NCBI GenBank assembly: GCA_902625725.1
Contig: CACOCY010000005.1
Span: forward strand, 1 to 64,000
Source: an uncultured SAR116 cluster alpha proteobacterium
GTDB lineage: Bacteria; Pseudomonadota; Alphaproteobacteria; Puniceispirillales; Puniceispirillaceae
Direction: 5' to 3'
Length of the DNA: 64,000 bases
Position 1 is the first letter of the stretch, and each line of letters starts with the position of its first letter. Under the pieces are notes generated by a model that saw nothing but the letters and a program-made list of their open reading frames with translations, had not been told where the DNA came from and did not search any database. Of the stretch, positions 1-64,000 are shown in pieces. The position numbers and the translations under genes were made by a program.

Positions 1-513
1 GGTGTTTTGACGGAAGATGAAACGCATAAATTAGAGGGGCCAAAACTAAGACGTGATAGTCAGATTGATAATAATCATAAATCCCTTAGCTTTTTTGGTT
101 GGCTATCATGGGTGTTAGCAATCTGTACAATGTTAATTGCAGTAGTTTACGCTTTAGTTATCTTCAGAACAACCGTTACCGCCTATTTTCCAGCAACAAT
201 TCCAATTTTTGAGATGTCTGGTTTAAATATAAGTTACTCAGCAGAAAATCTCATCATAAAAGACTTACAAACAGATTGGAAAGAAGATATTTTACGGGTT
301 AAAGGTAATATTCATAATAACAGTTTAATGCGAATTCATTCGCTTCCAGTAAAAATTTCAGTAGTTGATCCCTCAGGCCTTCTATTATCAACGCACGAAA
401 TATGGCCAGATAAGGCCATTATTGAGGCCTCTACCTCTGTTCCATTTTTTGCTCAAATTACTATAGATGCAGATGAGAAGGCAGAGATACACGTCGACCT
501 TATATCGAAATAA
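1..513 (+). CDS. DUF3426-like single-pass membrane protein, 5' end cut by window
   Basis: The frame is open at the left edge, so the gene probably starts outside the window; the TTG at 7 is only the first possible start inside it. Counting from that TTG, residues 1-28 are polar, 29-53 form one hydrophobic membrane segment, and the rest is a beta-rich domain with the pattern V-x-G-x-I-x-N (about 97-103), typical of DUF3426 domains of alphaproteobacterial zinc-ribbon membrane proteins. The N-terminal zinc ribbon of that family would lie upstream and cannot be seen. It converges on lysA with 19 bases between. Function unknown. Confidence 0.6.
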   Translation, partial: GVLTEDETHKLEGPKLRRDSQIDNNHKSLSFFGWLSWVLAICTMLIAVVYALVIFRTTVTAYFPATIPIFEMSGLNISYSAENLIIKDLQTDWKEDILRVKGNIHNNSLMRIHSLPVKISVVDPSGLLLSTHEIWPDKAIIEASTSVPFFAQITIDADEKAEIHVDLISK

Positions 514-532
514 TTTGATGCAATAAAGATAT

Positions 533-1804
533 CTATTCAAACGGGTTGACATCCATTTTTATCAGCTGTTCTACTGTCCTTCTTGGACGAATTAAATGTA
601 TTTCTCCTTCATAGCATATTACCTCTGACGCTTCTGGCCTCGTATTGTAATTTGACATCATTACAGCACCATAGGCGCCAACGCCTCTTACAGCCAAGTA
701 ATCGCCAGCCTCAACGGGAGGCATCATTCGGTCCTTTGCAAGGTAGTCACCTGTTTCACAAATAGGGCCAACAATGTCTGAGAGCTCTCTATGATCCCCT
801 CGCTCCTGTAGGTTGTCAATCCTATGATATGCCTCATATAAGGTGGGCCGAATTAAATCATTCATTCCAGCATCAACGATAATAAATCGTTTGTTAATAC
901 CATTTTTTACATAAATCACCTTTGTAATAAGGCTTCCACTGTTTGCAACAATTGATCGGCCTGGTTCAAAACCTAACTTGTATCCTTGATTCTGAAATAA
1001 ACTACTCACCATCTTTCCATATTCAGAAAAGTCTGGATTTGTATTTGTTTTATAATCAATTCCAAAACCACCCCCCAAATCTAGGCAAGGCACATCGAAC
1101 CCCTTACCACGAAGATAATTTGAAAAATTGAGTAGCACCTTATAGGCTATTTCGAAAGGCTCCAGCCTAGTAAGTTGTGAGCCAATATGAACCGCAAGTC
1201 CAGCAGGATTTAAATTCGGATGCGAAATGATTTTCTGGTAATAGTCTTCTGCCTGACCTTCATTTAACCCTATTCCAAACTTTGTACTTTTTTGTCCAGT
1301 AGAGATTTTCTCATGACTACCTGGGTCAACATCCACATTAATTCGCAGAGCAACGGAACACTTGAGATTGTTAGCGAATGCAAGCTCTGAAATACGCTCT
1401 AATTCTGCGCCGGACTCCACGTTTATCTGACCGATTGAGTGTTTCATAGCCAATAATAATTCTTCATCAGTTTTCCCAACACCAGAAAATATAATATCAT
1501 TTGCTTTTATATTGGCTACTAATGCCCTTTGCAGTTCACCACCTGAAACTATGTCAGCTCCAGCACCCACACTCTTAAGCAAAGATAGAATTGCAACAGA
1601 TGAATTTGCTTTAACAGCGAAATAAACCTTGCTATTGAGCTTAGAGACCGCTTTTTGAAAAGCTTTGAAATTTCGCTGTATTTGGTCACCGTCATACACA
1701 TATAAAGGTGTTTTGTACAAGTCAGCTAAATCTGTGTATAAATGTTTTCCAAGCTTCTTTTGATTGGAAACAGCATCAATATCATCTGTATTTGGTGAAG
1801 ACAT
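533..1804 (-). CDS. lysA: diaminopimelate decarboxylase
   Basis: Decarboxylates meso-diaminopimelate to L-lysine, the last step of lysine synthesis, with pyridoxal phosphate. The 423 residues match the usual family length. YFAVKANSS (61-69) carries the PLP lysine K65, GGGFG (244-248) is the phosphate-binding glycine loop, and CETGDYLAKDR (349-359) holds the cysteine that completes the partner subunit's active site in this fold III dimer. It follows argH and a tiny lipoprotein gene on the same strand, a common alphaproteobacterial order, and may share their transcript. Confidence 0.97.
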   Translation of the reverse strand: MSSPNTDDIDAVSNQKKLGKHLYTDLADLYKTPLYVYDGDQIQRNFKAFQKAVSKLNSKVYFAVKANSSVAILSLLKSVGAGADIVSGGELQRALVANIKANDIIFSGVGKTDEELLLAMKHSIGQINVESGAELERISELAFANNLKCSVALRINVDVDPGSHEKISTGQKSTKFGIGLNEGQAEDYYQKIISHPNLNPAGLAVHIGSQLTRLEPFEIAYKVLLNFSNYLRGKGFDVPCLDLGGGFGIDYKTNTNPDFSEYGKMVSSLFQNQGYKLGFEPGRSIVANSGSLITKVIYVKNGINKRFIIVDAGMNDLIRPTLYEAYHRIDNLQERGDHRELSDIVGPICETGDYLAKDRMMPPVEAGDYLAVRGVGAYGAVMMSNYNTRPEASEVICYEGEIHLIRPRRTVEQLIKMDVNPFE

Positions 1805-1831
1805 GTTTTATGCTTTCGAGCTTTTATTTGG

Positions 1832-1951
1832 CTAAATCATAGATTTTAAATGCGAAATTTCAGAGGGACGCTGAGGCATACCTCTTTTGCCACAGGACGT
1901 TTGAACTATAATAAGGCTACACATTAAAAATAAGAATATAAACTTTTTCAT
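1832..1951 (-). CDS. lptM: LptM-like 39-residue lipoprotein
   Basis: A 39-codon frame in the argH-lysA gap. It starts MKKFIFLFLMCSLI, a lysine-led hydrophobic signal, then VQTSCGKRGMPQRP with a lipobox-like cysteine at C20, and ends after only 19 further residues. A short mature part starting CGxxG followed by Pro is typical of LptM (formerly YifL/LppL), a lipoprotein that in E. coli assists LptD maturation and is encoded next to dapF and lysine genes. Here it sits directly upstream of lysA. Its ATG is 10 bases downstream of the argH stop, so translation may be coupled. Function is assigned from family and position. Confidence 0.7.
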   Translation of the reverse strand: MKKFIFLFLMCSLIIVQTSCGKRGMPQRPSEISHLKSMI

Positions 1952-1960
1952 TGTATTATC

Positions 1961-3376
1961 TTAATCACCTTCATCATGTAGGTTAAACCTAATCGCTGCT
2001 TCAGCTAATCTCACCTTTACCTCATCAGGTGCAGTTCCACCAAAGCTGGAACGAGCGTTACAAGCGGCATCAATTTTGAGCACATTGTAAACAGACTCAT
2101 CAAGTTCCGGTTCAATTTTTTGCATGTCTTCGAGTTTTAAATTCTCTAGTGCGCACTCTTTTTCATCTGCTAAAGCAACTATATTTCCACTTATATGGTG
2201 CGCGTCCCGAAAAGGTTTTTGTAATTTACGCACAAGATGGTCTGCTAGGTCAGTAGCAGTGGGATGCCCTCTTTGAAGTGCATCTCGCATCGCTGAAGCA
2301 TTGATTTGCATATCTTTTATCATTTCAGACATTATGGTAATGCTAATTGATAAAGTTTTTTGTGTGTCAAAAAGAGGTTCCTTATCTTCTTGCAAATCTT
2401 TGCCATAGGCAAGGGGAAGACCCTTGAGGATAGTTGCTATTGATACAAAATTTCCCAAAATTCTTCCGGGTTTTGCTCGAATTAGTTCTGCCGCATCGGG
2501 ATTTTTCTTTTGTGGCATTATTGAAGAGCCGGTAGTAAACTCGTCGGATAAGCGAATGAAATTAAACCTATCAGTGGACCAAATTACAATTTCTTCAGCC
2601 AGTCTAGATAGATTAACGGCACAAATTGAAGCGACGCTCAAAAACTCTAAAGCAAAATCACGAGAAGAAACAGCGTCAAGTGCATTTGGCATGGTCTTCT
2701 TAAACCCTAGTAATTTTGCTGTTAGATGCCTATCAATTGGAAAAGAGGTACCAGCAAGGGCAGCAGCTCCTAACGGGCATTCATTTACACGTTTTCTGCA
2801 GTCTTGAAACCTCTGTCTATCTCTTCCTATCATCTCTATATATGCAGCAAGATGAAATCCAAAACTTATAGGTTGCGCCGTTTGAAGATGGGTATATCCT
2901 GGCATCAGGGTTTGGGTATTTTCTTCGGCTTTTTTCCACAAGTTTTTTTGAAGGTTTTTTAAAGTAGTATCAAGCTGGTCAATTTGATTTCTTAAATATA
3001 ATCTGATGTCAGTCGCTACTTGATCATTTCTAGAACGAGCTGTATGTAAACGTCTTGCCGGTTCTCCTATCAATTCAGCAAGTCTTGTCTCAATATTCAT
3101 GTGAATATCTTCAAGCTCAACTTTAAAAGTGAAGGAACCATTGGCAATTTCCTCATGAATTTTATTGAGACCATTTTGAATAGCAGTAAAATCTTCATGA
3201 GTTATAATATTTTGGTGTGCTAGCATTTGCGCATGTGCTTTTGACCCTTTTATATCTTCAGAATAAAGAGTTTTGTCGAAAGAAATCGATTCGTTAAATT
3301 GCTCCATTAAATTAGAGGGACCAGTTTTAAATCTACCACCCCATATCGATGATTTTTGTTTTTTTTCTTTTGACAT
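1961..3376 (-). CDS. argH: argininosuccinate lyase
   Basis: Cleaves argininosuccinate to arginine and fumarate, the last step of arginine synthesis; cytosolic tetramer. 471 residues, normal length. HTARSRNDQ (111-119), catalytic histidine H163 in GYTHLQ, and the superfamily signature GSSIMPQKKNP (283-293) with the catalytic serine loop are all present. It is divergent from the TlpA-like gene with about 40 bases between start codons, so the two promoters must overlap. lptM and lysA follow on the same strand. Confidence 0.97.
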   Translation of the reverse strand: MSKEKKQKSSIWGGRFKTGPSNLMEQFNESISFDKTLYSEDIKGSKAHAQMLAHQNIITHEDFTAIQNGLNKIHEEIANGSFTFKVELEDIHMNIETRLAELIGEPARRLHTARSRNDQVATDIRLYLRNQIDQLDTTLKNLQKNLWKKAEENTQTLMPGYTHLQTAQPISFGFHLAAYIEMIGRDRQRFQDCRKRVNECPLGAAALAGTSFPIDRHLTAKLLGFKKTMPNALDAVSSRDFALEFLSVASICAVNLSRLAEEIVIWSTDRFNFIRLSDEFTTGSSIMPQKKNPDAAELIRAKPGRILGNFVSIATILKGLPLAYGKDLQEDKEPLFDTQKTLSISITIMSEMIKDMQINASAMRDALQRGHPTATDLADHLVRKLQKPFRDAHHISGNIVALADEKECALENLKLEDMQKIEPELDESVYNVLKIDAACNARSSFGGTAPDEVKVRLAEAAIRFNLHDEGD

Positions 3377-3416
3377 GCACTAGTATCTTTCTTTTTGTGC
3401 GTGTTATAGAATAGAA

Positions 3417-3980
3417 ATGAAAAAGAATCAGCTTAAAATTTACGAAAGTAGAAGAAGTTTTTTGCAAAAAACAACTTTTCTTGCTCCTTTTTTTGTGTCT
3501 TCGTTAATGTCTTCGTCCGCACATTCAGAAATGGATTGGCAAAAAGCATTTGTATCTTTTCCTGAAATGCCAATACAGAATGAGGATGGCACAGAATTAA
3601 ACCTGACACAATTCATTGGAAAACCTTTGATTATTAATTTTTGGGCGACTTGGTGTGCCCCTTGTATTATTGAGCTTCCTCATCTTGACAGCGCAGTTGA
3701 TCATTTAAAACAAAAAGATGTTTCATTATTGCTTGTATCAACGGATAGAAGTCCTAGGCGTGAAGTTAGTTTATTCTTAGATAATATTGGGGTCTTTAAG
3801 CCGTTAAGAGGCTATGACCCTAAGGCTGTTTGGGCAAGGAAACTAAAAATATCTGCCTTACCCGTGACGTTTTTAATTAACGCTAAGCAGACAAAATGTG
3901 TATTTTTAGTAGGCACTGCGGACTGGTCACAGCCACATGTTATTAAACAGGTAATCGCACAGCTTAGTTTGCTAAATTGA
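3417..3980 (+). CDS. TlpA/ResA-like thiol-disulfide protein with Tat-type signal
   Basis: A thioredoxin-fold protein of 187 residues. WCAPC (79-83) is the redox-active pair and the cis-proline loop is at SALPVTF. The family reduces or oxidises periplasmic thiols, often for cytochrome c or cytochrome oxidase assembly. The N-terminus has SRRSFLQK (11-18), a near-perfect twin-arginine motif, followed by a hydrophobic stretch and a likely cleavage after AHS (about 37), so export by Tat rather than Sec is inferred. TlpA relatives commonly sit beside argH and lysA in alphaproteobacteria. The exact partner cannot be told from sequence. Confidence 0.85.
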   Translation: MKKNQLKIYESRRSFLQKTTFLAPFFVSSLMSSSAHSEMDWQKAFVSFPEMPIQNEDGTELNLTQFIGKPLIINFWATWCAPCIIELPHLDSAVDHLKQKDVSLLLVSTDRSPRREVSLFLDNIGVFKPLRGYDPKAVWARKLKISALPVTFLINAKQTKCVFLVGTADWSQPHVIKQVIAQLSLLN

Positions 3981-4035
3981 TGATCTCGTAATTTGATAGG
4001 TCAAAAAGGTTAAGGTCAAAATAATTAGTTTCATC

Positions 4036-4968
4036 TTATTCTAATTTACTATTTAACTCGGGAACAGCCTCAAATAGGTCAGCAACCAGTCCATAATCGG
4101 CTACTTGAAAAATTGGAGCCTCTTCATCTTTGTTAATAGCTACGATTACCTTGCTATCCTTCATTCCAGCTAGATGTTGAATAGCTCCCGATATCCCTAT
4201 TGCCATGTAAAGTTCTGGTGCCACAACCTTTCCCGTTTGACCAACCTGGTAGTCGTTAGGAGCAAATCCTGCGTCAACAGCAGCTCTAGACGCGCCAACA
4301 GCAGCACCAAGCTTGTCAGCAACATTTTCAAGCATAGAAAAATGCGATTTGTCCTGCATACCTCTTCCACCAGAGACAACAATACCGGCCGAGGTAAGTT
4401 CCGGTCTTTCTGACCCAGAAAGTTCTGATGATTTAAATTCAGATAATCCTAAGTTGCCGGTTCCACTAATCTTTTCTATGACTGCAGAACCTCCAGAGGC
4501 TTCCGAGGCTTCAAAAGCAGTTGAACGTACAGTTATCAATTTTATTCTGTCCATTGATTGTACAGTTGCAAACGCATTTCCTGCATAGATTGGGCGTTTA
4601 AATGTATCAGGTGAAACAACCTCAACAATGTCAGAGATCTGCATAACATCTAAAAGAGCAGCAGCGCGAGGCATAATATTTTTTCCGAAGGTAGTGGCCG
4701 GTGCTAAAATGTGGCTGTAGTTTTCTGCGAGTTGCACGATTAATGGCGCAAGATTTTCAGCTAAACTATGTGCGTATTCACCGCTGTCTGCGACAAGCAC
4801 CTTGGAAATAGACTTTATTTCTGTTGAAGTCTCTGGAATATTTTTAACTTCATGTCCCGCAACTAATGCTTCAATAGGCTCCCCCAATTTGGAGGCTGCT
4901 GTTACAGTACTTAATGTGGCTGGAGCGATGGCTCCGTTGTGATGTTCTATGATAACCAAAATTGCCAT
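4036..4968 (-). CDS. etfA: electron transfer flavoprotein alpha subunit
   Basis: Large FAD-binding subunit of ETF, which takes electrons from acyl-CoA and related dehydrogenases and passes them to ETF:ubiquinone oxidoreductase. 310 residues, usual length. The C-terminal FAD domain shows SGGRG (199-203) and the conserved stretch GQTGKVVAPELYMAIGISGA (243-262). Its ATG overlaps the etfB stop by one base (TAATG), so translation is almost certainly coupled. Confidence 0.96.
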   Translation of the reverse strand: MAILVIIEHHNGAIAPATLSTVTAASKLGEPIEALVAGHEVKNIPETSTEIKSISKVLVADSGEYAHSLAENLAPLIVQLAENYSHILAPATTFGKNIMPRAAALLDVMQISDIVEVVSPDTFKRPIYAGNAFATVQSMDRIKLITVRSTAFEASEASGGSAVIEKISGTGNLGLSEFKSSELSGSERPELTSAGIVVSGGRGMQDKSHFSMLENVADKLGAAVGASRAAVDAGFAPNDYQVGQTGKVVAPELYMAIGISGAIQHLAGMKDSKVIVAINKDEEAPIFQVADYGLVADLFEAVPELNSKLE

Positions 4969-5717
4969 TATATCACCCCTACTTCCTCTTTTAATTTTTC
5001 AACAAGCTCAGCGACTGAGTTAACTTTTATTCCGGCTTCGCGAGCGGCTGGCTCCTCAACTTTTATAACAGATAATCTAGGCTTTATATCAACACCAAGT
5101 GAATCTGCTGTTAATGTGTCAATCGGTTTCTTCTTAGCCTTCATAATGTTTGGAAGGGATGCGTATCTGGGTTCATTTAATCGCAAATCAACTGTTATAA
5201 CTGCTGGCATTTTAACCTTTATTGTTTCAAGCCCGCCATCGATTTCACGAATTACAGTTGCATTTTCACTAGTTAGAGAAACAGATGACGCAAAAGTAGC
5301 TTGCGACCAGCCAAGAATAGCTGACATCATTTGGCCAGTTTGGTTGTTATCGTCATCTATTGCTTGCTTCCCACAAATTATTAGTCCTGGATTTTCTTTC
5401 TTAGCAACATTTGCGAGTAATTTTGCTACACTGAGAGATTCGGTTTCGTGAGGCGCTTCTATAAAAATGCCCCGGTCCGCGCCCATTGCAAGGCCTGTTC
5501 TTAGTGTTTCCTGGGCTTGGGAGGGGCCAATTGATACGAGTACAACTTCTTGGGCATCCCCCGCTTCTTTAATACGAAGAGCTTGTTCAACAGCTATCTC
5601 ATCAAATGGGTTCATTGCCATCTTAACATTATTTAACTCAACGCCAGTCTGATCCTGCTTCACTCTTACCTTAACGTTGTAATCAATTACTCGTTTCACA
5701 GGCACCAAAATCTTCAT
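4968..5717 (-). CDS. etfB: electron transfer flavoprotein beta subunit
   Basis: Small, AMP-binding ETF subunit; forms the heterodimer with EtfA. 249 residues, normal. Diagnostic segments are the N-terminal [44 protein letters not shown] and the [16 protein letters not shown] loop. It is first of the etfB-etfA pair and lies 81 bases downstream of the adenosyltransferase gene on the same strand; HIG1 protein, adenosyltransferase, etfB, etfA is a recurring alphaproteobacterial order. Confidence 0.96.
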
Positions 5718-5798
5718 TTTTTTATTCCTTATTTAATTTCAGCACTTATTCTAGTTAGATGAGAATTATCATTTTTCACTAGAGTTTCAAGGGTATTT

Positions 5799-6374
5799 TT
5801 ATTTTGACCTCCCCGTTTGTGCGCCAGGAACCCATAACACATCGCTTTGGCCGTTATTATTGGCAACTCTAGCCAGTACAAACAAATGGTCAGAGAGTCT
5901 ATTTATAAATTGCAGCGCAAATTTATTTATTGGCTCTTCAGCCGCAAGTGAAGCAATTTCTCTTTCTGCCCGCCGTGCGACGGTTCGTGCAAAATGTAAC
6001 CAGCTTGAAAGAGAACTCCCACCTGGTAATATAAACGATGAAAGATCAGATAAATCCGAATTTAAGACATCTATCTCTTTTTCTATTCTTTTCACTTGAT
6101 TTTCAGTTATTCGTAGGGAAGTAGTATTTTCTCTCATTTCGGGAGTCGCCAAATCTGCGCCTAAGTCAAATAAGTCATTCTGAACTCTCGCAAGCATCAT
6201 ATCCATCTCTGTATCATTTACAAAGTTTCGAGCAATGCCAATGACAGAATTTAGTTCATCTATTCCACCAAAAGCTATGGGGCGCTTGGCGTGCTTCGCC
6301 ACACGTTGGCCGTTTACAAGCACTGTCTGACCATCATCTCCCGTTCGAGTATATATTTTGTTTAATTTTACCAA
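5799..6374 (-). CDS. cob(I)alamin adenosyltransferase, PduO type
   Basis: Transfers adenosyl from ATP to cob(I)alamin, making adenosylcobalamin for B12 enzymes. 191 residues. TRTGDDGQT (9-17) is the ATP-binding N-terminus and FARTVARRAER (128-138) the conserved helix of the PduO-type/MMAB family; it is not the CobA/BtuR type. cobS and cobT lie elsewhere in the window, so the cell probably makes as well as adenosylates cobalamin, although no other corrin gene is visible here. The HIG1-like gene lies 20 bases upstream. Confidence 0.93.
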   Translation of the reverse strand: MVKLNKIYTRTGDDGQTVLVNGQRVAKHAKRPIAFGGIDELNSVIGIARNFVNDTEMDMMLARVQNDLFDLGADLATPEMRENTTSLRITENQVKRIEKEIDVLNSDLSDLSSFILPGGSSLSSWLHFARTVARRAEREIASLAAEEPINKFALQFINRLSDHLFVLARVANNNGQSDVLWVPGAQTGRSK

Positions 6375-6394
6375 TGTAATATGCCTAATATTGT

Positions 6395-6586
6395 CTAGTC
6401 TCGCATTAACAACAAACCGAGAAAAATAAAAAGAGCAATAGCCTGAAAAACAATTCTATATCTCATTATTTTGTTTGAATGAGTTTTATTATATTCTCCG
6501 CCCCTAGCCATAGTAATTACGCCCCATAATAAAATACCGGCGACAGAAAGCATAGCAGCAACAATTAAAATCATTTTCCAACCCAT
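6395..6586 (-). CDS. HIG1-domain small inner-membrane protein
   Basis: A 63-residue protein with two hydrophobic segments (about 5-27 and 42-60) joined by a polar loop containing SNKIMRYRIVFQ. R-x-R-x3-Q in this loop matches the core of the hypoxia-induced gene 1 domain motif, with Asn at the position usually Gln/Ile. In mitochondria such proteins assist cytochrome oxidase supercomplexes; the bacterial role is not settled. It heads the adenosyltransferase-etfBA group. Function here is inferred from family only. Confidence 0.8.
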   Translation of the reverse strand: MGWKMILIVAAMLSVAGILLWGVITMARGGEYNKTHSNKIMRYRIVFQAIALFIFLGLLLMRD

Positions 6587-6630
6587 AATTTACCCCATAT
6601 AAAATATATCTTTTTGACTAAAAAGATGGA

Positions 6631-7533
6631 CTATTTGATTTTGATCTCAACCCCATTTCGTCTTGCTGCAGCTACAACTGTATTTCGAAGTAGACAGCTT
6701 ATTGTCATTGGACCTACACCCCCGGGCACTGGCGTAATGAAGCCTGCCTTTTGGGCGACTTCTGAAAAGTTGACATCCCCAACTAACTGCGGCTTGTCTT
6801 TACCCTTTTCTGCCGTAATTATTCTATTTATTCCTACATCAATAATGCAGGCGCCCGGTTTTATCCAGTCAGGTTTAACTAATTCAGCCTGTCCCACGGC
6901 TGCAATTAATATATCCGCTTGCGTAGTAATTTGAGAGATGTTTTTTGTTTTAGAGTGAACGATTGTAACAGAAGCGTTCTCTGCTAATAGCAATTGAGCA
7001 AGTGGTTTTCCAACAATGTTTGAACGACCAATTATAACAGCATGCAATCCCGTTAAATCGCCAAGCGTATGACGCAACAATAATAGGCAACCTAAAGGGG
7101 TACAAGGAACCAAATTGCTCTGGCCGGTCGCAAGTTTTCCTGCATTAATAATATTAAAACCGTCCACATCTTTTTCAGGGCTTATTGCCTGTATGATAGA
7201 ATGCTCATTTATATGCTTTGGTAGAGGTAGCTGGACTAATATGCCATCTACCTCACTATTTTTGTTAAGTTCAACAATGAGATTTAATAGAGATTTTTCT
7301 TTCGTTTCTGACGATAGTCGATGTTCAACAGAAATCATACCAACTTCTAACGTCTTGTTAATTTTATTACGCACATAAATCTGGCTTGGACTATCTTCTC
7401 CAACAAGAATCACAGCAAGAGCAGGTGGCCTGCCTATCTCGTCAATAATTGTTTTTATATCAGGAATTAAGGATTGAACCAGCTCGTTTGAAAGTGCTTT
7501 TCCATCAATAATTTTAGGTTCTTTCAGAGACAT
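6631..7533 (-). CDS. folD: methylenetetrahydrofolate dehydrogenase / cyclohydrolase
   Basis: Bifunctional enzyme interconverting 5,10-methylene- and 10-formyl-tetrahydrofolate, with NADP. I place the start at the ATG giving MSLKEPKIIDGKAL (300 residues, normal length, GAGCGG-like Shine-Dalgarno upstream); the frame stays open for 23 more codons without family similarity. GRSNIVGKPLAQLLL is the Rossmann motif and PGGVGPMTISCLL the C-terminal signature. Downstream on the strand is the HIG1 gene; YggT lies upstream. Confidence 0.95.
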   Translation of the reverse strand: MSLKEPKIIDGKALSNELVQSLIPDIKTIIDEIGRPPALAVILVGEDSPSQIYVRNKINKTLEVGMISVEHRLSSETKEKSLLNLIVELNKNSEVDGILVQLPLPKHINEHSIIQAISPEKDVDGFNIINAGKLATGQSNLVPCTPLGCLLLLRHTLGDLTGLHAVIIGRSNIVGKPLAQLLLAENASVTIVHSKTKNISQITTQADILIAAVGQAELVKPDWIKPGACIIDVGINRIITAEKGKDKPQLVGDVNFSEVAQKAGFITPVPGGVGPMTISCLLRNTVVAAARRNGVEIKIK

Positions 7534-7626
7534 GTTCCGCTCTTTTGCTTTTAGTGTGCTACTCAATATCAAAGAATAGCCACATAAATTTGTTGGTAGC
7601 AACGATGTATTCTACAACCAATAATG

Positions 7627-7905
7627 CTAAAAAAACAATTCGAATAATAAATTGCGCGCAAACTGAATGGCAAGTAATAGTATCACAGGACTTATATCCA
7701 AACCTCCTAGGTTTGGAACGACAGAACGAATCCAGTTTAAAATCGGGTCATGCAATCTTGATAGACCAGAAAGTAGAGAACGCACAAAAGGTTGCCAAGG
7801 ATTAATAATTTTAAAAGCTATCAGCCAGGTTAAAACAACATAAGCAACCAGCGCAAAACAATACAAATCAACAATGCTACTAATTAAATTCAGAAGTGAA
7901 TTCAT
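7627..7905 (-). CDS. YggT family integral membrane protein
   Basis: 92 residues with two hydrophobic segments and the central YggT signature: LTWLIAF, NPWQPFVRSLLSGLSRLHDPIL, VVPNLGGLDISPVI. The family is widespread and only partly understood; links to cell-shape control, potassium/osmotic stress and thylakoid protein assembly have been proposed in other bacteria. In many alphaproteobacteria a DUF167 (YggU) gene sits between yggT and folD; here the 93-base gap holds none. Confidence 0.85.
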   Translation of the reverse strand: MNSLLNLISSIVDLYCFALVAYVVLTWLIAFKIINPWQPFVRSLLSGLSRLHDPILNWIRSVVPNLGGLDISPVILLLAIQFARNLLFELFF

Positions 7906-8139
7906 TCGGCTATTTTACCTTTTGATAATCTTTTTTAAAATACCCAGTGAAACAATATGTATAAGTTGATCATTCATAAACATAGATTACTAGTTAATAA
8001 ATGGTGACTGAGTCAAAACATGTCAATCACCCTACCTGATTAAGTGATATATAATAGTTCAATTTAATCCTCTTTTTGAGTAATCTAAAATGTCTCCGTT
8101 ACAGGGTATAACCACTAATAGTATCGGTGGTGAATTTGC

Positions 8140-10080
8140 TTATTTATTTTTTCTTTTGTTTATTAAATTCTCTACTACTGAAGGGTCAGAAAGGGTAGAT
8201 GTGTCTCCCAGTTCTGCAAAATCATTAGCAGCAATTTTCCTTAAAATACGACGCATAATTTTACCGGACCGCGTTTTTGGTAATGCAGGAGAGAACTGTA
8301 TTAAATCAGGTGCAGCTATAGCTCCAATTTCTTTTCTTACCCAAAGCTTAAGTTCTTTTTCCAATTCATTATTAGCTTCAGTATTGGCTACTAAGGTCAC
8401 ATAAGCGTATATACCTTGTCCCTTAACTTTATGAGGATAACCAACCACGGCCGATTCAGCGACTGCTTGGTGTGAAACAAGGGCAGACTCAACTTCTGCC
8501 GTACCCATACGATGTCCCGAAACGTTAAGCACATCATCAACCCTTCCAGTTATCCAAAAATATCCATCTTTATCTCGTTTGGCACCATCTCCACTAAAAT
8601 ATCGACCTTCAAAAGTTGAGAAATAGGTTTCTTCAAAACGTTTATGGTCTCCGTAAACAGTCCTCATCTGTCCAGGCCAGCTTTCGTTAATGCATAAATT
8701 TCCCTCAGCCGTGCCTTTAAGCTCATTGTTTTGTCCGTCTACTATTACAGGTTGAATTCCAAAAAAAGGTTTTGTTGCAGAGCCTGGTTTTGTTGGTATA
8801 GCCCCTGGAAGGGGTGTTATTAAAATTCCACCGGTCTCGGTTTGCCACCAAGTATCTACAATTGGGCATCTAGACTCGCCAACAATCTTATAATACCACA
8901 ACCAAGCCTCTGGATTTATCGGCTCCCCCACGCTTCCGAGCAGCCGTAAAGATGAACGATTATGTTTTTTAACAGGCCTTTCACCCTCACGCATTAATGC
9001 CCGTATAGCTGTTGGCGCTGTGTAGAATATAGACACTCTATGTTTCTCAACAACCTGCCAAAACCTGCTGCTATCGGGGTAAGTAGGTACCCCTTCAAAC
9101 ATTAGAGTTATTGCACCATTAGCAAGAGGTCCGTATAGTATATAACTATGGCCTGTTACCCAACCCACGTCTGCTGTGCACCAGTAAACATCATCCTTTT
9201 GATAATCAAAGACATATTGATGGGTGATAGAGGCATAAACCATATATCCGCCAGTTGTATGCAAGACACCTTTTGGTTTTCCAGTTGAACCAGATGTATA
9301 TAAAATAAATAAAGGGTCTTCTGCTGACATCTTCTCTGGCGGGCATGTAACAGAAGCATTCTCCATTTCTTTGTGATACCAAACATCTCTGTTCTCGTGC
9401 CAGGATATTGAGCCTCCTGTCCTCTCTATAACAATACATTTTGTGCAGTTTGGGCAGTTCTCAAGAGCTTTATCTACATTGTATTTGAGTGGTATAGATT
9501 TACCACCTCTTATGCCTTCATCGGAAGTAATAATACAAGTTGAACCACAATCTGTTATTCTACCCGCTAAAGCATCTGGGGAAAACCCTCCAAACACTAC
9601 AGAATGTATGGCGCCAATTCTCGCACAAGCAAGCATTGCAACAGCTGCTTCTGGAATCATAGGTAGGTATATTGTTACTCTGTCACCCTTTTTAACACCG
9701 TTCGATTTGAGTACATTTGAAAATTTACATACCTGTTCATAAAGTGATTGGTACGAAATATGTTTAGATTCAGAAGGGTCATCGCCCTCCCATATAATTG
9801 CTGTTTGTTCTCCTTTAGTTGCCAAATGTCTGTCTAAACAATTAGCAGACGCATTTAGAACGCCGTCCTCATACCATTTGATTGATATATTATTTTTATT
9901 AAAGGAACAGTTTGAAACAATTTTATAGGGCTTTATCCAGTCAATACGTTTCCCTTGTTCTGCCCAGAAATTTTCTGGGTTTGAGATAGATTCCAGATAT
10001 AAACTTTCGTAATCAGCTTTTGAAATATGGGTCGATTTTTTAAGTTCATCAGAGGGGTTAAAAATTAAATCTTCATTCAT
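8140..10080 (-). CDS. acs: acetyl-CoA synthetase (AMP-forming)
   Basis: Activates acetate to acetyl-CoA via acetyl-AMP. 646 residues, the standard Acs length. ANL-superfamily signature [11 protein letters not shown] (261-271), the WWQTETGG motif, and the C-terminal [11 protein letters not shown] with K607, the lysine whose acetylation shuts off Acs in well-studied bacteria. It is isolated: recX lies 75 bases upstream on the same strand and a 234-base noncoding stretch separates it from YggT. No local regulator. Confidence 0.97.
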
Positions 10081-10155
10081 AACAATGACTTTCTACGCAG
10101 TGGATAAAAGGCACAAAAATTTGTATTCTTTAAAAATTAATGATAATAAGTCTGC

Positions 10156-10686
10156 TTATGTTTCATCCAAATAGTCAAATACATTTTTGCAGATTTCGTA
10201 ATTGAAACCCGCTCTAGCTAGCCGGGCCATTTGACGATTTCTTTCAACTTGGTTTGTAATTGGATTATGAGCGAATGGACCTATCCGCTTTTTTCTTGCC
10301 ATCGTTAATGCTGCTTCAAATTCGGTCTCAAAAAAGTTTTCGTCTCCTTTTAGCGTTCTAAAAATGAGGGAATTTGATAGCCCAGCGTTTAATAGTTTTT
10401 TTGTTATTTGTTTAGCTGACTCTCCTTTTAGCCGCCCCGTGCGAATTTTCATAACCAAATACTCATAATTATTAACGTAGCCATTTTCACGGCACCAAAC
10501 CACCGTCTCATTTATATATTTGAGTGCCTCATTAAGTTCAATTTCAGGACATTTCTTTTTAGTAAATTTTAACAGTATTTGGGTAAGGTTTTTCTCAGTG
10601 CTTGAAAATCTAGCAAGGTAATTTATAGCTTTATTTTTTAGTTTCTTTGGATAGATAGATCCTGGCATAGTTTTAATATTTTTCAA
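10156..10686 (-). CDS. recX: RecX-family regulatory protein
   Basis: RecX proteins bind RecA filaments and limit recombination/SOS activity. The 176 residues show the expected all-helical three-repeat layout with basic segments (IRTGRLKGESAKQITKKLLNAG; NRQMARLARAGFNYEICKNVFDYL at the end). It is not next to recA, common for alphaproteobacterial recX. It is divergent from the ABC permease gene. Confidence 0.8.
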   Translation of the reverse strand: MKNIKTMPGSIYPKKLKNKAINYLARFSSTEKNLTQILLKFTKKKCPEIELNEALKYINETVVWCRENGYVNNYEYLVMKIRTGRLKGESAKQITKKLLNAGLSNSLIFRTLKGDENFFETEFEAALTMARKKRIGPFAHNPITNQVERNRQMARLARAGFNYEICKNVFDYLDET

Positions 10687-10794
10687 TTTGATATCGCAAA
10701 CTCATTTGCATTTTTTTAAGGTTCAATTTAATACTGTCCTTTTTGCTTTGTAAAGTTATGTTGAAGGTTTTATTACTAGATTGTAGGTAAAGGT

Positions 10795-11601
10795 ATGAAT
10801 ATGGAACATCTTACAAGACCAGTCCAGATTGGCATTATCAACTGGCGTGGTATGTATACGTTGTACTGTAAAGAGGTACATCGATTTATGAAGGTGGCAA
10901 CACAAACGTTAGCCGCTCCAGTGGTGACATCTGCTTTGTTTATGTTGGTTTTTACACTCGCTCTAGAAGGGAGAGCAAACACCTTTGATGGGTCTAATTA
11001 TATGCAATTCCTCGCACCTGGATTAGCAATGATGGCAGTGCTTCAAAATGCTTTTGCCAATACATCTTCTTCGATCATAATCGGGAAGGTTCAGGGAAAC
11101 ATTGTTGATATTTTGATGCCGCCCCTAGGTTCTTTTGAATTACTAGTGGCATTTCTTTTGGGGGGAATAACGCGCGGAGTTCTCGTAGGTATTATTAGCA
11201 TGATGCTCTTATCATTAATTGGCAACACTGGATTTGCTCACAATATATTTATAGCTGCAGCATTTCTGTTGCTTGGCTCTTGCGCAATGTCTCTAGTAGG
11301 AATTTTAGCAGGTATTTGGGCAGCTAAGTTTGAATCGTTAGCGGCTATAACTAACTTCGTTATTCAACCATTATCGTTTTTATCTGGCACATTTTATTCA
11401 ATCAAAACACTTCCCGATATGGTGGAGCGGTTTGCCGTTTTTAATCCCTTTTTTTTAGTAATAGATGGTTTTAGATATGGTATTTTGGGTATTAATGATG
11501 GGCCAATTTTAGTCGGGCTACTAGCATTGTTTTGTGTCAATGTAGCTTTATTTGTTACTAGTTATTATGTTTTTGAATCAGGATACAAGCTTAAATCATG
11601 A
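10795..11601 (+). CDS. ABC-2 type transporter permease without adjacent ATPase
   Basis: 268 residues with about six hydrophobic segments and the ABC-2 membrane signature region (FVIQPLSFLSGTFYSIKTLP, then NPFFLVIDGFRYG). This places it with the NodJ/YadH export permeases; the substrate is unknown. Such permeases need an ATP-binding partner, normally adjacent, and none is in this window. dcd follows 30 bases downstream and may share the transcript. A second in-frame ATG lies two codons later; the first is used because AGGT precedes it. Confidence 0.85.
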   Translation: MNMEHLTRPVQIGIINWRGMYTLYCKEVHRFMKVATQTLAAPVVTSALFMLVFTLALEGRANTFDGSNYMQFLAPGLAMMAVLQNAFANTSSSIIIGKVQGNIVDILMPPLGSFELLVAFLLGGITRGVLVGIISMMLLSLIGNTGFAHNIFIAAAFLLLGSCAMSLVGILAGIWAAKFESLAAITNFVIQPLSFLSGTFYSIKTLPDMVERFAVFNPFFLVIDGFRYGILGINDGPILVGLLALFCVNVALFVTSYYVFESGYKLKS

Positions 11602-11631
11602 GTAAAATTGGCATGAAAGGATAACTTTTTT

Positions 11632-12744
11632 ATGAACGTATCTGCAGGTGTCTTGCCCAGTCAAATTCTTTCTGCACTGGTTCAGCAGAATGTTATTAGT
11701 GCATCTTCACCATTTGATGTCGCACAGATACAGCCTGCTAGTCTTGATCTTCGTTTAGGAACCAAAGCATGGAGAATTCAAGCTTCTTTTCTTCCAGGCT
11801 CAGAGTCAACAGTATTAGATAAACTGGAGAAATTTGCCCTACACGAACTGAATTTAAAAAATGGAGCTGTTTTAGAAAAAGGATGCGTTTATCTGGTCGA
11901 ATTACAAGAAAGATTGCATCTTCCAAAGTCTTTAAGTGGAATGGCAAACCCAAAAAGCTCCACAGGACGTTTAGATGTGTTTACCAGACTAATAACAGAT
12001 TATGCACGAGAATTTGAAATAGTAAATGAGGGTTATTCAGGCCCTCTGTATGCAGAAATATCGCCGCGAACTTTTTCTGTACTTGCAAGAACAGGTTCAC
12101 GACTATCTCAAGTGCGTCTTCGCTTGGGTTCAAAGATTGTTGATGATTCAGAGTTAACAGCTCTTCAGAAAAAATATGCTTTGGTAACCTCAGATAACAA
12201 GCTCCCTGAGACAGCTTTAATTAACGATGGAATTGGACTATCTGTTAACCTCGAAAGTGAATATCAAGACGGAATTATAGGTTGGCGTGCACGGAAACAT
12301 GCAGGTTTAATAGATGTTGACGAAGTGGGTGGGTTAGATAAATCAAGATTTTGGGAGGCTGTCACTAAAACTGACTTGGTAGATGGTGGATTGGTGCTTA
12401 ATCCAGATGAATTTTATATTTTGGCAAGCCGAGAATATGTATGTGTGCCTGAAAACTTTGCAGCTGAAATGAGACCATATGATACAAGGGTTGGCGAATT
12501 TAGAGCTCATTATGCGGGCTTCTTTGACCCCGGCTTTGGGTTAAGCAGCTCTTCCGCTTCAAAAACAAGGGCTGTGCTCGAGGTTCGATCACATGACGTG
12601 CCTTTTTTAATTGAACAGGGTCAGATTGTATGCCGTTTAGTTTATGAGCCTATGTCAGAGACCCCTGAAAGTTTATACGGGGCTATGCAATCAGTGTCAA
12701 ATTACCAATCCCAGGGATTAAAATTGGCAAAACACTTTAAATAA
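11632..12744 (+). CDS. dcd: dCTP deaminase, long two-domain alphaproteobacterial type
   Basis: Deaminates dCTP to dUTP, feeding dTMP synthesis. At 370 residues it is about twice the length of E. coli Dcd and matches the two-domain alphaproteobacterial form: QPASLDLR (34-41) and MANPKSSTGRLDVFTRL (104-120) in the N half, and a second copy-like half with HYAGFFDPGFG near the end. One possible reason is an internal duplication of the dUTPase-like fold. It lies between the ABC permease and argD. Confidence 0.93.
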   Translation: MNVSAGVLPSQILSALVQQNVISASSPFDVAQIQPASLDLRLGTKAWRIQASFLPGSESTVLDKLEKFALHELNLKNGAVLEKGCVYLVELQERLHLPKSLSGMANPKSSTGRLDVFTRLITDYAREFEIVNEGYSGPLYAEISPRTFSVLARTGSRLSQVRLRLGSKIVDDSELTALQKKYALVTSDNKLPETALINDGIGLSVNLESEYQDGIIGWRARKHAGLIDVDEVGGLDKSRFWEAVTKTDLVDGGLVLNPDEFYILASREYVCVPENFAAEMRPYDTRVGEFRAHYAGFFDPGFGLSSSSASKTRAVLEVRSHDVPFLIEQGQIVCRLVYEPMSETPESLYGAMQSVSNYQSQGLKLAKHFK

Positions 12745-12761
12745 ACTTTTTGAGGGATGGC

Positions 12762-12791
12762 TTGACAAAATGGCACTAAATACGCGATACA
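12762..12791 (+). promoter_or_regulatory. candidate sigma-70 promoter for argD-argF-hslO
   Basis: TTGACA (12762-12767) is a perfect -35 hexamer; GATACA (12786-12791), 18 bases on, is a weak -10. It lies in the 129-base gap between dcd and argD and points toward argD. Based on pattern only; the leader would be about 75 bases. Confidence 0.35.
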
Positions 12792-12873
12792 ACTGGGCTT
12801 TTAATCAATAAAAAAATCACCATTTCTAAAAAAATGTATATAGAATTGATTTTTGATGCAGGATTTTATTTTT

Positions 12874-14073
12874 ATGAAAACGCAAAATGCAAGTTATCAA
12901 TCAGCAACTATGCCAACATATGCCAGAGTGGATTTGCGTTTTTTAAGAGGGGAGGGCTGCTTTCTCATAACAGATGATAACAAACGGTATCTAGATTGTG
13001 TATCTGGAATTGCCGTTAACACATTTGGGCATTGTCACCCACGATTAGTTGAAGCGCTAAATAATCAAGCGAAAATGCTTTGGCACACATCTAACCTTTA
13101 CAGGATCCCAGAACAAGAGCGTCTCGCATATCGCTTAGCTAAAGCGTGTAGACTTGAACATGTTTTCTTTTGTAATTCTGGGGCTGAAGCAAATGAAGCA
13201 TCTGTAAAAATGGCACGTAGGTTTCATTATCGAAAAAACAAAAAAGAAAAAATGACCATAATTTGTGCTCAGGGCGCATTTCACGGACGTACTTTAGGTA
13301 TGTTGTCAGCCACATCAAACCCAGCTTATCGTGAGGGATTTGGTCCTAGTGTTTCTGGTTTTGAGCACGTTTCATATGGAAATTTAAATGAGCTAAGAAA
13401 TGCAATTAACGAGCACACTGCGGCAATTATGATTGAACCTGTGCAAGGAGAAGGCGGAGCGAATGCAGCTCCAGATGGATACCTAGAAGGTTTGAGGGAA
13501 GCAGCAAATGAATTTGATGCTCTAGTTATAGCGGATGAAGTTCAAACGGGGATGGGAAGAACGGGCACTCTTTTTGCTTTTCAGCAGTCAGATATTCAGC
13601 CTGATATTGTGGCTCTTGCTAAGGGTCTTGGAGGTGGATTTCCAGTTGGAGCAGTTGTTGCAAGGGAGGAGATTGGACGTTCGATGGGTCCAGGTAGTCA
13701 TGGGTCCACTTTCGGCGGGAATCCGCTTGCTATGTCTGTCTCAAATTGTGTGCTTGATATTCTTGAGGAAGATGGCTTTTTAAAACATGTTCGAGATATC
13801 TCGTTTTATTTAGAAACCGCTTTAAATGAATTGGCTAAGCTCTTTCCAAATCAAATTTCTCAAATTAAGGGCCTCGGCCTCCTGCGAGGTATAGGATTGA
13901 GAGAGAACTTCTTGGCCGCTGATTTAAGTGCTGCTCTTAGGGCGCAAAAAGTTTTGACCGTTCCTGCAGGGTTAAATACGCTGCGCATATTACCCCCATT
14001 AATTATTGAGAAGGAAGAGGTTGATTTATTAACCGATGCTCTAGTTGCCTGCCTCAAACAAAAAGATGAGTAA
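12874..14073 (+). CDS. argD: acetylornithine aminotransferase
   Basis: PLP-dependent transamination of N-acetylglutamate semialdehyde to N-acetylornithine; alphaproteobacterial ArgD may also serve the DapC step of lysine synthesis. I start at ATG 12874 (399 residues, MKTQNASYQ); an in-frame TTG at 12853 is less likely. YLDCVSGIAVNTFGHCHPR is the N-terminal signature, DEVQTGMGRTG the PLP-aspartate region, and LAKGLGGGFPVGA carries the PLP lysine K250. argF starts 36 bases downstream; an operon is very likely. Confidence 0.95.
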   Translation: MKTQNASYQSATMPTYARVDLRFLRGEGCFLITDDNKRYLDCVSGIAVNTFGHCHPRLVEALNNQAKMLWHTSNLYRIPEQERLAYRLAKACRLEHVFFCNSGAEANEASVKMARRFHYRKNKKEKMTIICAQGAFHGRTLGMLSATSNPAYREGFGPSVSGFEHVSYGNLNELRNAINEHTAAIMIEPVQGEGGANAAPDGYLEGLREAANEFDALVIADEVQTGMGRTGTLFAFQQSDIQPDIVALAKGLGGGFPVGAVVAREEIGRSMGPGSHGSTFGGNPLAMSVSNCVLDILEEDGFLKHVRDISFYLETALNELAKLFPNQISQIKGLGLLRGIGLRENFLAADLSAALRAQKVLTVPAGLNTLRILPPLIIEKEEVDLLTDALVACLKQKDE

Positions 14074-14109
14074 CAACAATTATCCAATCTATATAAGAGG
14101 AAACACGCT

Positions 14110-15006
14110 ATGTCAGTGAATTTTATTGATATTGCAGATTACAATACAAAAGACCTAAAAAAGGTGTTGTTGCTAGCTCATCAGATGAAATCAGGGTTAG
14201 TATCACCTACTCCTTTGTTAGAAAAAACAGTTGCTATGATATTTGAAAAAAGCTCCACGAGGACTAGGATTTCATTTGAAGTTGCCATAAAGCAACTCGG
14301 CGGAACACCATTAATTTTAAACTCTGATGATATGCAGCTATCCAGAGGTGAGCCAATCGCAGATACTGCTAGAGTTATGTCGAGATATGTTGATGCTATA
14401 ATGATACGAGCGCTATCTCATCAAACTATACTTGACTTCAGCGAAAATGCCGGAATTCCTATTATTAACGGTCTTTCTAATTTGTCTCATCCTTGTCAGA
14501 TAATGGCAGATATCATGACAATTGAAGAAAACTTTAATTCTATAGAGGGATTAACTATTTCTTGGTTTGGCGACTCAAATAATGTACTCAAGAGTTGGAT
14601 AGATGCGGCTATGAAGTTTAGGTTCTACCTGCGCATTGCTAGTCCAAAAAGATATCAGCCTGATAAACATCTCGTTCAAGAGGCTATTGATGTTGGGGCG
14701 AAGATAGAGCTTTTTGAAGATAGCAGGGTAGCTGCTCAGGATGCTAATGTCCTAGTAACAGATGTTTGGGTTTCTATGGGAGATCAAGAGGGTACAAGAT
14801 TGAGAGATTTAAGAGCTTATCAGGTTCATAAAGAACTTTTTGAATTAGCGCGTTATGATGCCATATTTTTACATTGCTTACCAGCTATAAGGGGTAACGA
14901 AGTGACTGCAGAAGTAATCGATGGCCCACAGAGCAAAATAATCGACCAAGCAGAGAATAGATTACATGTACAAAAAGCTATTATGTGTCATTTGTTTGAA
15001 ACATAA
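14110..15006 (+). CDS. argF: ornithine carbamoyltransferase
   Basis: Makes citrulline from ornithine and carbamoyl phosphate; cytosolic trimer. 298 residues. Carbamoyl-phosphate loop SSTRTRISFE (48-57), HPCQ (127-130), and the ornithine-side motif HCLP (255-258) are all present, so the enzyme should be active. argD-argF-hslO is a common alphaproteobacterial order. With argH, argD and argJ here, four arginine steps are covered. Confidence 0.96.
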   Translation: MSVNFIDIADYNTKDLKKVLLLAHQMKSGLVSPTPLLEKTVAMIFEKSSTRTRISFEVAIKQLGGTPLILNSDDMQLSRGEPIADTARVMSRYVDAIMIRALSHQTILDFSENAGIPIINGLSNLSHPCQIMADIMTIEENFNSIEGLTISWFGDSNNVLKSWIDAAMKFRFYLRIASPKRYQPDKHLVQEAIDVGAKIELFEDSRVAAQDANVLVTDVWVSMGDQEGTRLRDLRAYQVHKELFELARYDAIFLHCLPAIRGNEVTAEVIDGPQSKIIDQAENRLHVQKAIMCHLFET

Positions 15007-15057
15007 AGAGTAAATAATGTAATTTCTGAATAATTAAAAATATGACGGCGTAATAAA

Positions 15058-16020
15058 ATGGAATTTTTTAGCGAAAAGACTGGTTTAAAATCACTAGATA
15101 TTAAATCCGCAAATCCGTTAAATAATTTTGTGATGCCGTTTTATTTAACAGGAAGCCCAATTCAGGAGACCCCAAAAATTAGAGGAAGGATTTGTCGACT
15201 TACAACTCCGATTACACAAATAATAGACAGACATAATTATCCTGACACCATAAATTCAAAACTAGCAGAGGCAATGGCTATCACTGCATGCTTATCAACG
15301 ACATTTAAGCTAAATGGTGTAATTACGCTCCAAGCAAAAGGTGATGGACCGTTAAGGACATTATTTTGTGATGTTTCGAAGGATGGGCATATAAGAGCAT
15401 ATGCTGCATTTGACGAAAAAGCCTTTAAGTCTAAACAAATTCTGCGAGATACTAGTCTCACTATGCTAATGGGTAAAGGTTACATGGCTTTCACCATTGA
15501 ACAAGACGGCCCTAATAAAAGATATCAGGGAATTGTGGAATTATGTGGAAAAACGGTTACAGACTCGGTAATTACTTGGTTTAAGAATTCTGAGCAAATT
15601 AATACAGAATTCATTACAATTGCTAAAAAACAAGATGGGTTATGGGTGGCGGCTACATTACTTATTCAAAAACTAGCAGTTAAGGGTGGTTTAGAGGATA
15701 TTGTAATGCATGATGACATAGAAATTTGGAATAAAGCTAAATTATTTGCTAAATCCGTAGAAATTTCAGAAATGCTAAATCCAAATTTAAAGCTTGAAAC
15801 GCTTCTATTCAGACTATTTAACGAACTTGGTGTCTATATACAGCCAACCCGACTAATTATTGACCAGTGCCGTTGTAATGACGAAAAAGTAGAAACTATG
15901 CTTCGATCAATTAATAAAGTTCAGTTGTCAAATTTAGTAGATGAAAAAGAAAATATAGTTGTTGAATGTGAGTTTTGTAAAAAAAGACGAATTTTTTCTT
16001 CCAATTTAAAAGTTCATTAA
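15058..16020 (+). CDS. hslO: Hsp33 redox-activated chaperone
   Basis: Holdase chaperone switched on when its zinc-bound cysteines are oxidised. 320 residues. The C-terminal zinc site is intact: C271-x-C273 (QCRCN) and C304-x2-C307 (CEFC), with the flexible linker between. The N-terminal domain shows the family's TTFKLNGVITLQAKGDGPLR region. It follows argF by 51 bases on the same strand. Confidence 0.93.
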   Translation: MEFFSEKTGLKSLDIKSANPLNNFVMPFYLTGSPIQETPKIRGRICRLTTPITQIIDRHNYPDTINSKLAEAMAITACLSTTFKLNGVITLQAKGDGPLRTLFCDVSKDGHIRAYAAFDEKAFKSKQILRDTSLTMLMGKGYMAFTIEQDGPNKRYQGIVELCGKTVTDSVITWFKNSEQINTEFITIAKKQDGLWVAATLLIQKLAVKGGLEDIVMHDDIEIWNKAKLFAKSVEISEMLNPNLKLETLLFRLFNELGVYIQPTRLIIDQCRCNDEKVETMLRSINKVQLSNLVDEKENIVVECEFCKKRRIFSSNLKVH

Positions 16021-16134
16021 GAACTTTTCTTAAATTAAGAAATGGAGTTTTTAGATTGAAACTTGCTGATTATGAGATACCATTGCAAGTGTCATCATAT
16101 TAGATTGAATATTTGACAATGAAGGAGATAATTG

Positions 16135-16716
16135 ATGCGTTTCACTATTATTTTATTTTCGGCTTTTCTATTTCTTTCGGGATGTAGTCAGAAAATATAC
16201 GACGAACCAAAAATTCCAACATTTCAAAATTCTGATTATTTGCCTCTTTCAATAAATGCTAGAAAACTTGTCATTATACAAAATTGGAAAATGCCGGGTA
16301 AAAAGCCATTTAACGAACATTTGATTTCTCCTAACCCTTCCTCTGTAATTACAGATTGGGCTAGCAACACATTAATGCCTGCAGGTTCGTCGGGAGAATT
16401 AACGTTAGACATAAGAAAAGCGTCCGTCATAATTACAGATATTCAACAAGCTGATTCGTTAACGGGACAATTTACTGATAATCAGAAAAGTAAAATAGAG
16501 GTTGAGATGGCGGGGCAAATAATGTGGATGCAGCCAGTCACTGGTCAGACTGGTTTTCTTGATGCGCGTTCTAAAAGCTCGACCACCATCGCGGAATCTG
16601 CTAGTCCACTTGAATTTGATATCGCAGTCCAAGAAACTATATTGTCTGCGCTTAAAGGGTTTGACGGGAAATTTAGGCTGGAGATTAATAATCTCGATGG
16701 AATGGCGCTTCCATAA
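16135..16716 (+). CDS. uncharacterised alphaproteobacterial lipoprotein
   Basis: 193 residues from the ATG at 16135, which has AAGGAG about 8 bases upstream; a TTG one codon earlier is less likely. MRFTIILFSAFLFLSGC is a clear lipoprotein signal with C17. The mature part has WASNTLMPAGSSGELTLDIRKASV, FTDNQKSKIEVEMAGQIMW and a closing amphipathic helix. From memory it resembles lipoproteins found downstream of argD-argF-hslO in other alphaproteobacteria, none with a known role. It converges on trkH with 12 bases between. Confidence 0.7.
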   Translation: MRFTIILFSAFLFLSGCSQKIYDEPKIPTFQNSDYLPLSINARKLVIIQNWKMPGKKPFNEHLISPNPSSVITDWASNTLMPAGSSGELTLDIRKASVIITDIQQADSLTGQFTDNQKSKIEVEMAGQIMWMQPVTGQTGFLDARSKSSTTIAESASPLEFDIAVQETILSALKGFDGKFRLEINNLDGMALP

Positions 16717-16728
16717 AATAAGTTATCT

Positions 16729-18174
16729 CTAATTTCTCCAGAAAAGTGGATTGAGCATTACTAGAATAGTGAATAATTCTAAACGTCCGAGTAACATTCC
16801 AAAGCACATAGCCCATTTTGCCATTTCTGGGAGAGGATTGAAACTACCATTAGGGCCTATTATTTCTCCTAAACCGGGGCCAACATTGGAAATAGTGGTC
16901 GCGGCCCCTGAGAATGCAGTAACAAAATCGAGTCCGGTAAATGCAAGAAATAACGAAAGAAAAACAAAGCAAAGTATATAAAGATAAAAGAAACCCATAA
17001 CAGCATCCATTACAGATTCTGGAACAGGCTTTTTGTTATAATACGCAAGAACGACTCCATGCGGTCTAAGTAATCTTGCAATTTGAACTTTTATTGTACT
17101 AATTAAAACTTGAAGTCGAAACATTTTTATTCCGCAAGTTGTAGATCCAGCACAACCGCCCATAAACATCATTATAAGCAACATGGTCGTTGAAAATCCG
17201 CCCCACAGAGCGAAGTCAGCAGTTCCATATCCTGTTCCTGTAATTACTGAAATCGCATTAAAGCTCGCTAGTCGAAGAGAATAAAGCCAGCCATTACCTG
17301 TTCTACTCAGGTCAATAGTGACTAGCATTACCACGAAGACGGTAAGCACAAGAAACCATCGAACTTGTGGATCATTCATCAAAGCGTGCCACCCACCTCT
17401 AGTTATTGCCAAATAATGAGCAAATGGTAGGCTGCCTGCAATCATTCCTGAAATTATAATAAGTTCAATCGTAATGGAGTCAAAAGCTGCAATAGAGGAA
17501 GTCTTTGATGAATATCCCCCTGTTGCCAAAGTTGTCATGGAATGAATTATTGCATCAAAACTACTCATGCCAGCAAGCCATAACATAAAAGTCCAGATAA
17601 ATGTAAGGGCAGCATATACCGCAAAAATTCCTCCAGCGAGTTGTCGAGCCCTTGGTATTGCGTTGTCACTGGCTTCATATGTTTCTGTTTTAAACAACTG
17701 CATGCCCCCAACAGACAAGGTGGGCAAAATAGCTAATGCCATGACAATAATGCCTATTCCACCAAGCCATTGAAGTAATGCACGCCAGAGAATAATGCCT
17801 GGAGAGGCTAATTCGATATTGACTAAAATTGTAGAGCCAGTGGTAGTTATACCTGAAATTGATTCAAACATTGCGTCTGTAAAATCGAGGCTAAGATCTG
17901 AAAAAACAAACGGTAATGCTCCAAAAATACCAGATAAAACCCATGCAAAATTAGTTAAAAGAAAGGCCTCTTTAAGCCCTAGATCGAGTTCCTGTTTGCT
18001 TCTATTTGTTAACCAGAGCGATATCCCTATAAAGCAAGAAATCAGAGCAGCGGATGCAAACCCAAACCAGTTCTGAGATCCTGATATTATATCAACCAGC
18101 ATTGGAATTAACATCGTAAATGACAAAATCGTTAGAAGGACACCGAGGATCGAAAATACAGGCGCTATATTCAT
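16729..18174 (-). CDS. trkH: TrkH-family potassium uptake transporter
   Basis: Membrane subunit of the Trk/Ktr K+ uptake system. 481 residues with four pore-loop repeats, whose filters are TTTGS (110-114), TLATGGY (215-221), ITGTGYG (311-317) and ISNVGPG (428-434); the glycines expected for K+ selectivity are kept. The cytosolic NAD-binding partner TrkA is not in this window. The length fits TrkH rather than the shorter KtrB. Confidence 0.93.
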   Translation of the reverse strand: MNIAPVFSILGVLLTILSFTMLIPMLVDIISGSQNWFGFASAALISCFIGISLWLTNRSKQELDLGLKEAFLLTNFAWVLSGIFGALPFVFSDLSLDFTDAMFESISGITTTGSTILVNIELASPGIILWRALLQWLGGIGIIVMALAILPTLSVGGMQLFKTETYEASDNAIPRARQLAGGIFAVYAALTFIWTFMLWLAGMSSFDAIIHSMTTLATGGYSSKTSSIAAFDSITIELIIISGMIAGSLPFAHYLAITRGGWHALMNDPQVRWFLVLTVFVVMLVTIDLSRTGNGWLYSLRLASFNAISVITGTGYGTADFALWGGFSTTMLLIMMFMGGCAGSTTCGIKMFRLQVLISTIKVQIARLLRPHGVVLAYYNKKPVPESVMDAVMGFFYLYILCFVFLSLFLAFTGLDFVTAFSGAATTISNVGPGLGEIIGPNGSFNPLPEMAKWAMCFGMLLGRLELFTILVMLNPLFWRN

Positions 18175-18287
18175 ATAATCATACTAGTCCTCAAGCAAGT
18201 GATATGGACAAGATATAGTTAATCGGTCCATCACTGTCTATATGAAATATTACACACGATTTTACTAAAATTTTATTATTTTAGAAA

Positions 18288-18908
18288 CTAACAACCTAGT
18301 TCAATATGTCTATAAAATCTATCTACTAATGCGGGCTCTTTTTTGAAATCACCGGTAAATTGTGTGGTTACCATTGATACATTGGGTTTTTTAACGCCTC
18401 TAGTAGTCATGCATTGGTGTTGCGCGTCGATTAATATAGCAACTCCTCTTGGCTTAAGAGCATTTTGAATGGCGTTGGCTATTTGGGAGGTCATTGTTTC
18501 TTGTGTTTGTAACCTCTTGGAGTATAAATCGAGAACTCTAGCTAACTTAGAAATACCAACTACTCGCTTATCAGGCAAGTAAGCTATATGAGCTTTACCC
18601 AATATAGGAACCAAGTGATGTTCGCAGTGGCTCTGCATACTTATATCTCTTAGCATTACGATATCATCATAGTTTTCAACCTCTTCGAATGTCCGCTCCA
18701 GCATCTTTTCAGGATCTTCAGTGTAGCCTGAAAAAAATTCTTCAAAGGCTCTTACCACTCTTCCAGGAGTATCTAAAAGACCTTCCCGCAGTGGGTTATC
18801 GCCTGCCCAACGCAACAAGACTTCTACGGCTTTTTCAGCCTCATCACGTGAAGGTTTGTCAAAAACCGTGTTATCCTTTACTGGCTCAACTGTATCATAA
18901 GGTGTCAT
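18288..18908 (-). CDS. folE: GTP cyclohydrolase I
   Basis: Converts GTP to 7,8-dihydroneopterin triphosphate, first step of folate (or queuosine precursor) synthesis; homodecamer. 206 residues, normal. Zinc ligands C95 and H98 in SHCEHHLVPI (94-101 region) and C166 in QHQCMTTRGVKK; GISKLARVLDLYSKRLQTQE is the family core. The classical zinc-dependent FolE1 type, not FolE2. No neighbouring folate genes on its strand. Confidence 0.95.
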   Translation of the reverse strand: MTPYDTVEPVKDNTVFDKPSRDEAEKAVEVLLRWAGDNPLREGLLDTPGRVVRAFEEFFSGYTEDPEKMLERTFEEVENYDDIVMLRDISMQSHCEHHLVPILGKAHIAYLPDKRVVGISKLARVLDLYSKRLQTQETMTSQIANAIQNALKPRGVAILIDAQHQCMTTRGVKKPNVSMVTTQFTGDFKKEPALVDRFYRHIELGC

Positions 18909-19191
18909 TAAAAAGTCCCATTCATATTAAACCTGATTTATCACTTTTCGTAAAATGTCAGCGAACAATATTTTATTTATTTATCTTAACGTTGTCTCAC
19001 TAGCAAAGAAACTTTTAAGAATTCCGATTAAAATTTATCATTTTATTCAAACAGTTTCAACCGTCTATATGCTAATAAAACACGCCTGCCGATATATCTA
19101 AACAAAAAAGCAGTTTGAGTTTTAAAAGGTATATTAAAATTCACAATTTGAATAAAATGTTTTCTCAAACAATATGTAGTCGTAAAAGCTT

Positions 19192-19305
19192 TTATTCGCT
19201 CCTATTAATTTGAGCCCATTCTGGAACCCAAGTTGGGTATGTGCTACATGCTGAAAAAGCAAGAAGTGTGGAAAATAAAAATGCAGTCAATATTTTTTTT
19301 GGCAT
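19192..19305 (-). CDS. 37-residue lipoprotein, uncharacterised
   Basis: A short frame with a clear lipoprotein signal: MPKKILTAFLFSTLLAFSAC, lipobox AFSAC with C20, then only 17 mature residues (CSTYPTWVPEWAQINRSE), rich in aromatic residues and proline. GAGAG sits a few bases upstream of the ATG. It stands alone in a long AT-rich gap between folE and the DJ-1-like gene. The precise signal and lipobox argue against chance; the function is unknown and I do not recognise the mature sequence. Confidence 0.55.
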   Translation of the reverse strand: MPKKILTAFLFSTLLAFSACSTYPTWVPEWAQINRSE

Positions 19306-19670
19306 AACGCTCTCACAAATTTAGTTATATTTCGTTGTAAGAGCATGTAACCTCAGTTTTACCTCTAAAACAAGAAATAAATTAGTTTAATTTTCAATCT
19401 TATGCCCCGATTCCAGAAATGTTTCTAACTTGTAACGCTTGAAAAAATAAAAAAATAGTTTATTTATCGGGTTTAATTCCAGATTTCTCTAACAATATAA
19501 AGCAGACATTTGTTTGTCACTTTTTAGCACCCATTAAACAATGTTTTTAATCAAAAAGTTTGTGAAAGTCCTAAAAACGCTCAGAAAAGAGGCATTAACT
19601 ATCTGTATCTAAAAGATTATTTTAGCAAAAAGTTTTAAATATTTACCAATTAAGAAGAAGGTTCACTCAA
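19306..19670. other. 365-base AT-rich intergenic stretch
   Basis: No gene, tRNA or clear hairpin terminator seen. It would hold the promoters of the tiny lipoprotein (leftward) and of the DJ-1-like gene (rightward). AAGAAGG about 8 bases before 19671 serves as the latter's ribosome site. Confidence 0.4.
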
Positions 19671-20207
19671 ATGAATAAATTAAATTTAGCTAAAAAGAAG
19701 ATCGCTATGATGATGGAAAATGGATTTAATGAGGCTGAATTTATTACACTGCAAAAAGCGATCATGGCTAAGCATGCGCAATCAAAAATCATTTCATCTC
19801 ATTATGGTCTCATTTACGGTAATCAAAAAACAGACAAAGGGATAAGTTATGCAGTCGATAATATATTATCAGAGACTTTGGCTATTGATTATGATTGTTT
19901 AATCATAGTTGGTGGCGCTGAGCATATCGAAACTTTGAGTGAAGAACCGCATGCAATAAGGTTGATACGAGCTTTCTTAAGAGAAAATATGCCAATTCTT
20001 TTTGTAAGCGAGGGGTCAAAACTATTAGATGATATTGGTGATACAAGATTCTCAGCGGTATCTTATAATGAGGAAATGATCGCAAAATCTGATTCTGTTT
20101 TTTGGAGTGTCAAAGGCCAAAGTCTCTCACTTATATTTACAGAATTCTTTAAAACAGTTTGCGCTGGTAAGATGATAAAAAAAGCAAATAACGGCGTTGC
20201 AGCATAA
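19671..20207 (+). CDS. DJ-1/PfpI-fold protein lacking the nucleophile cysteine
   Basis: 178 residues with the DJ-1/PfpI layout: KKKIAMMMENGFNEAEF (8-24) with the conserved glutamate, DYDCLIIVGGAE (73-84) matching YDxLxxPGG, and a nucleophile-elbow region PILFVSEGSKLL (108-119). Family enzymes have I-C-H-G at the elbow; here it reads V-S-E-G, so Cys is Ser113 and His is Glu. A protease, deglycase or amidase activity is therefore doubtful, and a binding or structural role more likely, as in the C-terminal domains of large catalases. A DUF1289 gene follows after 22 bases. Confidence 0.65.
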   Translation: MNKLNLAKKKIAMMMENGFNEAEFITLQKAIMAKHAQSKIISSHYGLIYGNQKTDKGISYAVDNILSETLAIDYDCLIIVGGAEHIETLSEEPHAIRLIRAFLRENMPILFVSEGSKLLDDIGDTRFSAVSYNEEMIAKSDSVFWSVKGQSLSLIFTEFFKTVCAGKMIKKANNGVAA

Positions 20208-20229
20208 TTTTTTTAGACGATAGTTATTT

Positions 20230-20430
20230 ATGAAAAAACTTGTATCTCCCTGTGTAAATGTTTGTCATATTTCGCGCGAAAACGGCTTTTGTAATGGTTG
20301 TTTTAGAACAAGAGATGAAATAAGTCGCTGGCGCGACTTAGATCACTATGAACAAAAAAAAATGATAGCCGAGCTTAAAAAAAGACGTAGAAATCTTAAA
20401 GATACTAGTTCAATTCGTCCTCGCGACTAG
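20230..20430 (+). CDS. DUF1289 small cysteine-rich protein
   Basis: 66 residues with SPCVNVCHISRENGFCNGCFRTRDEISRW, the C-x3-C ... C-x2-C pattern of DUF1289, probably a zinc or Fe-S site. Proteins of this family are small, cytosolic and uncharacterised. It lies 22 bases after the DJ-1-like gene and is probably co-transcribed with it. Confidence 0.85.
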   Translation: MKKLVSPCVNVCHISRENGFCNGCFRTRDEISRWRDLDHYEQKKMIAELKKRRRNLKDTSSIRPRD

Positions 20431-20760
20431 GCAAGGCATAAGAGTTATTTTAACATGATCGATGAAGAAGGTTTTGAAAGAATTTTATTGATACAGATTG
20501 TTAATTATCAACGTTGGGCTTGATTGCAGCTGTAACCATTTATTTGAAATTTCGTTTTTATAAAATAAAATTGCTTTAGCATAAATTAAGTGGGCATAAA
20601 ATTTATGGCTCATGTCTAACGAAAAAGATTTATTTATTCCACACGCTTATATTATTAATGTAAAAGGCGGCCCTTTTTTAATTGATGTCTGTTTTTGTTG
20701 CAGTTTGACAAAATTGATGCATACTGCCCGCGTAATAAAATGATTTTTGGAGTCAATCAT
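20431..20760. other. 330-base gap before aspS
   Basis: No established gene. A 43-codon frame (20612-20743) ending 17 bases before aspS encodes a peptide with CFCCS but has no clear ribosome site. TTGACA at 20705-20710 lacks a -10 at usable spacing. No tRNA or riboswitch pattern seen. Confidence 0.35.
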
Positions 20761-22533
20761 ATGCATCGTTATCGCACTCATAATTGTGGCGAGTTGTCGG
20801 AAAAGAACGAGAATGTTCGAGTAAAAATCTCTGGTTGGGTTCATCGCAAGCGTGATCACGGGTCACTTTTGTTTGTTGACTTGAGAGATCATTATGGACT
20901 AACCCAATGTGTAATTGACACGTCAGATAGCGCCTTTTCTATTGTTGAGTCGCTCCGAAATGAGAGTGTGGTAACTATTACTGGATTAGTTAAAAAGCGA
21001 AGCGATGAAACTGTTAACAACAATCTCAAAACAGGTCAAATAGAAGTTTTAATAGAAGAAATTATTGTTCAGTCAGAAGCTGAAATGCTTCCGCTTCAGG
21101 TAAATTCAGATGACGATGCTGGGGAAGAGACGCGTCTTAGATATAGGTATTTGGATCTCCGACGAACTCGTCCGCATAATAATATTGTACTACGCAGTAA
21201 AATAATACAATCCATTCGAAACAGAATGATTGAGCAAGGATTTAGTGAATTTCAGACACCTATACTTACCGCGTCTTCTCCCGAGGGTGCTAGAGATTTT
21301 TTGGTTCCTGCAAGATTGCATCCAGGGAAATTCTACGCTTTGCCTCAAGCTCCACAACAATTCAAACAATTAATAATGATGGCTGGGTTTGAAAAGTATT
21401 TTCAAATAGCACCTTGTTTTAGAGACGAGGATAGCAGAGCAGATAGAAGTCCTGGAGAGTTCTATCAATTAGACCTCGAGATGAGCTTTGTTGAGCAGGA
21501 AGATGTATTTGCTACTGTTGAGCCTGTAATAGCAGGAGTATTTGAAGAATTTTCAGGAAAAAAAATTGATCTTAATTTTGAACACATTTCTTATGCCGAT
21601 TCAATGCTAAAATATGGGAATGATAAACCTGATCTTCGCATTCCTATTGAGATTGCTGATGTGACAGATATTTTTCGTGGATCAGATTTTTCTATTTTTG
21701 CTAAAAATATAGAAAAAGGAGCAGTTGTACGAGCTATACCAGGACCAAAATGCGGTAGCAGGGCCATAGCAGATAGAATGAATAGCTGGGCGCAATCAGA
21801 GGGTGCTGCTGGATTGGGCTACATAATATACTCAAATGAAGAAGCAAAAGGGCCAGTTGCTAAAGCTCTGGGTCAGAAAAAGTCAAATGAGATTAAATCA
21901 AAACTTAGTCTAGAGGATGGTGACGCAGCTTTTTTTTCATGTGCATTTGAGAAGGAGGCTTCATCACTCGCTGGACGTGCTAGAGTTCGCATCGGAACAG
22001 AACAAGAACTTATCGATGAAACAGTTTTCAAATTTTGCTGGATTGTTGATTTTCCCATGTTTGAAAAAGACGAGCTTACAGGTAAAATTGAATTTTCCCA
22101 TAATCCATTTTCTATGCCCCAAGGAGGTATGGAAGCCCTAAATACCAAAGATCCTTTGGAGATCAAAGCATGGCAATATGATCTAGTTTGTAATGGAGTG
22201 GAGCTATCAAGTGGTGCGATAAGAAATCATTTGCCAGAAGTAATGTACCGCGCCTTCGAAATCGCAGGGTATGGACCAGAGGTGGTGGACGAGAAATTTC
22301 CTGCAATGATAAACGCTTTTAAGTTCGGAGCACCCCCACATGGCGGTATAGCGCCTGGAATAGACAGAATTGTAATGCTCATTGCACAGGAGCCAAATAT
22401 AAGAGAAATAATCCTTTTCCCTATGAATGGAAAAGCAGAGGATATAATGATGTCTGCACCCTCCCTTGTTGATGAAAAACAGTTAAATGAGTTGCATATA
22501 CGAAAGACTTCTTCTTCGCAAAAAATTTCTTAG
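20761..22533 (+). CDS. aspS: aspartyl-tRNA synthetase
   Basis: Class II synthetase charging tRNA-Asp. The start is ATG 20761 ([13 protein letters not shown], 590 residues), preceded by GGAG at good spacing; the 22 extra codons upstream have no family similarity. Order: N-terminal OB-fold anticodon domain ([19 protein letters not shown]), catalytic motif 2 [16 protein letters not shown], the bacterial GAD insertion, and motif 3 [13 protein letters not shown]. It converges on ctaA. Discriminating or non-discriminating behaviour cannot be decided here. Confidence 0.96.
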
Positions 22534-22585
22534 AAAACTGCAAACACAGTGTTTCAAATCTAAAAAACTAATATTATTTGTAAAT

Positions 22586-23599
22586 TTAAATAGTTTCTAG
22601 ATATAAGCTATGTATTACGGAGATGGATGTAGCAAGGAGTAACAAAGCCCCTATTTGATGCATAGCTCCAAAATGAACTGGCGCAGCATTAATTAGAGTT
22701 AAGATTCCAAGCATGAATTGAACTAATACAATTACTAGCATAAGGTGAGCTCTTTTTACCGCAGTTTGTTTAATTAGTGCATACCGCCACAAAAACAAAA
22801 CACCACAAGTTGCAATTAAAGCCAGCCATCTGTGATGAAATTGCGCTGAGGCTGGGTTCTCGAAGGGGTCTAGCAGGCCTTTTTCTCCATATTCAACTGG
22901 TACAAAACTATCACCCATTAAAGGATAATGATTATACAGCAAACCTGCATCCATCCCGGCTACAAATGCTCCTGCAATTGTTGTCAGGAAGATAAGGAAA
23001 AAAACAAAAGAAGGCCCCCGAAATTTTATTTTTGATTTTCCAAATGATAACGAGTGACCAAGCCATAATAAGCAAACAAAGATGCCAAGCGCTAAGCCCA
23101 AATGAACCGCTAGTCTATATTGAGATACGGTTGGTTCTTGAACAAGCCCAGAAGCAACCATCCACCAGCCTACTAAACCCTGCAATCCCCCAGCTAACCC
23201 TAATCCAATTAGGGGCACCTTATAGTTGTTAGAAATCATTTTTCGAAAGAAAAAATAAGTAAGTGGGATAATGTAAAATAGTCCTAACATTCTTCCCCAT
23301 AAACGATGAAAATATTCCCAGAAAAAAATCTTTTTAAATTCTTTCATCTCCATTCCAAAATTTAACTGAGTGTATTCAGGTGAATTTTTATAAAGTTCGA
23401 ACACACGAAGCCACTCGTTATTATTTAAAGGAGGTAGAGTTCCAATCAATGGTCGCCATTCTATCATCGATAGCCCTGAACCAGTCAGACGTGTGATACC
23501 ACCTATCACTACCATTACTCCCACTAGAATAGCCATAAGATACAGCCAATATGCCACTATCTTCTCGTTAGAAAAATGAAGTTTTCCTGACCAAAGCAT
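22586..23599 (-). CDS. ctaA: heme A synthase (CtaA/Cox15)
   Basis: Oxidises heme O to heme A for cytochrome aa3-type oxidase. 337 residues, about eight membrane segments, the alphaproteobacterial/mitochondrial Cox15 type. Heme-ligand histidines lie in FFWEYFHRLWGR, LAVHLGLALG, FHHRWLALI and MHQIGALLLL; SGLSMIEWRPLIGTLPP is the family's N-terminal signature. No other cytochrome oxidase gene is in the window. Confidence 0.93.
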   Translation of the reverse strand: MLWSGKLHFSNEKIVAYWLYLMAILVGVMVVIGGITRLTGSGLSMIEWRPLIGTLPPLNNNEWLRVFELYKNSPEYTQLNFGMEMKEFKKIFFWEYFHRLWGRMLGLFYIIPLTYFFFRKMISNNYKVPLIGLGLAGGLQGLVGWWMVASGLVQEPTVSQYRLAVHLGLALGIFVCLLWLGHSLSFGKSKIKFRGPSFVFFLIFLTTIAGAFVAGMDAGLLYNHYPLMGDSFVPVEYGEKGLLDPFENPASAQFHHRWLALIATCGVLFLWRYALIKQTAVKRAHLMLVIVLVQFMLGILTLINAAPVHFGAMHQIGALLLLATSISVIHSLYLETI

Positions 23600-23748
23600 T
23601 ATTCACCTTTTCCCAAAATAATTTAACGAAATGTTACCATGTTTGCTCTGACCGATTAAAGTACCTTTTTTATGAAGCGGTAATCTGTATCTTTAAATTG
23701 TAAAATTTAAATAAAAATAAAAAAAATAATATTTTATGATTAGCCATA

Positions 23749-23778
23749 CTTGACATATAAAAATTGAATTACCACTTA
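23749..23778 (+). promoter_or_regulatory. candidate heat-shock (RpoH) promoter of groES-groEL
   Basis: CTTGAC (23749-23754), then 17 bases, then CCACTTA (23772-23778) approximates the alphaproteobacterial sigma-32 pattern CTTG...CCAT-T better than a sigma-70 promoter. It lies about 77 bases before the groES ATG. I found no CIRCE element (TTAGCACTC inverted repeat), so HrcA control is not indicated. Confidence 0.5.
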
Positions 23779-23854
23779 CGCATCAGAATAAACATTTCTA
23801 AACGAGAATTTGTTGAATTAATAAACATGAAACTTAAATTTTGGAGACGAAGGC

Positions 23855-24142
23855 ATGAATTTCCGACCACTTCACGACCGGGTTGTAGTTGAGCGACTTG
23901 AATCAGAGGAAAAAACCGCTGGTGGCATTATCATACCAGACACAGCAAAAGAAAAACCAATGCAAGGTAAAATAATATCGGTTGGCGCAGGAGCCAGAGA
24001 CGATCAAGGAAAAGTTCATCCACTGGATGTTAAGGCGGGAGATACCGTTTTGTTTGGAAAATGGTCCGGCACTGAGGTCAAGATAGATGGAACCGATTAT
24101 CTGATTATGAAAGAATCAGACATAATGGGAATTTTGAATTAA
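23855..24142 (+). CDS. groS: co-chaperonin GroES
   Basis: Heptameric lid of the GroEL chamber. 95 residues, full length. [15 protein letters not shown] at the start, [13 protein letters not shown] mobile loop, and [15 protein letters not shown] toward the end are canonical. TTTTGGAGACGAAGGC before the ATG gives a strong ribosome site. groEL follows after 103 bases. Confidence 0.98.
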
Positions 24143-24227
24143 TATTATTTCAGAAAGAAAAACCAAGAAGATCGACAAATTTATTTTTGTTCAACACATA
24201 ACTTAAAAAATGTAATTTTTAAACTAG

Positions 24228-25892
<1,665 letters not shown>

Positions 25893-25929
25893 ACCACTCA
25901 CCATCTAGACTTAAAAATAAAACCGTTGT

Positions 25930-25965
25930 GGCCAGATAGTTAATTTCTATCTGGCCTTTTTATTA
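25930..25965 (+). terminator. Rho-independent terminator after groEL
   Basis: GGCCAGATAG (25930-25939), a 7-base loop, CTATCTGGCC (25947-25956), then a T run (TTTTTATT). A perfect 10-bp stem, 37 bases after the groEL stop. Confidence 0.92.
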
Positions 25966-26275
25966 TTATTAGATAGTGCGATATAAAATGGGGTAATCAG
26001 AGATCTCTGGTCTAAGGGTAGTGAATAAGGGCATAGTTTTGACATACACATCTGAATTAATTTAGATGAAGTGTCTTCTTTCAATTTATTTTGTTTTGAG
26101 CACTATAATAGCACACATTTTAATATTTTTTAATTTAATCTGAACGGGTTCACCTTTATTTTTTTGCTCACAATAAAGGACTTCCAAAAAGGAAAAATTT
26201 CTGCTGGAAAACAGCTTCGTTACAGTTTACACAAAACCATCAGAAAAATATTCTTCGCTTACTATTAGGAAATTT
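25966..26275. other. 310-base leader region before lysS
   Basis: No gene. Possible promoters are TTGACA (26039-26044) with TTAGAT 17 bases on, and a perfect TATAAT (26104-26109) lacking a good -35. Both are weak inferences. A short stem GCTG-GAAAA-CAGC lies near 26203-26215. No T-box or riboswitch features recognised. Confidence 0.3.
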
Positions 26276-27898
26276 ATGATGACAAATCCACTACGTTTCA
26301 ATCGAGAAATTGCCAATCTTGCGAACAACGCAAAAGCCTGGCCATTTGTTGAAGCCAGAAATCTTGCAAAACGTCTTGAGGTACAGTCACATAATAATAA
26401 TAAAGAGATAGTGTTCGAAACAGGGTATGGTCCTTCCGGACTGCCTCATATTGGCACATTTGGAGAGGTGGTAAGAACTAGTATGATACGTCATGCTTTT
26501 GAGGTGCTTACTGGAAGAAAAACGCGACTTATTTGTTTTTCAGACGATATGGACGGATTGCGAAAAGTTCCAGATAATATCCCTAATCAGGATGACATGG
26601 AAAAATTTCTTGAGATGCCATTAACGAGAGTTCCAGACCCATTTGGCACACATAGTTCTTTTGGAGCGCATAATAATGCGAGATTACAGGTTTTTTTAGA
26701 CAATTTCGGTTTTGATTATGAGTTTTTAAGTGCAACAGAGTTATATCAAACAGGAAAATTTGATTTGGCTTTGTTAGATGTTCTGTCAAATTACGAAAAG
26801 ATAATAAATATTATATTGCCAACACTTAGTGCAGAAAGACAAGCAACATATAGTCCTTTCCTACCTATTTGTCCAAATACAGGAAAAGTATTGCAGGTTC
26901 CACTTACTGGATATGATAAAGAGGCTGGCATGATAAGTTATGTTGATCCCTTAACTAGTGATGAGGTTACTACCAAGGTTACAGGCGGTAATTGCAAGCT
27001 ACAGTGGAAAGCTGATTGGGCAATGAGGTGGCACGCCCTTGGTGTGGATTATGAAATATCAGGAAAAGATTTGATCGACTCCGTTACATTATCATCAAAG
27101 ATTGTCAGAGTATTGGGATCAATACCACCAGCGGGTTTCTCTTATGAACTATTTTTGGATCAAAATGGAGAAAAGATTTCTAAGTCAAAAGGAAATGGTC
27201 TCTCAGTTGAAGAATGGCTTACTTATGGTAGCCCGGAATCTCTGTCATTATTCATGTATGCTCAGCCTAAGAGAGCAAAAAGATTATTTTTTGATATAAT
27301 ACCAAAGACTGTAGATGAATATTTTATTTATTTAGGTAAAATAAATGAATCTGATAAAGCAAGCCAACTTGAAAATCCGACCTGGCATATACACCAGGGA
27401 AATCCTGAAAGCTCAACCCTACCAGTGAGCTTTACGCTTTTGTTAAATCTTGCCGGAGTGTGTGCGGCAGAAGATAATCAGGCGATATGGTCTTACGTTA
27501 GGCAATATGTTCCCGGAGTAACGTCGAAAACACATCCACATCTTGACGTCTTAATAGGATATGCTGTTACCTTCTACCGGGATAGAGTGCGTCCATTTAA
27601 ATCCTATCGTATTGCTAATAAAGAAGAAAAAATACATCTGAAAGATTTAAAAGATGCTCTTTCCAAATTGCCAGACGAGGCGACTGCTGAAGATATACAA
27701 AGTAGAGTTTACGAAATTGGAAAGCAAGCTAATTACGAAAGCTTAAAAGATTGGTTTAGCTGTTTATATCAAATTCTATTAGGACAAACTCAGGGACCTA
27801 GGATTGGTAGTTTTTTTAAATTATATGGCCTTAAAGCCAGTCTTAACCTAATTGAAGACGCCCTTAATGACAGAATAGAAAAGGCTGAATTAAAATGA
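26276..27898 (+). CDS. lysS: lysyl-tRNA synthetase, class I
   Basis: Charges tRNA-Lys using a class I Rossmann fold, the archaeal/alphaproteobacterial LysK type, rather than the class II enzyme of most bacteria. 540 residues. HIGT (58-61) in GPSGLPHIGTFGEV and KISKSKGNG (300-308) are the HIGH and KMSKS motifs. The C-terminal part is the helical anticodon region. Its stop overlaps the pyrD ATG (ATGA), so the two are translationally coupled. Confidence 0.95.
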   Translation: MMTNPLRFNREIANLANNAKAWPFVEARNLAKRLEVQSHNNNKEIVFETGYGPSGLPHIGTFGEVVRTSMIRHAFEVLTGRKTRLICFSDDMDGLRKVPDNIPNQDDMEKFLEMPLTRVPDPFGTHSSFGAHNNARLQVFLDNFGFDYEFLSATELYQTGKFDLALLDVLSNYEKIINIILPTLSAERQATYSPFLPICPNTGKVLQVPLTGYDKEAGMISYVDPLTSDEVTTKVTGGNCKLQWKADWAMRWHALGVDYEISGKDLIDSVTLSSKIVRVLGSIPPAGFSYELFLDQNGEKISKSKGNGLSVEEWLTYGSPESLSLFMYAQPKRAKRLFFDIIPKTVDEYFIYLGKINESDKASQLENPTWHIHQGNPESSTLPVSFTLLLNLAGVCAAEDNQAIWSYVRQYVPGVTSKTHPHLDVLIGYAVTFYRDRVRPFKSYRIANKEEKIHLKDLKDALSKLPDEATAEDIQSRVYEIGKQANYESLKDWFSCLYQILLGQTQGPRIGSFFKLYGLKASLNLIEDALNDRIEKAELK

Positions 27899-29001
27899 TT
27901 TGGCAAAAGCTGGCAAGTTTTATTAAGTTTTTACCTGGCGAGGCATCACACCAATTGGCGATTCGTGCTTTGTCCACAGGGATATCTCCAAGATATTCGT
28001 GTGTTCAACTGCCAAGAGAAGTAGCTGGACTGCATTTTCCCAATCCAGTAGGTCTGGCCGCGGGATTTGATAAGAATGCAAAAGCCATGGCAGGATGTTT
28101 TGCTCTAGGTTTTGGTAGTGTTGAAATAGGGACCGTAACCCCCTTGCCGCAGCCTGGAAACCCAAAACCACGAGTATTTAGGCTACCAGAAGACAATGCT
28201 TTCATTAATAGATATGGTTTCAATAGCCACGGGATGGAGGTTGTGGCCTCACGTCTTTCGAAATGGCGCAAAACAAGACTTGCGGATCAAATAATAGGCG
28301 TGAATATAGGTGCTAATAAAGCCTCAGAAAATAAAGTAAATGACTACTATATTGCGTGTTTAAGACTGGCAGAATTAGTGGATTATATAACTATTAATAT
28401 TAGCTCACCAAATACCTTTGGTGTCAGAGATTTGCAGAGATCAGCGCCTCTGAAGAAAATAATTAAAAGTGTAAAATTTGCCTTAGTTGAAAAAAAATTG
28501 GTGAAACCGATTTTTGTAAAGTTGTCTCCTGACCTCAATAAACGTGACTTATCGTCTGCGATTGAGGTTATGATAAGCGAAGGCGTTAGCGGAGTGGTAA
28601 TTAGTAACACCACAATTTCAAGAGCTGAATTAAAAAATATTAAAAATCGTGAACAGGACGGCGGGTTGTCAGGAAAACCTTTGTTTAGATTGTCCTGTGA
28701 AAAACTTTTAGACGCATATTCTTTGGCAGAGGGAGAGATTAAATTTGTTGGAGTTGGAGGCATTAGTAATGTCAAAGACGCCTACATCAAAATATTACTT
28801 GGTGCAGATATTTTACAATTATACTCTTCTCTTGCACTAATTGGGCCTCATATTGCGAATCAAATAAATACCGGCCTCGCTAACATATGCAAGGGTGAAG
28901 GACTTCAAAATTTAGAAGAGATATGTGGTAGTTTTAAGTCGTTTTGTAAAGCAAACCAATATGCGGAGTATGCTGTAAACACCTATTTAAAAACCTATTA
29001 A
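27895..29001 (+). CDS. pyrD: dihydroorotate dehydrogenase (quinone), class 2
   Basis: Membrane-associated flavoenzyme oxidising dihydroorotate to orotate with ubiquinone. 368 residues, with the N-terminal helical extension typical of class 2. FPNPVGLAAGFDKNA, the FMN region INISSPNTFGVRDLQ with the catalytic serine, and FVGVGGISNVKDAY are diagnostic. The 4-base overlap with lysS suggests coupled expression. Confidence 0.95.
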   Translation: MIWQKLASFIKFLPGEASHQLAIRALSTGISPRYSCVQLPREVAGLHFPNPVGLAAGFDKNAKAMAGCFALGFGSVEIGTVTPLPQPGNPKPRVFRLPEDNAFINRYGFNSHGMEVVASRLSKWRKTRLADQIIGVNIGANKASENKVNDYYIACLRLAELVDYITINISSPNTFGVRDLQRSAPLKKIIKSVKFALVEKKLVKPIFVKLSPDLNKRDLSSAIEVMISEGVSGVVISNTTISRAELKNIKNREQDGGLSGKPLFRLSCEKLLDAYSLAEGEIKFVGVGGISNVKDAYIKILLGADILQLYSSLALIGPHIANQINTGLANICKGEGLQNLEEICGSFKSFCKANQYAEYAVNTYLKTY

Positions 29002-29143
29002 ACGAGCTTTCACTAGCTCATATCCCAAACAATTTTCTACCATAAATCTTAGTTCGAAAGTATACCAACATCACTTAAGCTACACATAAAAATTTTATTT
29101 ACTATATAAGCAATACTTTATGGAGTGTACAACCCCTGAGGTG

Positions 29144-29172
29144 TTGACCTTAAAGTAAGATTGTTTTATATG
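29144..29172 (+). promoter_or_regulatory. candidate promoter of rpmB
   Basis: TTGACC (29144-29149), exactly 17 bases, then TATATG (29167-29172): 5/6 and 4/6 matches to the sigma-70 hexamers. A transcript start near 29179 would give a leader of about 37 bases. Confidence 0.4.
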
Positions 29173-29215
29173 CATATCTAATTTTGTATTAGTAATACGA
29201 ATAAAGGAATTTGCA

Positions 29216-29500
29216 ATGTCAAAACGCTGTCAGATTACCGGTAAAACTGTGATGAGCGGAAATAATGTTAGTCACGCAAATAACCGAACGCGAAGAAAAT
29301 TTTTTCCCAATTTGCAAATCACAACAATGGATTCAGAAATTTTAGGGCGTAAATTAAAATTAAGGGTGTCGACCAGCGCTATCCGCACGGTTGAAAAGCA
29401 TGGCGGTATAGATACCTATCTTATTCAAGCTAAAAATAGTGAGCTAGCAAAAGAAGCACTAGCATTAAAATCTGAAATACTTGCTGTTCATAAAAACTAA
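29216..29500 (+). CDS. rpmB: 50S ribosomal protein L28
   Basis: 94 residues, a component of the large ribosomal subunit. SKRCQITGKTVMSGNNVSHANNRTRRKFFPN is the L28 N-terminal signature; KLRVSTSAIRTVEKHGGID is the C-terminal core. Only C5 remains of the possible zinc cysteines, so it is a zinc-free form. It converges on cobT with 29 bases between, the usual alphaproteobacterial neighbourhood. Confidence 0.97.
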   Translation: MSKRCQITGKTVMSGNNVSHANNRTRRKFFPNLQITTMDSEILGRKLKLRVSTSAIRTVEKHGGIDTYLIQAKNSELAKEALALKSEILAVHKN

Positions 29501-29529
29501 AAAATCTTATATTGTTTGTATTCGTTTAG

Positions 29530-31410
29530 TTAACGAATTAATGATGTTGAAATCTTGCGTGTTAGTTTTGTGTTTTCATCAAATAAATCGGCAAGTTGGG
29601 TCATTACTGCTCCTCCAAGCTGTTCGGCATCGGTTATAGTGACTGCGCGTTCATAATAGCGGGTTACATCATGGCCTATGCCTATGGCCAGTAACTCAAC
29701 AGGGGAACGTTCTTGTATTGTAGAAATAACTTGTCGAAGATGTTTTTCCAGATAATTACCGCTATTTGCCGAAAGTGAAGAATCATCTACAGGAGCGCCA
29801 TCTGAAATCACCATTAAGATCTGCCTATCTTCAAGACGGGCAAGTAGTCTATTGTGAGCCCAAAGTAACGCTTCACCATCAATGTTTTCTTTTAGTATAC
29901 CCTCTCGTAGCATTAATCCAAGTGAACGTCGCGCGCGGCGATAGGGAATGTCGCCTGCTTTATAAATAATGTGTCTTAGGTCATTTAACCTTCCTGGTTT
30001 ATCCGGCTTTCCTGCAAGCTGCCACTCCTCTCTTGATTGCCCACCTTTCCAGGCCTTAGTTGTGAACCCAAGGATTTCAACTTTCACGCCACATCTTTCC
30101 AAAGTGCGTGCCAGGATATCTGCGGTTACAGCTGCTATTGTTATGGGACGACCACGCATTGAACCAGAGTTATCTAATAGCAAAGTCACAATCGTATCTC
30201 TAAATTTGGTGTCTTGTTCTTGTTTAAAAGATAAGGCAGATAATGGCTGTGTAACAACACGATGTAATTTCCCTGCATCTAAAACACCTTCTTCTAGGTC
30301 AAAGTCCCAAGAGCGGTTTTGGTAAGCCATCAATTTTCGCTGAAGTCTGTTTGCTAACTTTGCAATCACAGAGGTAAGGCTTTCAAGATGTTTGTCAAGC
30401 AGACCTCTTAGTCTATCCAGCTCTTCTGGATCACATAATTCTGAAGCTTCTATCACCTCATCAAACTTATCAGTGAATATTTGGTATTCTAGTTTTTTAG
30501 AATGATCATCAGAGCTAAAATCATGTGGACTTGCTCCCGGTGTGTCTCCTTCTGCCTGACCTTCCATCTCTTCATCCGATTGATCGTCAGCCCCACTGTC
30601 TTCAGGCATAGCTGCAACATCACCTTCCGTATCAATGGAATTTGTGTCATCCCCTTCAAAATCACCTTCTCCAGATGCAGATTCTGATTGTTGTTCTCCC
30701 TCTTGATCATCTTCATTCTGGTCGCTACCGCTATCATTATCTCCTTCTCCATCCTCACCGTCTTCAGAATTCTCGCCAAGATCATTTTGTAACGCCCCTA
30801 TAAGTCTTTTTGCAAAATCTGCAAATACTGCTTGATCTTGGGTAGCTGTTTTCATCTCTTCTAACAAATTTCCAGCCCTAGACTCTATAAATGGTCGCCA
30901 CAAATCCATTGCCATTCCAGCAGCAGCAGGTGGTTCCTCACCAGTTAATTTTTCTCGAATCACTAGTCGCACTGCTTCTGACAGTCCATTCTCCAATTGA
31001 TCGGATGCATCAGCTGAGGGAATACCAAGAGGATGGTTTTTATAATGCGACTCAAGGCGCTCTGTTAAATTTTTTCGAACTCCTTTCATTTCATTGGCGC
31101 CTATTGCCTCAACTCTAGCTTTTTCAGCCGCCTCAAATATCATGTTTGCGGCAGATGATTTCGGTCTAACTCGCTGATGTGTTACTTTATTATGATGTGC
31201 GAGCCAGAGGCCAGCAGCGTCACTTGCCCCCCTCATTTGATTCTCTGAATACGGAGTGAGTTCTGTCGGTGGAGCAGGTAGCCTTACTCCATCGCCAGTG
31301 ATAAGACTATCTTGACCAATATATCTCACTTCATGTTGGGTGCCGCCAGCTAATGCTCGCAAAGAAGCTGCATTAGCTTTCAGAAATATCTCATCTACAG
31401 TATTACTCAC
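29530..31410 (-). CDS. cobT: aerobic cobaltochelatase subunit CobT
   Basis: With CobS forms the ATPase/chaperone part of the CobNST complex that inserts cobalt into hydrogenobyrinate a,c-diamide. 626 residues. A long acidic linker (about 210-310, mostly D/E/G/S) joins the N-terminal domain to a C-terminal von Willebrand-type metal-binding domain with DNSGSM starting at D413 (MIDAS). cobS lies 20 bases upstream on the same strand; the large subunit gene cobN is not in this window. Confidence 0.95.
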
Positions 31411-31430
31411 GCTTAAAGACCATTTCAGTT

Positions 31431-32435
31431 TTAAGGGGTTTTAGCTAAAAAATTTGGTGACTCAGGTAGGTCAATACCAAATACACGCTGGTAATACTCA
31501 GCAATGATAGGCCTTTCCACTTCATCACATTTATTTAAAAAGCTTAATCTAAAAGCGAGTGTGACGTTATTAAAGATACGTGCATTTTCAGCCCAAGTGA
31601 GAACTGTTCTAGGTGACATGACCGTAGACAAGTCACCAGCCATAAAGCCCTTCCTAGTTAAATCCGCTAAACGAACCATTTGTGAGACCTGCTCTTTGCC
31701 GGCCTCTGTGTTATAACTTTTTTGTTTTGCAATAATAATGTCTACTTCGTTTTGGTGTGGCAAATAATTAAGCGTTGCTACAATGGACCATCTATCCATT
31801 TGACCTTGATTAATTTGTTGCGTGCCATGATACAATCCAGTTGTGTCACCAAGACCCACTGTATTTGCTGTCGCAAATAATCTGAAATTTGCATTTGGAT
31901 GTATAACTTTATTTGTATCAAGTAAAGTTAATTTACCATCAACTTCTAAAACGCGCTGAATGACAAACATTACATCCGCTCTTCCAGCGTCATATTCGTC
32001 AAATACTAAGGCTACAGGGTTTCGCAAGGCCCATGGCAACAATCCCTCTTTAAACTCTGTTACTTGCTTCCCATCTTTGAGCACAATAGCATCTTTGCCA
32101 ATCAGGTCAATTCTACTGATATGGCTGTCTAAGTTAATCCGAAGGCAAGGCCAATTTAATTTAGCAGCAACTTGTTCAATGTGAGTCGATTTACCAGTCC
32201 CGTGATAGCCTTGAATCATTACACGCCGGTTAAAAGCAAATCCAGCTAGTATTGCAAGAGTTGTGTCATGGTCGAACTGATAATCTGGGTCCAGCGTTGG
32301 AACATACTCAGAATTTTCAGAAAAACCTGGAACTTCCATATCAAGATCTAATCCGAATGTTTCTTTTACATCATAATTTGCATCTGGAACTTTTAATGAA
32401 TGTGCATCGTTGCCGTTATTGATAAAGTCAGACAA
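31431..32435 (-). CDS. cobS: aerobic cobaltochelatase subunit CobS (AAA+ ATPase)
   Basis: AAA+ motor of cobalt chelatase, related to MgChelatase BchI and MoxR. 334 residues. Walker A is GYHGTGKST (76-84), Walker B lies in [14 protein letters not shown], and [15 protein letters not shown] is the sensor-1 region. First of the cobS-cobT pair; a J-domain gene lies upstream, as in many alphaproteobacteria. Confidence 0.95.
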
Positions 32436-32564
32436 TAGAATTTACCTTTCAGAATATTTAAGACGGAGTCAGTAGTCGTACGTTTTTATATTTTAACAAA
32501 TTTGGGCTGAACTTATTGGTAATCGATGATAAAATCCACCCCCAAAAATAACTTTTTTAGATAA

Positions 32565-33155
32565 TTATGATTTTGAAACAGCGAGTGGATATAATTGTTT
32601 TAATATAGCATATGCGCTATTGATTTCCTTTAGTCTTTCTTCTGCACCCACATCACCTTGATTTCTGTCAGGATGGTTCAGCTTTGCCAAATTTTTGTAA
32701 TGCTTTTTTATTTTTGCCTGTTCAGAGCAGGGCTCCATATTAAAAACCTTCCACGCCCAGCGTTCATCGGGGTGCATAGTGCGGTGGGTATTATTTTTCC
32801 TTTCAGCATTATTATCAGAAAAGAAACCAAAAATATCCTCCGTAGAGAAATTATAAGATGTTTCATGGCGTGGACTCGCTCTGCCAGTGCCAAATTTCCA
32901 GCTCGGTCTTTCCCATGTAGTAGCATTTCTTATTTCTGCTTCAAGGGCATCTTGGTTTAAACCGTCAAAATAATTCCACTGTTTATTATATTCTCGAACG
33001 TGTTGTAAGCAGAACCAAAAATATGTGCGCAACTCATCTCGATTTCGTGGAGCTGGATAAATTCCATCTTCCATACAATCCTCCACATCGCATTTTTTGG
33101 ACTTTGGAGCCTTTCTTGTTAGGCCTTTTAACTCGGGTATTTTTGCATCTGTCAT
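32565..33155 (-). CDS. J-domain protein with N-terminal cysteine motif
   Basis: 196 residues from ATG 33155 (MTDAKIPELKG); the 16 codons further upstream look like noncoding AT-rich sequence. The N-terminal region has CDVEDCMEDGIYPAPR ... YFWFCLQHVREYNKQWNYF, a conserved possible metal site. The C-terminus is a J domain with HPD at 161-163, so it should stimulate an Hsp70 ATPase. Its usual place is between cobS and bolA; a specific client is unknown. Confidence 0.85.
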   Translation of the reverse strand: MTDAKIPELKGLTRKAPKSKKCDVEDCMEDGIYPAPRNRDELRTYFWFCLQHVREYNKQWNYFDGLNQDALEAEIRNATTWERPSWKFGTGRASPRHETSYNFSTEDIFGFFSDNNAERKNNTHRTMHPDERWAWKVFNMEPCSEQAKIKKHYKNLAKLNHPDRNQGDVGAEERLKEINSAYAILKQLYPLAVSKS

Positions 33156-33269
33156 ATTGATAAAATAAAACGATAAGTTTATTAAAACAAGGCATACGGT
33201 CAAATTAAAATACTTTATATTAAAAGTAATAACAAAACATATCGATGGTAAAATAAAGGCAAGAAAAAA

Positions 33270-33530
33270 ATGTCAATCAAAGATCAAATTGAAAATTTAT
33301 TAAATGACGCATTTTCCCCTAAGTTTTTGGAGGTGCGGGATGTAAGCGAGGCTCATTATGGTCATTCAGGTGCAAGGCCAGAAGGGGAGAGTCATTTTGA
33401 GGTTGATATTATATCTGACGCATTTGCCGCAAAAACCAGAATTCAGTCCCATCGGTCAATAAACAGGGTATTAAAACCACTGTTAGATAAAAAAGTGCAC
33501 GCATTAGCGTTGAGTGTTAAATCAAATTGA
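33270..33530 (+). CDS. bolA: BolA family protein
   Basis: 86 residues. BolA proteins pair with monothiol glutaredoxins in Fe-S handling and stress response. HSGARPEGESHFEVDIIS and FAAKTRIQSHRSINRVL are the family signature, with the histidine ligands H31 region and H in QSHR. It is divergent from the J-domain gene. Its presence beside cobST follows the common alphaproteobacterial arrangement. Confidence 0.92.
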   Translation: MSIKDQIENLLNDAFSPKFLEVRDVSEAHYGHSGARPEGESHFEVDIISDAFAAKTRIQSHRSINRVLKPLLDKKVHALALSVKSN

Positions 33531-33547
33531 ATTTCAGAACATTGGTG

Positions 33548-34078
33548 TCAGATGTCAATTTTAGAGTAAGCTATACAGCTATTTTTAAGAGTGCTTTTTT
33601 GGTCATCTTTAATCAAATTTTTGAACTTTTTTCCCATCCTTTTTTGACGAGATAATTCGCCTCCGACAGTCTGGTAGGCAGTCGTTGCCATTGGCCCAGT
33701 TAACTCAGTAATATGGGTGCAACCTGAAGATCCACCTATTCTGGACTGCACGCGCCTCTTCCATCCGGGGCCAATTTTTATTCCAATAAGTTTTTTAAAG
33801 TTGAGTGCACCTTGGGGGCAAATTGGGTATGGGCCGGAAAGTGTTATTGCTAAAGCATCTTTCACGTTCATATCAATATCTATAGTAATCCTAAGTTTCA
33901 TATGATGATAGGGTGTATCTTTTGCAACAATGCCATGGACTGTAGAAGGAAAATCATATGTTTTGCTATCAATAAGCTCAGCCTCTATGTCAAAATCTCC
34001 ATCTATTCTTGCATACCCTTTACAGTGCACGTTTCTGTTATGAATAAGCTTTCGCTCAGTTGGGTTCGGCAAATCCAT
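33548..34078 (-). CDS. DUF2889 family protein
   Basis: 176 residues: NRNVHCKGYARIDGDFDIEAELIDSKTY then GPGWKRRVQSRIGGSSGCTHITELTGPMATTAYQT, the two conserved blocks of DUF2889. The conserved W-R-R, G-x-x-G-C-T-H and TAxQT elements suggest a catalytic or binding site, but no function is established; relatives often lie near aromatic or thioester catabolic genes. Here it stands between bolA and corC with no such neighbours. Confidence 0.85.
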   Translation of the reverse strand: MDLPNPTERKLIHNRNVHCKGYARIDGDFDIEAELIDSKTYDFPSTVHGIVAKDTPYHHMKLRITIDIDMNVKDALAITLSGPYPICPQGALNFKKLIGIKIGPGWKRRVQSRIGGSSGCTHITELTGPMATTAYQTVGGELSRQKRMGKKFKNLIKDDQKSTLKNSCIAYSKIDI

Positions 34079-34113
34079 TTTGGGCCTCCACGCTTTTTTG
34101 ATTGGTATAAAAA

Positions 34114-35406
34114 TTATTCGTTTGGCTTAGAAAAAGATTTTTTTTGATTGGTAATTTTGGGCTTTGTCCATATTCGAAGACTAGTAATTTGATTGTTTTC
34201 TCTGTGTATAACCCTAAACCGCATTCCATGAATATTAAATTCACCTCCTGGAAGTGGGATAGTCCTAGTCTCATATAATAATAGCCCAGCAATTGTAGAT
34301 GCATCATTATCTGGTAAATTAATATCTAAAATTCTATTTAAGTCCCTAATAGTAACGTTGCCGTCTACTATATATGAGCCATCTGCCTGTGCTGTACATC
34401 CCGCCAATTCTTCATCATGCTCATCATCGATATCACCAACAATTTCCTCAATTATATCTTCCAAGGTTACGATACCGCGGAAATCACCATATTCATCTAC
34501 AACAATTGCAAAATGTTCTCTCCTTGTTCTAAATGCTTGAAGCTGGTCTGCTAATAATGTAGTTTCTGGGATGAAATAGGTTGGACTTGCTATTTTTGCA
34601 ACATCAAACCCCTTAATTTTTTTGTTATTTGAGTTCTGTAGAGCTCTTAAGAGGTCTTTTACATGCAGTACACCTATAATATTTTCTGGCTTTTCAGAAT
34701 AAATGGGCAAGCGTGTATGAGGAGAATTAAGCACAAATGACAAAATATTTTCGGGTTTATCTTCAGCATTTACCATTGATACAGAGCCCCGATGTGTCAT
34801 TATCTCATCTACAGTCAACTCTGACAAATCCAAAACTGAAGATAACATCGCTTTTGTTTCTTTTAGTTCAGAAGCGCTCTCTCCCATTTGAAGGTCAATC
34901 ATTCCTCTAAGTTCTTCTTCTCTATCTTCTGAAGTTTCTGAGTTTCTTCCCAAGAAAATTAGGGAGATCCATCTCATCGCAATTGTAAGAGGAGTTAAAA
35001 TTAGAACAATGAATCTAACCGGACTTGCAACTAAAAGGGCAAATTGATTTGCATTTTTTATTGCGTACGTTTTAGGTAATACTTCAGCAAAAATTGTGAT
35101 TAGAATTGTCATTACTAAAGTTGCAACAAAAACACCTGAGTCTTCAAAAAATGCTATTGCTGCTGAAGTAGCAAGCGCAGATGCTAATACATTGACAGCA
35201 TTATTCCCTATGAGTATTGCACTTATAAGGGAATCTTTATCATCTTTAAGTTTTTCTACTAATAACGCATTTCTATTCCCGTTATTAGCAAGTTGACGCA
35301 TTTTTGCATCAGAAGCTGCAGTAAGTCCAGTTTCAGAGCTTGAAAAAAACCCCGATGCCAAAATCAAAATAATTATTGAAACGATCAAAGTCCAATATTC
35401 AAACAT
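34114..35406 (-). CDS. CorC/HlyC-type CNNM and CBS domain membrane protein
   Basis: 430 residues from MFEYWTLIVS (the 20 codons upstream overlap aroB and look noncoding). Order: DUF21/CNNM membrane domain (SGFFSSSETGLTAAS), two CBS domains (about 200-320), and a CorC/HlyC C-terminal domain. Relatives are proposed Mg2+/Co2+ efflux proteins. The start overlaps the aroB stop by 8 bases, so it is translated after aroB. This aroK-aroB-corC order is typical in alphaproteobacteria. Confidence 0.9.
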   Translation of the reverse strand: MFEYWTLIVSIIILILASGFFSSSETGLTAASDAKMRQLANNGNRNALLVEKLKDDKDSLISAILIGNNAVNVLASALATSAAIAFFEDSGVFVATLVMTILITIFAEVLPKTYAIKNANQFALLVASPVRFIVLILTPLTIAMRWISLIFLGRNSETSEDREEELRGMIDLQMGESASELKETKAMLSSVLDLSELTVDEIMTHRGSVSMVNAEDKPENILSFVLNSPHTRLPIYSEKPENIIGVLHVKDLLRALQNSNNKKIKGFDVAKIASPTYFIPETTLLADQLQAFRTRREHFAIVVDEYGDFRGIVTLEDIIEEIVGDIDDEHDEELAGCTAQADGSYIVDGNVTIRDLNRILDINLPDNDASTIAGLLLYETRTIPLPGGEFNIHGMRFRVIHRENNQITSLRIWTKPKITNQKKSFSKPNE

Positions 35407-36520
35407 GATTGACTCCCTTAGCCATAAAAAATGATGTAATTTCTTCTTCTGATATATTTGGCACAATACATGCCGAACCGATTTTATTTGCTAAAACAAA
35501 AGTTAATTTACCAGAAATATTTTTTTTATCCTTTTTCATGTGTTCAATAATCACAGAAATCGGCGCTTTTCCAGCTGGTAGTGATGCGTAATTATCGGGT
35601 AATCCAACTTGCAAAAGATGATTGTGAACACGAATGGCGTCTTCCTTTGCACACATCTTTCTGATGACAGAAAAGTCAAACGCTAGTCCCAAACCGGCCG
35701 CTACTGCCTCTCCATGCAATAATTGGCCATCATAATTAGCGACAGCCTCAAAAGCATGTGCAAAAGTATGGCCAAGATTTAGCAGAGCTCGCATACTCTT
35801 TTCTGTTTCATCTGCGGCCACTATTTTTGCTTTCATCTCGCAAGAGCGTTTTACAGCATATATTATTTTATCCTTATCTAGCGACAAAACACCAGACCAG
35901 TTATCTTCTAACCAAGAAAAAAAATTAGCATCACCAAGAAGTCCGTACTTTACAATTTCGGCATAGCCGGCAAGCAATTCCCTTTTTGGGAGTGAAATTA
36001 AAAGATTTGTATCAGCCAGCACCAATTTTGGCTGGTGAAATGCCCCAATTAAATTTTTACCAGCCTTTGCATTTATTCCTGTTTTGCCTCCAACAGAACT
36101 ATCGACTTGAGCTAAAAGGCTGGTCGGTATTTGGATGTATTGTGTTCCTCTCAATAAAACCGCAGATACAAAACCAACTAAATCTCCTACTACACCCCCA
36201 CCCAGCGCAATAAGAACAGTATTCCGGTCGATTCCGATATTTAGTATGTCATTGCAAACTTTATCTAAAACAGACAAAGATTTGGAGGTTTCCCCTGCAG
36301 GCACTTGTAATATTTCCACCCTGTCGCAAATTGGCATTATGGCTTTTGCAAGTGAGTTTTGATATATTGGTCCAATAATTGTATCAGAAATAATGACAAC
36401 TTGTTTTTTTACGATAAGATCGGCAAGATATTTATCCGCCATTACTAATAAATCAGGACCTATCAAAACGGGGTAAGACCTATCTCCCAGTCCAACAGAT
36501 ATCTGCTCAATCACAGTCAT
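35399..36520 (-). CDS. aroB: 3-dehydroquinate synthase
   Basis: Second shikimate step, DAHP to 3-dehydroquinate, NAD- and zinc-dependent. 373 residues. NAD loop GGGVVGDLVGF, the active-site segment QVDSSVGGKTGINAKAGKNLIG, and zinc ligands in the NLGHTFAHAFE and LLHGEAVAAG regions are present. Its ATG overlaps the aroK stop by one base (TAATG). Confidence 0.96.
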   Translation of the reverse strand: MTVIEQISVGLGDRSYPVLIGPDLLVMADKYLADLIVKKQVVIISDTIIGPIYQNSLAKAIMPICDRVEILQVPAGETSKSLSVLDKVCNDILNIGIDRNTVLIALGGGVVGDLVGFVSAVLLRGTQYIQIPTSLLAQVDSSVGGKTGINAKAGKNLIGAFHQPKLVLADTNLLISLPKRELLAGYAEIVKYGLLGDANFFSWLEDNWSGVLSLDKDKIIYAVKRSCEMKAKIVAADETEKSMRALLNLGHTFAHAFEAVANYDGQLLHGEAVAAGLGLAFDFSVIRKMCAKEDAIRVHNHLLQVGLPDNYASLPAGKAPISVIIEHMKKDKKNISGKLTFVLANKIGSACIVPNISEEEITSFFMAKGVNHV

Positions 36521-37092
36521 TATATTCCCTCATTATTCGCCTTTTTGTATTTTAGAACATCTCGTTCCAGGAGTGCTGGAATTATTATTTTTAGAGACTG
36601 GCTCGACGAAAGATTGTCGGTATCAATCACAAAATGCGCTTGTTGATAGTAAAACTCTCGTTTTCGATGCAAATCGGTTAGGGTTAAAAGTGGGTCGCCT
36701 CTTGCAAGCAAGGGGCGGTTTTTTAAATTTTCCATCCTAGATAACAATGTTTCTGGTTTTGCGCGAAGCCATATAGTAAATGCACCACCTTTTAATATTT
36801 TTCTCGTATTTGCAGAAATAAAGGCTCCTCCACCCGTTGATAAAATCATTGGAGGGCGTTTTAGAATTTCTCCCATAACGCGGTGTTCAATATCTCGAAA
36901 CTTTTCTTCTCCACTCAGTTCAAAAATTTCTCGAACTGATATGCCGGCACGTTTAACGATTTCCTCGTCACTATCAACAAAATTTATTGATAATGATTTG
37001 GCAAAATATCTTCCAAGTGTTGTTTTCCCGGCTCCCATCAATCCAATAAGTGCTACGGTATGCGATAAATGGTAACTCTGTTTCTGTTTCAT
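36520..37092 (-). CDS. aroK: shikimate kinase
   Basis: Phosphorylates shikimate with ATP. 190 residues, slightly long from short tails. Walker A GLMGAGKTT, shikimate-binding DSDEEI and GGGAF, and the lid arginine in LKNRPLL are intact. First gene of the aroK-aroB-corC set. It is divergent from the small membrane peptide gene at 37309 with about 215 AT-rich bases between. Confidence 0.95.
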   Translation of the reverse strand: MKQKQSYHLSHTVALIGLMGAGKTTLGRYFAKSLSINFVDSDEEIVKRAGISVREIFELSGEEKFRDIEHRVMGEILKRPPMILSTGGGAFISANTRKILKGGAFTIWLRAKPETLLSRMENLKNRPLLARGDPLLTLTDLHRKREFYYQQAHFVIDTDNLSSSQSLKIIIPALLERDVLKYKKANNEGI

Positions 37093-37308
37093 ATACTCTT
37101 TCTAACGAGCTAAAAAGATTTCGGCAAATAAGAACTTTGTAAAATATGAGAAAAATTAACCTAAATTAAAATATAACTTAATGCCGCAATGACGCCATAA
37201 TCCTCAATTAAATCAATTTTTAATGTTATAAAATTTTAAAGTTATTTGGATTTCAGGGTTTGCAGTGGTAGCTTATTATTCAACTAAAAGGAGATTGTGA
37301 GGCTAGGA

Positions 37309-37446
37309 ATGAGAATGTTTTTTACAGTTATAATTTTAATTATAATGAGCATGGGTTTAGGTGGAGTATTCTTGTCTAATTGGAATATACCAGCACCAAC
37401 GAAAATGGTTTCACAAGTTTTAGATGACAGTAAATTCAGGAAATAA
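37309..37446 (+). CDS. 45-residue single-pass membrane peptide
   Basis: A short frame, M-R-M then a hydrophobic segment (about 4-23, FFTVIILIIMSMGLGGVFLS), then WNIPAPTKMVSQVLDDSKFRK on the far side. The start may instead be GTG 37297; AAGGAG at 37288-37293 is close to both, at awkward spacings. The stop is one base from the next gene's ATG (TAATATG), so the two are coupled. From memory, short peptides with W-D/N-IPAPT occur at this place in other alphaproteobacteria; no function is known. Confidence 0.6.
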   Translation: MRMFFTVIILIIMSMGLGGVFLSNWNIPAPTKMVSQVLDDSKFRK

Positions 37447-37447
37447 T

Positions 37448-39652
37448 ATGCTACTTGGGGCAAGAATTGTAATTGCTAGTGTTTTCTTATTTGCTGAAGC
37501 ACAATTAGGATATTCTCAAGACATCATTTACAATAGGGACTCTCCGGCAAAAGATAATGTAACTTCGTCACAATATTTACCTCAGAATTCTCTACAAATA
37601 TCTTTGCCTCCGACGCAATTTCCAGTTGAAGAAGAGTTGACCGCGGAAGACAACGACGACATTTACCCTGAATTAAATTTGTTTGATTTAACAGCGACAC
37701 TTGGAGAGGAGAAGGCTGAAAACCAAACAGAAGCTTTGTCGATAGATAGTTCCGATATCTCTGTCCCTGCAAATGAGAATACAAATAAGGAAAATCTGTC
37801 CACCTCAAAGAAACAAACAACAAACGTTAGCACATCAAAAAATGACATAATATTCAATCAAGAAAATAGTATTTTAGGTGATAATTCCTCTAATCTTGAC
37901 AAACTAATCAGTGAACTATTTCCAATAGAACAGATTGAACTAGAAAACAAAAATAATTTACAAAGTGATAGTGCGCCTCAACCTGCTATAGCAGAGAATG
38001 CTTTCCAAGAACAAATACAGCAGACTAGTAACTTCGATTCCCCCAACGTCAGCGTTGGTTTGCGTGAATTATCTGGTGTGGGATTAGTAACAACTGGGAT
38101 TGCAAACTGGCAACAACGAAAAATGCCTTTTAGCACATTACTTTGGTCTGGCTCTAAACCAGAAAATATTTCATATTTATTTGAGATTAGCGAACCCTAT
38201 GGTTCATCTAAAACAATAAACTCACTCGTTTATTCTTCCATAATCAGAAATTCCGCCCCTCCAATGGGGGTTGCAGGTAATCCTGATTTATCGCAATCAT
38301 TAGTAGTCTCGAGAATGGAATGGTTAGCAAGAGCGGGAAGGTCTGAAGCTCTAGCCGATTTCATTAGAAAGTTGCCTGAGGATGATAACAGATGGGATGA
38401 ATGGCAGCGCTGGTTAGGAGCTTATGATTTACTGTCGTATAATGATTCTGTAACTTGTGATAAAGCTGACAGAAAAGTATCCCAAAAATTTGATGTTTTC
38501 TGGCTTAAAATCCAGATAGTATGTAAAGTAATTGATGGTGATTTTGAGGATGCTGTCTTCTTGGCAGAATTAATGAGCACGAGTGGCGAAGAAGATCCTT
38601 TATTTTTTATGCTGCTTGAAAATGTTCAGTCTACCCAGCCAAATAACTTAACTTCAGTCCAGTCTTCTTTAACGCCGCTTCATTTAATTTTGATGGATTT
38701 AGCCCAGTCGCAGATTGAGTGGCATCAAATTTCTGAGCTTCCAGCTTCGATGATGCACGCAAGTAATCTTATCAAAAATACAACACGAGAAGCTAGACTA
38801 GCATTTGCAATGAAGCAGATTTTGCAGCAAAGTGATGCAGCATTTGAAGCAGCAACACTAATTCGTAGTCTATACGATTCTGAGCGTCCGTTGGAGACTG
38901 CGTATAGCATATTGCAAAATACAAGAGGAAACTTGCGACTTATAGCAAGTGCAGAAATTTACTCGGCATTGGCAGGAAATATATTTCAATCTGAGATTCA
39001 AGGAGATTATGATCTTCTTTTCTTGGCAGCCTTCCGAGAGGAGGTCAAATTTGGCAATGGCAAAGCACTGCTTCCATTTTATGCTGAATTAGCGAAAACA
39101 CGACTAACAACAGATTCCTTGCCTCCAATATCTCTAGAATTAAGACCGCAATTTGAAAAAATAGTTTTCTTAAATGAGTTTAAAAATACTTCAAGCCAAG
39201 ATATGTTGCGCTCACTTGAAGAAATGCATACTTTGTTGCTGGTAATTGATGAAAATGTAGTTAAACAACCGTCCTTCGAAGTGTTTCAGCAATTGGGATT
39301 GTGGCATCTTATTCCTGTTTTTGCTCAGGCATCTATGATAGAAACACCTTTAACTTGGCTTGAAATAGCGTCAACAAAGGTGGAGAAACCGATAGCCTAC
39401 GAGAACTTAGAATTAGAACCAACATTAAAAAAGGCAATGGTTGAAGCATCGGAAAGCAAGAGAACAGCGGAGACAATTTTAATTATATCTGCATTAATTG
39501 AAAAGCATGATCTCAATCAAATATCAGCATCCGATTTAGCATTAGTAATAAATTCGTTGCAAGAAATTGGGTTTGATGATACCGCCAATGAATTAATTGA
39601 AGAAATTATCATCTCTAATCTGTTAGATTTATATTGGGGACAGGGGACATAA
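37448..39652 (+). CDS. large secreted helical-repeat protein of unknown function
   Basis: 734 residues from ATG 37448; eight codons further upstream are possible but would spoil the signal peptide MLLGARIVIASVFLFAEAQLGYS. After the signal comes a long Asn/Ser/Glu/Asp-rich low-complexity region (about 25-185), then a helical, TPR-like solenoid to the end. A recurring theme is ARAGRSEALADFIRKLP ... DDNRWDEWQRWLGAYDLL ... FDVFWLKIQIVCKV. No catalytic motif recognised. It sits between the small membrane peptide and xerD. A periplasmic scaffolding role is only inference. Confidence 0.75.
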   Translation: MLLGARIVIASVFLFAEAQLGYSQDIIYNRDSPAKDNVTSSQYLPQNSLQISLPPTQFPVEEELTAEDNDDIYPELNLFDLTATLGEEKAENQTEALSIDSSDISVPANENTNKENLSTSKKQTTNVSTSKNDIIFNQENSILGDNSSNLDKLISELFPIEQIELENKNNLQSDSAPQPAIAENAFQEQIQQTSNFDSPNVSVGLRELSGVGLVTTGIANWQQRKMPFSTLLWSGSKPENISYLFEISEPYGSSKTINSLVYSSIIRNSAPPMGVAGNPDLSQSLVVSRMEWLARAGRSEALADFIRKLPEDDNRWDEWQRWLGAYDLLSYNDSVTCDKADRKVSQKFDVFWLKIQIVCKVIDGDFEDAVFLAELMSTSGEEDPLFFMLLENVQSTQPNNLTSVQSSLTPLHLILMDLAQSQIEWHQISELPASMMHASNLIKNTTREARLAFAMKQILQQSDAAFEAATLIRSLYDSERPLETAYSILQNTRGNLRLIASAEIYSALAGNIFQSEIQGDYDLLFLAAFREEVKFGNGKALLPFYAELAKTRLTTDSLPPISLELRPQFEKIVFLNEFKNTSSQDMLRSLEEMHTLLLVIDENVVKQPSFEVFQQLGLWHLIPVFAQASMIETPLTWLEIASTKVEKPIAYENLELEPTLKKAMVEASESKRTAETILIISALIEKHDLNQISASDLALVINSLQEIGFDDTANELIEEIIISNLLDLYWGQGT

Positions 39653-39754
39653 TTATTCGATCTTGAATACCATGTCTTAATAAACATAAAATATAATAGA
39701 TGTAGCGAGGCTATTATATGTTCTTTACCGTTTTAACAATATGGGAACTTTAGA

Positions 39755-40672
39755 GTGTCTAGTATATTAGCGGATAAGAATATTAGTTTGTTTTTGCAAG
39801 CTTTAGCAGCTGAAACAGGAGCATCGAAAAATACACTATCTGCTTATGAAAGTGATTTGATTATTGCAGATAATTATATTCAGGCCTTCTTCAAGACCAA
39901 TCTATCTTTTGCAGATGAGCATGAACTAACTTCTTGTCTTGCTTTCTGGAAAAAGGAAGGACAGTCCCCAAAGACAATTTTAAGGAGAATCAGCGCACTA
40001 AAAAATATGATGAAGTGGTTGGTTTCTGATGGGTACAGAGAAGATAACCCTGCCACATGGCTTGACAGTCCAAAACTTCCCAAATCTATTCCAACTAGCC
40101 TTTCTGAACCAGAAATAATTACTTTATTAGAGGCAACAGAAAAATTAACTTCGCCTAATAATTTAAGAATGTCAGCTGGCATGGAAATTTTATATAGCAC
40201 AGGATTACGCATTTCAGAACTGCTTCAATTACGGCGAGGTGACATTATTTCCGGAAAAGGTCTAATTATGGTTCGAGGTAAGGGGGGTAGAGAGCGTTTG
40301 GTGCCACTCACAGACATTGCAATTTCAAAAACAAAAACATGGTTAGAAATACGTGATGCTGATGGACCTGACACCTGTCATGAACAGCTATTAGCTCTCC
40401 CAAACGAGCAAAAGGTAACGCGTCAGAAATTCTCGGTACTTTTAAAAAAAATTGCTGTAATTGCTAACATAGACACAATGCGCGTCAGCCCCCATAAGCT
40501 TAGACACTCTTTTGCAACGCATATGTTAAATCGAGGAGCGGATTTAAGAAGCTTACAAATGATGCTTGGACATGCAGATATTTCAACTACACAAATATAT
40601 ACCAAAACACGCCCAGAACGTCTGCTGGGACTAGTTTCAACAAATCATCCTCTAGCTCAAAAAGAAAAATAG
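39755..40672 (+). CDS. xerD: site-specific tyrosine recombinase XerD
   Basis: Resolves chromosome dimers at dif with XerC. 305 residues with the full catalytic set: R152 (TGLRISEL), K176 (GKGGRER), H247 and R250 (HKLRHSF), H273 (GHADIS), Y282 (TTQIYT). GTG start at 39755. Length and motifs fit a housekeeping Xer protein rather than a phage integrase. The call of XerD over XerC rests on the aroK/aroB context. No dif site was identified in the window. Confidence 0.9.
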   Translation: MSSILADKNISLFLQALAAETGASKNTLSAYESDLIIADNYIQAFFKTNLSFADEHELTSCLAFWKKEGQSPKTILRRISALKNMMKWLVSDGYREDNPATWLDSPKLPKSIPTSLSEPEIITLLEATEKLTSPNNLRMSAGMEILYSTGLRISELLQLRRGDIISGKGLIMVRGKGGRERLVPLTDIAISKTKTWLEIRDADGPDTCHEQLLALPNEQKVTRQKFSVLLKKIAVIANIDTMRVSPHKLRHSFATHMLNRGADLRSLQMMLGHADISTTQIYTKTRPERLLGLVSTNHPLAQKEK

Positions 40673-40715
40673 ATATAGCAAATGCAATCACAGCGTTTGT
40701 GGCAATAATTTGCAG

Positions 40716-41519
40716 TCAATCTAATTTCCATGCGCTGATAGCATTTCGTGCATTTTTCACTTCGTTTAAATCAATTTCTTGAAGGACTAATTCAGCCTGA
40801 GGAGTTTTTGCCTCAGCAATAATCTGTCCCCAAGGGTTAACTATAAGCGAATGGCCAAAAGTTCGACGCCCATCCGCATGTATTCCCGACTGGGCGGCTG
40901 CTATTATAAAACTTCCCGTTTCAATTGCTCGCGCGCGTTGCAAAATGTGCCAGTGCGCACTACCGGTTTTCTCTGTAAAAGCAGCTGGTGTTACAATTAT
41001 TTCCGCTCCAGCCCGTGCCATTTCACGATACATTTTTGGGAATCTTAAATCATAGCAGATTGATAAGCCAATGTGCGCTATATCTGTTTTTCTTGTAACT
41101 ACTTCACTGCCAGACTGGAATTCGTCAGATTCCTTATAAATCTTTCCATCACCAACATCCGCATCAAACATATGAATTTTGTCGTAAGTCGCGAGAAAAT
41201 CACCTTCTTTACCTATAAGAACACCTCGATTTAATATTTTCTGCTGGTTAGACTGTTTTAACATAAGTGATCCAACTGATGTCATGATCTTGTATTTATG
41301 AGCAAGAAATTTAATTTTTTCTAGTGTGTCTGAATTATTCACGGGTTCAGCTTTTTCTCTAAGCTCTTGCTTGTTCTTAGCAATTATATTTGCACATTCT
41401 GGAAAACAAATTAAGGATACGTTTCTTTTGCTTGCCTCCAGCATGAAATTTTCTATTATATCCTGATTTTCTAATATATTATTGGACGCACAATATTGCG
41501 CTGCAGCAACAAGCATCAT
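40716..41519 (-). CDS. carbon-nitrogen hydrolase, Nit1/Nit2 type
   Basis: 267 residues, nitrilase-superfamily amidase. The catalytic triad is E41 (CFPECANI), K114 (TYDKIHMFD) and C155 (LSICYDLRFP). This branch includes omega-amidase and deaminated-glutathione amidase, both metabolite-repair enzymes; the exact substrate cannot be fixed here. It lies 6 bases after grxC on the same strand, a common alphaproteobacterial pairing. Confidence 0.92.
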   Translation of the reverse strand: MMLVAAAQYCASNNILENQDIIENFMLEASKRNVSLICFPECANIIAKNKQELREKAEPVNNSDTLEKIKFLAHKYKIMTSVGSLMLKQSNQQKILNRGVLIGKEGDFLATYDKIHMFDADVGDGKIYKESDEFQSGSEVVTRKTDIAHIGLSICYDLRFPKMYREMARAGAEIIVTPAAFTEKTGSAHWHILQRARAIETGSFIIAAAQSGIHADGRRTFGHSLIVNPWGQIIAEAKTPQAELVLQEIDLNEVKNARNAISAWKLD

Positions 41520-41525
41520 CGTATC

Positions 41526-41792
41526 CTAGCAATTAAGGAGATGGTCTAAGTTACCATTTAAGGCTATTTCGATCAATTCATCTGAGCCGCCAATATGAAT
41601 ATTATTTATAAAAATCTGTGGAACGGAAGTTTTGCCGCCTGCTCTTGAAGACATCGCTTCTCTACCCTTTCTATCAAGGGTGACGTCATATTGGGTATAT
41701 TTGATGTCACGACTTTTCAAAAGCTGCAATGCTCTATTACAGAAACCACAAAAATCTGCAGTGTAAATCTCTACTGAATTATGTGTAATCAT
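41526..41792 (-). CDS. grxC: glutaredoxin 3 (dithiol type)
   Basis: 88 residues. Active site C15-G-F-C18 (dithiol, with Gly-Phe in place of the commoner Pro-Tyr), cis-proline loop TSVPQIFINN and GGSDELIEI glutathione-binding end. Reduces disulfides with glutathione. Upstream, where many relatives have comF, there is only a 389-base noncoding gap. Confidence 0.93.
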   Translation of the reverse strand: MITHNSVEIYTADFCGFCNRALQLLKSRDIKYTQYDVTLDRKGREAMSSRAGGKTSVPQIFINNIHIGGSDELIEIALNGNLDHLLNC

Positions 41793-42181
41793 TATTTTTG
41801 CTCAAATCAAGTTTCTTAGCTTTATATAAAGCTACTTCAAGTCAATTTCAATTAAGGGCATCTAAATCAGATGGATAACAACTTATTCTAATTGGCATTA
41901 CTTCGTGCAGAAAAATATGTCATGATAAATTATATGCTATTTTTTTGCACACAAAACAATTGAACTGGTTTTTAAGGTAAACAAGTTAAGACTAAAAAAA
42001 GTAAATTATTTTACATACCAACAGAAATTTATAGAAGTTCACGAATTTACTATAAATAATTTTTTCAATTAAATTTTTCAATTGATTTTACCAAGTTTGG
42101 TTAAGTCCTCTGCTTTAAGCTAAATTGACATAAAAATAATAATCCGTGACCATAATAAAAACAAATTATCTTGAGATTTAA
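41793..42181. other. 389-base AT-rich gap between grxC and the methyltransferase gene
   Basis: Divergent promoter region. No gene, RNA or hairpin terminator recognised. TTGACA (42125-42130) faces the methyltransferase, but the best -10 like sequence (CATAAT, 42151-42156) is at 20-base spacing. comF would be expected here by gene order and is not seen. Confidence 0.4.
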
Positions 42182-43084
42182 ATGACTTCTCCTTTTGATT
42201 ATAAAATGCTTGCGCAGAATCGTAATAGGGCACTATTAAATCCAAAAGATGTAATGTTTTTGCGCGAAGCCTCAATAACTCGATTGCTCGACAGATTATA
42301 TGATGTAAAGCGCAATTTTACATCAATTCTAGATATTGGTAGTTTTAATGGGCGACTCACAGAACAATTATTATCTATGTCGCCGGCCAAACATACTGAT
42401 AATTATGCATTGTATCAGATTGATTTATCACAAAAGATGAGCAGCTTTTCCCATGCGCAGGCTCAATATAACTTTAGCTCTGAAATGCAACTAACCCAAG
42501 AAAAAACTTCCTTTGACTTAATTTTATCATCTCAATTTTTTCAATGGATAAATGACCTACCAGGAATGTTGATTCAGTGTCGTAATAAATTAAGGCCAGA
42601 CGGGCTCTTGTTAGTCAATTTTTTTGGAGGTCGAACTCTTCAAGAATTACGAGCCTGTCTAGCTCAGGCAGAGATTGATTTAACTAATGGGGCGCACCCA
42701 AGATGTATTCCGATGGTAGATGTTAAGGCAGCGGGTGGGCTGTTACAGCGTGCAGGATTTAAACTACCGGTTTGTGATTCCGATATTATAAAAGTAACTT
42801 ATTCATCTATTTTTGAATTAATGTCAGATTTGAGAAAAATGGGTGAGGCAAATGCTCTCGTCTCAAGGAGCAGACATTTTACATCTTTAAAATTGTTTCA
42901 AAAAGCAGGACAGATTTATCAGCAACAATTTGCAACTAATACCGGCAGAATAATTGCCACATTCGAGCTCATCACGCTCACTGGTTGGGCTTCACATGAA
43001 AGCCAGCAGAAACCATTACGCCCTGGAAGTGCAACTAGCGCTCTTGCTGATTATATTAAATCGGATTCGCCCAACAAAGGTTGA
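42182..43084 (+). CDS. NDUFAF5/BioC-like SAM methyltransferase
   Basis: 300 residues. The SAM-binding motif I is ILDIGSFNGRL (about 48-58). The start (LAQNRNRALLNPKDVMFLREASITRLLDRLYDV) and the segment PGMLIQCRNKLRPDGLLLVNFFGGRTLQELR match the alphaproteobacterial ancestor of NDUFAF5, which in mitochondria hydroxylates an arginine of complex I. A matching role here is possible but unproven; BioC-like methylation is the alternative. Confidence 0.8.
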   Translation: MTSPFDYKMLAQNRNRALLNPKDVMFLREASITRLLDRLYDVKRNFTSILDIGSFNGRLTEQLLSMSPAKHTDNYALYQIDLSQKMSSFSHAQAQYNFSSEMQLTQEKTSFDLILSSQFFQWINDLPGMLIQCRNKLRPDGLLLVNFFGGRTLQELRACLAQAEIDLTNGAHPRCIPMVDVKAAGGLLQRAGFKLPVCDSDIIKVTYSSIFELMSDLRKMGEANALVSRSRHFTSLKLFQKAGQIYQQQFATNTGRIIATFELITLTGWASHESQQKPLRPGSATSALADYIKSDSPNKG

Positions 43085-43104
43085 AATGTTGAGTTATTGA
43101 TCTC

Positions 43105-43497
43105 TCACAGTAAATCTTGAAGGCAGCTTACAAATCCCTTGTTTGCTTCTGGCATAGCGTATTTTCTTAAGTCATTCGCAAAAACCCATTTAAGCTCAGA
43201 CGCCGCTAGAGAACGGGGATTTCCCAACCACTTTCTACAAATATATAACAATAGAAGAATTTCAAAGTCAGGGTATTGGTAAGAGCTAAAATTTACTGGC
43301 GCAAGACAGCTTTCATTTGTATCAATATCTAGCTCCTCTTTGAGTTCACGTATAAGAGCTTTTTCTGCAATTTCATTTGGTTTAACTTTACCTCCTGGAA
43401 ATTCCCATAAATCACCCATATTTGCACCAACAGGACGTTTTGACAGCAAGATCCGACCATCTACATCAATTAAGGCACAAGCAACTACAATTTTCAT
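43105..43497 (-). CDS. mutT: MutT-type nudix hydrolase
   Basis: Sanitises 8-oxo-dGTP to 8-oxo-dGMP. 130 residues, the MutT size. The nudix box reads GGKVKPNEIAEKALIRELKE then ELDI, with the late glycine replaced by Asp; the REL-x-EE catalytic core is intact. LWEFPGGK is the family signature. It lies 25 bases after argJ; argJ-mutT is a typical pairing. Confidence 0.88.
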   Translation of the reverse strand: MKIVVACALIDVDGRILLSKRPVGANMGDLWEFPGGKVKPNEIAEKALIRELKEELDIDTNESCLAPVNFSSYQYPDFEILLLLYICRKWLGNPRSLAASELKWVFANDLRKYAMPEANKGFVSCLQDLL

Positions 43498-43522
43498 TTA
43501 TTTCAAACTTCTTTTTCATGTT

Positions 43523-44752
43523 CTAGCTACGATAATCTGCATTAATTGAAATATATTCATGTGTAAGATCGCATGTCCAAACGGTTGCATTCCCATCTTG
43601 CATTTGTAAATCAATATCAATGATGATATTATCGGATTTTATATGTTTTTCTACTTTATATTCCTTGTAACCTTCAAATTTCTTGCCATTTGTGGCAACT
43701 AACACACCCCCAACACGAATGGTTATTAAATTTGTTTTTACTAGTTCGCCAGCTTTTCCAATTGCCATTACTATGCGTCCCCAATTTGCATCCTCTCCCG
43801 CTATAGCTGTTTTGACCAATGGTGAGTTAGCAATTGATTTGGCAATATTATGAGCAGAGTTATTGCTGACGCCACCTGTTACATTTATCGTGATGAATTT
43901 TGAAGCGCCCTCTCCATCTTTTACTATTTGATGGGCAAGATCCACCATCACTTTTTGGAATGCTGAAATAAATTTATCTACAGTTGAGTCTTCGTATGAG
44001 ATCACAACTTTGCTTGCTCCTGTTGCTGCTGCTAGCACCATGTCATTTGTAGATGTATCACTATCAACGGTTATAGAATTGAAGCTTTTATTATTTACTA
44101 ACAAAAGAATTTTCTGTAACAGTGATTTTTCAATTTTTGCGTCTGTTACAATAAAGCCAAGCATGGTTGCCATGTTAGGTGCTATCATTCCTGAACCCTT
44201 GGCTATACCACAAATATTCACCGTCTGATTACCAAATTCGACTGTCTGACTTGTTACTTTAGCAAAAGTATCTGTGGTTTTAATGGCTGACGCTGCTTGA
44301 TACCAATCTGCAGTACCTTTTGAGTTCCACAAATTATCGATATGCCGATTTATAATGACGTCATCAAGAGGTTCCCCGATAACTCCTGTCGATGCCATCA
44401 TTATTGAGCTTACAGGTAGACCAGAGACTCTGGATATTGACGATAATATTGAATTAGCAGAACGCTCACCATCCACACCTGTAAATGCGTTTGCATTACC
44501 AGCATTTACTAGTAAGCATCTGCCCTGACCAATTTTTACAACATGCTTAGTGAGAAGCACACTTATTGCAGCTGTTGTGGATTTGGTGAATACGCCAGCA
44601 ATTGTGGTTTCAGGAGAAAACACCATTAATAGTAAATCATCCCTATTTTTATATTTGAGTCCAGAAGCAGCAGTCGCTAATTCAACACCAGTCAAGGGGG
44701 GCATCTTTACAAGAATTTTAGGTGCGAGTGGAGATATTTTTGAAATCGTCAT
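43523..44752 (-). CDS. argJ: bifunctional ornithine acetyltransferase / N-acetylglutamate synthase
   Basis: Recycles the acetyl group in arginine synthesis; some members also make N-acetylglutamate. 409 residues. The autoproteolysis site is in MIAPNMATMLGF with nucleophile T196, giving alpha and beta chains. CLLVNAGNANAFTG and the C-terminal HEYISINADYRS are family marks. Gene order ppiC-argJ-mutT on this strand. Use of ArgJ implies the cyclic pathway rather than ArgE. Confidence 0.95.
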   Translation of the reverse strand: MTISKISPLAPKILVKMPPLTGVELATAASGLKYKNRDDLLLMVFSPETTIAGVFTKSTTAAISVLLTKHVVKIGQGRCLLVNAGNANAFTGVDGERSANSILSSISRVSGLPVSSIMMASTGVIGEPLDDVIINRHIDNLWNSKGTADWYQAASAIKTTDTFAKVTSQTVEFGNQTVNICGIAKGSGMIAPNMATMLGFIVTDAKIEKSLLQKILLLVNNKSFNSITVDSDTSTNDMVLAAATGASKVVISYEDSTVDKFISAFQKVMVDLAHQIVKDGEGASKFITINVTGGVSNNSAHNIAKSIANSPLVKTAIAGEDANWGRIVMAIGKAGELVKTNLITIRVGGVLVATNGKKFEGYKEYKVEKHIKSDNIIIDIDLQMQDGNATVWTCDLTHEYISINADYRS

Positions 44753-44817
44753 ATTACCAAGTTTAAAATATTACTTAAACGAAAAGCCCTTTGTTAGTAA
44801 GATTTTTTATTAATTAT

Positions 44818-45720
44818 TTATTTATCCGGTTGTTTCAGATTCCCCTGTTTTTTTTGCCATTCGTCTTGAATATTTGTAAGAGGAACTTTCTCTATGGTAG
44901 CCTCAGCTCGAAGTGTTTCAATAATTCTAGCAAAAGCTATTTTTGTAATGTTTTCGGTTAATTGTTGCGACATTTCTTCAAGTGACCTTGCATCAGAAAT
45001 TCTTTTATCAAACACTTTTATCACATGCCAGCCAAATTGTGATTGAACTGGAGAAGTTGTAAAACTTTCTACTTCCAGACTAAAAGCAGCTTGCTCAAAT
45101 ACAGGCACCATGGCTCCACGTCCAAAATATCCTAAATCACCGCCGCTGGGTCCAGAAGGACCTGTAGATATTTCACGTGCAAGTTCTGCGAAATCTTTGC
45201 CACCTTTTAGTCTTTCGATAGCATTAATTGCTGCTTGCTCCTCCGCTAATAAAATATGAGACGCTTTTACCTCTTCTCTTGAGGTAAGATCTGAAACATA
45301 GGCATTGTACGCATTGTTAATCGCTTCTGGCGTAACCGACTTTGCAATTTCAGCTCTCAACCAGTATTCTGCAAGAACTCTTTGCGCAGCAATTCGCATG
45401 GCCTCAATTACTAATGGGTCATCAAATAAATCACTTTTTTCACCCGCTTTCGCTGCAAGTTTTGTATTAATTACTTCATCAACCATTTGGTCAAAATAAC
45501 TCGCTAATGGCTGATTTTGATATTCTGCAGGCAGTTTTTCGATTAATTCAAGGATTTCGTTAAGTTCTATTACGACGTCATCGACAGTAGCTACAGCTAT
45601 GCTCTCATTAGATTGGGCCTCAACGGTTTTAATAAAATTTGCACTGTGTGTAGCAATAAAAAACGTAATAAAAGCTGCTAAAGTTTGCATAAAGCGTATG
45701 TAAATTAAATTGTATTTCAT
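44818..45720 (-). CDS. periplasmic parvulin peptidyl-prolyl isomerase
   Basis: 300 residues: signal-like segment MQTLAAFITFFIATHSANF (from residue 11), a helical SurA-N-like chaperone region, then a parvulin domain with VKASHILLAEE, GGDLGYFGRGAMVPVFEQAAFSL and QFGWHVIKV. It should fold periplasmic or outer-membrane proteins. First in the ppiC-argJ-mutT direction and divergent from secA; ppiC beside secA is usual in alphaproteobacteria. Confidence 0.9.
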   Translation of the reverse strand: MKYNLIYIRFMQTLAAFITFFIATHSANFIKTVEAQSNESIAVATVDDVVIELNEILELIEKLPAEYQNQPLASYFDQMVDEVINTKLAAKAGEKSDLFDDPLVIEAMRIAAQRVLAEYWLRAEIAKSVTPEAINNAYNAYVSDLTSREEVKASHILLAEEQAAINAIERLKGGKDFAELAREISTGPSGPSGGDLGYFGRGAMVPVFEQAAFSLEVESFTTSPVQSQFGWHVIKVFDKRISDARSLEEMSQQLTENITKIAFARIIETLRAEATIEKVPLTNIQDEWQKKQGNLKQPDK

Positions 45721-46079
45721 AGTAGAGGCCTGTTTGAATTTTCGCTTGTTTAGGTAAATTTAAATAACTACAGCGTATATAAGTATCACCCCATCGGCAA
45801 GAAATCCAGAAAAGGATATCACTTCTTTTTCATGGGTCATTTTATTTATTTAGGTTGTAATTTTTTAATAAGTAAATCGTCATTATAACACCCATAAAGT
45901 TGATTGCTCTTTCGTTTTGTCTCCTTTTTTATGATATAGACAAGATTATGTTAAATCTTGAATTTCCTTGCCTGTATCCCCATTTCTGGTTATCTAAGAC
46001 GAATTGCATATATGCCAGAAAACGTAACTTTTTGGGTAAGAGTGGGTTAGAAACCTAGACAGAAACGGAAAATCCAATA
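45721..46079. other. 359-base divergent promoter region between ppiC and secA
   Basis: No gene established. A 36-codon frame (45949-46059) ends 20 bases before secA, but has no signal peptide, no recognised arrest motif and no good ribosome site. No hairpin terminator or known riboswitch seen. Confidence 0.4.
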
Positions 46080-48701
46080 ATGTTTACTTCTATAGCAAAA
46101 TCATTGTTTGGTGACTCAAATGAAAGAGTGATCAAAAAGTTTCAGTCTCTTATTGATAAGATAAATCTGCTTGAGCCTAGTATAGAAGAGCTTGATAAGG
46201 AAGGCATTAAGAGATTTTCAAATGACTTGCGTGAACGAGCGACATCTGGTGAGAGCCTAGATTTACTTTTGCCTGAAGCCTTCGCACTTGTTCGTGAAGC
46301 AGCTAAAAGAACGCTTGGTCAAAGACATTTTGATGTTCAGCTAATGGGGGGCATTACTTTGCATCAAGGTCGCATAGCCGAGATGAGAACAGGTGAAGGG
46401 AAAACACTTGTAGCAACATTAGCGGCTTATCTAAACGCTCTGACTGGTCAGGGCGTTCATGTGGTTACGGTGAATGATTATTTGGCTGAACGAGACTCAC
46501 GTTGGATGGGCGAAATATATAGTTATCTTGGGCTTAGCGTTGGTTGTATTGTCAGTCAGATGAGTGACGAGGAGAGGAGAGCTGCTTATAAGTGTGATAT
46601 TACCTATGGAACAAATAATGAATATGGTTTCGATTATTTAAGAGATAATCTCAAATTCTCACTGGCGGACATGGTTCAGCGGAAACATCACTTCGCCATT
46701 GTAGATGAGGTAGACTCCATTTTAATAGATGAAGCTAGAACTCCTTTAATTATTTCTGGCCCGTCGGAGACATCAGTTGAATTATACGAGCAGGTAAATC
46801 AGATAATTCCTAAAATTAACAATGAAGATTATGAAGTGGATGAAAAAGCCCGATCTGCAACGCTCACCGAAAGAGGTGTCGAACATGCTGAAGAATTATT
46901 GATGCAGGCCGGTCTAATGCAATCAGGGACATTATATGACTCCGCAAACGTAAATTTATTACACCACATTTCTCAGGCGCTCAGAGCTCATAAGATGTTT
47001 ACGAAGAATAAACACTATATGGTTAAAAATGAAGAACTTCTAATAATAGACGAGTTTACCGGTAGGGCAATGCAAGGTAGGCGCTTCTCCGACGGATTAC
47101 ACCAGGCATTGGAAGCAAAAGAAAAATTGCCAATAAAACCTGAAAATCAAACGCTTGCTTCTGTAACATATCAGAATTATTTTAGGCTTTACGAGAAACT
47201 ATCCGGCATGACAGGGACTGCTCTTACAGAAGCCGGAGAGTTCTCAGAAATTTACGCGCTTGAAGTCGTTTCAATCCCAACCAACATGCCTGTTCTTCGA
47301 AAAGATGATGATGATGCCATTTACCGTACAGGCAAAGAGAGAGACGTCGCTATTATTGACTTAATTCTAGAATGTCGTGAAAAGGGTCAACCTATATTAG
47401 TGGGAACTGTAAGTATAGAAAAATCAGAGGCTTTGTCAGAGGCTCTCAAAAGTAAACGAATACCCCACAATGTTTTAAATGCGAGATTTCATCAGGAGGA
47501 GGCTAAAATTATTGCTAATGCGGGGGTGCCCGGTGCCGTTACAATTGCAACTAATATGGCGGGACGTGGAACTGATATTCAACTTGGGGGAAACCTAGAG
47601 ATGAAATTGATGGAAAATCAAGTTGATATAACTTCAGTAGCGGCAACGAAAATTGTGGAGGAAATAGAAGAGGGAAAGAAAAAAGCGCTTGCAGCTGGAG
47701 GCCTATTTGTGCTCGGAACAGAACGGCACGAATCTAGGCGGATTGACAACCAGCTTAGAGGCAGAACCGGTAGGCAGGGAGACGTAGGTTCATCAAAGTT
47801 TTTTCTCTCTCTTGAAGATGATTTGATGAGAATATTTGGTTCAGAAAAACTAGATGGAATGTTACAGAAACTTGGTTTAGAGGAAGGCGAGTCTATTGCT
47901 CATAACTGGATCAACAAAGCTGTTGAAAAAGCTCAATCAAAAGTGGAGTCTCATAACTTTGAAATTAGAAAACAACTATTGAAATATGACGATGTAATGA
48001 ATGACCAGCGTCAGGTTGTATTTAGTCAGCGTAAAGATATTATGCAGACTGAGGACGTACACGATACGGTGCTAAGCATGCGAGAAGAAACAATAGATTG
48101 GATTGTGGGCGAGGCAATCCCGAGTGGCAGTTTTCCGGATGCGTGGGATTCTGAATTACTTACATCACTTGCAATGTCTCACTTGGGAATTCAGGTTCCA
48201 GGTTCAGAGTGGGTAAGCGAAGATAATGTGACAGATAGCGAAATAGCAGACAGGCTTTTATCAGCCTCTAATCAACATATGGCGGGAAAGGCGACAATTT
48301 TTGGTCGAGAAACAATGCGTAATATAGAAAAATCTGTTGTTCTTCAAATCCTTGATCAGCATTGGAAAGAGCATTTGCTCAGTTTAGACCATTTGCGACA
48401 AGGAATTAATTTAAGAGCCTATGCACAAAAAGATCCGCTTAATGAATACAAGAGAGAAGCCTTTCAAATGTTTGAAGGAATGCTTGATAAAATGCGACAA
48501 ACTGTGACTATGGCGCTCGCACATGTTGAACTTAAGACGGCTCAACCTACTTTAAAGCAAACGGATAAACCTGTTCAAGATGAGGCTTCACAACGAAATA
48601 TTTTACCCAATTCACAAACAAAAAATATAAAAGTTCCAAGAAATGCTCCGTGCCCTTGTGGGTCTGGGAAAAAATATAAGCATTGTCATGGAAAGATATA
48701 G
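46080..48701 (+). CDS. secA: protein translocase ATPase SecA
   Basis: Motor that drives preproteins through SecYEG. 873 residues, full length. Walker A region [11 protein letters not shown] (GEGKT 105-109), Walker B and DEAD-like [20 protein letters not shown], motif [10 protein letters not shown], and the C-terminal SecB/zinc motif with C858, C860, C869 and H870. All domains appear intact. DUF1178 follows on the same strand. Confidence 0.98.
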
Positions 48702-48744
48702 TACAATATAACAAATTAAGAGTGTTGGGATAAGAAGCAAAAAT

Positions 48745-49275
48745 ATGATTAAATATAGCTTAAATTGCGAATTTTTGCATACATTTGAAGCGTGGTTTAG
48801 TAATTCTGCCAGTTTTGAGAAGCAATGCAACCTTGATTTAGTTCAGTGCCCTGAGTGCGGTAGTAGCAAAATTAAACGTGCTCTTATGACACCAAATTTG
48901 AATGTCGGCAAACACAACAAAAAACAAAATCATAAACTAGAAGTCGACAATACTGATAGAGTGGCTTCGGAAAGTGGAATTGGAATTGATAAAGGCTCTT
49001 CTAAAATTTCTCAGGTCACGAAACGTCCTGACTTTTCGCCGGATAGAAAAATTAATCCTGAGCAAGCCATCACTATATTAAGAAATATTCGCAGTTTCTT
49101 TGAAAAGAACGGTCGGAATGTTGGTGACAAGTTTGCGCAGGAAGCGATAAAAATACATTATGGAGAAAGTGAACCAGACTTAATCTATGGCACATGCACG
49201 CCTGAGGAAGGAGAACAACTTATGGATGAGGGTGTGGAGTTTGCAGAATTACCTGCGTTGCCGAAAGATAATTGA
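48745..49275 (+). CDS. DUF1178 family protein
   Basis: 176 residues. MIKYSLNCEFLHTFEAWFSNSASFEKQ then CPECGSSKIKRALMTPNL is the DUF1178 zinc-ribbon-like start; the end has KNGRNVGDKFAQEAIKIHYGE and GTCTPEEGEQLMDEGVEFAELP. The family is conserved in alphaproteobacteria and uncharacterised. It commonly follows the Nit hydrolase gene; here it follows secA instead. It converges on ubiG. Confidence 0.9.
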   Translation: MIKYSLNCEFLHTFEAWFSNSASFEKQCNLDLVQCPECGSSKIKRALMTPNLNVGKHNKKQNHKLEVDNTDRVASESGIGIDKGSSKISQVTKRPDFSPDRKINPEQAITILRNIRSFFEKNGRNVGDKFAQEAIKIHYGESEPDLIYGTCTPEEGEQLMDEGVEFAELPALPKDN

Positions 49276-49285
49276 AATCAGCATT

Positions 49286-50032
49286 TTACGCTGGATTTTC
49301 TGCTAAACTTCCGGAAGCTCCGTAATTCACGGCTGTGATTGAGGTGGTTCTAAATCTTCCATCTAAAAGTGGTTTAAAACCAGTTATATCGTCAAAAATT
49401 ATACCTGCTTTTAACGCTTCATTTTGAAGCTCCGCCGGCTTCAAAAATTTGTTAAAATCATGAGTGCCTCTAGGTACGATATCTAATATATATTCTGCTG
49501 CAATTTTTGCAAAAGCTAAAGAGAGTAAAGTTCGATTAATTGTCGTTATTATGATAACACTTTTTGGAGCGAGAAGACGCTTTATAGAGTTAAAAAATAA
49601 GGCTCTATTGCATACATGTTCTATTACCTCAGATGCATATATGACGTTGAATTTCATACCACTTTCTGCTAGCTCCTCAGCAGTAGTCAGTTTATAATTA
49701 ATTCTAAGTTGAGATAGTTCAGCGTGCTGCTTAGCAACCTGAATAGCGGAAGAGGAGCTATCTATGGCCGTTACGATGCCCCCTAACCTTGCCATAGGTT
49801 CTGCTAAGAGTCCGCCACCACAACCAATATCAAGAATATTCAGCCCACTAAGAGGGTCTGTTCTTTCCCAGTTTCCAAGACAATGCCTTTTTATAGCACT
49901 TTTAAAATACTCTAAACGTATAGGTGTAAATTGGTGTAAAGATCTTAGAGATCCGTCGGGGTTCCACCATTCTTCAGAGATTGCCTCAAATTGTTTGTTA
50001 TCTTTTGGGTCGATTGTTGAGTTAAATGCCAT
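49286..50032 (-). CDS. ubiG: ubiquinone biosynthesis O-methyltransferase
   Basis: Catalyses both O-methylations in ubiquinone synthesis. 248 residues. SAM motif I ILDIGCGGG (66-74); EEWWNPDGSLRSLHQFTPIRL near the N-terminus and PRGTHDFNKFLKPAEL are UbiG signatures. Divergent from lysC with 99 bases between, the usual neighbourhood. Confidence 0.95.
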   Translation of the reverse strand: MAFNSTIDPKDNKQFEAISEEWWNPDGSLRSLHQFTPIRLEYFKSAIKRHCLGNWERTDPLSGLNILDIGCGGGLLAEPMARLGGIVTAIDSSSSAIQVAKQHAELSQLRINYKLTTAEELAESGMKFNVIYASEVIEHVCNRALFFNSIKRLLAPKSVIIITTINRTLLSLAFAKIAAEYILDIVPRGTHDFNKFLKPAELQNEALKAGIIFDDITGFKPLLDGRFRTTSITAVNYGASGSLAENPA

Positions 50033-50131
50033 ATTCTTTCCTAGAATTAAATTTGTGACTTGTGTGTTTGAGACATGTTAAGTAATAACCAAGTAATAAA
50101 TATAGTCTGAAGTTTAAATTTATAAAGAAAA

Positions 50132-51355
50132 ATGGCGCGTATAGTTCAAAAATTTGGTGGTACATCCGTTGGCGATTTGGAACGAATTCGAAATGTTGCA
50201 CAAAGGGTAAAGTTGTGTGTAGAAGCAGGAAATCAAGTTGCTGTTGTTGTATCTGCTATGGCTGGCACCACAAATCGATTAATAGAATGGGCAAATCAAA
50301 TTGGTTCAATGCATGATGCCAGAGAATATGACACAATAGTGTCAACTGGAGAACAGATTTCTGTTGGCCTCTTGTCAATTGCATTGCAAAATATTGGAGT
50401 AGATGCTCGTTCTTGGCTGGGTTGGCAGATACCATTTAAAACAGATGACTTCCATAGTGCTGCAAGAATTGAAGAAATTAATGCAAAGGAGATTATTTAT
50501 CGGCTGAATAAGGGACAGGTGGCCGTTGTTGCTGGTTTTCAGGGCATAGCGCCAGATGGACGTATATCAACTTTAGGGAGAGGGGGGTCTGATACTTCTG
50601 CAGTAGCGCTTGCAGCTGCAATAGATGCGGATAGATGTGATATTTTTACGGATGTAGAGGGAGTATATACTACCGACCCACGAATAATGCCAAAGGCAAG
50701 GAAGCTAGATAGTATAACTTTTGAAGAGATGCTAGAGATGGCTTCAGCTGGCGCTAGAGTATTGCAAACACGTTCTGTTGCAATGGCTATGAGGCATAGT
50801 GTTAATCTTCAGGTTCTCTCCAGTTTTAAAGAGTCTCCGGGGACATTGGTTCAGAATGAGGAAAAACAAATGGAAAAGCAAAAAGTTAGCGGTATTGCCT
50901 ATTCAGCAGAAGAGGCAAAAGTTACGGTTGTTGGCTTGCCTGATAAGCCAGGCATAGCGGCTCGAATATTTGGCGCCCTCGCAGAAATCCATATTAACGT
51001 GGATATGATTGTTCAAAGTGCATCCACTGATTCTGAAAAAACAGATATAACATTTTCGCTAGCGCGTTCAGACCTTTGGGATGCTGTCAAAAGTATTAAA
51101 AACATTAAAGAGGAACTGGATTTTGAAAGGTTGGATCATGATGATAATATAGCGAAGGTATCTGTAATAGGTACAGCAATGCGAACACAACCTGGTATTG
51201 CAAAACGTATGTTTGAGGTATTGTCTGACAAACAGATAAATATGCAGGTTATATCGACTTCTGAAATAAAAATATCAGTATTGATACAAGCGGATTATAC
51301 TGAATTGGCAGTTAGAAGTCTTCATGACGCTTTTGGCCTAGATAGACCTGATTAA
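50132..51355 (+). CDS. lysC: aspartate kinase
   Basis: First step of the aspartate family (lysine, threonine, methionine). 407 residues, single-function type. KFGGTSVGD (7-15), LGRGGSDTSAVALAAA and FTDVEGVYTTDPR are the kinase core; two ACT domains follow (about 265-400), so lysine and/or threonine feedback is expected. No lysine riboswitch seen upstream; ptsP, frequent downstream in relatives, is absent here. Confidence 0.96.
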   Translation: MARIVQKFGGTSVGDLERIRNVAQRVKLCVEAGNQVAVVVSAMAGTTNRLIEWANQIGSMHDAREYDTIVSTGEQISVGLLSIALQNIGVDARSWLGWQIPFKTDDFHSAARIEEINAKEIIYRLNKGQVAVVAGFQGIAPDGRISTLGRGGSDTSAVALAAAIDADRCDIFTDVEGVYTTDPRIMPKARKLDSITFEEMLEMASAGARVLQTRSVAMAMRHSVNLQVLSSFKESPGTLVQNEEKQMEKQKVSGIAYSAEEAKVTVVGLPDKPGIAARIFGALAEIHINVDMIVQSASTDSEKTDITFSLARSDLWDAVKSIKNIKEELDFERLDHDDNIAKVSVIGTAMRTQPGIAKRMFEVLSDKQINMQVISTSEIKISVLIQADYTELAVRSLHDAFGLDRPD

Positions 51356-51499
51356 ATTTAAAAAAATGCCACAAACGCGTATTTTTTAGCTATTTTTTTC
51401 ATTTTTTTTGCCGTTAATGATTAAAATTATGTTAAAAACCTACATTAGCACATATTATAACATAGCTATTTAGTTTAAACTGAGAAGTATTATTGAGAT

Positions 51500-52609
51500 A
51501 TGACTAAAGTCTCTGAACAAATGGGCTCTAATTTACGCTCACTTAATGCAAGTGAAATCGGTTCCATCTTGATATCATCCAGGAGAGGTAAAAATATATC
51601 GCTTCAGGAACTATCTGATAACCTGCGAATTCCAAAAATGTATTTAAAGTGTCTTGAAAATTCAGATTTTGGAAATTTACCGGGTGTTGCCTATGTTCCC
51701 GGATATATTCGCAGTTACTGCAAGTATACAGGAATAGATAGTAGTGCATTGGTTGCTGCGTATATTGCATCAGTAGATAATGATGATGTAAACCCTATTT
51801 ATGAAGTGCCTGGTCAAGCGCTCGTTCCGAAATTTTCTAATAGTTCTATCGCAATGATTGCAGTTTTTATTGCTATTTTTGGTTATATTGGTTGGTTTTT
51901 GTTAGTAAGAGAAAAACCAGAAGAAATAGCGTCCATTCCGCCGGTATTGGAATCACCACCCAATAAAATAGAAACAACTAATTTAGTTTCTTCTAATGAG
52001 AGTGTTTTTGAAAACAATCAAATAAATGGCAATTTGAAACCAAATCTAATGACACCGTCGTCTTCGGATAATGCTGTCACCAAAGATGCAAATATGGAGT
52101 TTGTTGATAATAATAAGTCACCAAATGAAGAAATTAAAAAAATGTCAGAACTTGCAACGTCCCAAAATGATCCGCAACTACCTACTAAGGTTTTAGATGT
52201 GGAAACGCAAATTGCGAAGAAAGAGAGTGATAAAGAAACACAAAATATTATGAAAAACAGTAATAGCCAAAGTGGCATAGCCGTTGACCAAAAAGTGGAA
52301 ACTCTGAAGCCATCCTCTGCTGTTGCCAAAGGGATTGAACTTTCTGATACATTGACGATAAAAGCAAATGCCTCCTCTTGGATTGAAATGGTTAATTCCG
52401 ATGGTAATGTAATTACGAGTAAACTTCTTCGCCCTGGAGATAGTATAGCGGCAAGTCTCAGTGATAAGTTATATTTAACCACTGGTAATGCTGGTGGATT
52501 AACATTTGAAATGATGGACGTGCCTGCTTTCAAAATCGGTAAAACGGGTGAAATAGTTAGAGATCTGCCCTTGAGTGCTGATAGTATCTTAAGCAGAAAA
52601 TTCAATTAA
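51500..52609 (+). CDS. RodZ-like helix-turn-helix membrane protein (DUF4115)
   Basis: 369 residues: N-terminal HTH (about 15-90; RGKNISLQELSDNLRIP), one membrane segment (about 115-137), a long Asn/Ser/Lys-rich linker, and a C-terminal beta domain of DUF4115 type (ASSWIEMVNSDGNVITSKLLRPGD). This layout is that of RodZ, which links MreB to the cell envelope and shapes rods. It precedes ispG and hisS, the typical place for this gene. Whether it acts as true RodZ is untested. Confidence 0.85.
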   Translation: MTKVSEQMGSNLRSLNASEIGSILISSRRGKNISLQELSDNLRIPKMYLKCLENSDFGNLPGVAYVPGYIRSYCKYTGIDSSALVAAYIASVDNDDVNPIYEVPGQALVPKFSNSSIAMIAVFIAIFGYIGWFLLVREKPEEIASIPPVLESPPNKIETTNLVSSNESVFENNQINGNLKPNLMTPSSSDNAVTKDANMEFVDNNKSPNEEIKKMSELATSQNDPQLPTKVLDVETQIAKKESDKETQNIMKNSNSQSGIAVDQKVETLKPSSAVAKGIELSDTLTIKANASSWIEMVNSDGNVITSKLLRPGDSIAASLSDKLYLTTGNAGGLTFEMMDVPAFKIGKTGEIVRDLPLSADSILSRKFN

Positions 52610-52739
52610 CTCCTTATCAATGAATTATCTGATTGCAATGATTTGAACCCTATTTAAAGCTAGTGTTTAAACGCGATTTCTTATATATCTAATATTCGGA
52701 AATAGCACCTATAAAAAATCAATTTGTGGTTTATCGCTA

Positions 52740-53852
52740 ATGACATCATCTTTCTATCGCCCCTTTCGAATGATAAACCGCCGCAAAACCCGTAAAATAA
52801 TGGTTGGTAATGTTCCAGTTGGTGGCGACTCACCCATCTCTGTTCAAACAATGACAAATACATTGACATCGGAGCCAGAAGCAACACTCCATCAAATTAG
52901 TCAAGTGGTTGAGGCTGGGGCAGACATAGTAAGGGTTTCTTGTCCTGATGAAGCGAGCACAAAGGCTTTAAAGAAAATCTGTGATTCAAGCCCTGTCCCT
53001 ATTATAGCTGATATACATTTTCATTATAAAAGAGCTTTGGAGGCTGCAGATGCAGGTGCAGCGTGTTTAAGAATAAATCCAGGAAATATTGGTAATTCAA
53101 AGAGAGTAGCAGAGGTTGTGACGGCTGCTCAAGCAAACAGCTGCTCAATACGTATTGGAGTAAATGCAGGATCGCTGGAGAAAAAACTGCTCGAAAAATA
53201 TGCTGAGCCTTGTCCAGAGGCATTAGTCGAGTCTGCGTTAGACCACGCAAGAATATTAGAGGATCACAATTTCGACAATTATAAAATTTCTGTCAAAGCA
53301 TCAGATGTATTTCTTGCAGCAGCAGCATACCAACAACTCTCAGAGGCTATAGACTGCCCTCTTCATATTGGTGTAACTGAGGCGGGGGGTCTTAGAGCTG
53401 GAACGGTTAAATCTGCTATTGGATTAGGCAGTTTGTTATGGGCAGGTATTGGTGATACAATAAGAGTCTCCCTATCTGCAGATCCAATTGAGGAAGTAAA
53501 GGTTGGCTACGAGCTGCTAAAATCACTTGGTCTAAGACGAAGAGGTGTTACTGTTATTTCATGCCCGTCGTGTGCACGACAACAATTTGACGTGATTAAG
53601 TCCGTGGCTGAAATAGAGGAGAGGCTATCACACATAGATATTCCGATATCTGTCTCTATAATTGGTTGTGTTGTTAATGGTCCGGGAGAGGCAAAAGAGA
53701 CCGATATAGGCCTAACAGGCGGTGGGAAAGGCACACATCAAATATATCTGTCAGGAATGGCCGACCATCGGTTCACTGACGATAACATCGTAGAGCATGT
53801 TGTAAATCTAGTTGAAGAACGTGCTGCACTAATTAAAAAAGGAAACAACTAA
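52740..53852 (+). CDS. ispG: HMBPP synthase (4-hydroxy-3-methylbut-2-enyl diphosphate synthase)
   Basis: Penultimate step of the MEP isoprenoid pathway, an iron-sulfur enzyme. 370 residues. The [4Fe-4S] cysteines C275 and C278 (SCPSCARQQ) and C310 ([11 protein letters not shown]) are present, with the fourth cluster ligand likely Glu317 in the same segment. [15 protein letters not shown] is the N-terminal signature. Order RodZ-like, ispG, hisS is standard. Confidence 0.96.
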
Positions 53853-53888
53853 GCTATCCCCGAACGCAAAATTAGAAAGGCCATATTA

Positions 53889-55157
53889 ATGAAGCTAATG
53901 CGACCTGTTCGAGGTACCACTGATTTAATGCCTAAACAGAAATCACAAATGAATTTTGTTATTGAGAAAGCTGTTGTAATCGCAAACAGATACGGCTTTC
54001 AGGCGATGGAAACTCCTATATTCGAATTCAAGGAGGTTTTTAGCAGGCCGCTTGGAGAAAGTTCGGATGTTGTTGCAAAAGAAACGTATAGTTTTCAAGA
54101 TAGGGGTGGTGCAGACTTAACGCTTAGACCGGAGGGCACAGCCTCGGTGATGCGGGCGTTAATCAGCAACGGACTTACTCAATCATTGCCGCAGAAGTTT
54201 TTCTACTCAGGGCCGATGTTCAGATATGAGAGACCACAAAAAGGAAGAATGAGACAATTTAATCAAATTGGATGCGAATTTATTGGAAGTTTCGAACCGT
54301 TATCAGATGCAGAAATTATTGGATGTGCAGCTGATATTTTGTCAGAATTAGGTGTTTTGGAAAAATGCACTTTATATGTAAATTCTCTGGGGGACAATGA
54401 AAGTAGGGATAATTACCGTGCATCGCTGGTAAGTTATTTGTTAGAATACAAAGAATCTTTATCTGTTGACAGTCAACGCAGACTTTCATCCAATCCATTA
54501 AGAATTCTTGACTCAAAAGCTAAAGAGGATATTGAAATTGTTGAAAATGCTCCAAAATTACTTCAATTTTTGACGACACAGGCAAAAAAACATTTTGACC
54601 GTGTCACCAATTTGCTGGATTTAGCAGGAATTGATTGGCAGTTAGATAAAAAGTTAGTCAGAGGACTTGATTATTATTCACATACTGCGTTTGAGTTTGT
54701 AACAAATGGGTTGGGCTCACAAGGGACGGTTCTTGGAGGTGGGCGCTATGATGGATTATCCTCTATGTTAGGAGGGCCAAATATTGGTGCGGTTGGTTTT
54801 GCAGCGGGTGTAGAGAGACTTGCTTTGCTGACAGAACAAACAGAAGATTTCAAATATGATATAGCTGTTATAACAGCAGATGAATATGCAGAAAAACACG
54901 CATTTGCATTGGCTAAGGATTTACGATCTTGCGGATTATGTGTTGATATTCCACTAGCAAACCAAATTGGAAAAAAGTTAAAAAGAGCCAATTTGATTGG
55001 ATGTACTCTTAGTTTTATTATTGGAAAGACTGAAATCAATAGTAATTCTCTTCAAGTAAAATTTATGGAAAATGGGGAGCAAAAACAAATAAATAAATCA
55101 GAAGCAGTCTCATTTGCTAAAAATTTTTTTGAAGGTAGGATAAAAGGAATTCAGTAA
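53889..55157 (+). CDS. hisS: histidyl-tRNA synthetase
   Basis: Class II synthetase. 422 residues. [13 protein letters not shown] at the start, motif 2 [20 protein letters not shown], the histidine-specific [13 protein letters not shown], and motif 3 with [12 protein letters not shown]; a short C-terminal anticodon domain follows. Its stop is one base before prfA, so the two are probably coupled. Confidence 0.96.
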
Positions 55158-55158
55158 A

Positions 55159-56235
55159 ATGAGTCTTGAAAAAAATATCTCTCGCTTATTATCTCGAAAA
55201 GATGAAATTGAAAAAAAGTTGGCATCGTCTCTCGTAAATGCCTCTGAACTTATGACCCTCTCAAAAGAACTATCAGAAATAAGGCCAGTAGCCGAGCAAG
55301 CTAATAAAGTGAATGAACTGAGAGTGGAACTAAGTGAGGCACAAATGCTGCTTAAAGACCCAAGCGTAGATGCAGATATGAAATCTCTAGTAGAAGATGA
55401 AATCCTCGAAATTAAACCTAAACTTATTGATGAAGAGCATCTGCTGAAAGTATTACTACTTCCAAGGGATAAAGATGACTCAAGAAACGCAATTTTAGAG
55501 ATAAGAGCAGGTACAGGTGGTGAAGAGGCTGCTTTGTTTGGAGCAGATTTATTTGGCATGTATCAAAAATTTGCATCCCAACAGGGCTGGCGTTTTGAAA
55601 TTATGGAGATTTCTGAAACAGGTATTGGGGGTTATAAAGAGGCAACAGCAAGTATATCGGGACAGGAAGTTTTTGCAAAACTAAAATTTGAATCTGGTGT
55701 GCATCGTGTTCAACGGGTGCCTGATACAGAAACAGGTGGAAGAATTCACACTTCAGCCGCAACAGTTGCTGTTTTACCAGAGGCTGAAGAAGTTGATATT
55801 GAAATTCGAGAATCAGATATCAGAATTGATATTTTTCGTTCATCGGGACCTGGGGGTCAGTCAGTTAACACGACTGACTCGGCTGTGAGAATAAGTCATA
55901 TTCCAACAGGTATAGTTGTTAGTCAGCAAGATGAAAAATCCCAACATAAAAACAGAGCAAAAGCGATGAAAATTCTTCGTTCAAGACTTTATGATGCAGA
56001 AAGAGCAAGGCAGAATTCTGAAAGAGCAGCCTCTAGAAAAGGGCAAGTTGGCTCTGGCGACAGATCAGAGCGAATTCGAACTTATAACTTTCCTCAAGGA
56101 AGAGTTACAGACCACAGAATAAACTTAACACTTTATAAGCTAGATAAAATTTTAATGGGGGAATCATTAAACGAAATTATCGAGGCTCTTTTGACAGAAG
56201 AACAGGTTGAAAAGCTTGCAGAGGGCCAGAGCTAG
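55159..56235 (+). CDS. prfA: peptide chain release factor 1
   Basis: Terminates translation at UAA/UAG. 358 residues. GGQ in [15 protein letters not shown] (about 231-235) and the codon-reading PxT as P-D-T at about 186-188 in [14 protein letters not shown] identify RF1 rather than RF2; no programmed frameshift. prmC, which methylates the GGQ glutamine, follows 12 bases downstream. Confidence 0.97.
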
Positions 56236-56247
56236 CTTGATAGTCAT

Positions 56248-57120
56248 ATGAATGTAACGACTCTTATTTTGGATGCCACTGAGAAACTCAGAGAAAGGTG
56301 CGGTGATAGGGCAAGATACGAGGCTCGTTTGTTGCTTGGCCTTGCAATTGGCAAGCAGGAACCCGTTTATCCTCATCTGTTTGTTCAAATCGAGAAGGAG
56401 CAGATAGACCGATATTATCGACTTATTAATGAGAGGATTGATGGAAAGCCAATCAGCAGAATAAGGGGGTGGAAGGAATTTTGGTCACTACCATTTAAAT
56501 TAAATCATGCCACACTGGACCCACGTCCAGAAAGTGAATTATTAGTTGAAAAAGCAATTTGGTATGCCCGTTCTAAGTTGCTAGCAAAAAATGAAAAACT
56601 TCACTTGCTGGACCTTGGAACTGGAAGTGGGTGCTTATTGCTCTCTTGTTTACATGAGTTAAAATATGCTTATGGGGTTGGAGTTGATATCAATAAGCAT
56701 GCTATTCAACAAGCAAAAGAAAATGCAGTTTTGTTACAATTAAATGAAAGATCCAAATTTTTTACATCAAATTGGTTTGAAGGAATTAGAAATTCTAGGT
56801 TCGAAATCATCCTATGCAATCCACCTTATATTTCTCGTGAGGATGAAATATATCTACCAGATGAAGTTTTGTTGTTTGATCCTGTGCATGCTTTGTTTTC
56901 GGATAAAAACGGTCTAGCAGATTATGAAAAAATTTTTTTCGATTTATCGCCCTATTTGACTTCTGATGGAATATTCTTGTTGGAAATTGGATATGAACAA
57001 TTAGAGCATGTTTTAGAGATGGTACCCAATGCAGATTTACGTGTTTGCGATGTTTTTCGGGATTTACGAGGCATTCCACGTTGTTTAATTCTTTGTCGCG
57101 CAAATAACAAAGTTTTATAA
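56248..57120 (+). CDS. prmC: release factor glutamine methyltransferase
   Basis: N5-methylates the glutamine of the GGQ motif in RF1/RF2. 290 residues. LDPRPESELLVE, SAM motif LLDLGTGSGCLLLS and the catalytic NPPY (191-194) are intact. It directly follows its substrate gene prfA, the classic pairing. Confidence 0.95.
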   Translation: MNVTTLILDATEKLRERCGDRARYEARLLLGLAIGKQEPVYPHLFVQIEKEQIDRYYRLINERIDGKPISRIRGWKEFWSLPFKLNHATLDPRPESELLVEKAIWYARSKLLAKNEKLHLLDLGTGSGCLLLSCLHELKYAYGVGVDINKHAIQQAKENAVLLQLNERSKFFTSNWFEGIRNSRFEIILCNPPYISREDEIYLPDEVLLFDPVHALFSDKNGLADYEKIFFDLSPYLTSDGIFLLEIGYEQLEHVLEMVPNADLRVCDVFRDLRGIPRCLILCRANNKVL

Positions 57121-57289
57121 AAAAATAAAAAAAATTTAAAATTTTGCAATTTTTGCTTGTTATTTATGTTTAGTCGTGTCTTATATACCGTAGTTTAAGG
57201 TATATTTGATACCACAGTACAACAGCTAATCTCCGAAAATAAAACGGAATACCAGTAATTTGCTTGGTATAATTGGCAACGGATATTTA

Positions 57290-57820
57290 ATGAGACCAAA
57301 TAATCAAAACGGAAAGCGCTCACGCGGTCGCGGTCGCCGTTCCAACGGTTTTAATCAGCCAAATGTTAATAGGAATACGACATTTGAGTCTAATGGACCT
57401 GACGGTAAACTAAGAGGTAACGCGCAACAGCTATATGAAAAATATACTGCTCTTGCACAAGACGCAAATTCATCTAGTGAGAGAATCTCCGCTGAGGCAT
57501 TCAGTCAATTCGCTGACCACTATTACCGAGTTCACCAGACCATATTGTCGGCGATAGAGCAAAAACGTAATTCACAAGAAAATAAGTCCGATTTAAAGCA
57601 TAAATCATTGGATGTTATTAGTAGTGAAGCTGATAATAGTTCAGAGCCAAACAACACCCTTGTTGAAAAAGACAAAGAGCACAAAATACCTGAGGCTCAA
57701 AACATGGAAGCAGGGTTTGGTGAAGAGAGTGAGGATGTTACTTCTGTTGCTATAGAGAAAGTGTCTAAATCAGATAATAAAGAAGATATTCAAGAAAAAG
57801 CTGACGATGCGGTGGCCTAG
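57290..57820 (+). CDS. DUF4167 family protein
   Basis: 176 residues from ATG 57290 (MRPNNQNGKRSRGRGRRSNG), a strongly basic, RNA/DNA-binding-like start. SNGPDGKLRGNAQQLYEKYTALAQDA and FADHYYRVHQT form the conserved DUF4167 block; the rest is acidic and disordered. Conserved next to prmC in alphaproteobacteria and uncharacterised. Nucleic-acid binding is inferred from charge only. Confidence 0.9.
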   Translation: MRPNNQNGKRSRGRGRRSNGFNQPNVNRNTTFESNGPDGKLRGNAQQLYEKYTALAQDANSSSERISAEAFSQFADHYYRVHQTILSAIEQKRNSQENKSDLKHKSLDVISSEADNSSEPNNTLVEKDKEHKIPEAQNMEAGFGEESEDVTSVAIEKVSKSDNKEDIQEKADDAVA

Positions 57821-57875
57821 TGTATTTAGACATAATATTGGCAAATAATCTCCAGCCCAATGACCTTTATGTCTT

Positions 57876-58622
57876 TTAAATAAAGCGCAACTGGTCATTG
57901 ATATTTACAGCGCCTGTTTTTTTTATCCTCGCATAAACACCAAGATTACTGTGTCCAAATTTAGCTCTCATTTTTTGCGGCAACATTTCATCGGTGCTCA
58001 TTCCTGTTTCTGCACTCAAATTGATAGCATTGCATCGGCCGACCGGTGATAAAAATTCCAGTTCTGCATCTCCAATTTTTCCTGTCCGGCCAATCCAACT
58101 AAATTCTTCAAAAGGTGACTTTGTTTGGAGCCAAATATTCAACCTAAAGCGCAATAAAGATTGGTCAAGTTCAAAGGTTTCCACAAGCTTTTTTGCTGAT
58201 GCGGTAGCTCCAACACTTACCCATTGATCTCGAGTATCACTTAGACCACAGTCCTTTGACCTAATTAATTTAAGGTTTAACTTTTTCCCGGGACTAGAGA
58301 GGGTTTCGATTTTTTTTGCAAAAGCGACTCCTCTATTGAAACATGTAAGATCAAATTCCTCATCTTGATCATTTATTCTTACAACAACAGGAACTTTTCT
58401 TACAAGTTGTAGCTTAATTTTGGCAAGTGATGGTTGATTCACCAATTGTTTAAAGTGTGATTTAGGAAGCCAAGAGGTCAGGTGATTAGTTGTAGATATT
58501 TGTGTAAGAGCAAATTGCCTGTCATACTCAAGCAGTTTATTTTTCTGCAAAAGACATTTTTCTTGGCTAAATCCCTGCATACCTTTTATCGGAAAGATGT
58601 GTATGGAATGAACACTTTGCAT
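57876..58622 (-). CDS. MOSC-domain protein
   Basis: 248 residues: MOSC N-terminal barrel (HSIHIFPIKGMQGFSQEKCLL ... YDRQFALTQ) then MOSC core (GRTGKIGDAELEFLSPVGRCNAIN). C197 region (GRCNAINL) is the conserved cysteine of this family, which binds molybdenum-type cofactor or moves sulfur. Resembles the mARC/YcbX type without a reductase domain. Substrate unknown. Confidence 0.85.
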   Translation of the reverse strand: MQSVHSIHIFPIKGMQGFSQEKCLLQKNKLLEYDRQFALTQISTTNHLTSWLPKSHFKQLVNQPSLAKIKLQLVRKVPVVVRINDQDEEFDLTCFNRGVAFAKKIETLSSPGKKLNLKLIRSKDCGLSDTRDQWVSVGATASAKKLVETFELDQSLLRFRLNIWLQTKSPFEEFSWIGRTGKIGDAELEFLSPVGRCNAINLSAETGMSTDEMLPQKMRAKFGHSNLGVYARIKKTGAVNINDQLRFI

Positions 58623-58689
58623 GAAAATGACCCAATATATAATATTAAGACGAACTATTTAACTCTGTGGTTTGTATTTTAAAGAGAAT

Positions 58690-60153
58690 TTATTTTATAG
58701 TGGCTCCTGCATAGCTTTTTATATTATTAATAGTTATATATTCGTTTATATTTGCAACCGTATTTTTAAAACTATCTTTGTCCATATCGGGCAAATTTTT
58801 TCCTGTAGGTAAATTAATAGTCATTGGGTTTACCTGCCGACGATTAACTAAAATTTCATAGTGTAAATGAGGTCCTGTGGACCGACCCGTGGAACCTACA
58901 TAACCGATAACCTGACCCTGTTCTACTTGTGAGCCGGCATACACTCCTTTGGCTATTGCTGATAAATGAGCATATGCTGTTTGGTAGGTATTATTGTGTC
59001 TTATTCTTATGTAGCGTCCATAATTGCCGTTCCAACCTGCCAGTTCAATTCTCCCGCTACCTGCAGCTAAAATCGGGGTCCCTGATGGTACGGCAAAATC
59101 AACACCTTTATGTAATTTGTTATAACCAGATATTGGATGTTTTCGCATCCCATAACTTGACGACAGTCTGGCACCGTTAACAGGAGTTCTCATTAAGGTT
59201 CTTACAGCAGATTTTCCATTTTTGTCATACCAGCCTATGCTGCCATTAGAATTCTGGTGTCTATAATACCCTATCTTTTTTCCAGATAATACCATTCCAA
59301 CATAGTGTACATCGCCCACCGAGAGTGTTTCTCCTGTAATCCTATCTGTAGTTTTCTTATAAACCAGCTCAAAAGCGTCCCCTTGTTGAAGCTGCCGCTG
59401 AAAATCTACCGAGAAGCCCATCACTCGCATAAAGTTGTCTAGTGCTGACAACGGGACATTTGAAGCTATTGCTGCTTCATATAAGGTATCATTAATTATG
59501 CCAGCAGCGTGCATAAATTCTGAATCAATTGGTCTTATAGCCTGTAGCCCTTTCCAAGATCCAAATTGGTTTTTAAAAATAAAATAGTCTAACTTTTCTG
59601 ATTGATTTGTCTTTACAGCCACGGGCTGATTATAATCGTCGAAACCAATTATGAAATTCATACCAATGCCGAGCTTCCTAACATTTATTTTTTTGGCAAC
59701 AATCTCAGCAATCTGGTAACTTTCATTAGAAGAGAACTTTGCACGTTTGAGGATATCTGCCAAAGTTTCGTTTTTTTTAAGGGTTAAGTTTATTTCCCTT
59801 TTTATGAAAAGATTAGCTTCTTTTGATAAAAGACCGCCGAGTGTAGATGAAGACACAGGAAGAGCTTCTTCCATTGATGGGCGTATAAGAGGGCCCTCCA
59901 TCTGAACTATATTTCCGCCCAAGAGTAAAATGAGTTCTGGTTTTGGTATTGGAGAAATATTAGATATTAATCTTATGTCAGAATCTTTGCTCTTTTCATA
60001 AAGGTGCCCCTTGATTGTTCCTGTATTAGCAAAAGCACTATTTACATATAATATTAAGGCAACAGCAATCCAATAAGTGTGTCTCATTAACAACAATGGC
60101 GCATTACAATTTTGTGTTTTCGCGCTTAATACTTTAAACATGGATTTGCTCAT
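58690..60153 (-). CDS. M23-family murein peptidase with N-terminal membrane segment
   Basis: About 487 residues; the start is uncertain (frame open to 60195, and MRHTYWIAVALIL at 60087 would give a clean signal peptide ending NSAFA). After the membrane segment comes an OapA/LysM-like region (TLKKNETLADILKRA), then the M23 domain: HKGVD at about 348-352, AHLSAI, and GPHLHYEI with HLH at about 429-431. All zinc-ligand positions are present, so it should cleave peptidoglycan cross-links. It lies upstream of MOSC and is followed at the 5' side by the zur operon. Confidence 0.9.
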   Translation of the reverse strand: MSKSMFKVLSAKTQNCNAPLLLMRHTYWIAVALILYVNSAFANTGTIKGHLYEKSKDSDIRLISNISPIPKPELILLLGGNIVQMEGPLIRPSMEEALPVSSSTLGGLLSKEANLFIKREINLTLKKNETLADILKRAKFSSNESYQIAEIVAKKINVRKLGIGMNFIIGFDDYNQPVAVKTNQSEKLDYFIFKNQFGSWKGLQAIRPIDSEFMHAAGIINDTLYEAAIASNVPLSALDNFMRVMGFSVDFQRQLQQGDAFELVYKKTTDRITGETLSVGDVHYVGMVLSGKKIGYYRHQNSNGSIGWYDKNGKSAVRTLMRTPVNGARLSSSYGMRKHPISGYNKLHKGVDFAVPSGTPILAAGSGRIELAGWNGNYGRYIRIRHNNTYQTAYAHLSAIAKGVYAGSQVEQGQVIGYVGSTGRSTGPHLHYEILVNRRQVNPMTINLPTGKNLPDMDKDSFKNTVANINEYITINNIKSYAGATIK

Positions 60154-60334
60154 TCGCTGGGTTGCTTGACGAAAAAAAACCAATAAAAATTGCAAATATT
60201 ATAAATCTCGGTTCTTTTTATTAAAAGTCTTAACCTTAAAGGTCAATCTAAAATTTCAAAAGAATCAGATAATTAACAAAAATTTATAACTCAAAGCTGA
60301 AAGAAAAATAAGATTTACAAACTTTTTTGTTATT

Positions 60335-60724
60335 TTAGGCGCTCAAACAATTGTTACATAACCCGTGAAATTCGATATGTGTTTTGGGTGTGCTAAGTCC
60401 AAATTTTTCTGCTCTTAAATTTATATAATCTGATAATTCCTCATCTTTTACTTCTGACACTTTTTCACACTTTTGACAGATGGTGAAAGCTGTCATATGA
60501 CTAACTTCACATAAACTATGCTCACACGCTATAAAAGCATTCATGCTTTCAATTCGATGAACCTTGCCAATTTCGATCAGTTTTTCGAGTGCCCGATAAA
60601 CTTGAGGGGGAGCTTTAAAACCATATTCTCTCAACTTATCAAGAAGCGAATACGCGCTTAGGGGCGAATTTTCTTTTACAAGTACATCTAAGACCAGTGT
60701 TTGATTTTTTGTTAAGCGTTTCAT
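60335..60724 (-). CDS. zur: Fur-family zinc regulator Zur
   Basis: 129 residues; winged helix (LVLDVLVKENSPLSAYSLLDKL) then a metal domain with CEHSLCEVSHMTAFTICQKCEKV and HIEFHGLCNNC, the structural zinc cysteines of Fur proteins. Called Zur because it is the last gene of the znuC-znuB-zur strand and a Zur-type palindrome precedes znuC and znuA. It should repress zinc uptake when zinc is plentiful. Confidence 0.92.
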   Translation of the reverse strand: MKRLTKNQTLVLDVLVKENSPLSAYSLLDKLREYGFKAPPQVYRALEKLIEIGKVHRIESMNAFIACEHSLCEVSHMTAFTICQKCEKVSEVKDEELSDYINLRAEKFGLSTPKTHIEFHGLCNNCLSA

Positions 60725-60764
60725 AGTTCCTTCTTAAAATGTTTTCAGGTTTAATTGTATACTT

Positions 60765-61574
60765 TTAAGCATTTTTGAAAATTAAATTTTTTGAGATGGT
60801 AAATAAAAACAATATAAGTGAGGCAACAATAATGCTAGGGCCTGCCGGTATATCAAATTCCAAAGAGCCAAAAAGTCCAAATAGGACTGAGCTAATACCG
60901 AAAAGTATTGATATAATGGCCATTTGTTCAGGGCTAGTGGAAAAATGACGTGCTGATGCAGCAGGGATAATCAATAATGCTGTCAGTAGCATGACACCGA
61001 CGATTTTCATAGAAATAGCTATAACTAATGCTAACATGATCATAAAGAAAAAGTTAGAACGATGGGGGTTTAATCCTTCTGCTTCTGCAATTTCTGGGCT
61101 GACTGTGGCAGCAAACAGCTTTTTCCAAATCAGAATGAGGCAAAACAAAATTAATAAACCACCAGCCCAAATAATAAAAATATCTTGTTTTGTAATGGAT
61201 AGTATATCTCCAAATAAAAAACCCATTAAATCTACCCTTACCCAGGTCATAAATGAAAGAGCGATTAGTCCAAGCGCAATAGTAGAATGGGCCAGCAATC
61301 CAAGCAAAGTATCGGATGACAATTTTTGACCTTTTTGCAAAAATAATAGAGCAAACGCCACAAATATGCTTGTTATGAAGACGGAGAGGGTGATATTTAT
61401 TTGTAAAAGCAATGCTATAGCTACGCCTAAAAGGGCAGAATGTGAAAGAGTATCTCCGAAATAAGCTAATCTGCGCCATACAACGAAGCATCCAAGTGGC
61501 CCTACAACTGTGGCAACACCAACTCCTCCTATGATTGAACGCATAAAAAAATCTTCAAGCATGCTTTTATCCAA
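60765..61574 (-). CDS. znuB: zinc ABC transporter permease
   Basis: 269 residues, about eight hydrophobic helices, ABC-3 family. GCFVVWRRLAYFGDTLSHSALLG is the family signature with the coupling helix; the second half has LTALLIIPAASARHFSTSPEQ. With ZnuC and ZnuA it forms the high-affinity zinc importer. An 87-base gap separates it from znuC. Confidence 0.94.
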   Translation of the reverse strand: MDKSMLEDFFMRSIIGGVGVATVVGPLGCFVVWRRLAYFGDTLSHSALLGVAIALLLQINITLSVFITSIFVAFALLFLQKGQKLSSDTLLGLLAHSTIALGLIALSFMTWVRVDLMGFLFGDILSITKQDIFIIWAGGLLILFCLILIWKKLFAATVSPEIAEAEGLNPHRSNFFFMIMLALVIAISMKIVGVMLLTALLIIPAASARHFSTSPEQMAIISILFGISSVLFGLFGSLEFDIPAGPSIIVASLILFLFTISKNLIFKNA

Positions 61575-61661
61575 TAATAAATGTGTCTATATTAAGCCAT
61601 AAAAATACTTGATATCTGCAAGGTAAGTGATTTTCGGACACTTGAGTAGTTTCTCTAAAAA

Positions 61662-62408
61662 TCATTTTTTTATACTGCCATCCATCAAATGTTCGTGGTC
61701 ATGATTATGCTGATAAATAGCCAAATTTGTAGCCATTCTCTCACCAAAAAGGTCTTTAAATTCAGGGCTAGTTGTGACAAAGCTTGGTGTTCCTGAACAG
61801 CAAATGTGACCGTTTAAACAGATAACTTTGTCTGTCGTAGACATTACCATATGTAAGTCATGGGATATTAGCAATATGCCACATTTTAATTTAGTTCGTG
61901 TTTCTTCAATCAAATTGTAAATTGCATCTTCGCCTTTATAATCTACCCCCTGTACTGGTTCATCTAAAACTAAAAATTCTGGCGATAATGCAATTGCCCT
62001 TGCGACCATAACACGTTGTAATTCCCCACCAGAAAGCACACGTATTTCCTTATCAGAAAGATGTAATGTATTTGTTAACGACAACGCAAATTCAATTTCT
62101 TTATCCGAAATTTTATTTGTCAGCGAAACGAATCGTTTAACTTTTATAGGAACAGTCCAATCGATTTGTAGTTTTTGAGGCACATACCCAATTCGTAAAT
62201 TGTTTTTTCGACTTGTTGTTCCCTCGTTTATACCTAAAAGACCAAGAGCCATTTTAGCGGTTGTTGTTTTCCCTGAGCCGTTTGGCCCTATTAATGTGAC
62301 AATTTCCCCGCTATTTACACTCATTGTAATGCCTCTCACGAGCCATTTTCTATCTCTTCTGACACCAGCATTGGTTAATGTTATAAGTGCATTTTCTTTT
62401 TTTTGCAT
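61662..62408 (-). CDS. znuC: zinc ABC transporter ATP-binding protein
   Basis: About 248 residues from ATG 62408 (MQKKENALITL); a GTG at 62423 is the alternative. Walker A GPNGSGKTT, signature LSGGELQRVMVARA, Walker B FLVLDEPVQGVD, and H-loop LLISHDLHMV are all present. It ends with HNHDHEHL, a short histidine-rich tail. The transcript start is probably under the Zur-type palindrome at 62452-62468. Confidence 0.94.
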   Translation of the reverse strand: MQKKENALITLTNAGVRRDRKWLVRGITMSVNSGEIVTLIGPNGSGKTTTAKMALGLLGINEGTTSRKNNLRIGYVPQKLQIDWTVPIKVKRFVSLTNKISDKEIEFALSLTNTLHLSDKEIRVLSGGELQRVMVARAIALSPEFLVLDEPVQGVDYKGEDAIYNLIEETRTKLKCGILLISHDLHMVMSTTDKVICLNGHICCSGTPSFVTTSPEFKDLFGERMATNLAIYQHNHDHEHLMDGSIKK

Positions 62409-62434
62409 TTTCTTTTTTGACACAGGTTATTTCA

Positions 62435-62468
62435 TTGATAAAGTAATAAAAATGTTATATTATAACAT
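62435..62468 (+). promoter_or_regulatory. Zur-type operator over the znuA / znuC promoters
   Basis: ATGTTATATTATAACAT (62452-62468) is a perfect 8-1-8 palindrome matching alphaproteobacterial Zur boxes (TGTTATA...TATAACA). It overlaps a znuA promoter: TTGATA (62435-62440), 17 bases, TATTAT (62458-62463). On the other strand TATAAT (62464-62459) could serve znuC with TTTTCT (62487-62482), a weak -35. Zur-zinc binding would block both directions. Confidence 0.8.
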
Positions 62469-62505
62469 AACATTTAAGTCTAGAAAATATTCCAAGGAAA
62501 TCATC

Positions 62506-63618
62506 ATGCGTATAAACAAATTTATATTAATGGCATCGACTGCTTTTGCAACAAGCATCTCCGCAGCTCAAGCCGAAATTAGCGTTATAGCCTCTATAAA
62601 GCCTGTTCACTCCCTCGTTGCGGGTGTTATGGAGGGGGTGAGTTCACCAAACATCATTGTAGATGGCGCTGGGTCTCCACACTCATATTCTTTAAAGCCA
62701 TCGCAGGCAAAGGAATTGCAGGAAGCTAACGCTGTTTTTTGGTTTGGTAGAGATCTAGAGACGTTCCTTGAAAAACCAATTGAAGCGCTTTCTACAAATG
62801 CAAATGTTGTAAAACTTTTAGACACAGAAGGCTTATTAAAGTTGGAATTTCGCGAAGGTGGCCCATTCTCTGAACATGACCATGACGACCATGACGACCA
62901 TGATGACCATGACAATCATAAAGACCATGACGACCATGACGACCATGACGATCATAAAGACCATGACGACCATGACGACCACGATGACCATGATGATCAT
63001 AAAGACCATAACGACCATGACGACCATGATGACCATGATGACCATGACGACCATGATGATCATAAAGACCATGACGACCACGATCATCACGACCATGGCG
63101 AACATGATCCACATGTCTGGTTAGACCCAAAAAATGCGTCTATTTTAGTAGACAAAATAGCAGACGAATTATCCTCAATTGACCCATCTAACGCCACAAC
63201 ATACGCAAATAATGCCAAAAAACTCCAAGAGGATTTGAATCAACTAGTAGAAGAGATCACTGTCGAATTAAAACCACTCAGTAACGAGGGTTATATCGTC
63301 TTTCACGATGCATATCAGTATTTTGAAAAACGCTTTGGCGTTTCGGCTATTGGCTCCGTTACAGTATCTCCAGAAATATTGCCTGGAGTAGAAAGAACAA
63401 AAGAATTGAGGGAAAAAATTGTGAGCTTGGAGGCAAGTTGTGTATTTTCTGAACCTCAATTTGAGCCAAAGATTGTAAGCACATTAGTTGAGGGAACAAA
63501 GGTTGGAACGGGTGTCTTGGATCCTCTGGGTGCCTCGATTAAAAATGGTCCTGATTTATATTTCAAACTAATTAGAAATATGGCCTCTTCACTGAAGAAT
63601 TGTCTGTCAAAAACTTAA
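62506..63618 (+). CDS. znuA: zinc ABC transporter periplasmic binding protein with very long His/Asp tract
   Basis: 370 residues from ATG 62506, AAGGA upstream; signal peptide MRINKFILMASTAFATSISAAQAE. GSPHSYSLKPSQAKEL holds the first zinc ligand, DPHVWLDPKNA the second histidine region, FHDAYQYFEKRF the third. Residues about 123-203 form a tract of Asp-Asp-His repeats (some Lys-Asp-His, Asn-Asp-His) with about 28 histidines, far longer than the loop in most ZnuA. It is coded by a near-tandem 9-base unit (gacgaccat). The rest of the protein is normal. Confidence 0.95.
   Translation: MRINKFILMASTAFATSISAAQAEISVIASIKPVHSLVAGVMEGVSSPNIIVDGAGSPHSYSLKPSQAKELQEANAVFWFGRDLETFLEKPIEALSTNANVVKLLDTEGLLKLEFREGGPFSEHDHDDHDDHDDHDNHKDHDDHDDHDDHKDHDDHDDHDDHDDHKDHNDHDDHDDHDDHDDHDDHKDHDDHDHHDHGEHDPHVWLDPKNASILVDKIADELSSIDPSNATTYANNAKKLQEDLNQLVEEITVELKPLSNEGYIVFHDAYQYFEKRFGVSAIGSVTVSPEILPGVERTKELREKIVSLEASCVFSEPQFEPKIVSTLVEGTKVGTGVLDPLGASIKNGPDLYFKLIRNMASSLKNCLSKT
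62872..63114 (+). repeat. near-tandem 9-base repeat coding the ZnuA His/Asp tract
   Basis: About 24-27 copies of variants of GACGACCAT (gatgatcat, aaagaccat, aataatcat-like). Period three codons in frame, no spacer sequence, so not a CRISPR. Several third-position changes (GAC/GAT, CAT/CAC) show it is not a recent single expansion throughout. Confidence 0.9.
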
Positions 63619-63641
63619 TAAATTTAGGCACAGATAGTAAT

Positions 63642-64000
63642 TTAAAAAAAGTGCTGCATGTTAACTGTTTCTCCAGTTGCAGCACTTTTTTGTGCTGCGA
63701 GAGCTATTTTTACTGCAGCATATCCGTCTTTTAAATTCACGGCAGGTTCCAATTTTTCTGTCAGCATTTTTACAAATTCTTTATGTTGAAAGTACGTAGC
63801 ACCATTATGGTCCCCAACATCTAATAAAACCTTATCTACTGGTACATCCAAAAATTTGACCGTTTCTCCATTGCGAGGGGATATAACAACTTGTGGTATG
63901 GGTTGGGTATAATTTTTTTGTTTCCAGAAACGCCTCGGGCCAGGCACTAGTGCCTCGATTTTGCCTGATTTTCCTAAAACAGATATTTCTTCTTGAAAGC
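63642..64000 (-). CDS. Gfo/Idh/MocA-type oxidoreductase, C-terminal part only
   Basis: The frame runs off the right edge; about 119 residues are visible. FQEEISVLGKSGKIEALVPG, then HFKEFVKM-like QHKEFVKMLTEKLEPAVNLKDG and YAAVKIALAAQKSAATGETV match the C-terminal half of NAD-dependent sugar/inositol dehydrogenases. The NAD-binding half is outside the window, so substrate cannot be judged. Converges on znuA. Confidence 0.75.
   Translation of the reverse strand, partial: FQEEISVLGKSGKIEALVPGPRRFWKQKNYTQPIPQVVISPRNGETVKFLDVPVDKVLLDVGDHNGATYFQHKEFVKMLTEKLEPAVNLKDGYAAVKIALAAQKSAATGETVNMQHFF
63644..63691. terminator. bidirectional terminator between znuA and the oxidoreductase
   Basis: A7, GTGCTGC (63651-63657), ATGTT, inner stem AACTG-TTTCTC-CAGTT (63663-63678), GCAGCAC (63679-63685), T6. 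A-run and T-run flank the stem, so it can act on both strands: after znuA on +, and after the oxidoreductase stop on -. Its stem lies in the last codons of the oxidoreductase. Confidence 0.85.

Follow-up and report, generated by a model that had tools for sequence, protein, structure and literature searches.

A conserved peptide gene and an overlapping gene for a putatively exported solenoid protein beside xerD in Alphaproteobacteria

In an uncultured SAR116 cluster alphaproteobacterium (genome G000, 2.0 Mb), the gap between the divergent aroK-aroB-corC genes and xerD holds the genes for a 45-residue peptide and for a much larger protein, which raises the question of what these two products do and whether they act together. 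A preliminary description, made from the sequence of the window analysed here (64,000 nucleotides, positions 1 to 64,000 of contig CACOCY010000005.1), had proposed that they form a working pair, with the peptide anchored in the inner membrane and the large protein located in the periplasm. The open reading frames are found exactly where that description placed them (Table 1), and the locus was evaluated with respect to its conservation, the junction of the two genes, the predicted properties of both products and the genomes in which one gene occurs without the other.

Table 1. Features of the locus, with positions as numbered in the window
Feature	Position	Strand	Basis
corC, beyond aroB	34114-35466	-	ORF list, family loci
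aroB, beyond aroK	35399-36520	-	ORF list, family loci
aroK, divergent neighbour	36520..37092	-	ORF list, family loci
45-aa single-pass inner-membrane peptide (predicted)	37309..37446	+	homologues, purifying selection
Overlap, 23 nt: peptide codons GAT GAC hold the out-of-frame ATG of the large gene	37424..37446	+	conserved ATG, third-base T
Large protein, probable full CDS, 742 aa	37424..39652	+	ORF list; equivalent ATG kept in 130/139 loci
Large protein from the start first described, 734 aa	37448-39652	+	ORF list
Signal-peptide-like N-terminus of large protein	37448..37522	+	hydrophobic core then ...AEAQLGYSQ/D, type I, no lipobox
Acidic/Asn-rich linker of large protein, presumably disordered	37523..38029	+	poorly conserved in alignment A2
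TPR-like all-alpha solenoid body (predicted), residues 195-734	38030..39649	+	A4 alignment, AF2
xerD, downstream neighbour, kept class-wide	39755..40672	+	ORF list, family and class loci

Layout and distribution of the locus

Wherever the contig reaches far enough, the peptide gene, the large gene, xerD and aroK were found together in all 41 of 41 loci of the same family, and in nearly all of 40 loci drawn from the class corC-aroB-aroK runs divergently from the peptide gene, the large gene and xerD. The same order was identified in Thalassobaculum, Sneathiella, Magnetovibrio, Pelagibius and Azospirillum brasilense (where the contig is long enough) and is also kept in remote class members, in agreement with the similar pair at this place in other alphaproteobacteria mentioned in the preliminary description. 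In Kiloniella (L162, L163, L164, L167 and L168) the peptide gene, the large gene and xerD remain united and aroK-aroB-corC is gone from the flank. Two contigs titled Candidatus Marinimicrobia (L213 and L217) carry a typical alphaproteobacterial locus, and these bins are therefore probably mislabelled or mixed. A promoter scan gave a result no better than shuffles.

Of the 61 genomes belonging to the same family, the large gene was detected in 57, including 28 of the 28 high-quality ones. A broader profile (A4) detected it in 262 of a sample of 387 genomes of the class, and profile A5 detected the peptide in 275; both were present in 226, the large gene only in 36, the peptide only in 49 and neither in 76. 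These genomes are a sample, the 46-column profile of a transmembrane peptide has limited sensitivity, and chance may account for some of the peptide matches near E 0.01. At five loci (L225, L226, L230, L231 and L235) the peptide is readable by eye at the expected place, so that some of the cases with the large gene only reflect the limits of this profile. The co-occurrence of the two genes corresponds to an odds ratio of 9.7, in which kinship is ignored. In a sample of 299 genomes from the phylum, all 54 matches to the large protein fall within Alphaproteobacteria, and a contig scan with the window protein alone as the query returned no relatives. As part of the overall explanation proposed below, and with the same reserve, the locus may be regarded as ancestral in alphaproteobacteria. 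Some relatives of the large protein are presumably annotated as 'antifreeze glycopeptide polyprotein'; no literature was found under this name, nor was any account of the pair. A search of PMC5513736 gave no result for hypothetical or TPR genes.

The overlapping start and the predicted products

The two genes were originally described as separated by a single base, which is correct if the large protein starts at 37448, a position with a local AGGA that may still be its start. However, its reading frame is open from an ATG at 37424, in which case the genes do not have a gap but overlap by 23 nt, and since 130 of 139 loci carry an ATG at the equivalent place, 37424 is probably the true start. 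The coupling is thus tighter than had been claimed. The same frame relation between the two genes was observed in 138 of 150 loci, and the 139 loci referred to are those with an [ND][DES] motif, the ATG lying inside the [Asn/Asp][Asp/Glu] codons of the peptide. The first codon of this motif has T as its third base in 132 of 139 loci, against 77.5 expected from the codon use of the large gene itself, and in 33 of 36 loci, against 10, within the subset in which the expected number is low; at a control Asp in the peptide, T and C were counted 49 and 41 times, respectively. While the loci are not independent, so that p-values are overstated, the effect holds across base composition. Selection of this third-base T, together with retention of the IPAP residues, points to two layers of selection on the same stretch, one on the peptide and one on the embedded start of the large gene.

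The peptide (MRMFFTVIILIIMSMGLGGVFLSNWNIPAPTKMVSQVLDDSKFRK, with its stop codon at 37444-37446) is a 45-residue single-pass protein, as first described, with a basic N-terminus, a single hydrophobic segment and the tail NWNIPAPTKMVSQVLDDSKFRK. The hydrophobic segment is followed by the conserved tail W-x-IPAP-T-x3-V-x-x-V-x-x-[ND][DE], which is predicted to be extracytoplasmic. Within the genus of the window, dN/dS of the peptide is mostly about 0.1-0.25, indicating purifying selection far above chance, and the third base of the IPAP codons varies freely where the residues do not, as expected of selection at the protein level. The positively charged N-terminal side suggests that the N-terminus lies inside and that the C-terminal IPAP/VEKVIPND tail is periplasmic. 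Neither the peptide alone nor a 48-member alignment matched Pfam or NCBIfam above cut-off, and a sequence search of the PDB gave no relative. In size and topology it resembles CcoS/FixS and CcmD, which are small single-pass accessory subunits, but its FixS score (PF03597, 11.2 bits) is below the gathering cut-off of 23.1, and matches of the CcoS/FixS and CcmD types are far under cut-off and not common to the members of the peptide family.

The large protein agrees, in its open reading frame and in its AlphaFold2 (AF2) model, with the preliminary description of a 734-residue exported protein with a disordered, acidic/Asn-rich start and a helical-repeat body. The acidic/Asn-rich stretch reaches about residue 200 and is followed in the model by an all-helical body. 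Among its relatives, 140 of 148 possess a hydrophobic core within the first 60 residues, 92 have AxA after that core and three have a lipobox-like motif, which is absent from the window protein. Furthermore, Cys337 and Cys359 (window numbering) are near-invariant in the A4 alignment and are located on adjacent helices; they probably form a disulfide, consistent with an oxidising periplasm. The signal peptides and the cysteine pair point to export, and together with the positive N-terminal side of the peptide they accord with the compartments originally assigned to the two products.

The predicted body is an all-helical solenoid (pLDDT 76.5, pTM 0.78), and a Thalassobaculum relative (L141) was modelled as a TPR-like alpha-solenoid with pLDDT 91.3 and pTM 0.91; in both models nearly all helices follow one another, as in the TPR superhelix of antiparallel helix pairs. 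At E 0.01 none of 65 members matched a TPR family profile, and a single member weakly matched ARM_TT21_2nd. The protein had no Pfam or NCBIfam match above cut-off, either alone or as a 65-member alignment, and the PDB sequence search gave no relative; a clear match to a known family with a different role, which the preliminary description had named as evidence against its reading, was absent from both the HMM and the structure searches. The best structural matches were generic TPR, PPR and other solenoid helical repeats, including BcsC, Slt70, LapB and OGT, and since their Z values lie in the range common to helical repeats (for repeats, the search tool cautions that Z under about 13 may reflect only a common arrangement), no kinship to a particular match was read from them. 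The BcsC TPR region, the Slt70 U-domain, LbcA and CpoB are exported all-helical repeat solenoids, as the large protein is predicted to be, although none of these periplasmic TPR-type solenoids is matched by it in sequence, and a TPR Pfam match, a catalytic or porin domain and a lipobox are absent from the window protein. BcsC aligned with the model of the relative at Z 9.7 (rmsd 2.4, 78 residues), as may be expected of common helical repeats; Slt70 has a C-terminal SLT catalytic domain, of which Pfam and NCBIfam searches found no trace here; adaptor lipoproteins of the LbcA/NlpI type carry a lipobox; and CpoB is encoded with tol-pal genes, in contrast to the aroK and xerD neighbours of the present gene. 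LapA and LapB (YciM) are a small membrane protein and a TPR protein encoded side by side. The LapB structure aligned with the model of the relative at Z 8.8 (rmsd 17.2, 208 residues), but its TPR part is cytoplasmic with an anchor of its own whereas the large protein is predicted to be exported, no LapB domain was matched by the latter, and a single borderline LapA match (E 0.09) was obtained among 48 peptides.

Genomes that hold one gene without the other

At least eight family groups keep the peptide with its conserved tail and with xerD next to it but lack the large gene, and at most of these loci xerD starts within about 60 nt of the peptide stop. The peptide of Azospirillum halopraeferens (L218) ends in WDMPAPSRTVEKVIPDDRFPR and is followed after 46 nt by the opening of the xerD reading frame; the A4 profile found no large gene anywhere in this genome. 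Further cases are L244 (G352), L245 and L246 (G171, G324), L249 (G124), L251 (G071), L254 and L255 (G297, G423), L257 and L258 (G359, G293) and L261 (G136), along with L259 and L260 (G191, G400), in which the peptide match is weaker; in most of these loci the large gene is taken to be absent because the profile does not find it and the interval between the peptide and xerD is too short to hold it. As other members of several of these groups do have the large gene, independent losses are likely. The GATGAC with the overlapping ATG persists at 6091-6096 of L218, and at the same place in L244, though the large gene is absent, and in L259 and L260 xerD is immediately preceded by a peptide whose C-terminus is extended by a long stretch rich in Pro and Asn. 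The reverse case, which the preliminary description had named as evidence against the pair, is rarer: in G440 (L101, 4962-6872), a genome from the same taxonomic order, the large gene adjoins xerD and aroK and no peptide is recognisable, the best match having E 0.155 genome-wide and 1.5 within the locus. The proposed working pair is supported as regards its tight coupling but not as an obligate one. The conserved tail need not bind the large protein, since it is conserved where that protein is gone, and the peptide appears to be a core component to which the large protein is coupled but losable.

The peptide was also found in two degenerate genomes, G239 (1,518,636 bp in one contig) and G314 (1.5 Mb), which share a genus label with G439. 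ftsZ (TIGR00065) was not found in either, and is present in G439, G378, G000 and 13 of 14 control genomes. For Candidatus Endolissoclinum faulkneri, one strain of which has a genome of 1.48 Mbp with 57% coding density and no ftsZ, the nearest characterised species is T. litoreum (PMC3851785), and G239 and G314 almost certainly represent this symbiont. In the 10 kb around the peptide of G239, corC and the peptide are present and aroK, aroB, the large gene and xerD were not found; both genomes have lost these four genes around the peptide. Between the two peptide genes, 14 codons differ synonymously and 13 non-synonymously (dN 0.18; dS 2.7, which over 45 codons is near saturation), and KWEIP and TAPVRKIIP are intact in both, which would hardly be expected of a neutral 45-codon reading frame. 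The short reading frames, at 1495-1692 of L250 (G239) and 1498-1635 of L252 (G314), appear as conserved islands amid degraded intergenic DNA and are possibly unannotated in those genomes. Retention of the peptide in these symbionts indicates that it is independent of the large protein, of FtsZ and of aroK, aroB and xerD at the locus, and as it outlives the large gene even here, an independent and basic function in the envelope is probable.

Possible functions of the two products

The two genes are a real genetic unit, and their products probably meet in the envelope. Our best explanation, held tentatively and at somewhat short of even confidence, is that the peptide is a core inner-membrane microprotein, which would either act as a small subunit of a basic, housekeeping envelope machine or regulate it, and that the large protein, a Sec-exported TPR-like solenoid with no specific known relative, would serve this machine as an accessory periplasmic scaffold or adaptor. 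As its translation usually starts within the peptide gene, both proteins would be made together in a set ratio. When xerD, aroB and aroK are controlled for, distances between peptides correlate with those between large proteins (partial r 0.34-0.38), those of the peptide against xerD, aroB and aroK give a partial r of about 0, and those of the large protein and xerD 0.46-0.48; because the large gene evolves fastest and tracks relatedness best, the first correlation is weak evidence and provides mild support for a link.

The gene overlap, the co-occurrence and this partial correlation would also be expected if the peptide existed to anchor the large protein at the inner membrane with its tail in the solenoid groove, and Pex5 and Trip8b, whose TPR solenoids bind C-terminal tails, are among the structural matches; yet the family groups that keep the peptide and its tail without the large gene, and G440 with the large gene only, make such an obligate arrangement unlikely. 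That either gene can be lost, and that the aroK/xerD order is conserved overall with no obvious functional logic, would equally suit two unrelated envelope genes that have an operon and a translational overlap in common but no functional link, an explanation to which we assign the same low probability in view of the selection on the overlapping start and the odds ratio, kinship ignored, for co-occurrence. At the other extreme, the overlapping start and its third-base T might mean that the peptide is a leader reading frame whose translation sets that of the large gene and has no further role, but protein-level conservation of the transmembrane segment and IPAP, and retention where the large gene is absent, largely rule this out and render it very improbable.

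Two more specific roles may be considered for the large protein. The linkage to xerD is the tightest of the locus, being kept in Kiloniella after aroK had moved away, and Slt70 was matched structurally at Z 9.3 (rmsd 4.5, 145 residues), which would fit a peptidoglycan or division scaffold resembling the Slt70 U-domain or CpoB and tied to XerD-dependent chromosome resolution. Helical repeats nevertheless commonly give Z values of this size, a catalytic domain is absent, and the peptide survives without ftsZ although the large gene does not, leaving this role improbable. A periplasmic flagellar scaffold similar to PflA is suggested by a Campylobacter flagellar periplasmic scaffold among weak Foldseek matches and by co-occurrence with FlgI above chance, but 79 of the 262 genomes with the large gene have no FlgI match and 48 FlgI-positive genomes have no match to the large gene; since the large gene is not limited to FlgI-positive genomes, a general role of this kind is largely ruled out and hardly credible.

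Returning to the core microprotein with an accessory scaffold, it is possible, and stated here with more caution than that explanation itself, that the peptide is a previously unrecognised alphaproteobacterial core microprotein, needed even without FtsZ, and that the large protein is a class-specific scaffold of the same machine. The locus occurs in about two thirds of the sampled alphaproteobacterial species and neither protein is represented in Pfam or NCBIfam, while the overlapping start offers a clean case of peptide-linked translation. Azospirillum halopraeferens, which lacks the large gene, and A. brasilense, which carries it, provide a natural comparison by which the two functions may be separated. 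Since two symbiont strains that lack FtsZ and have only about 770 genes retain the 45-codon gene, it is likely to be important in a basic process.
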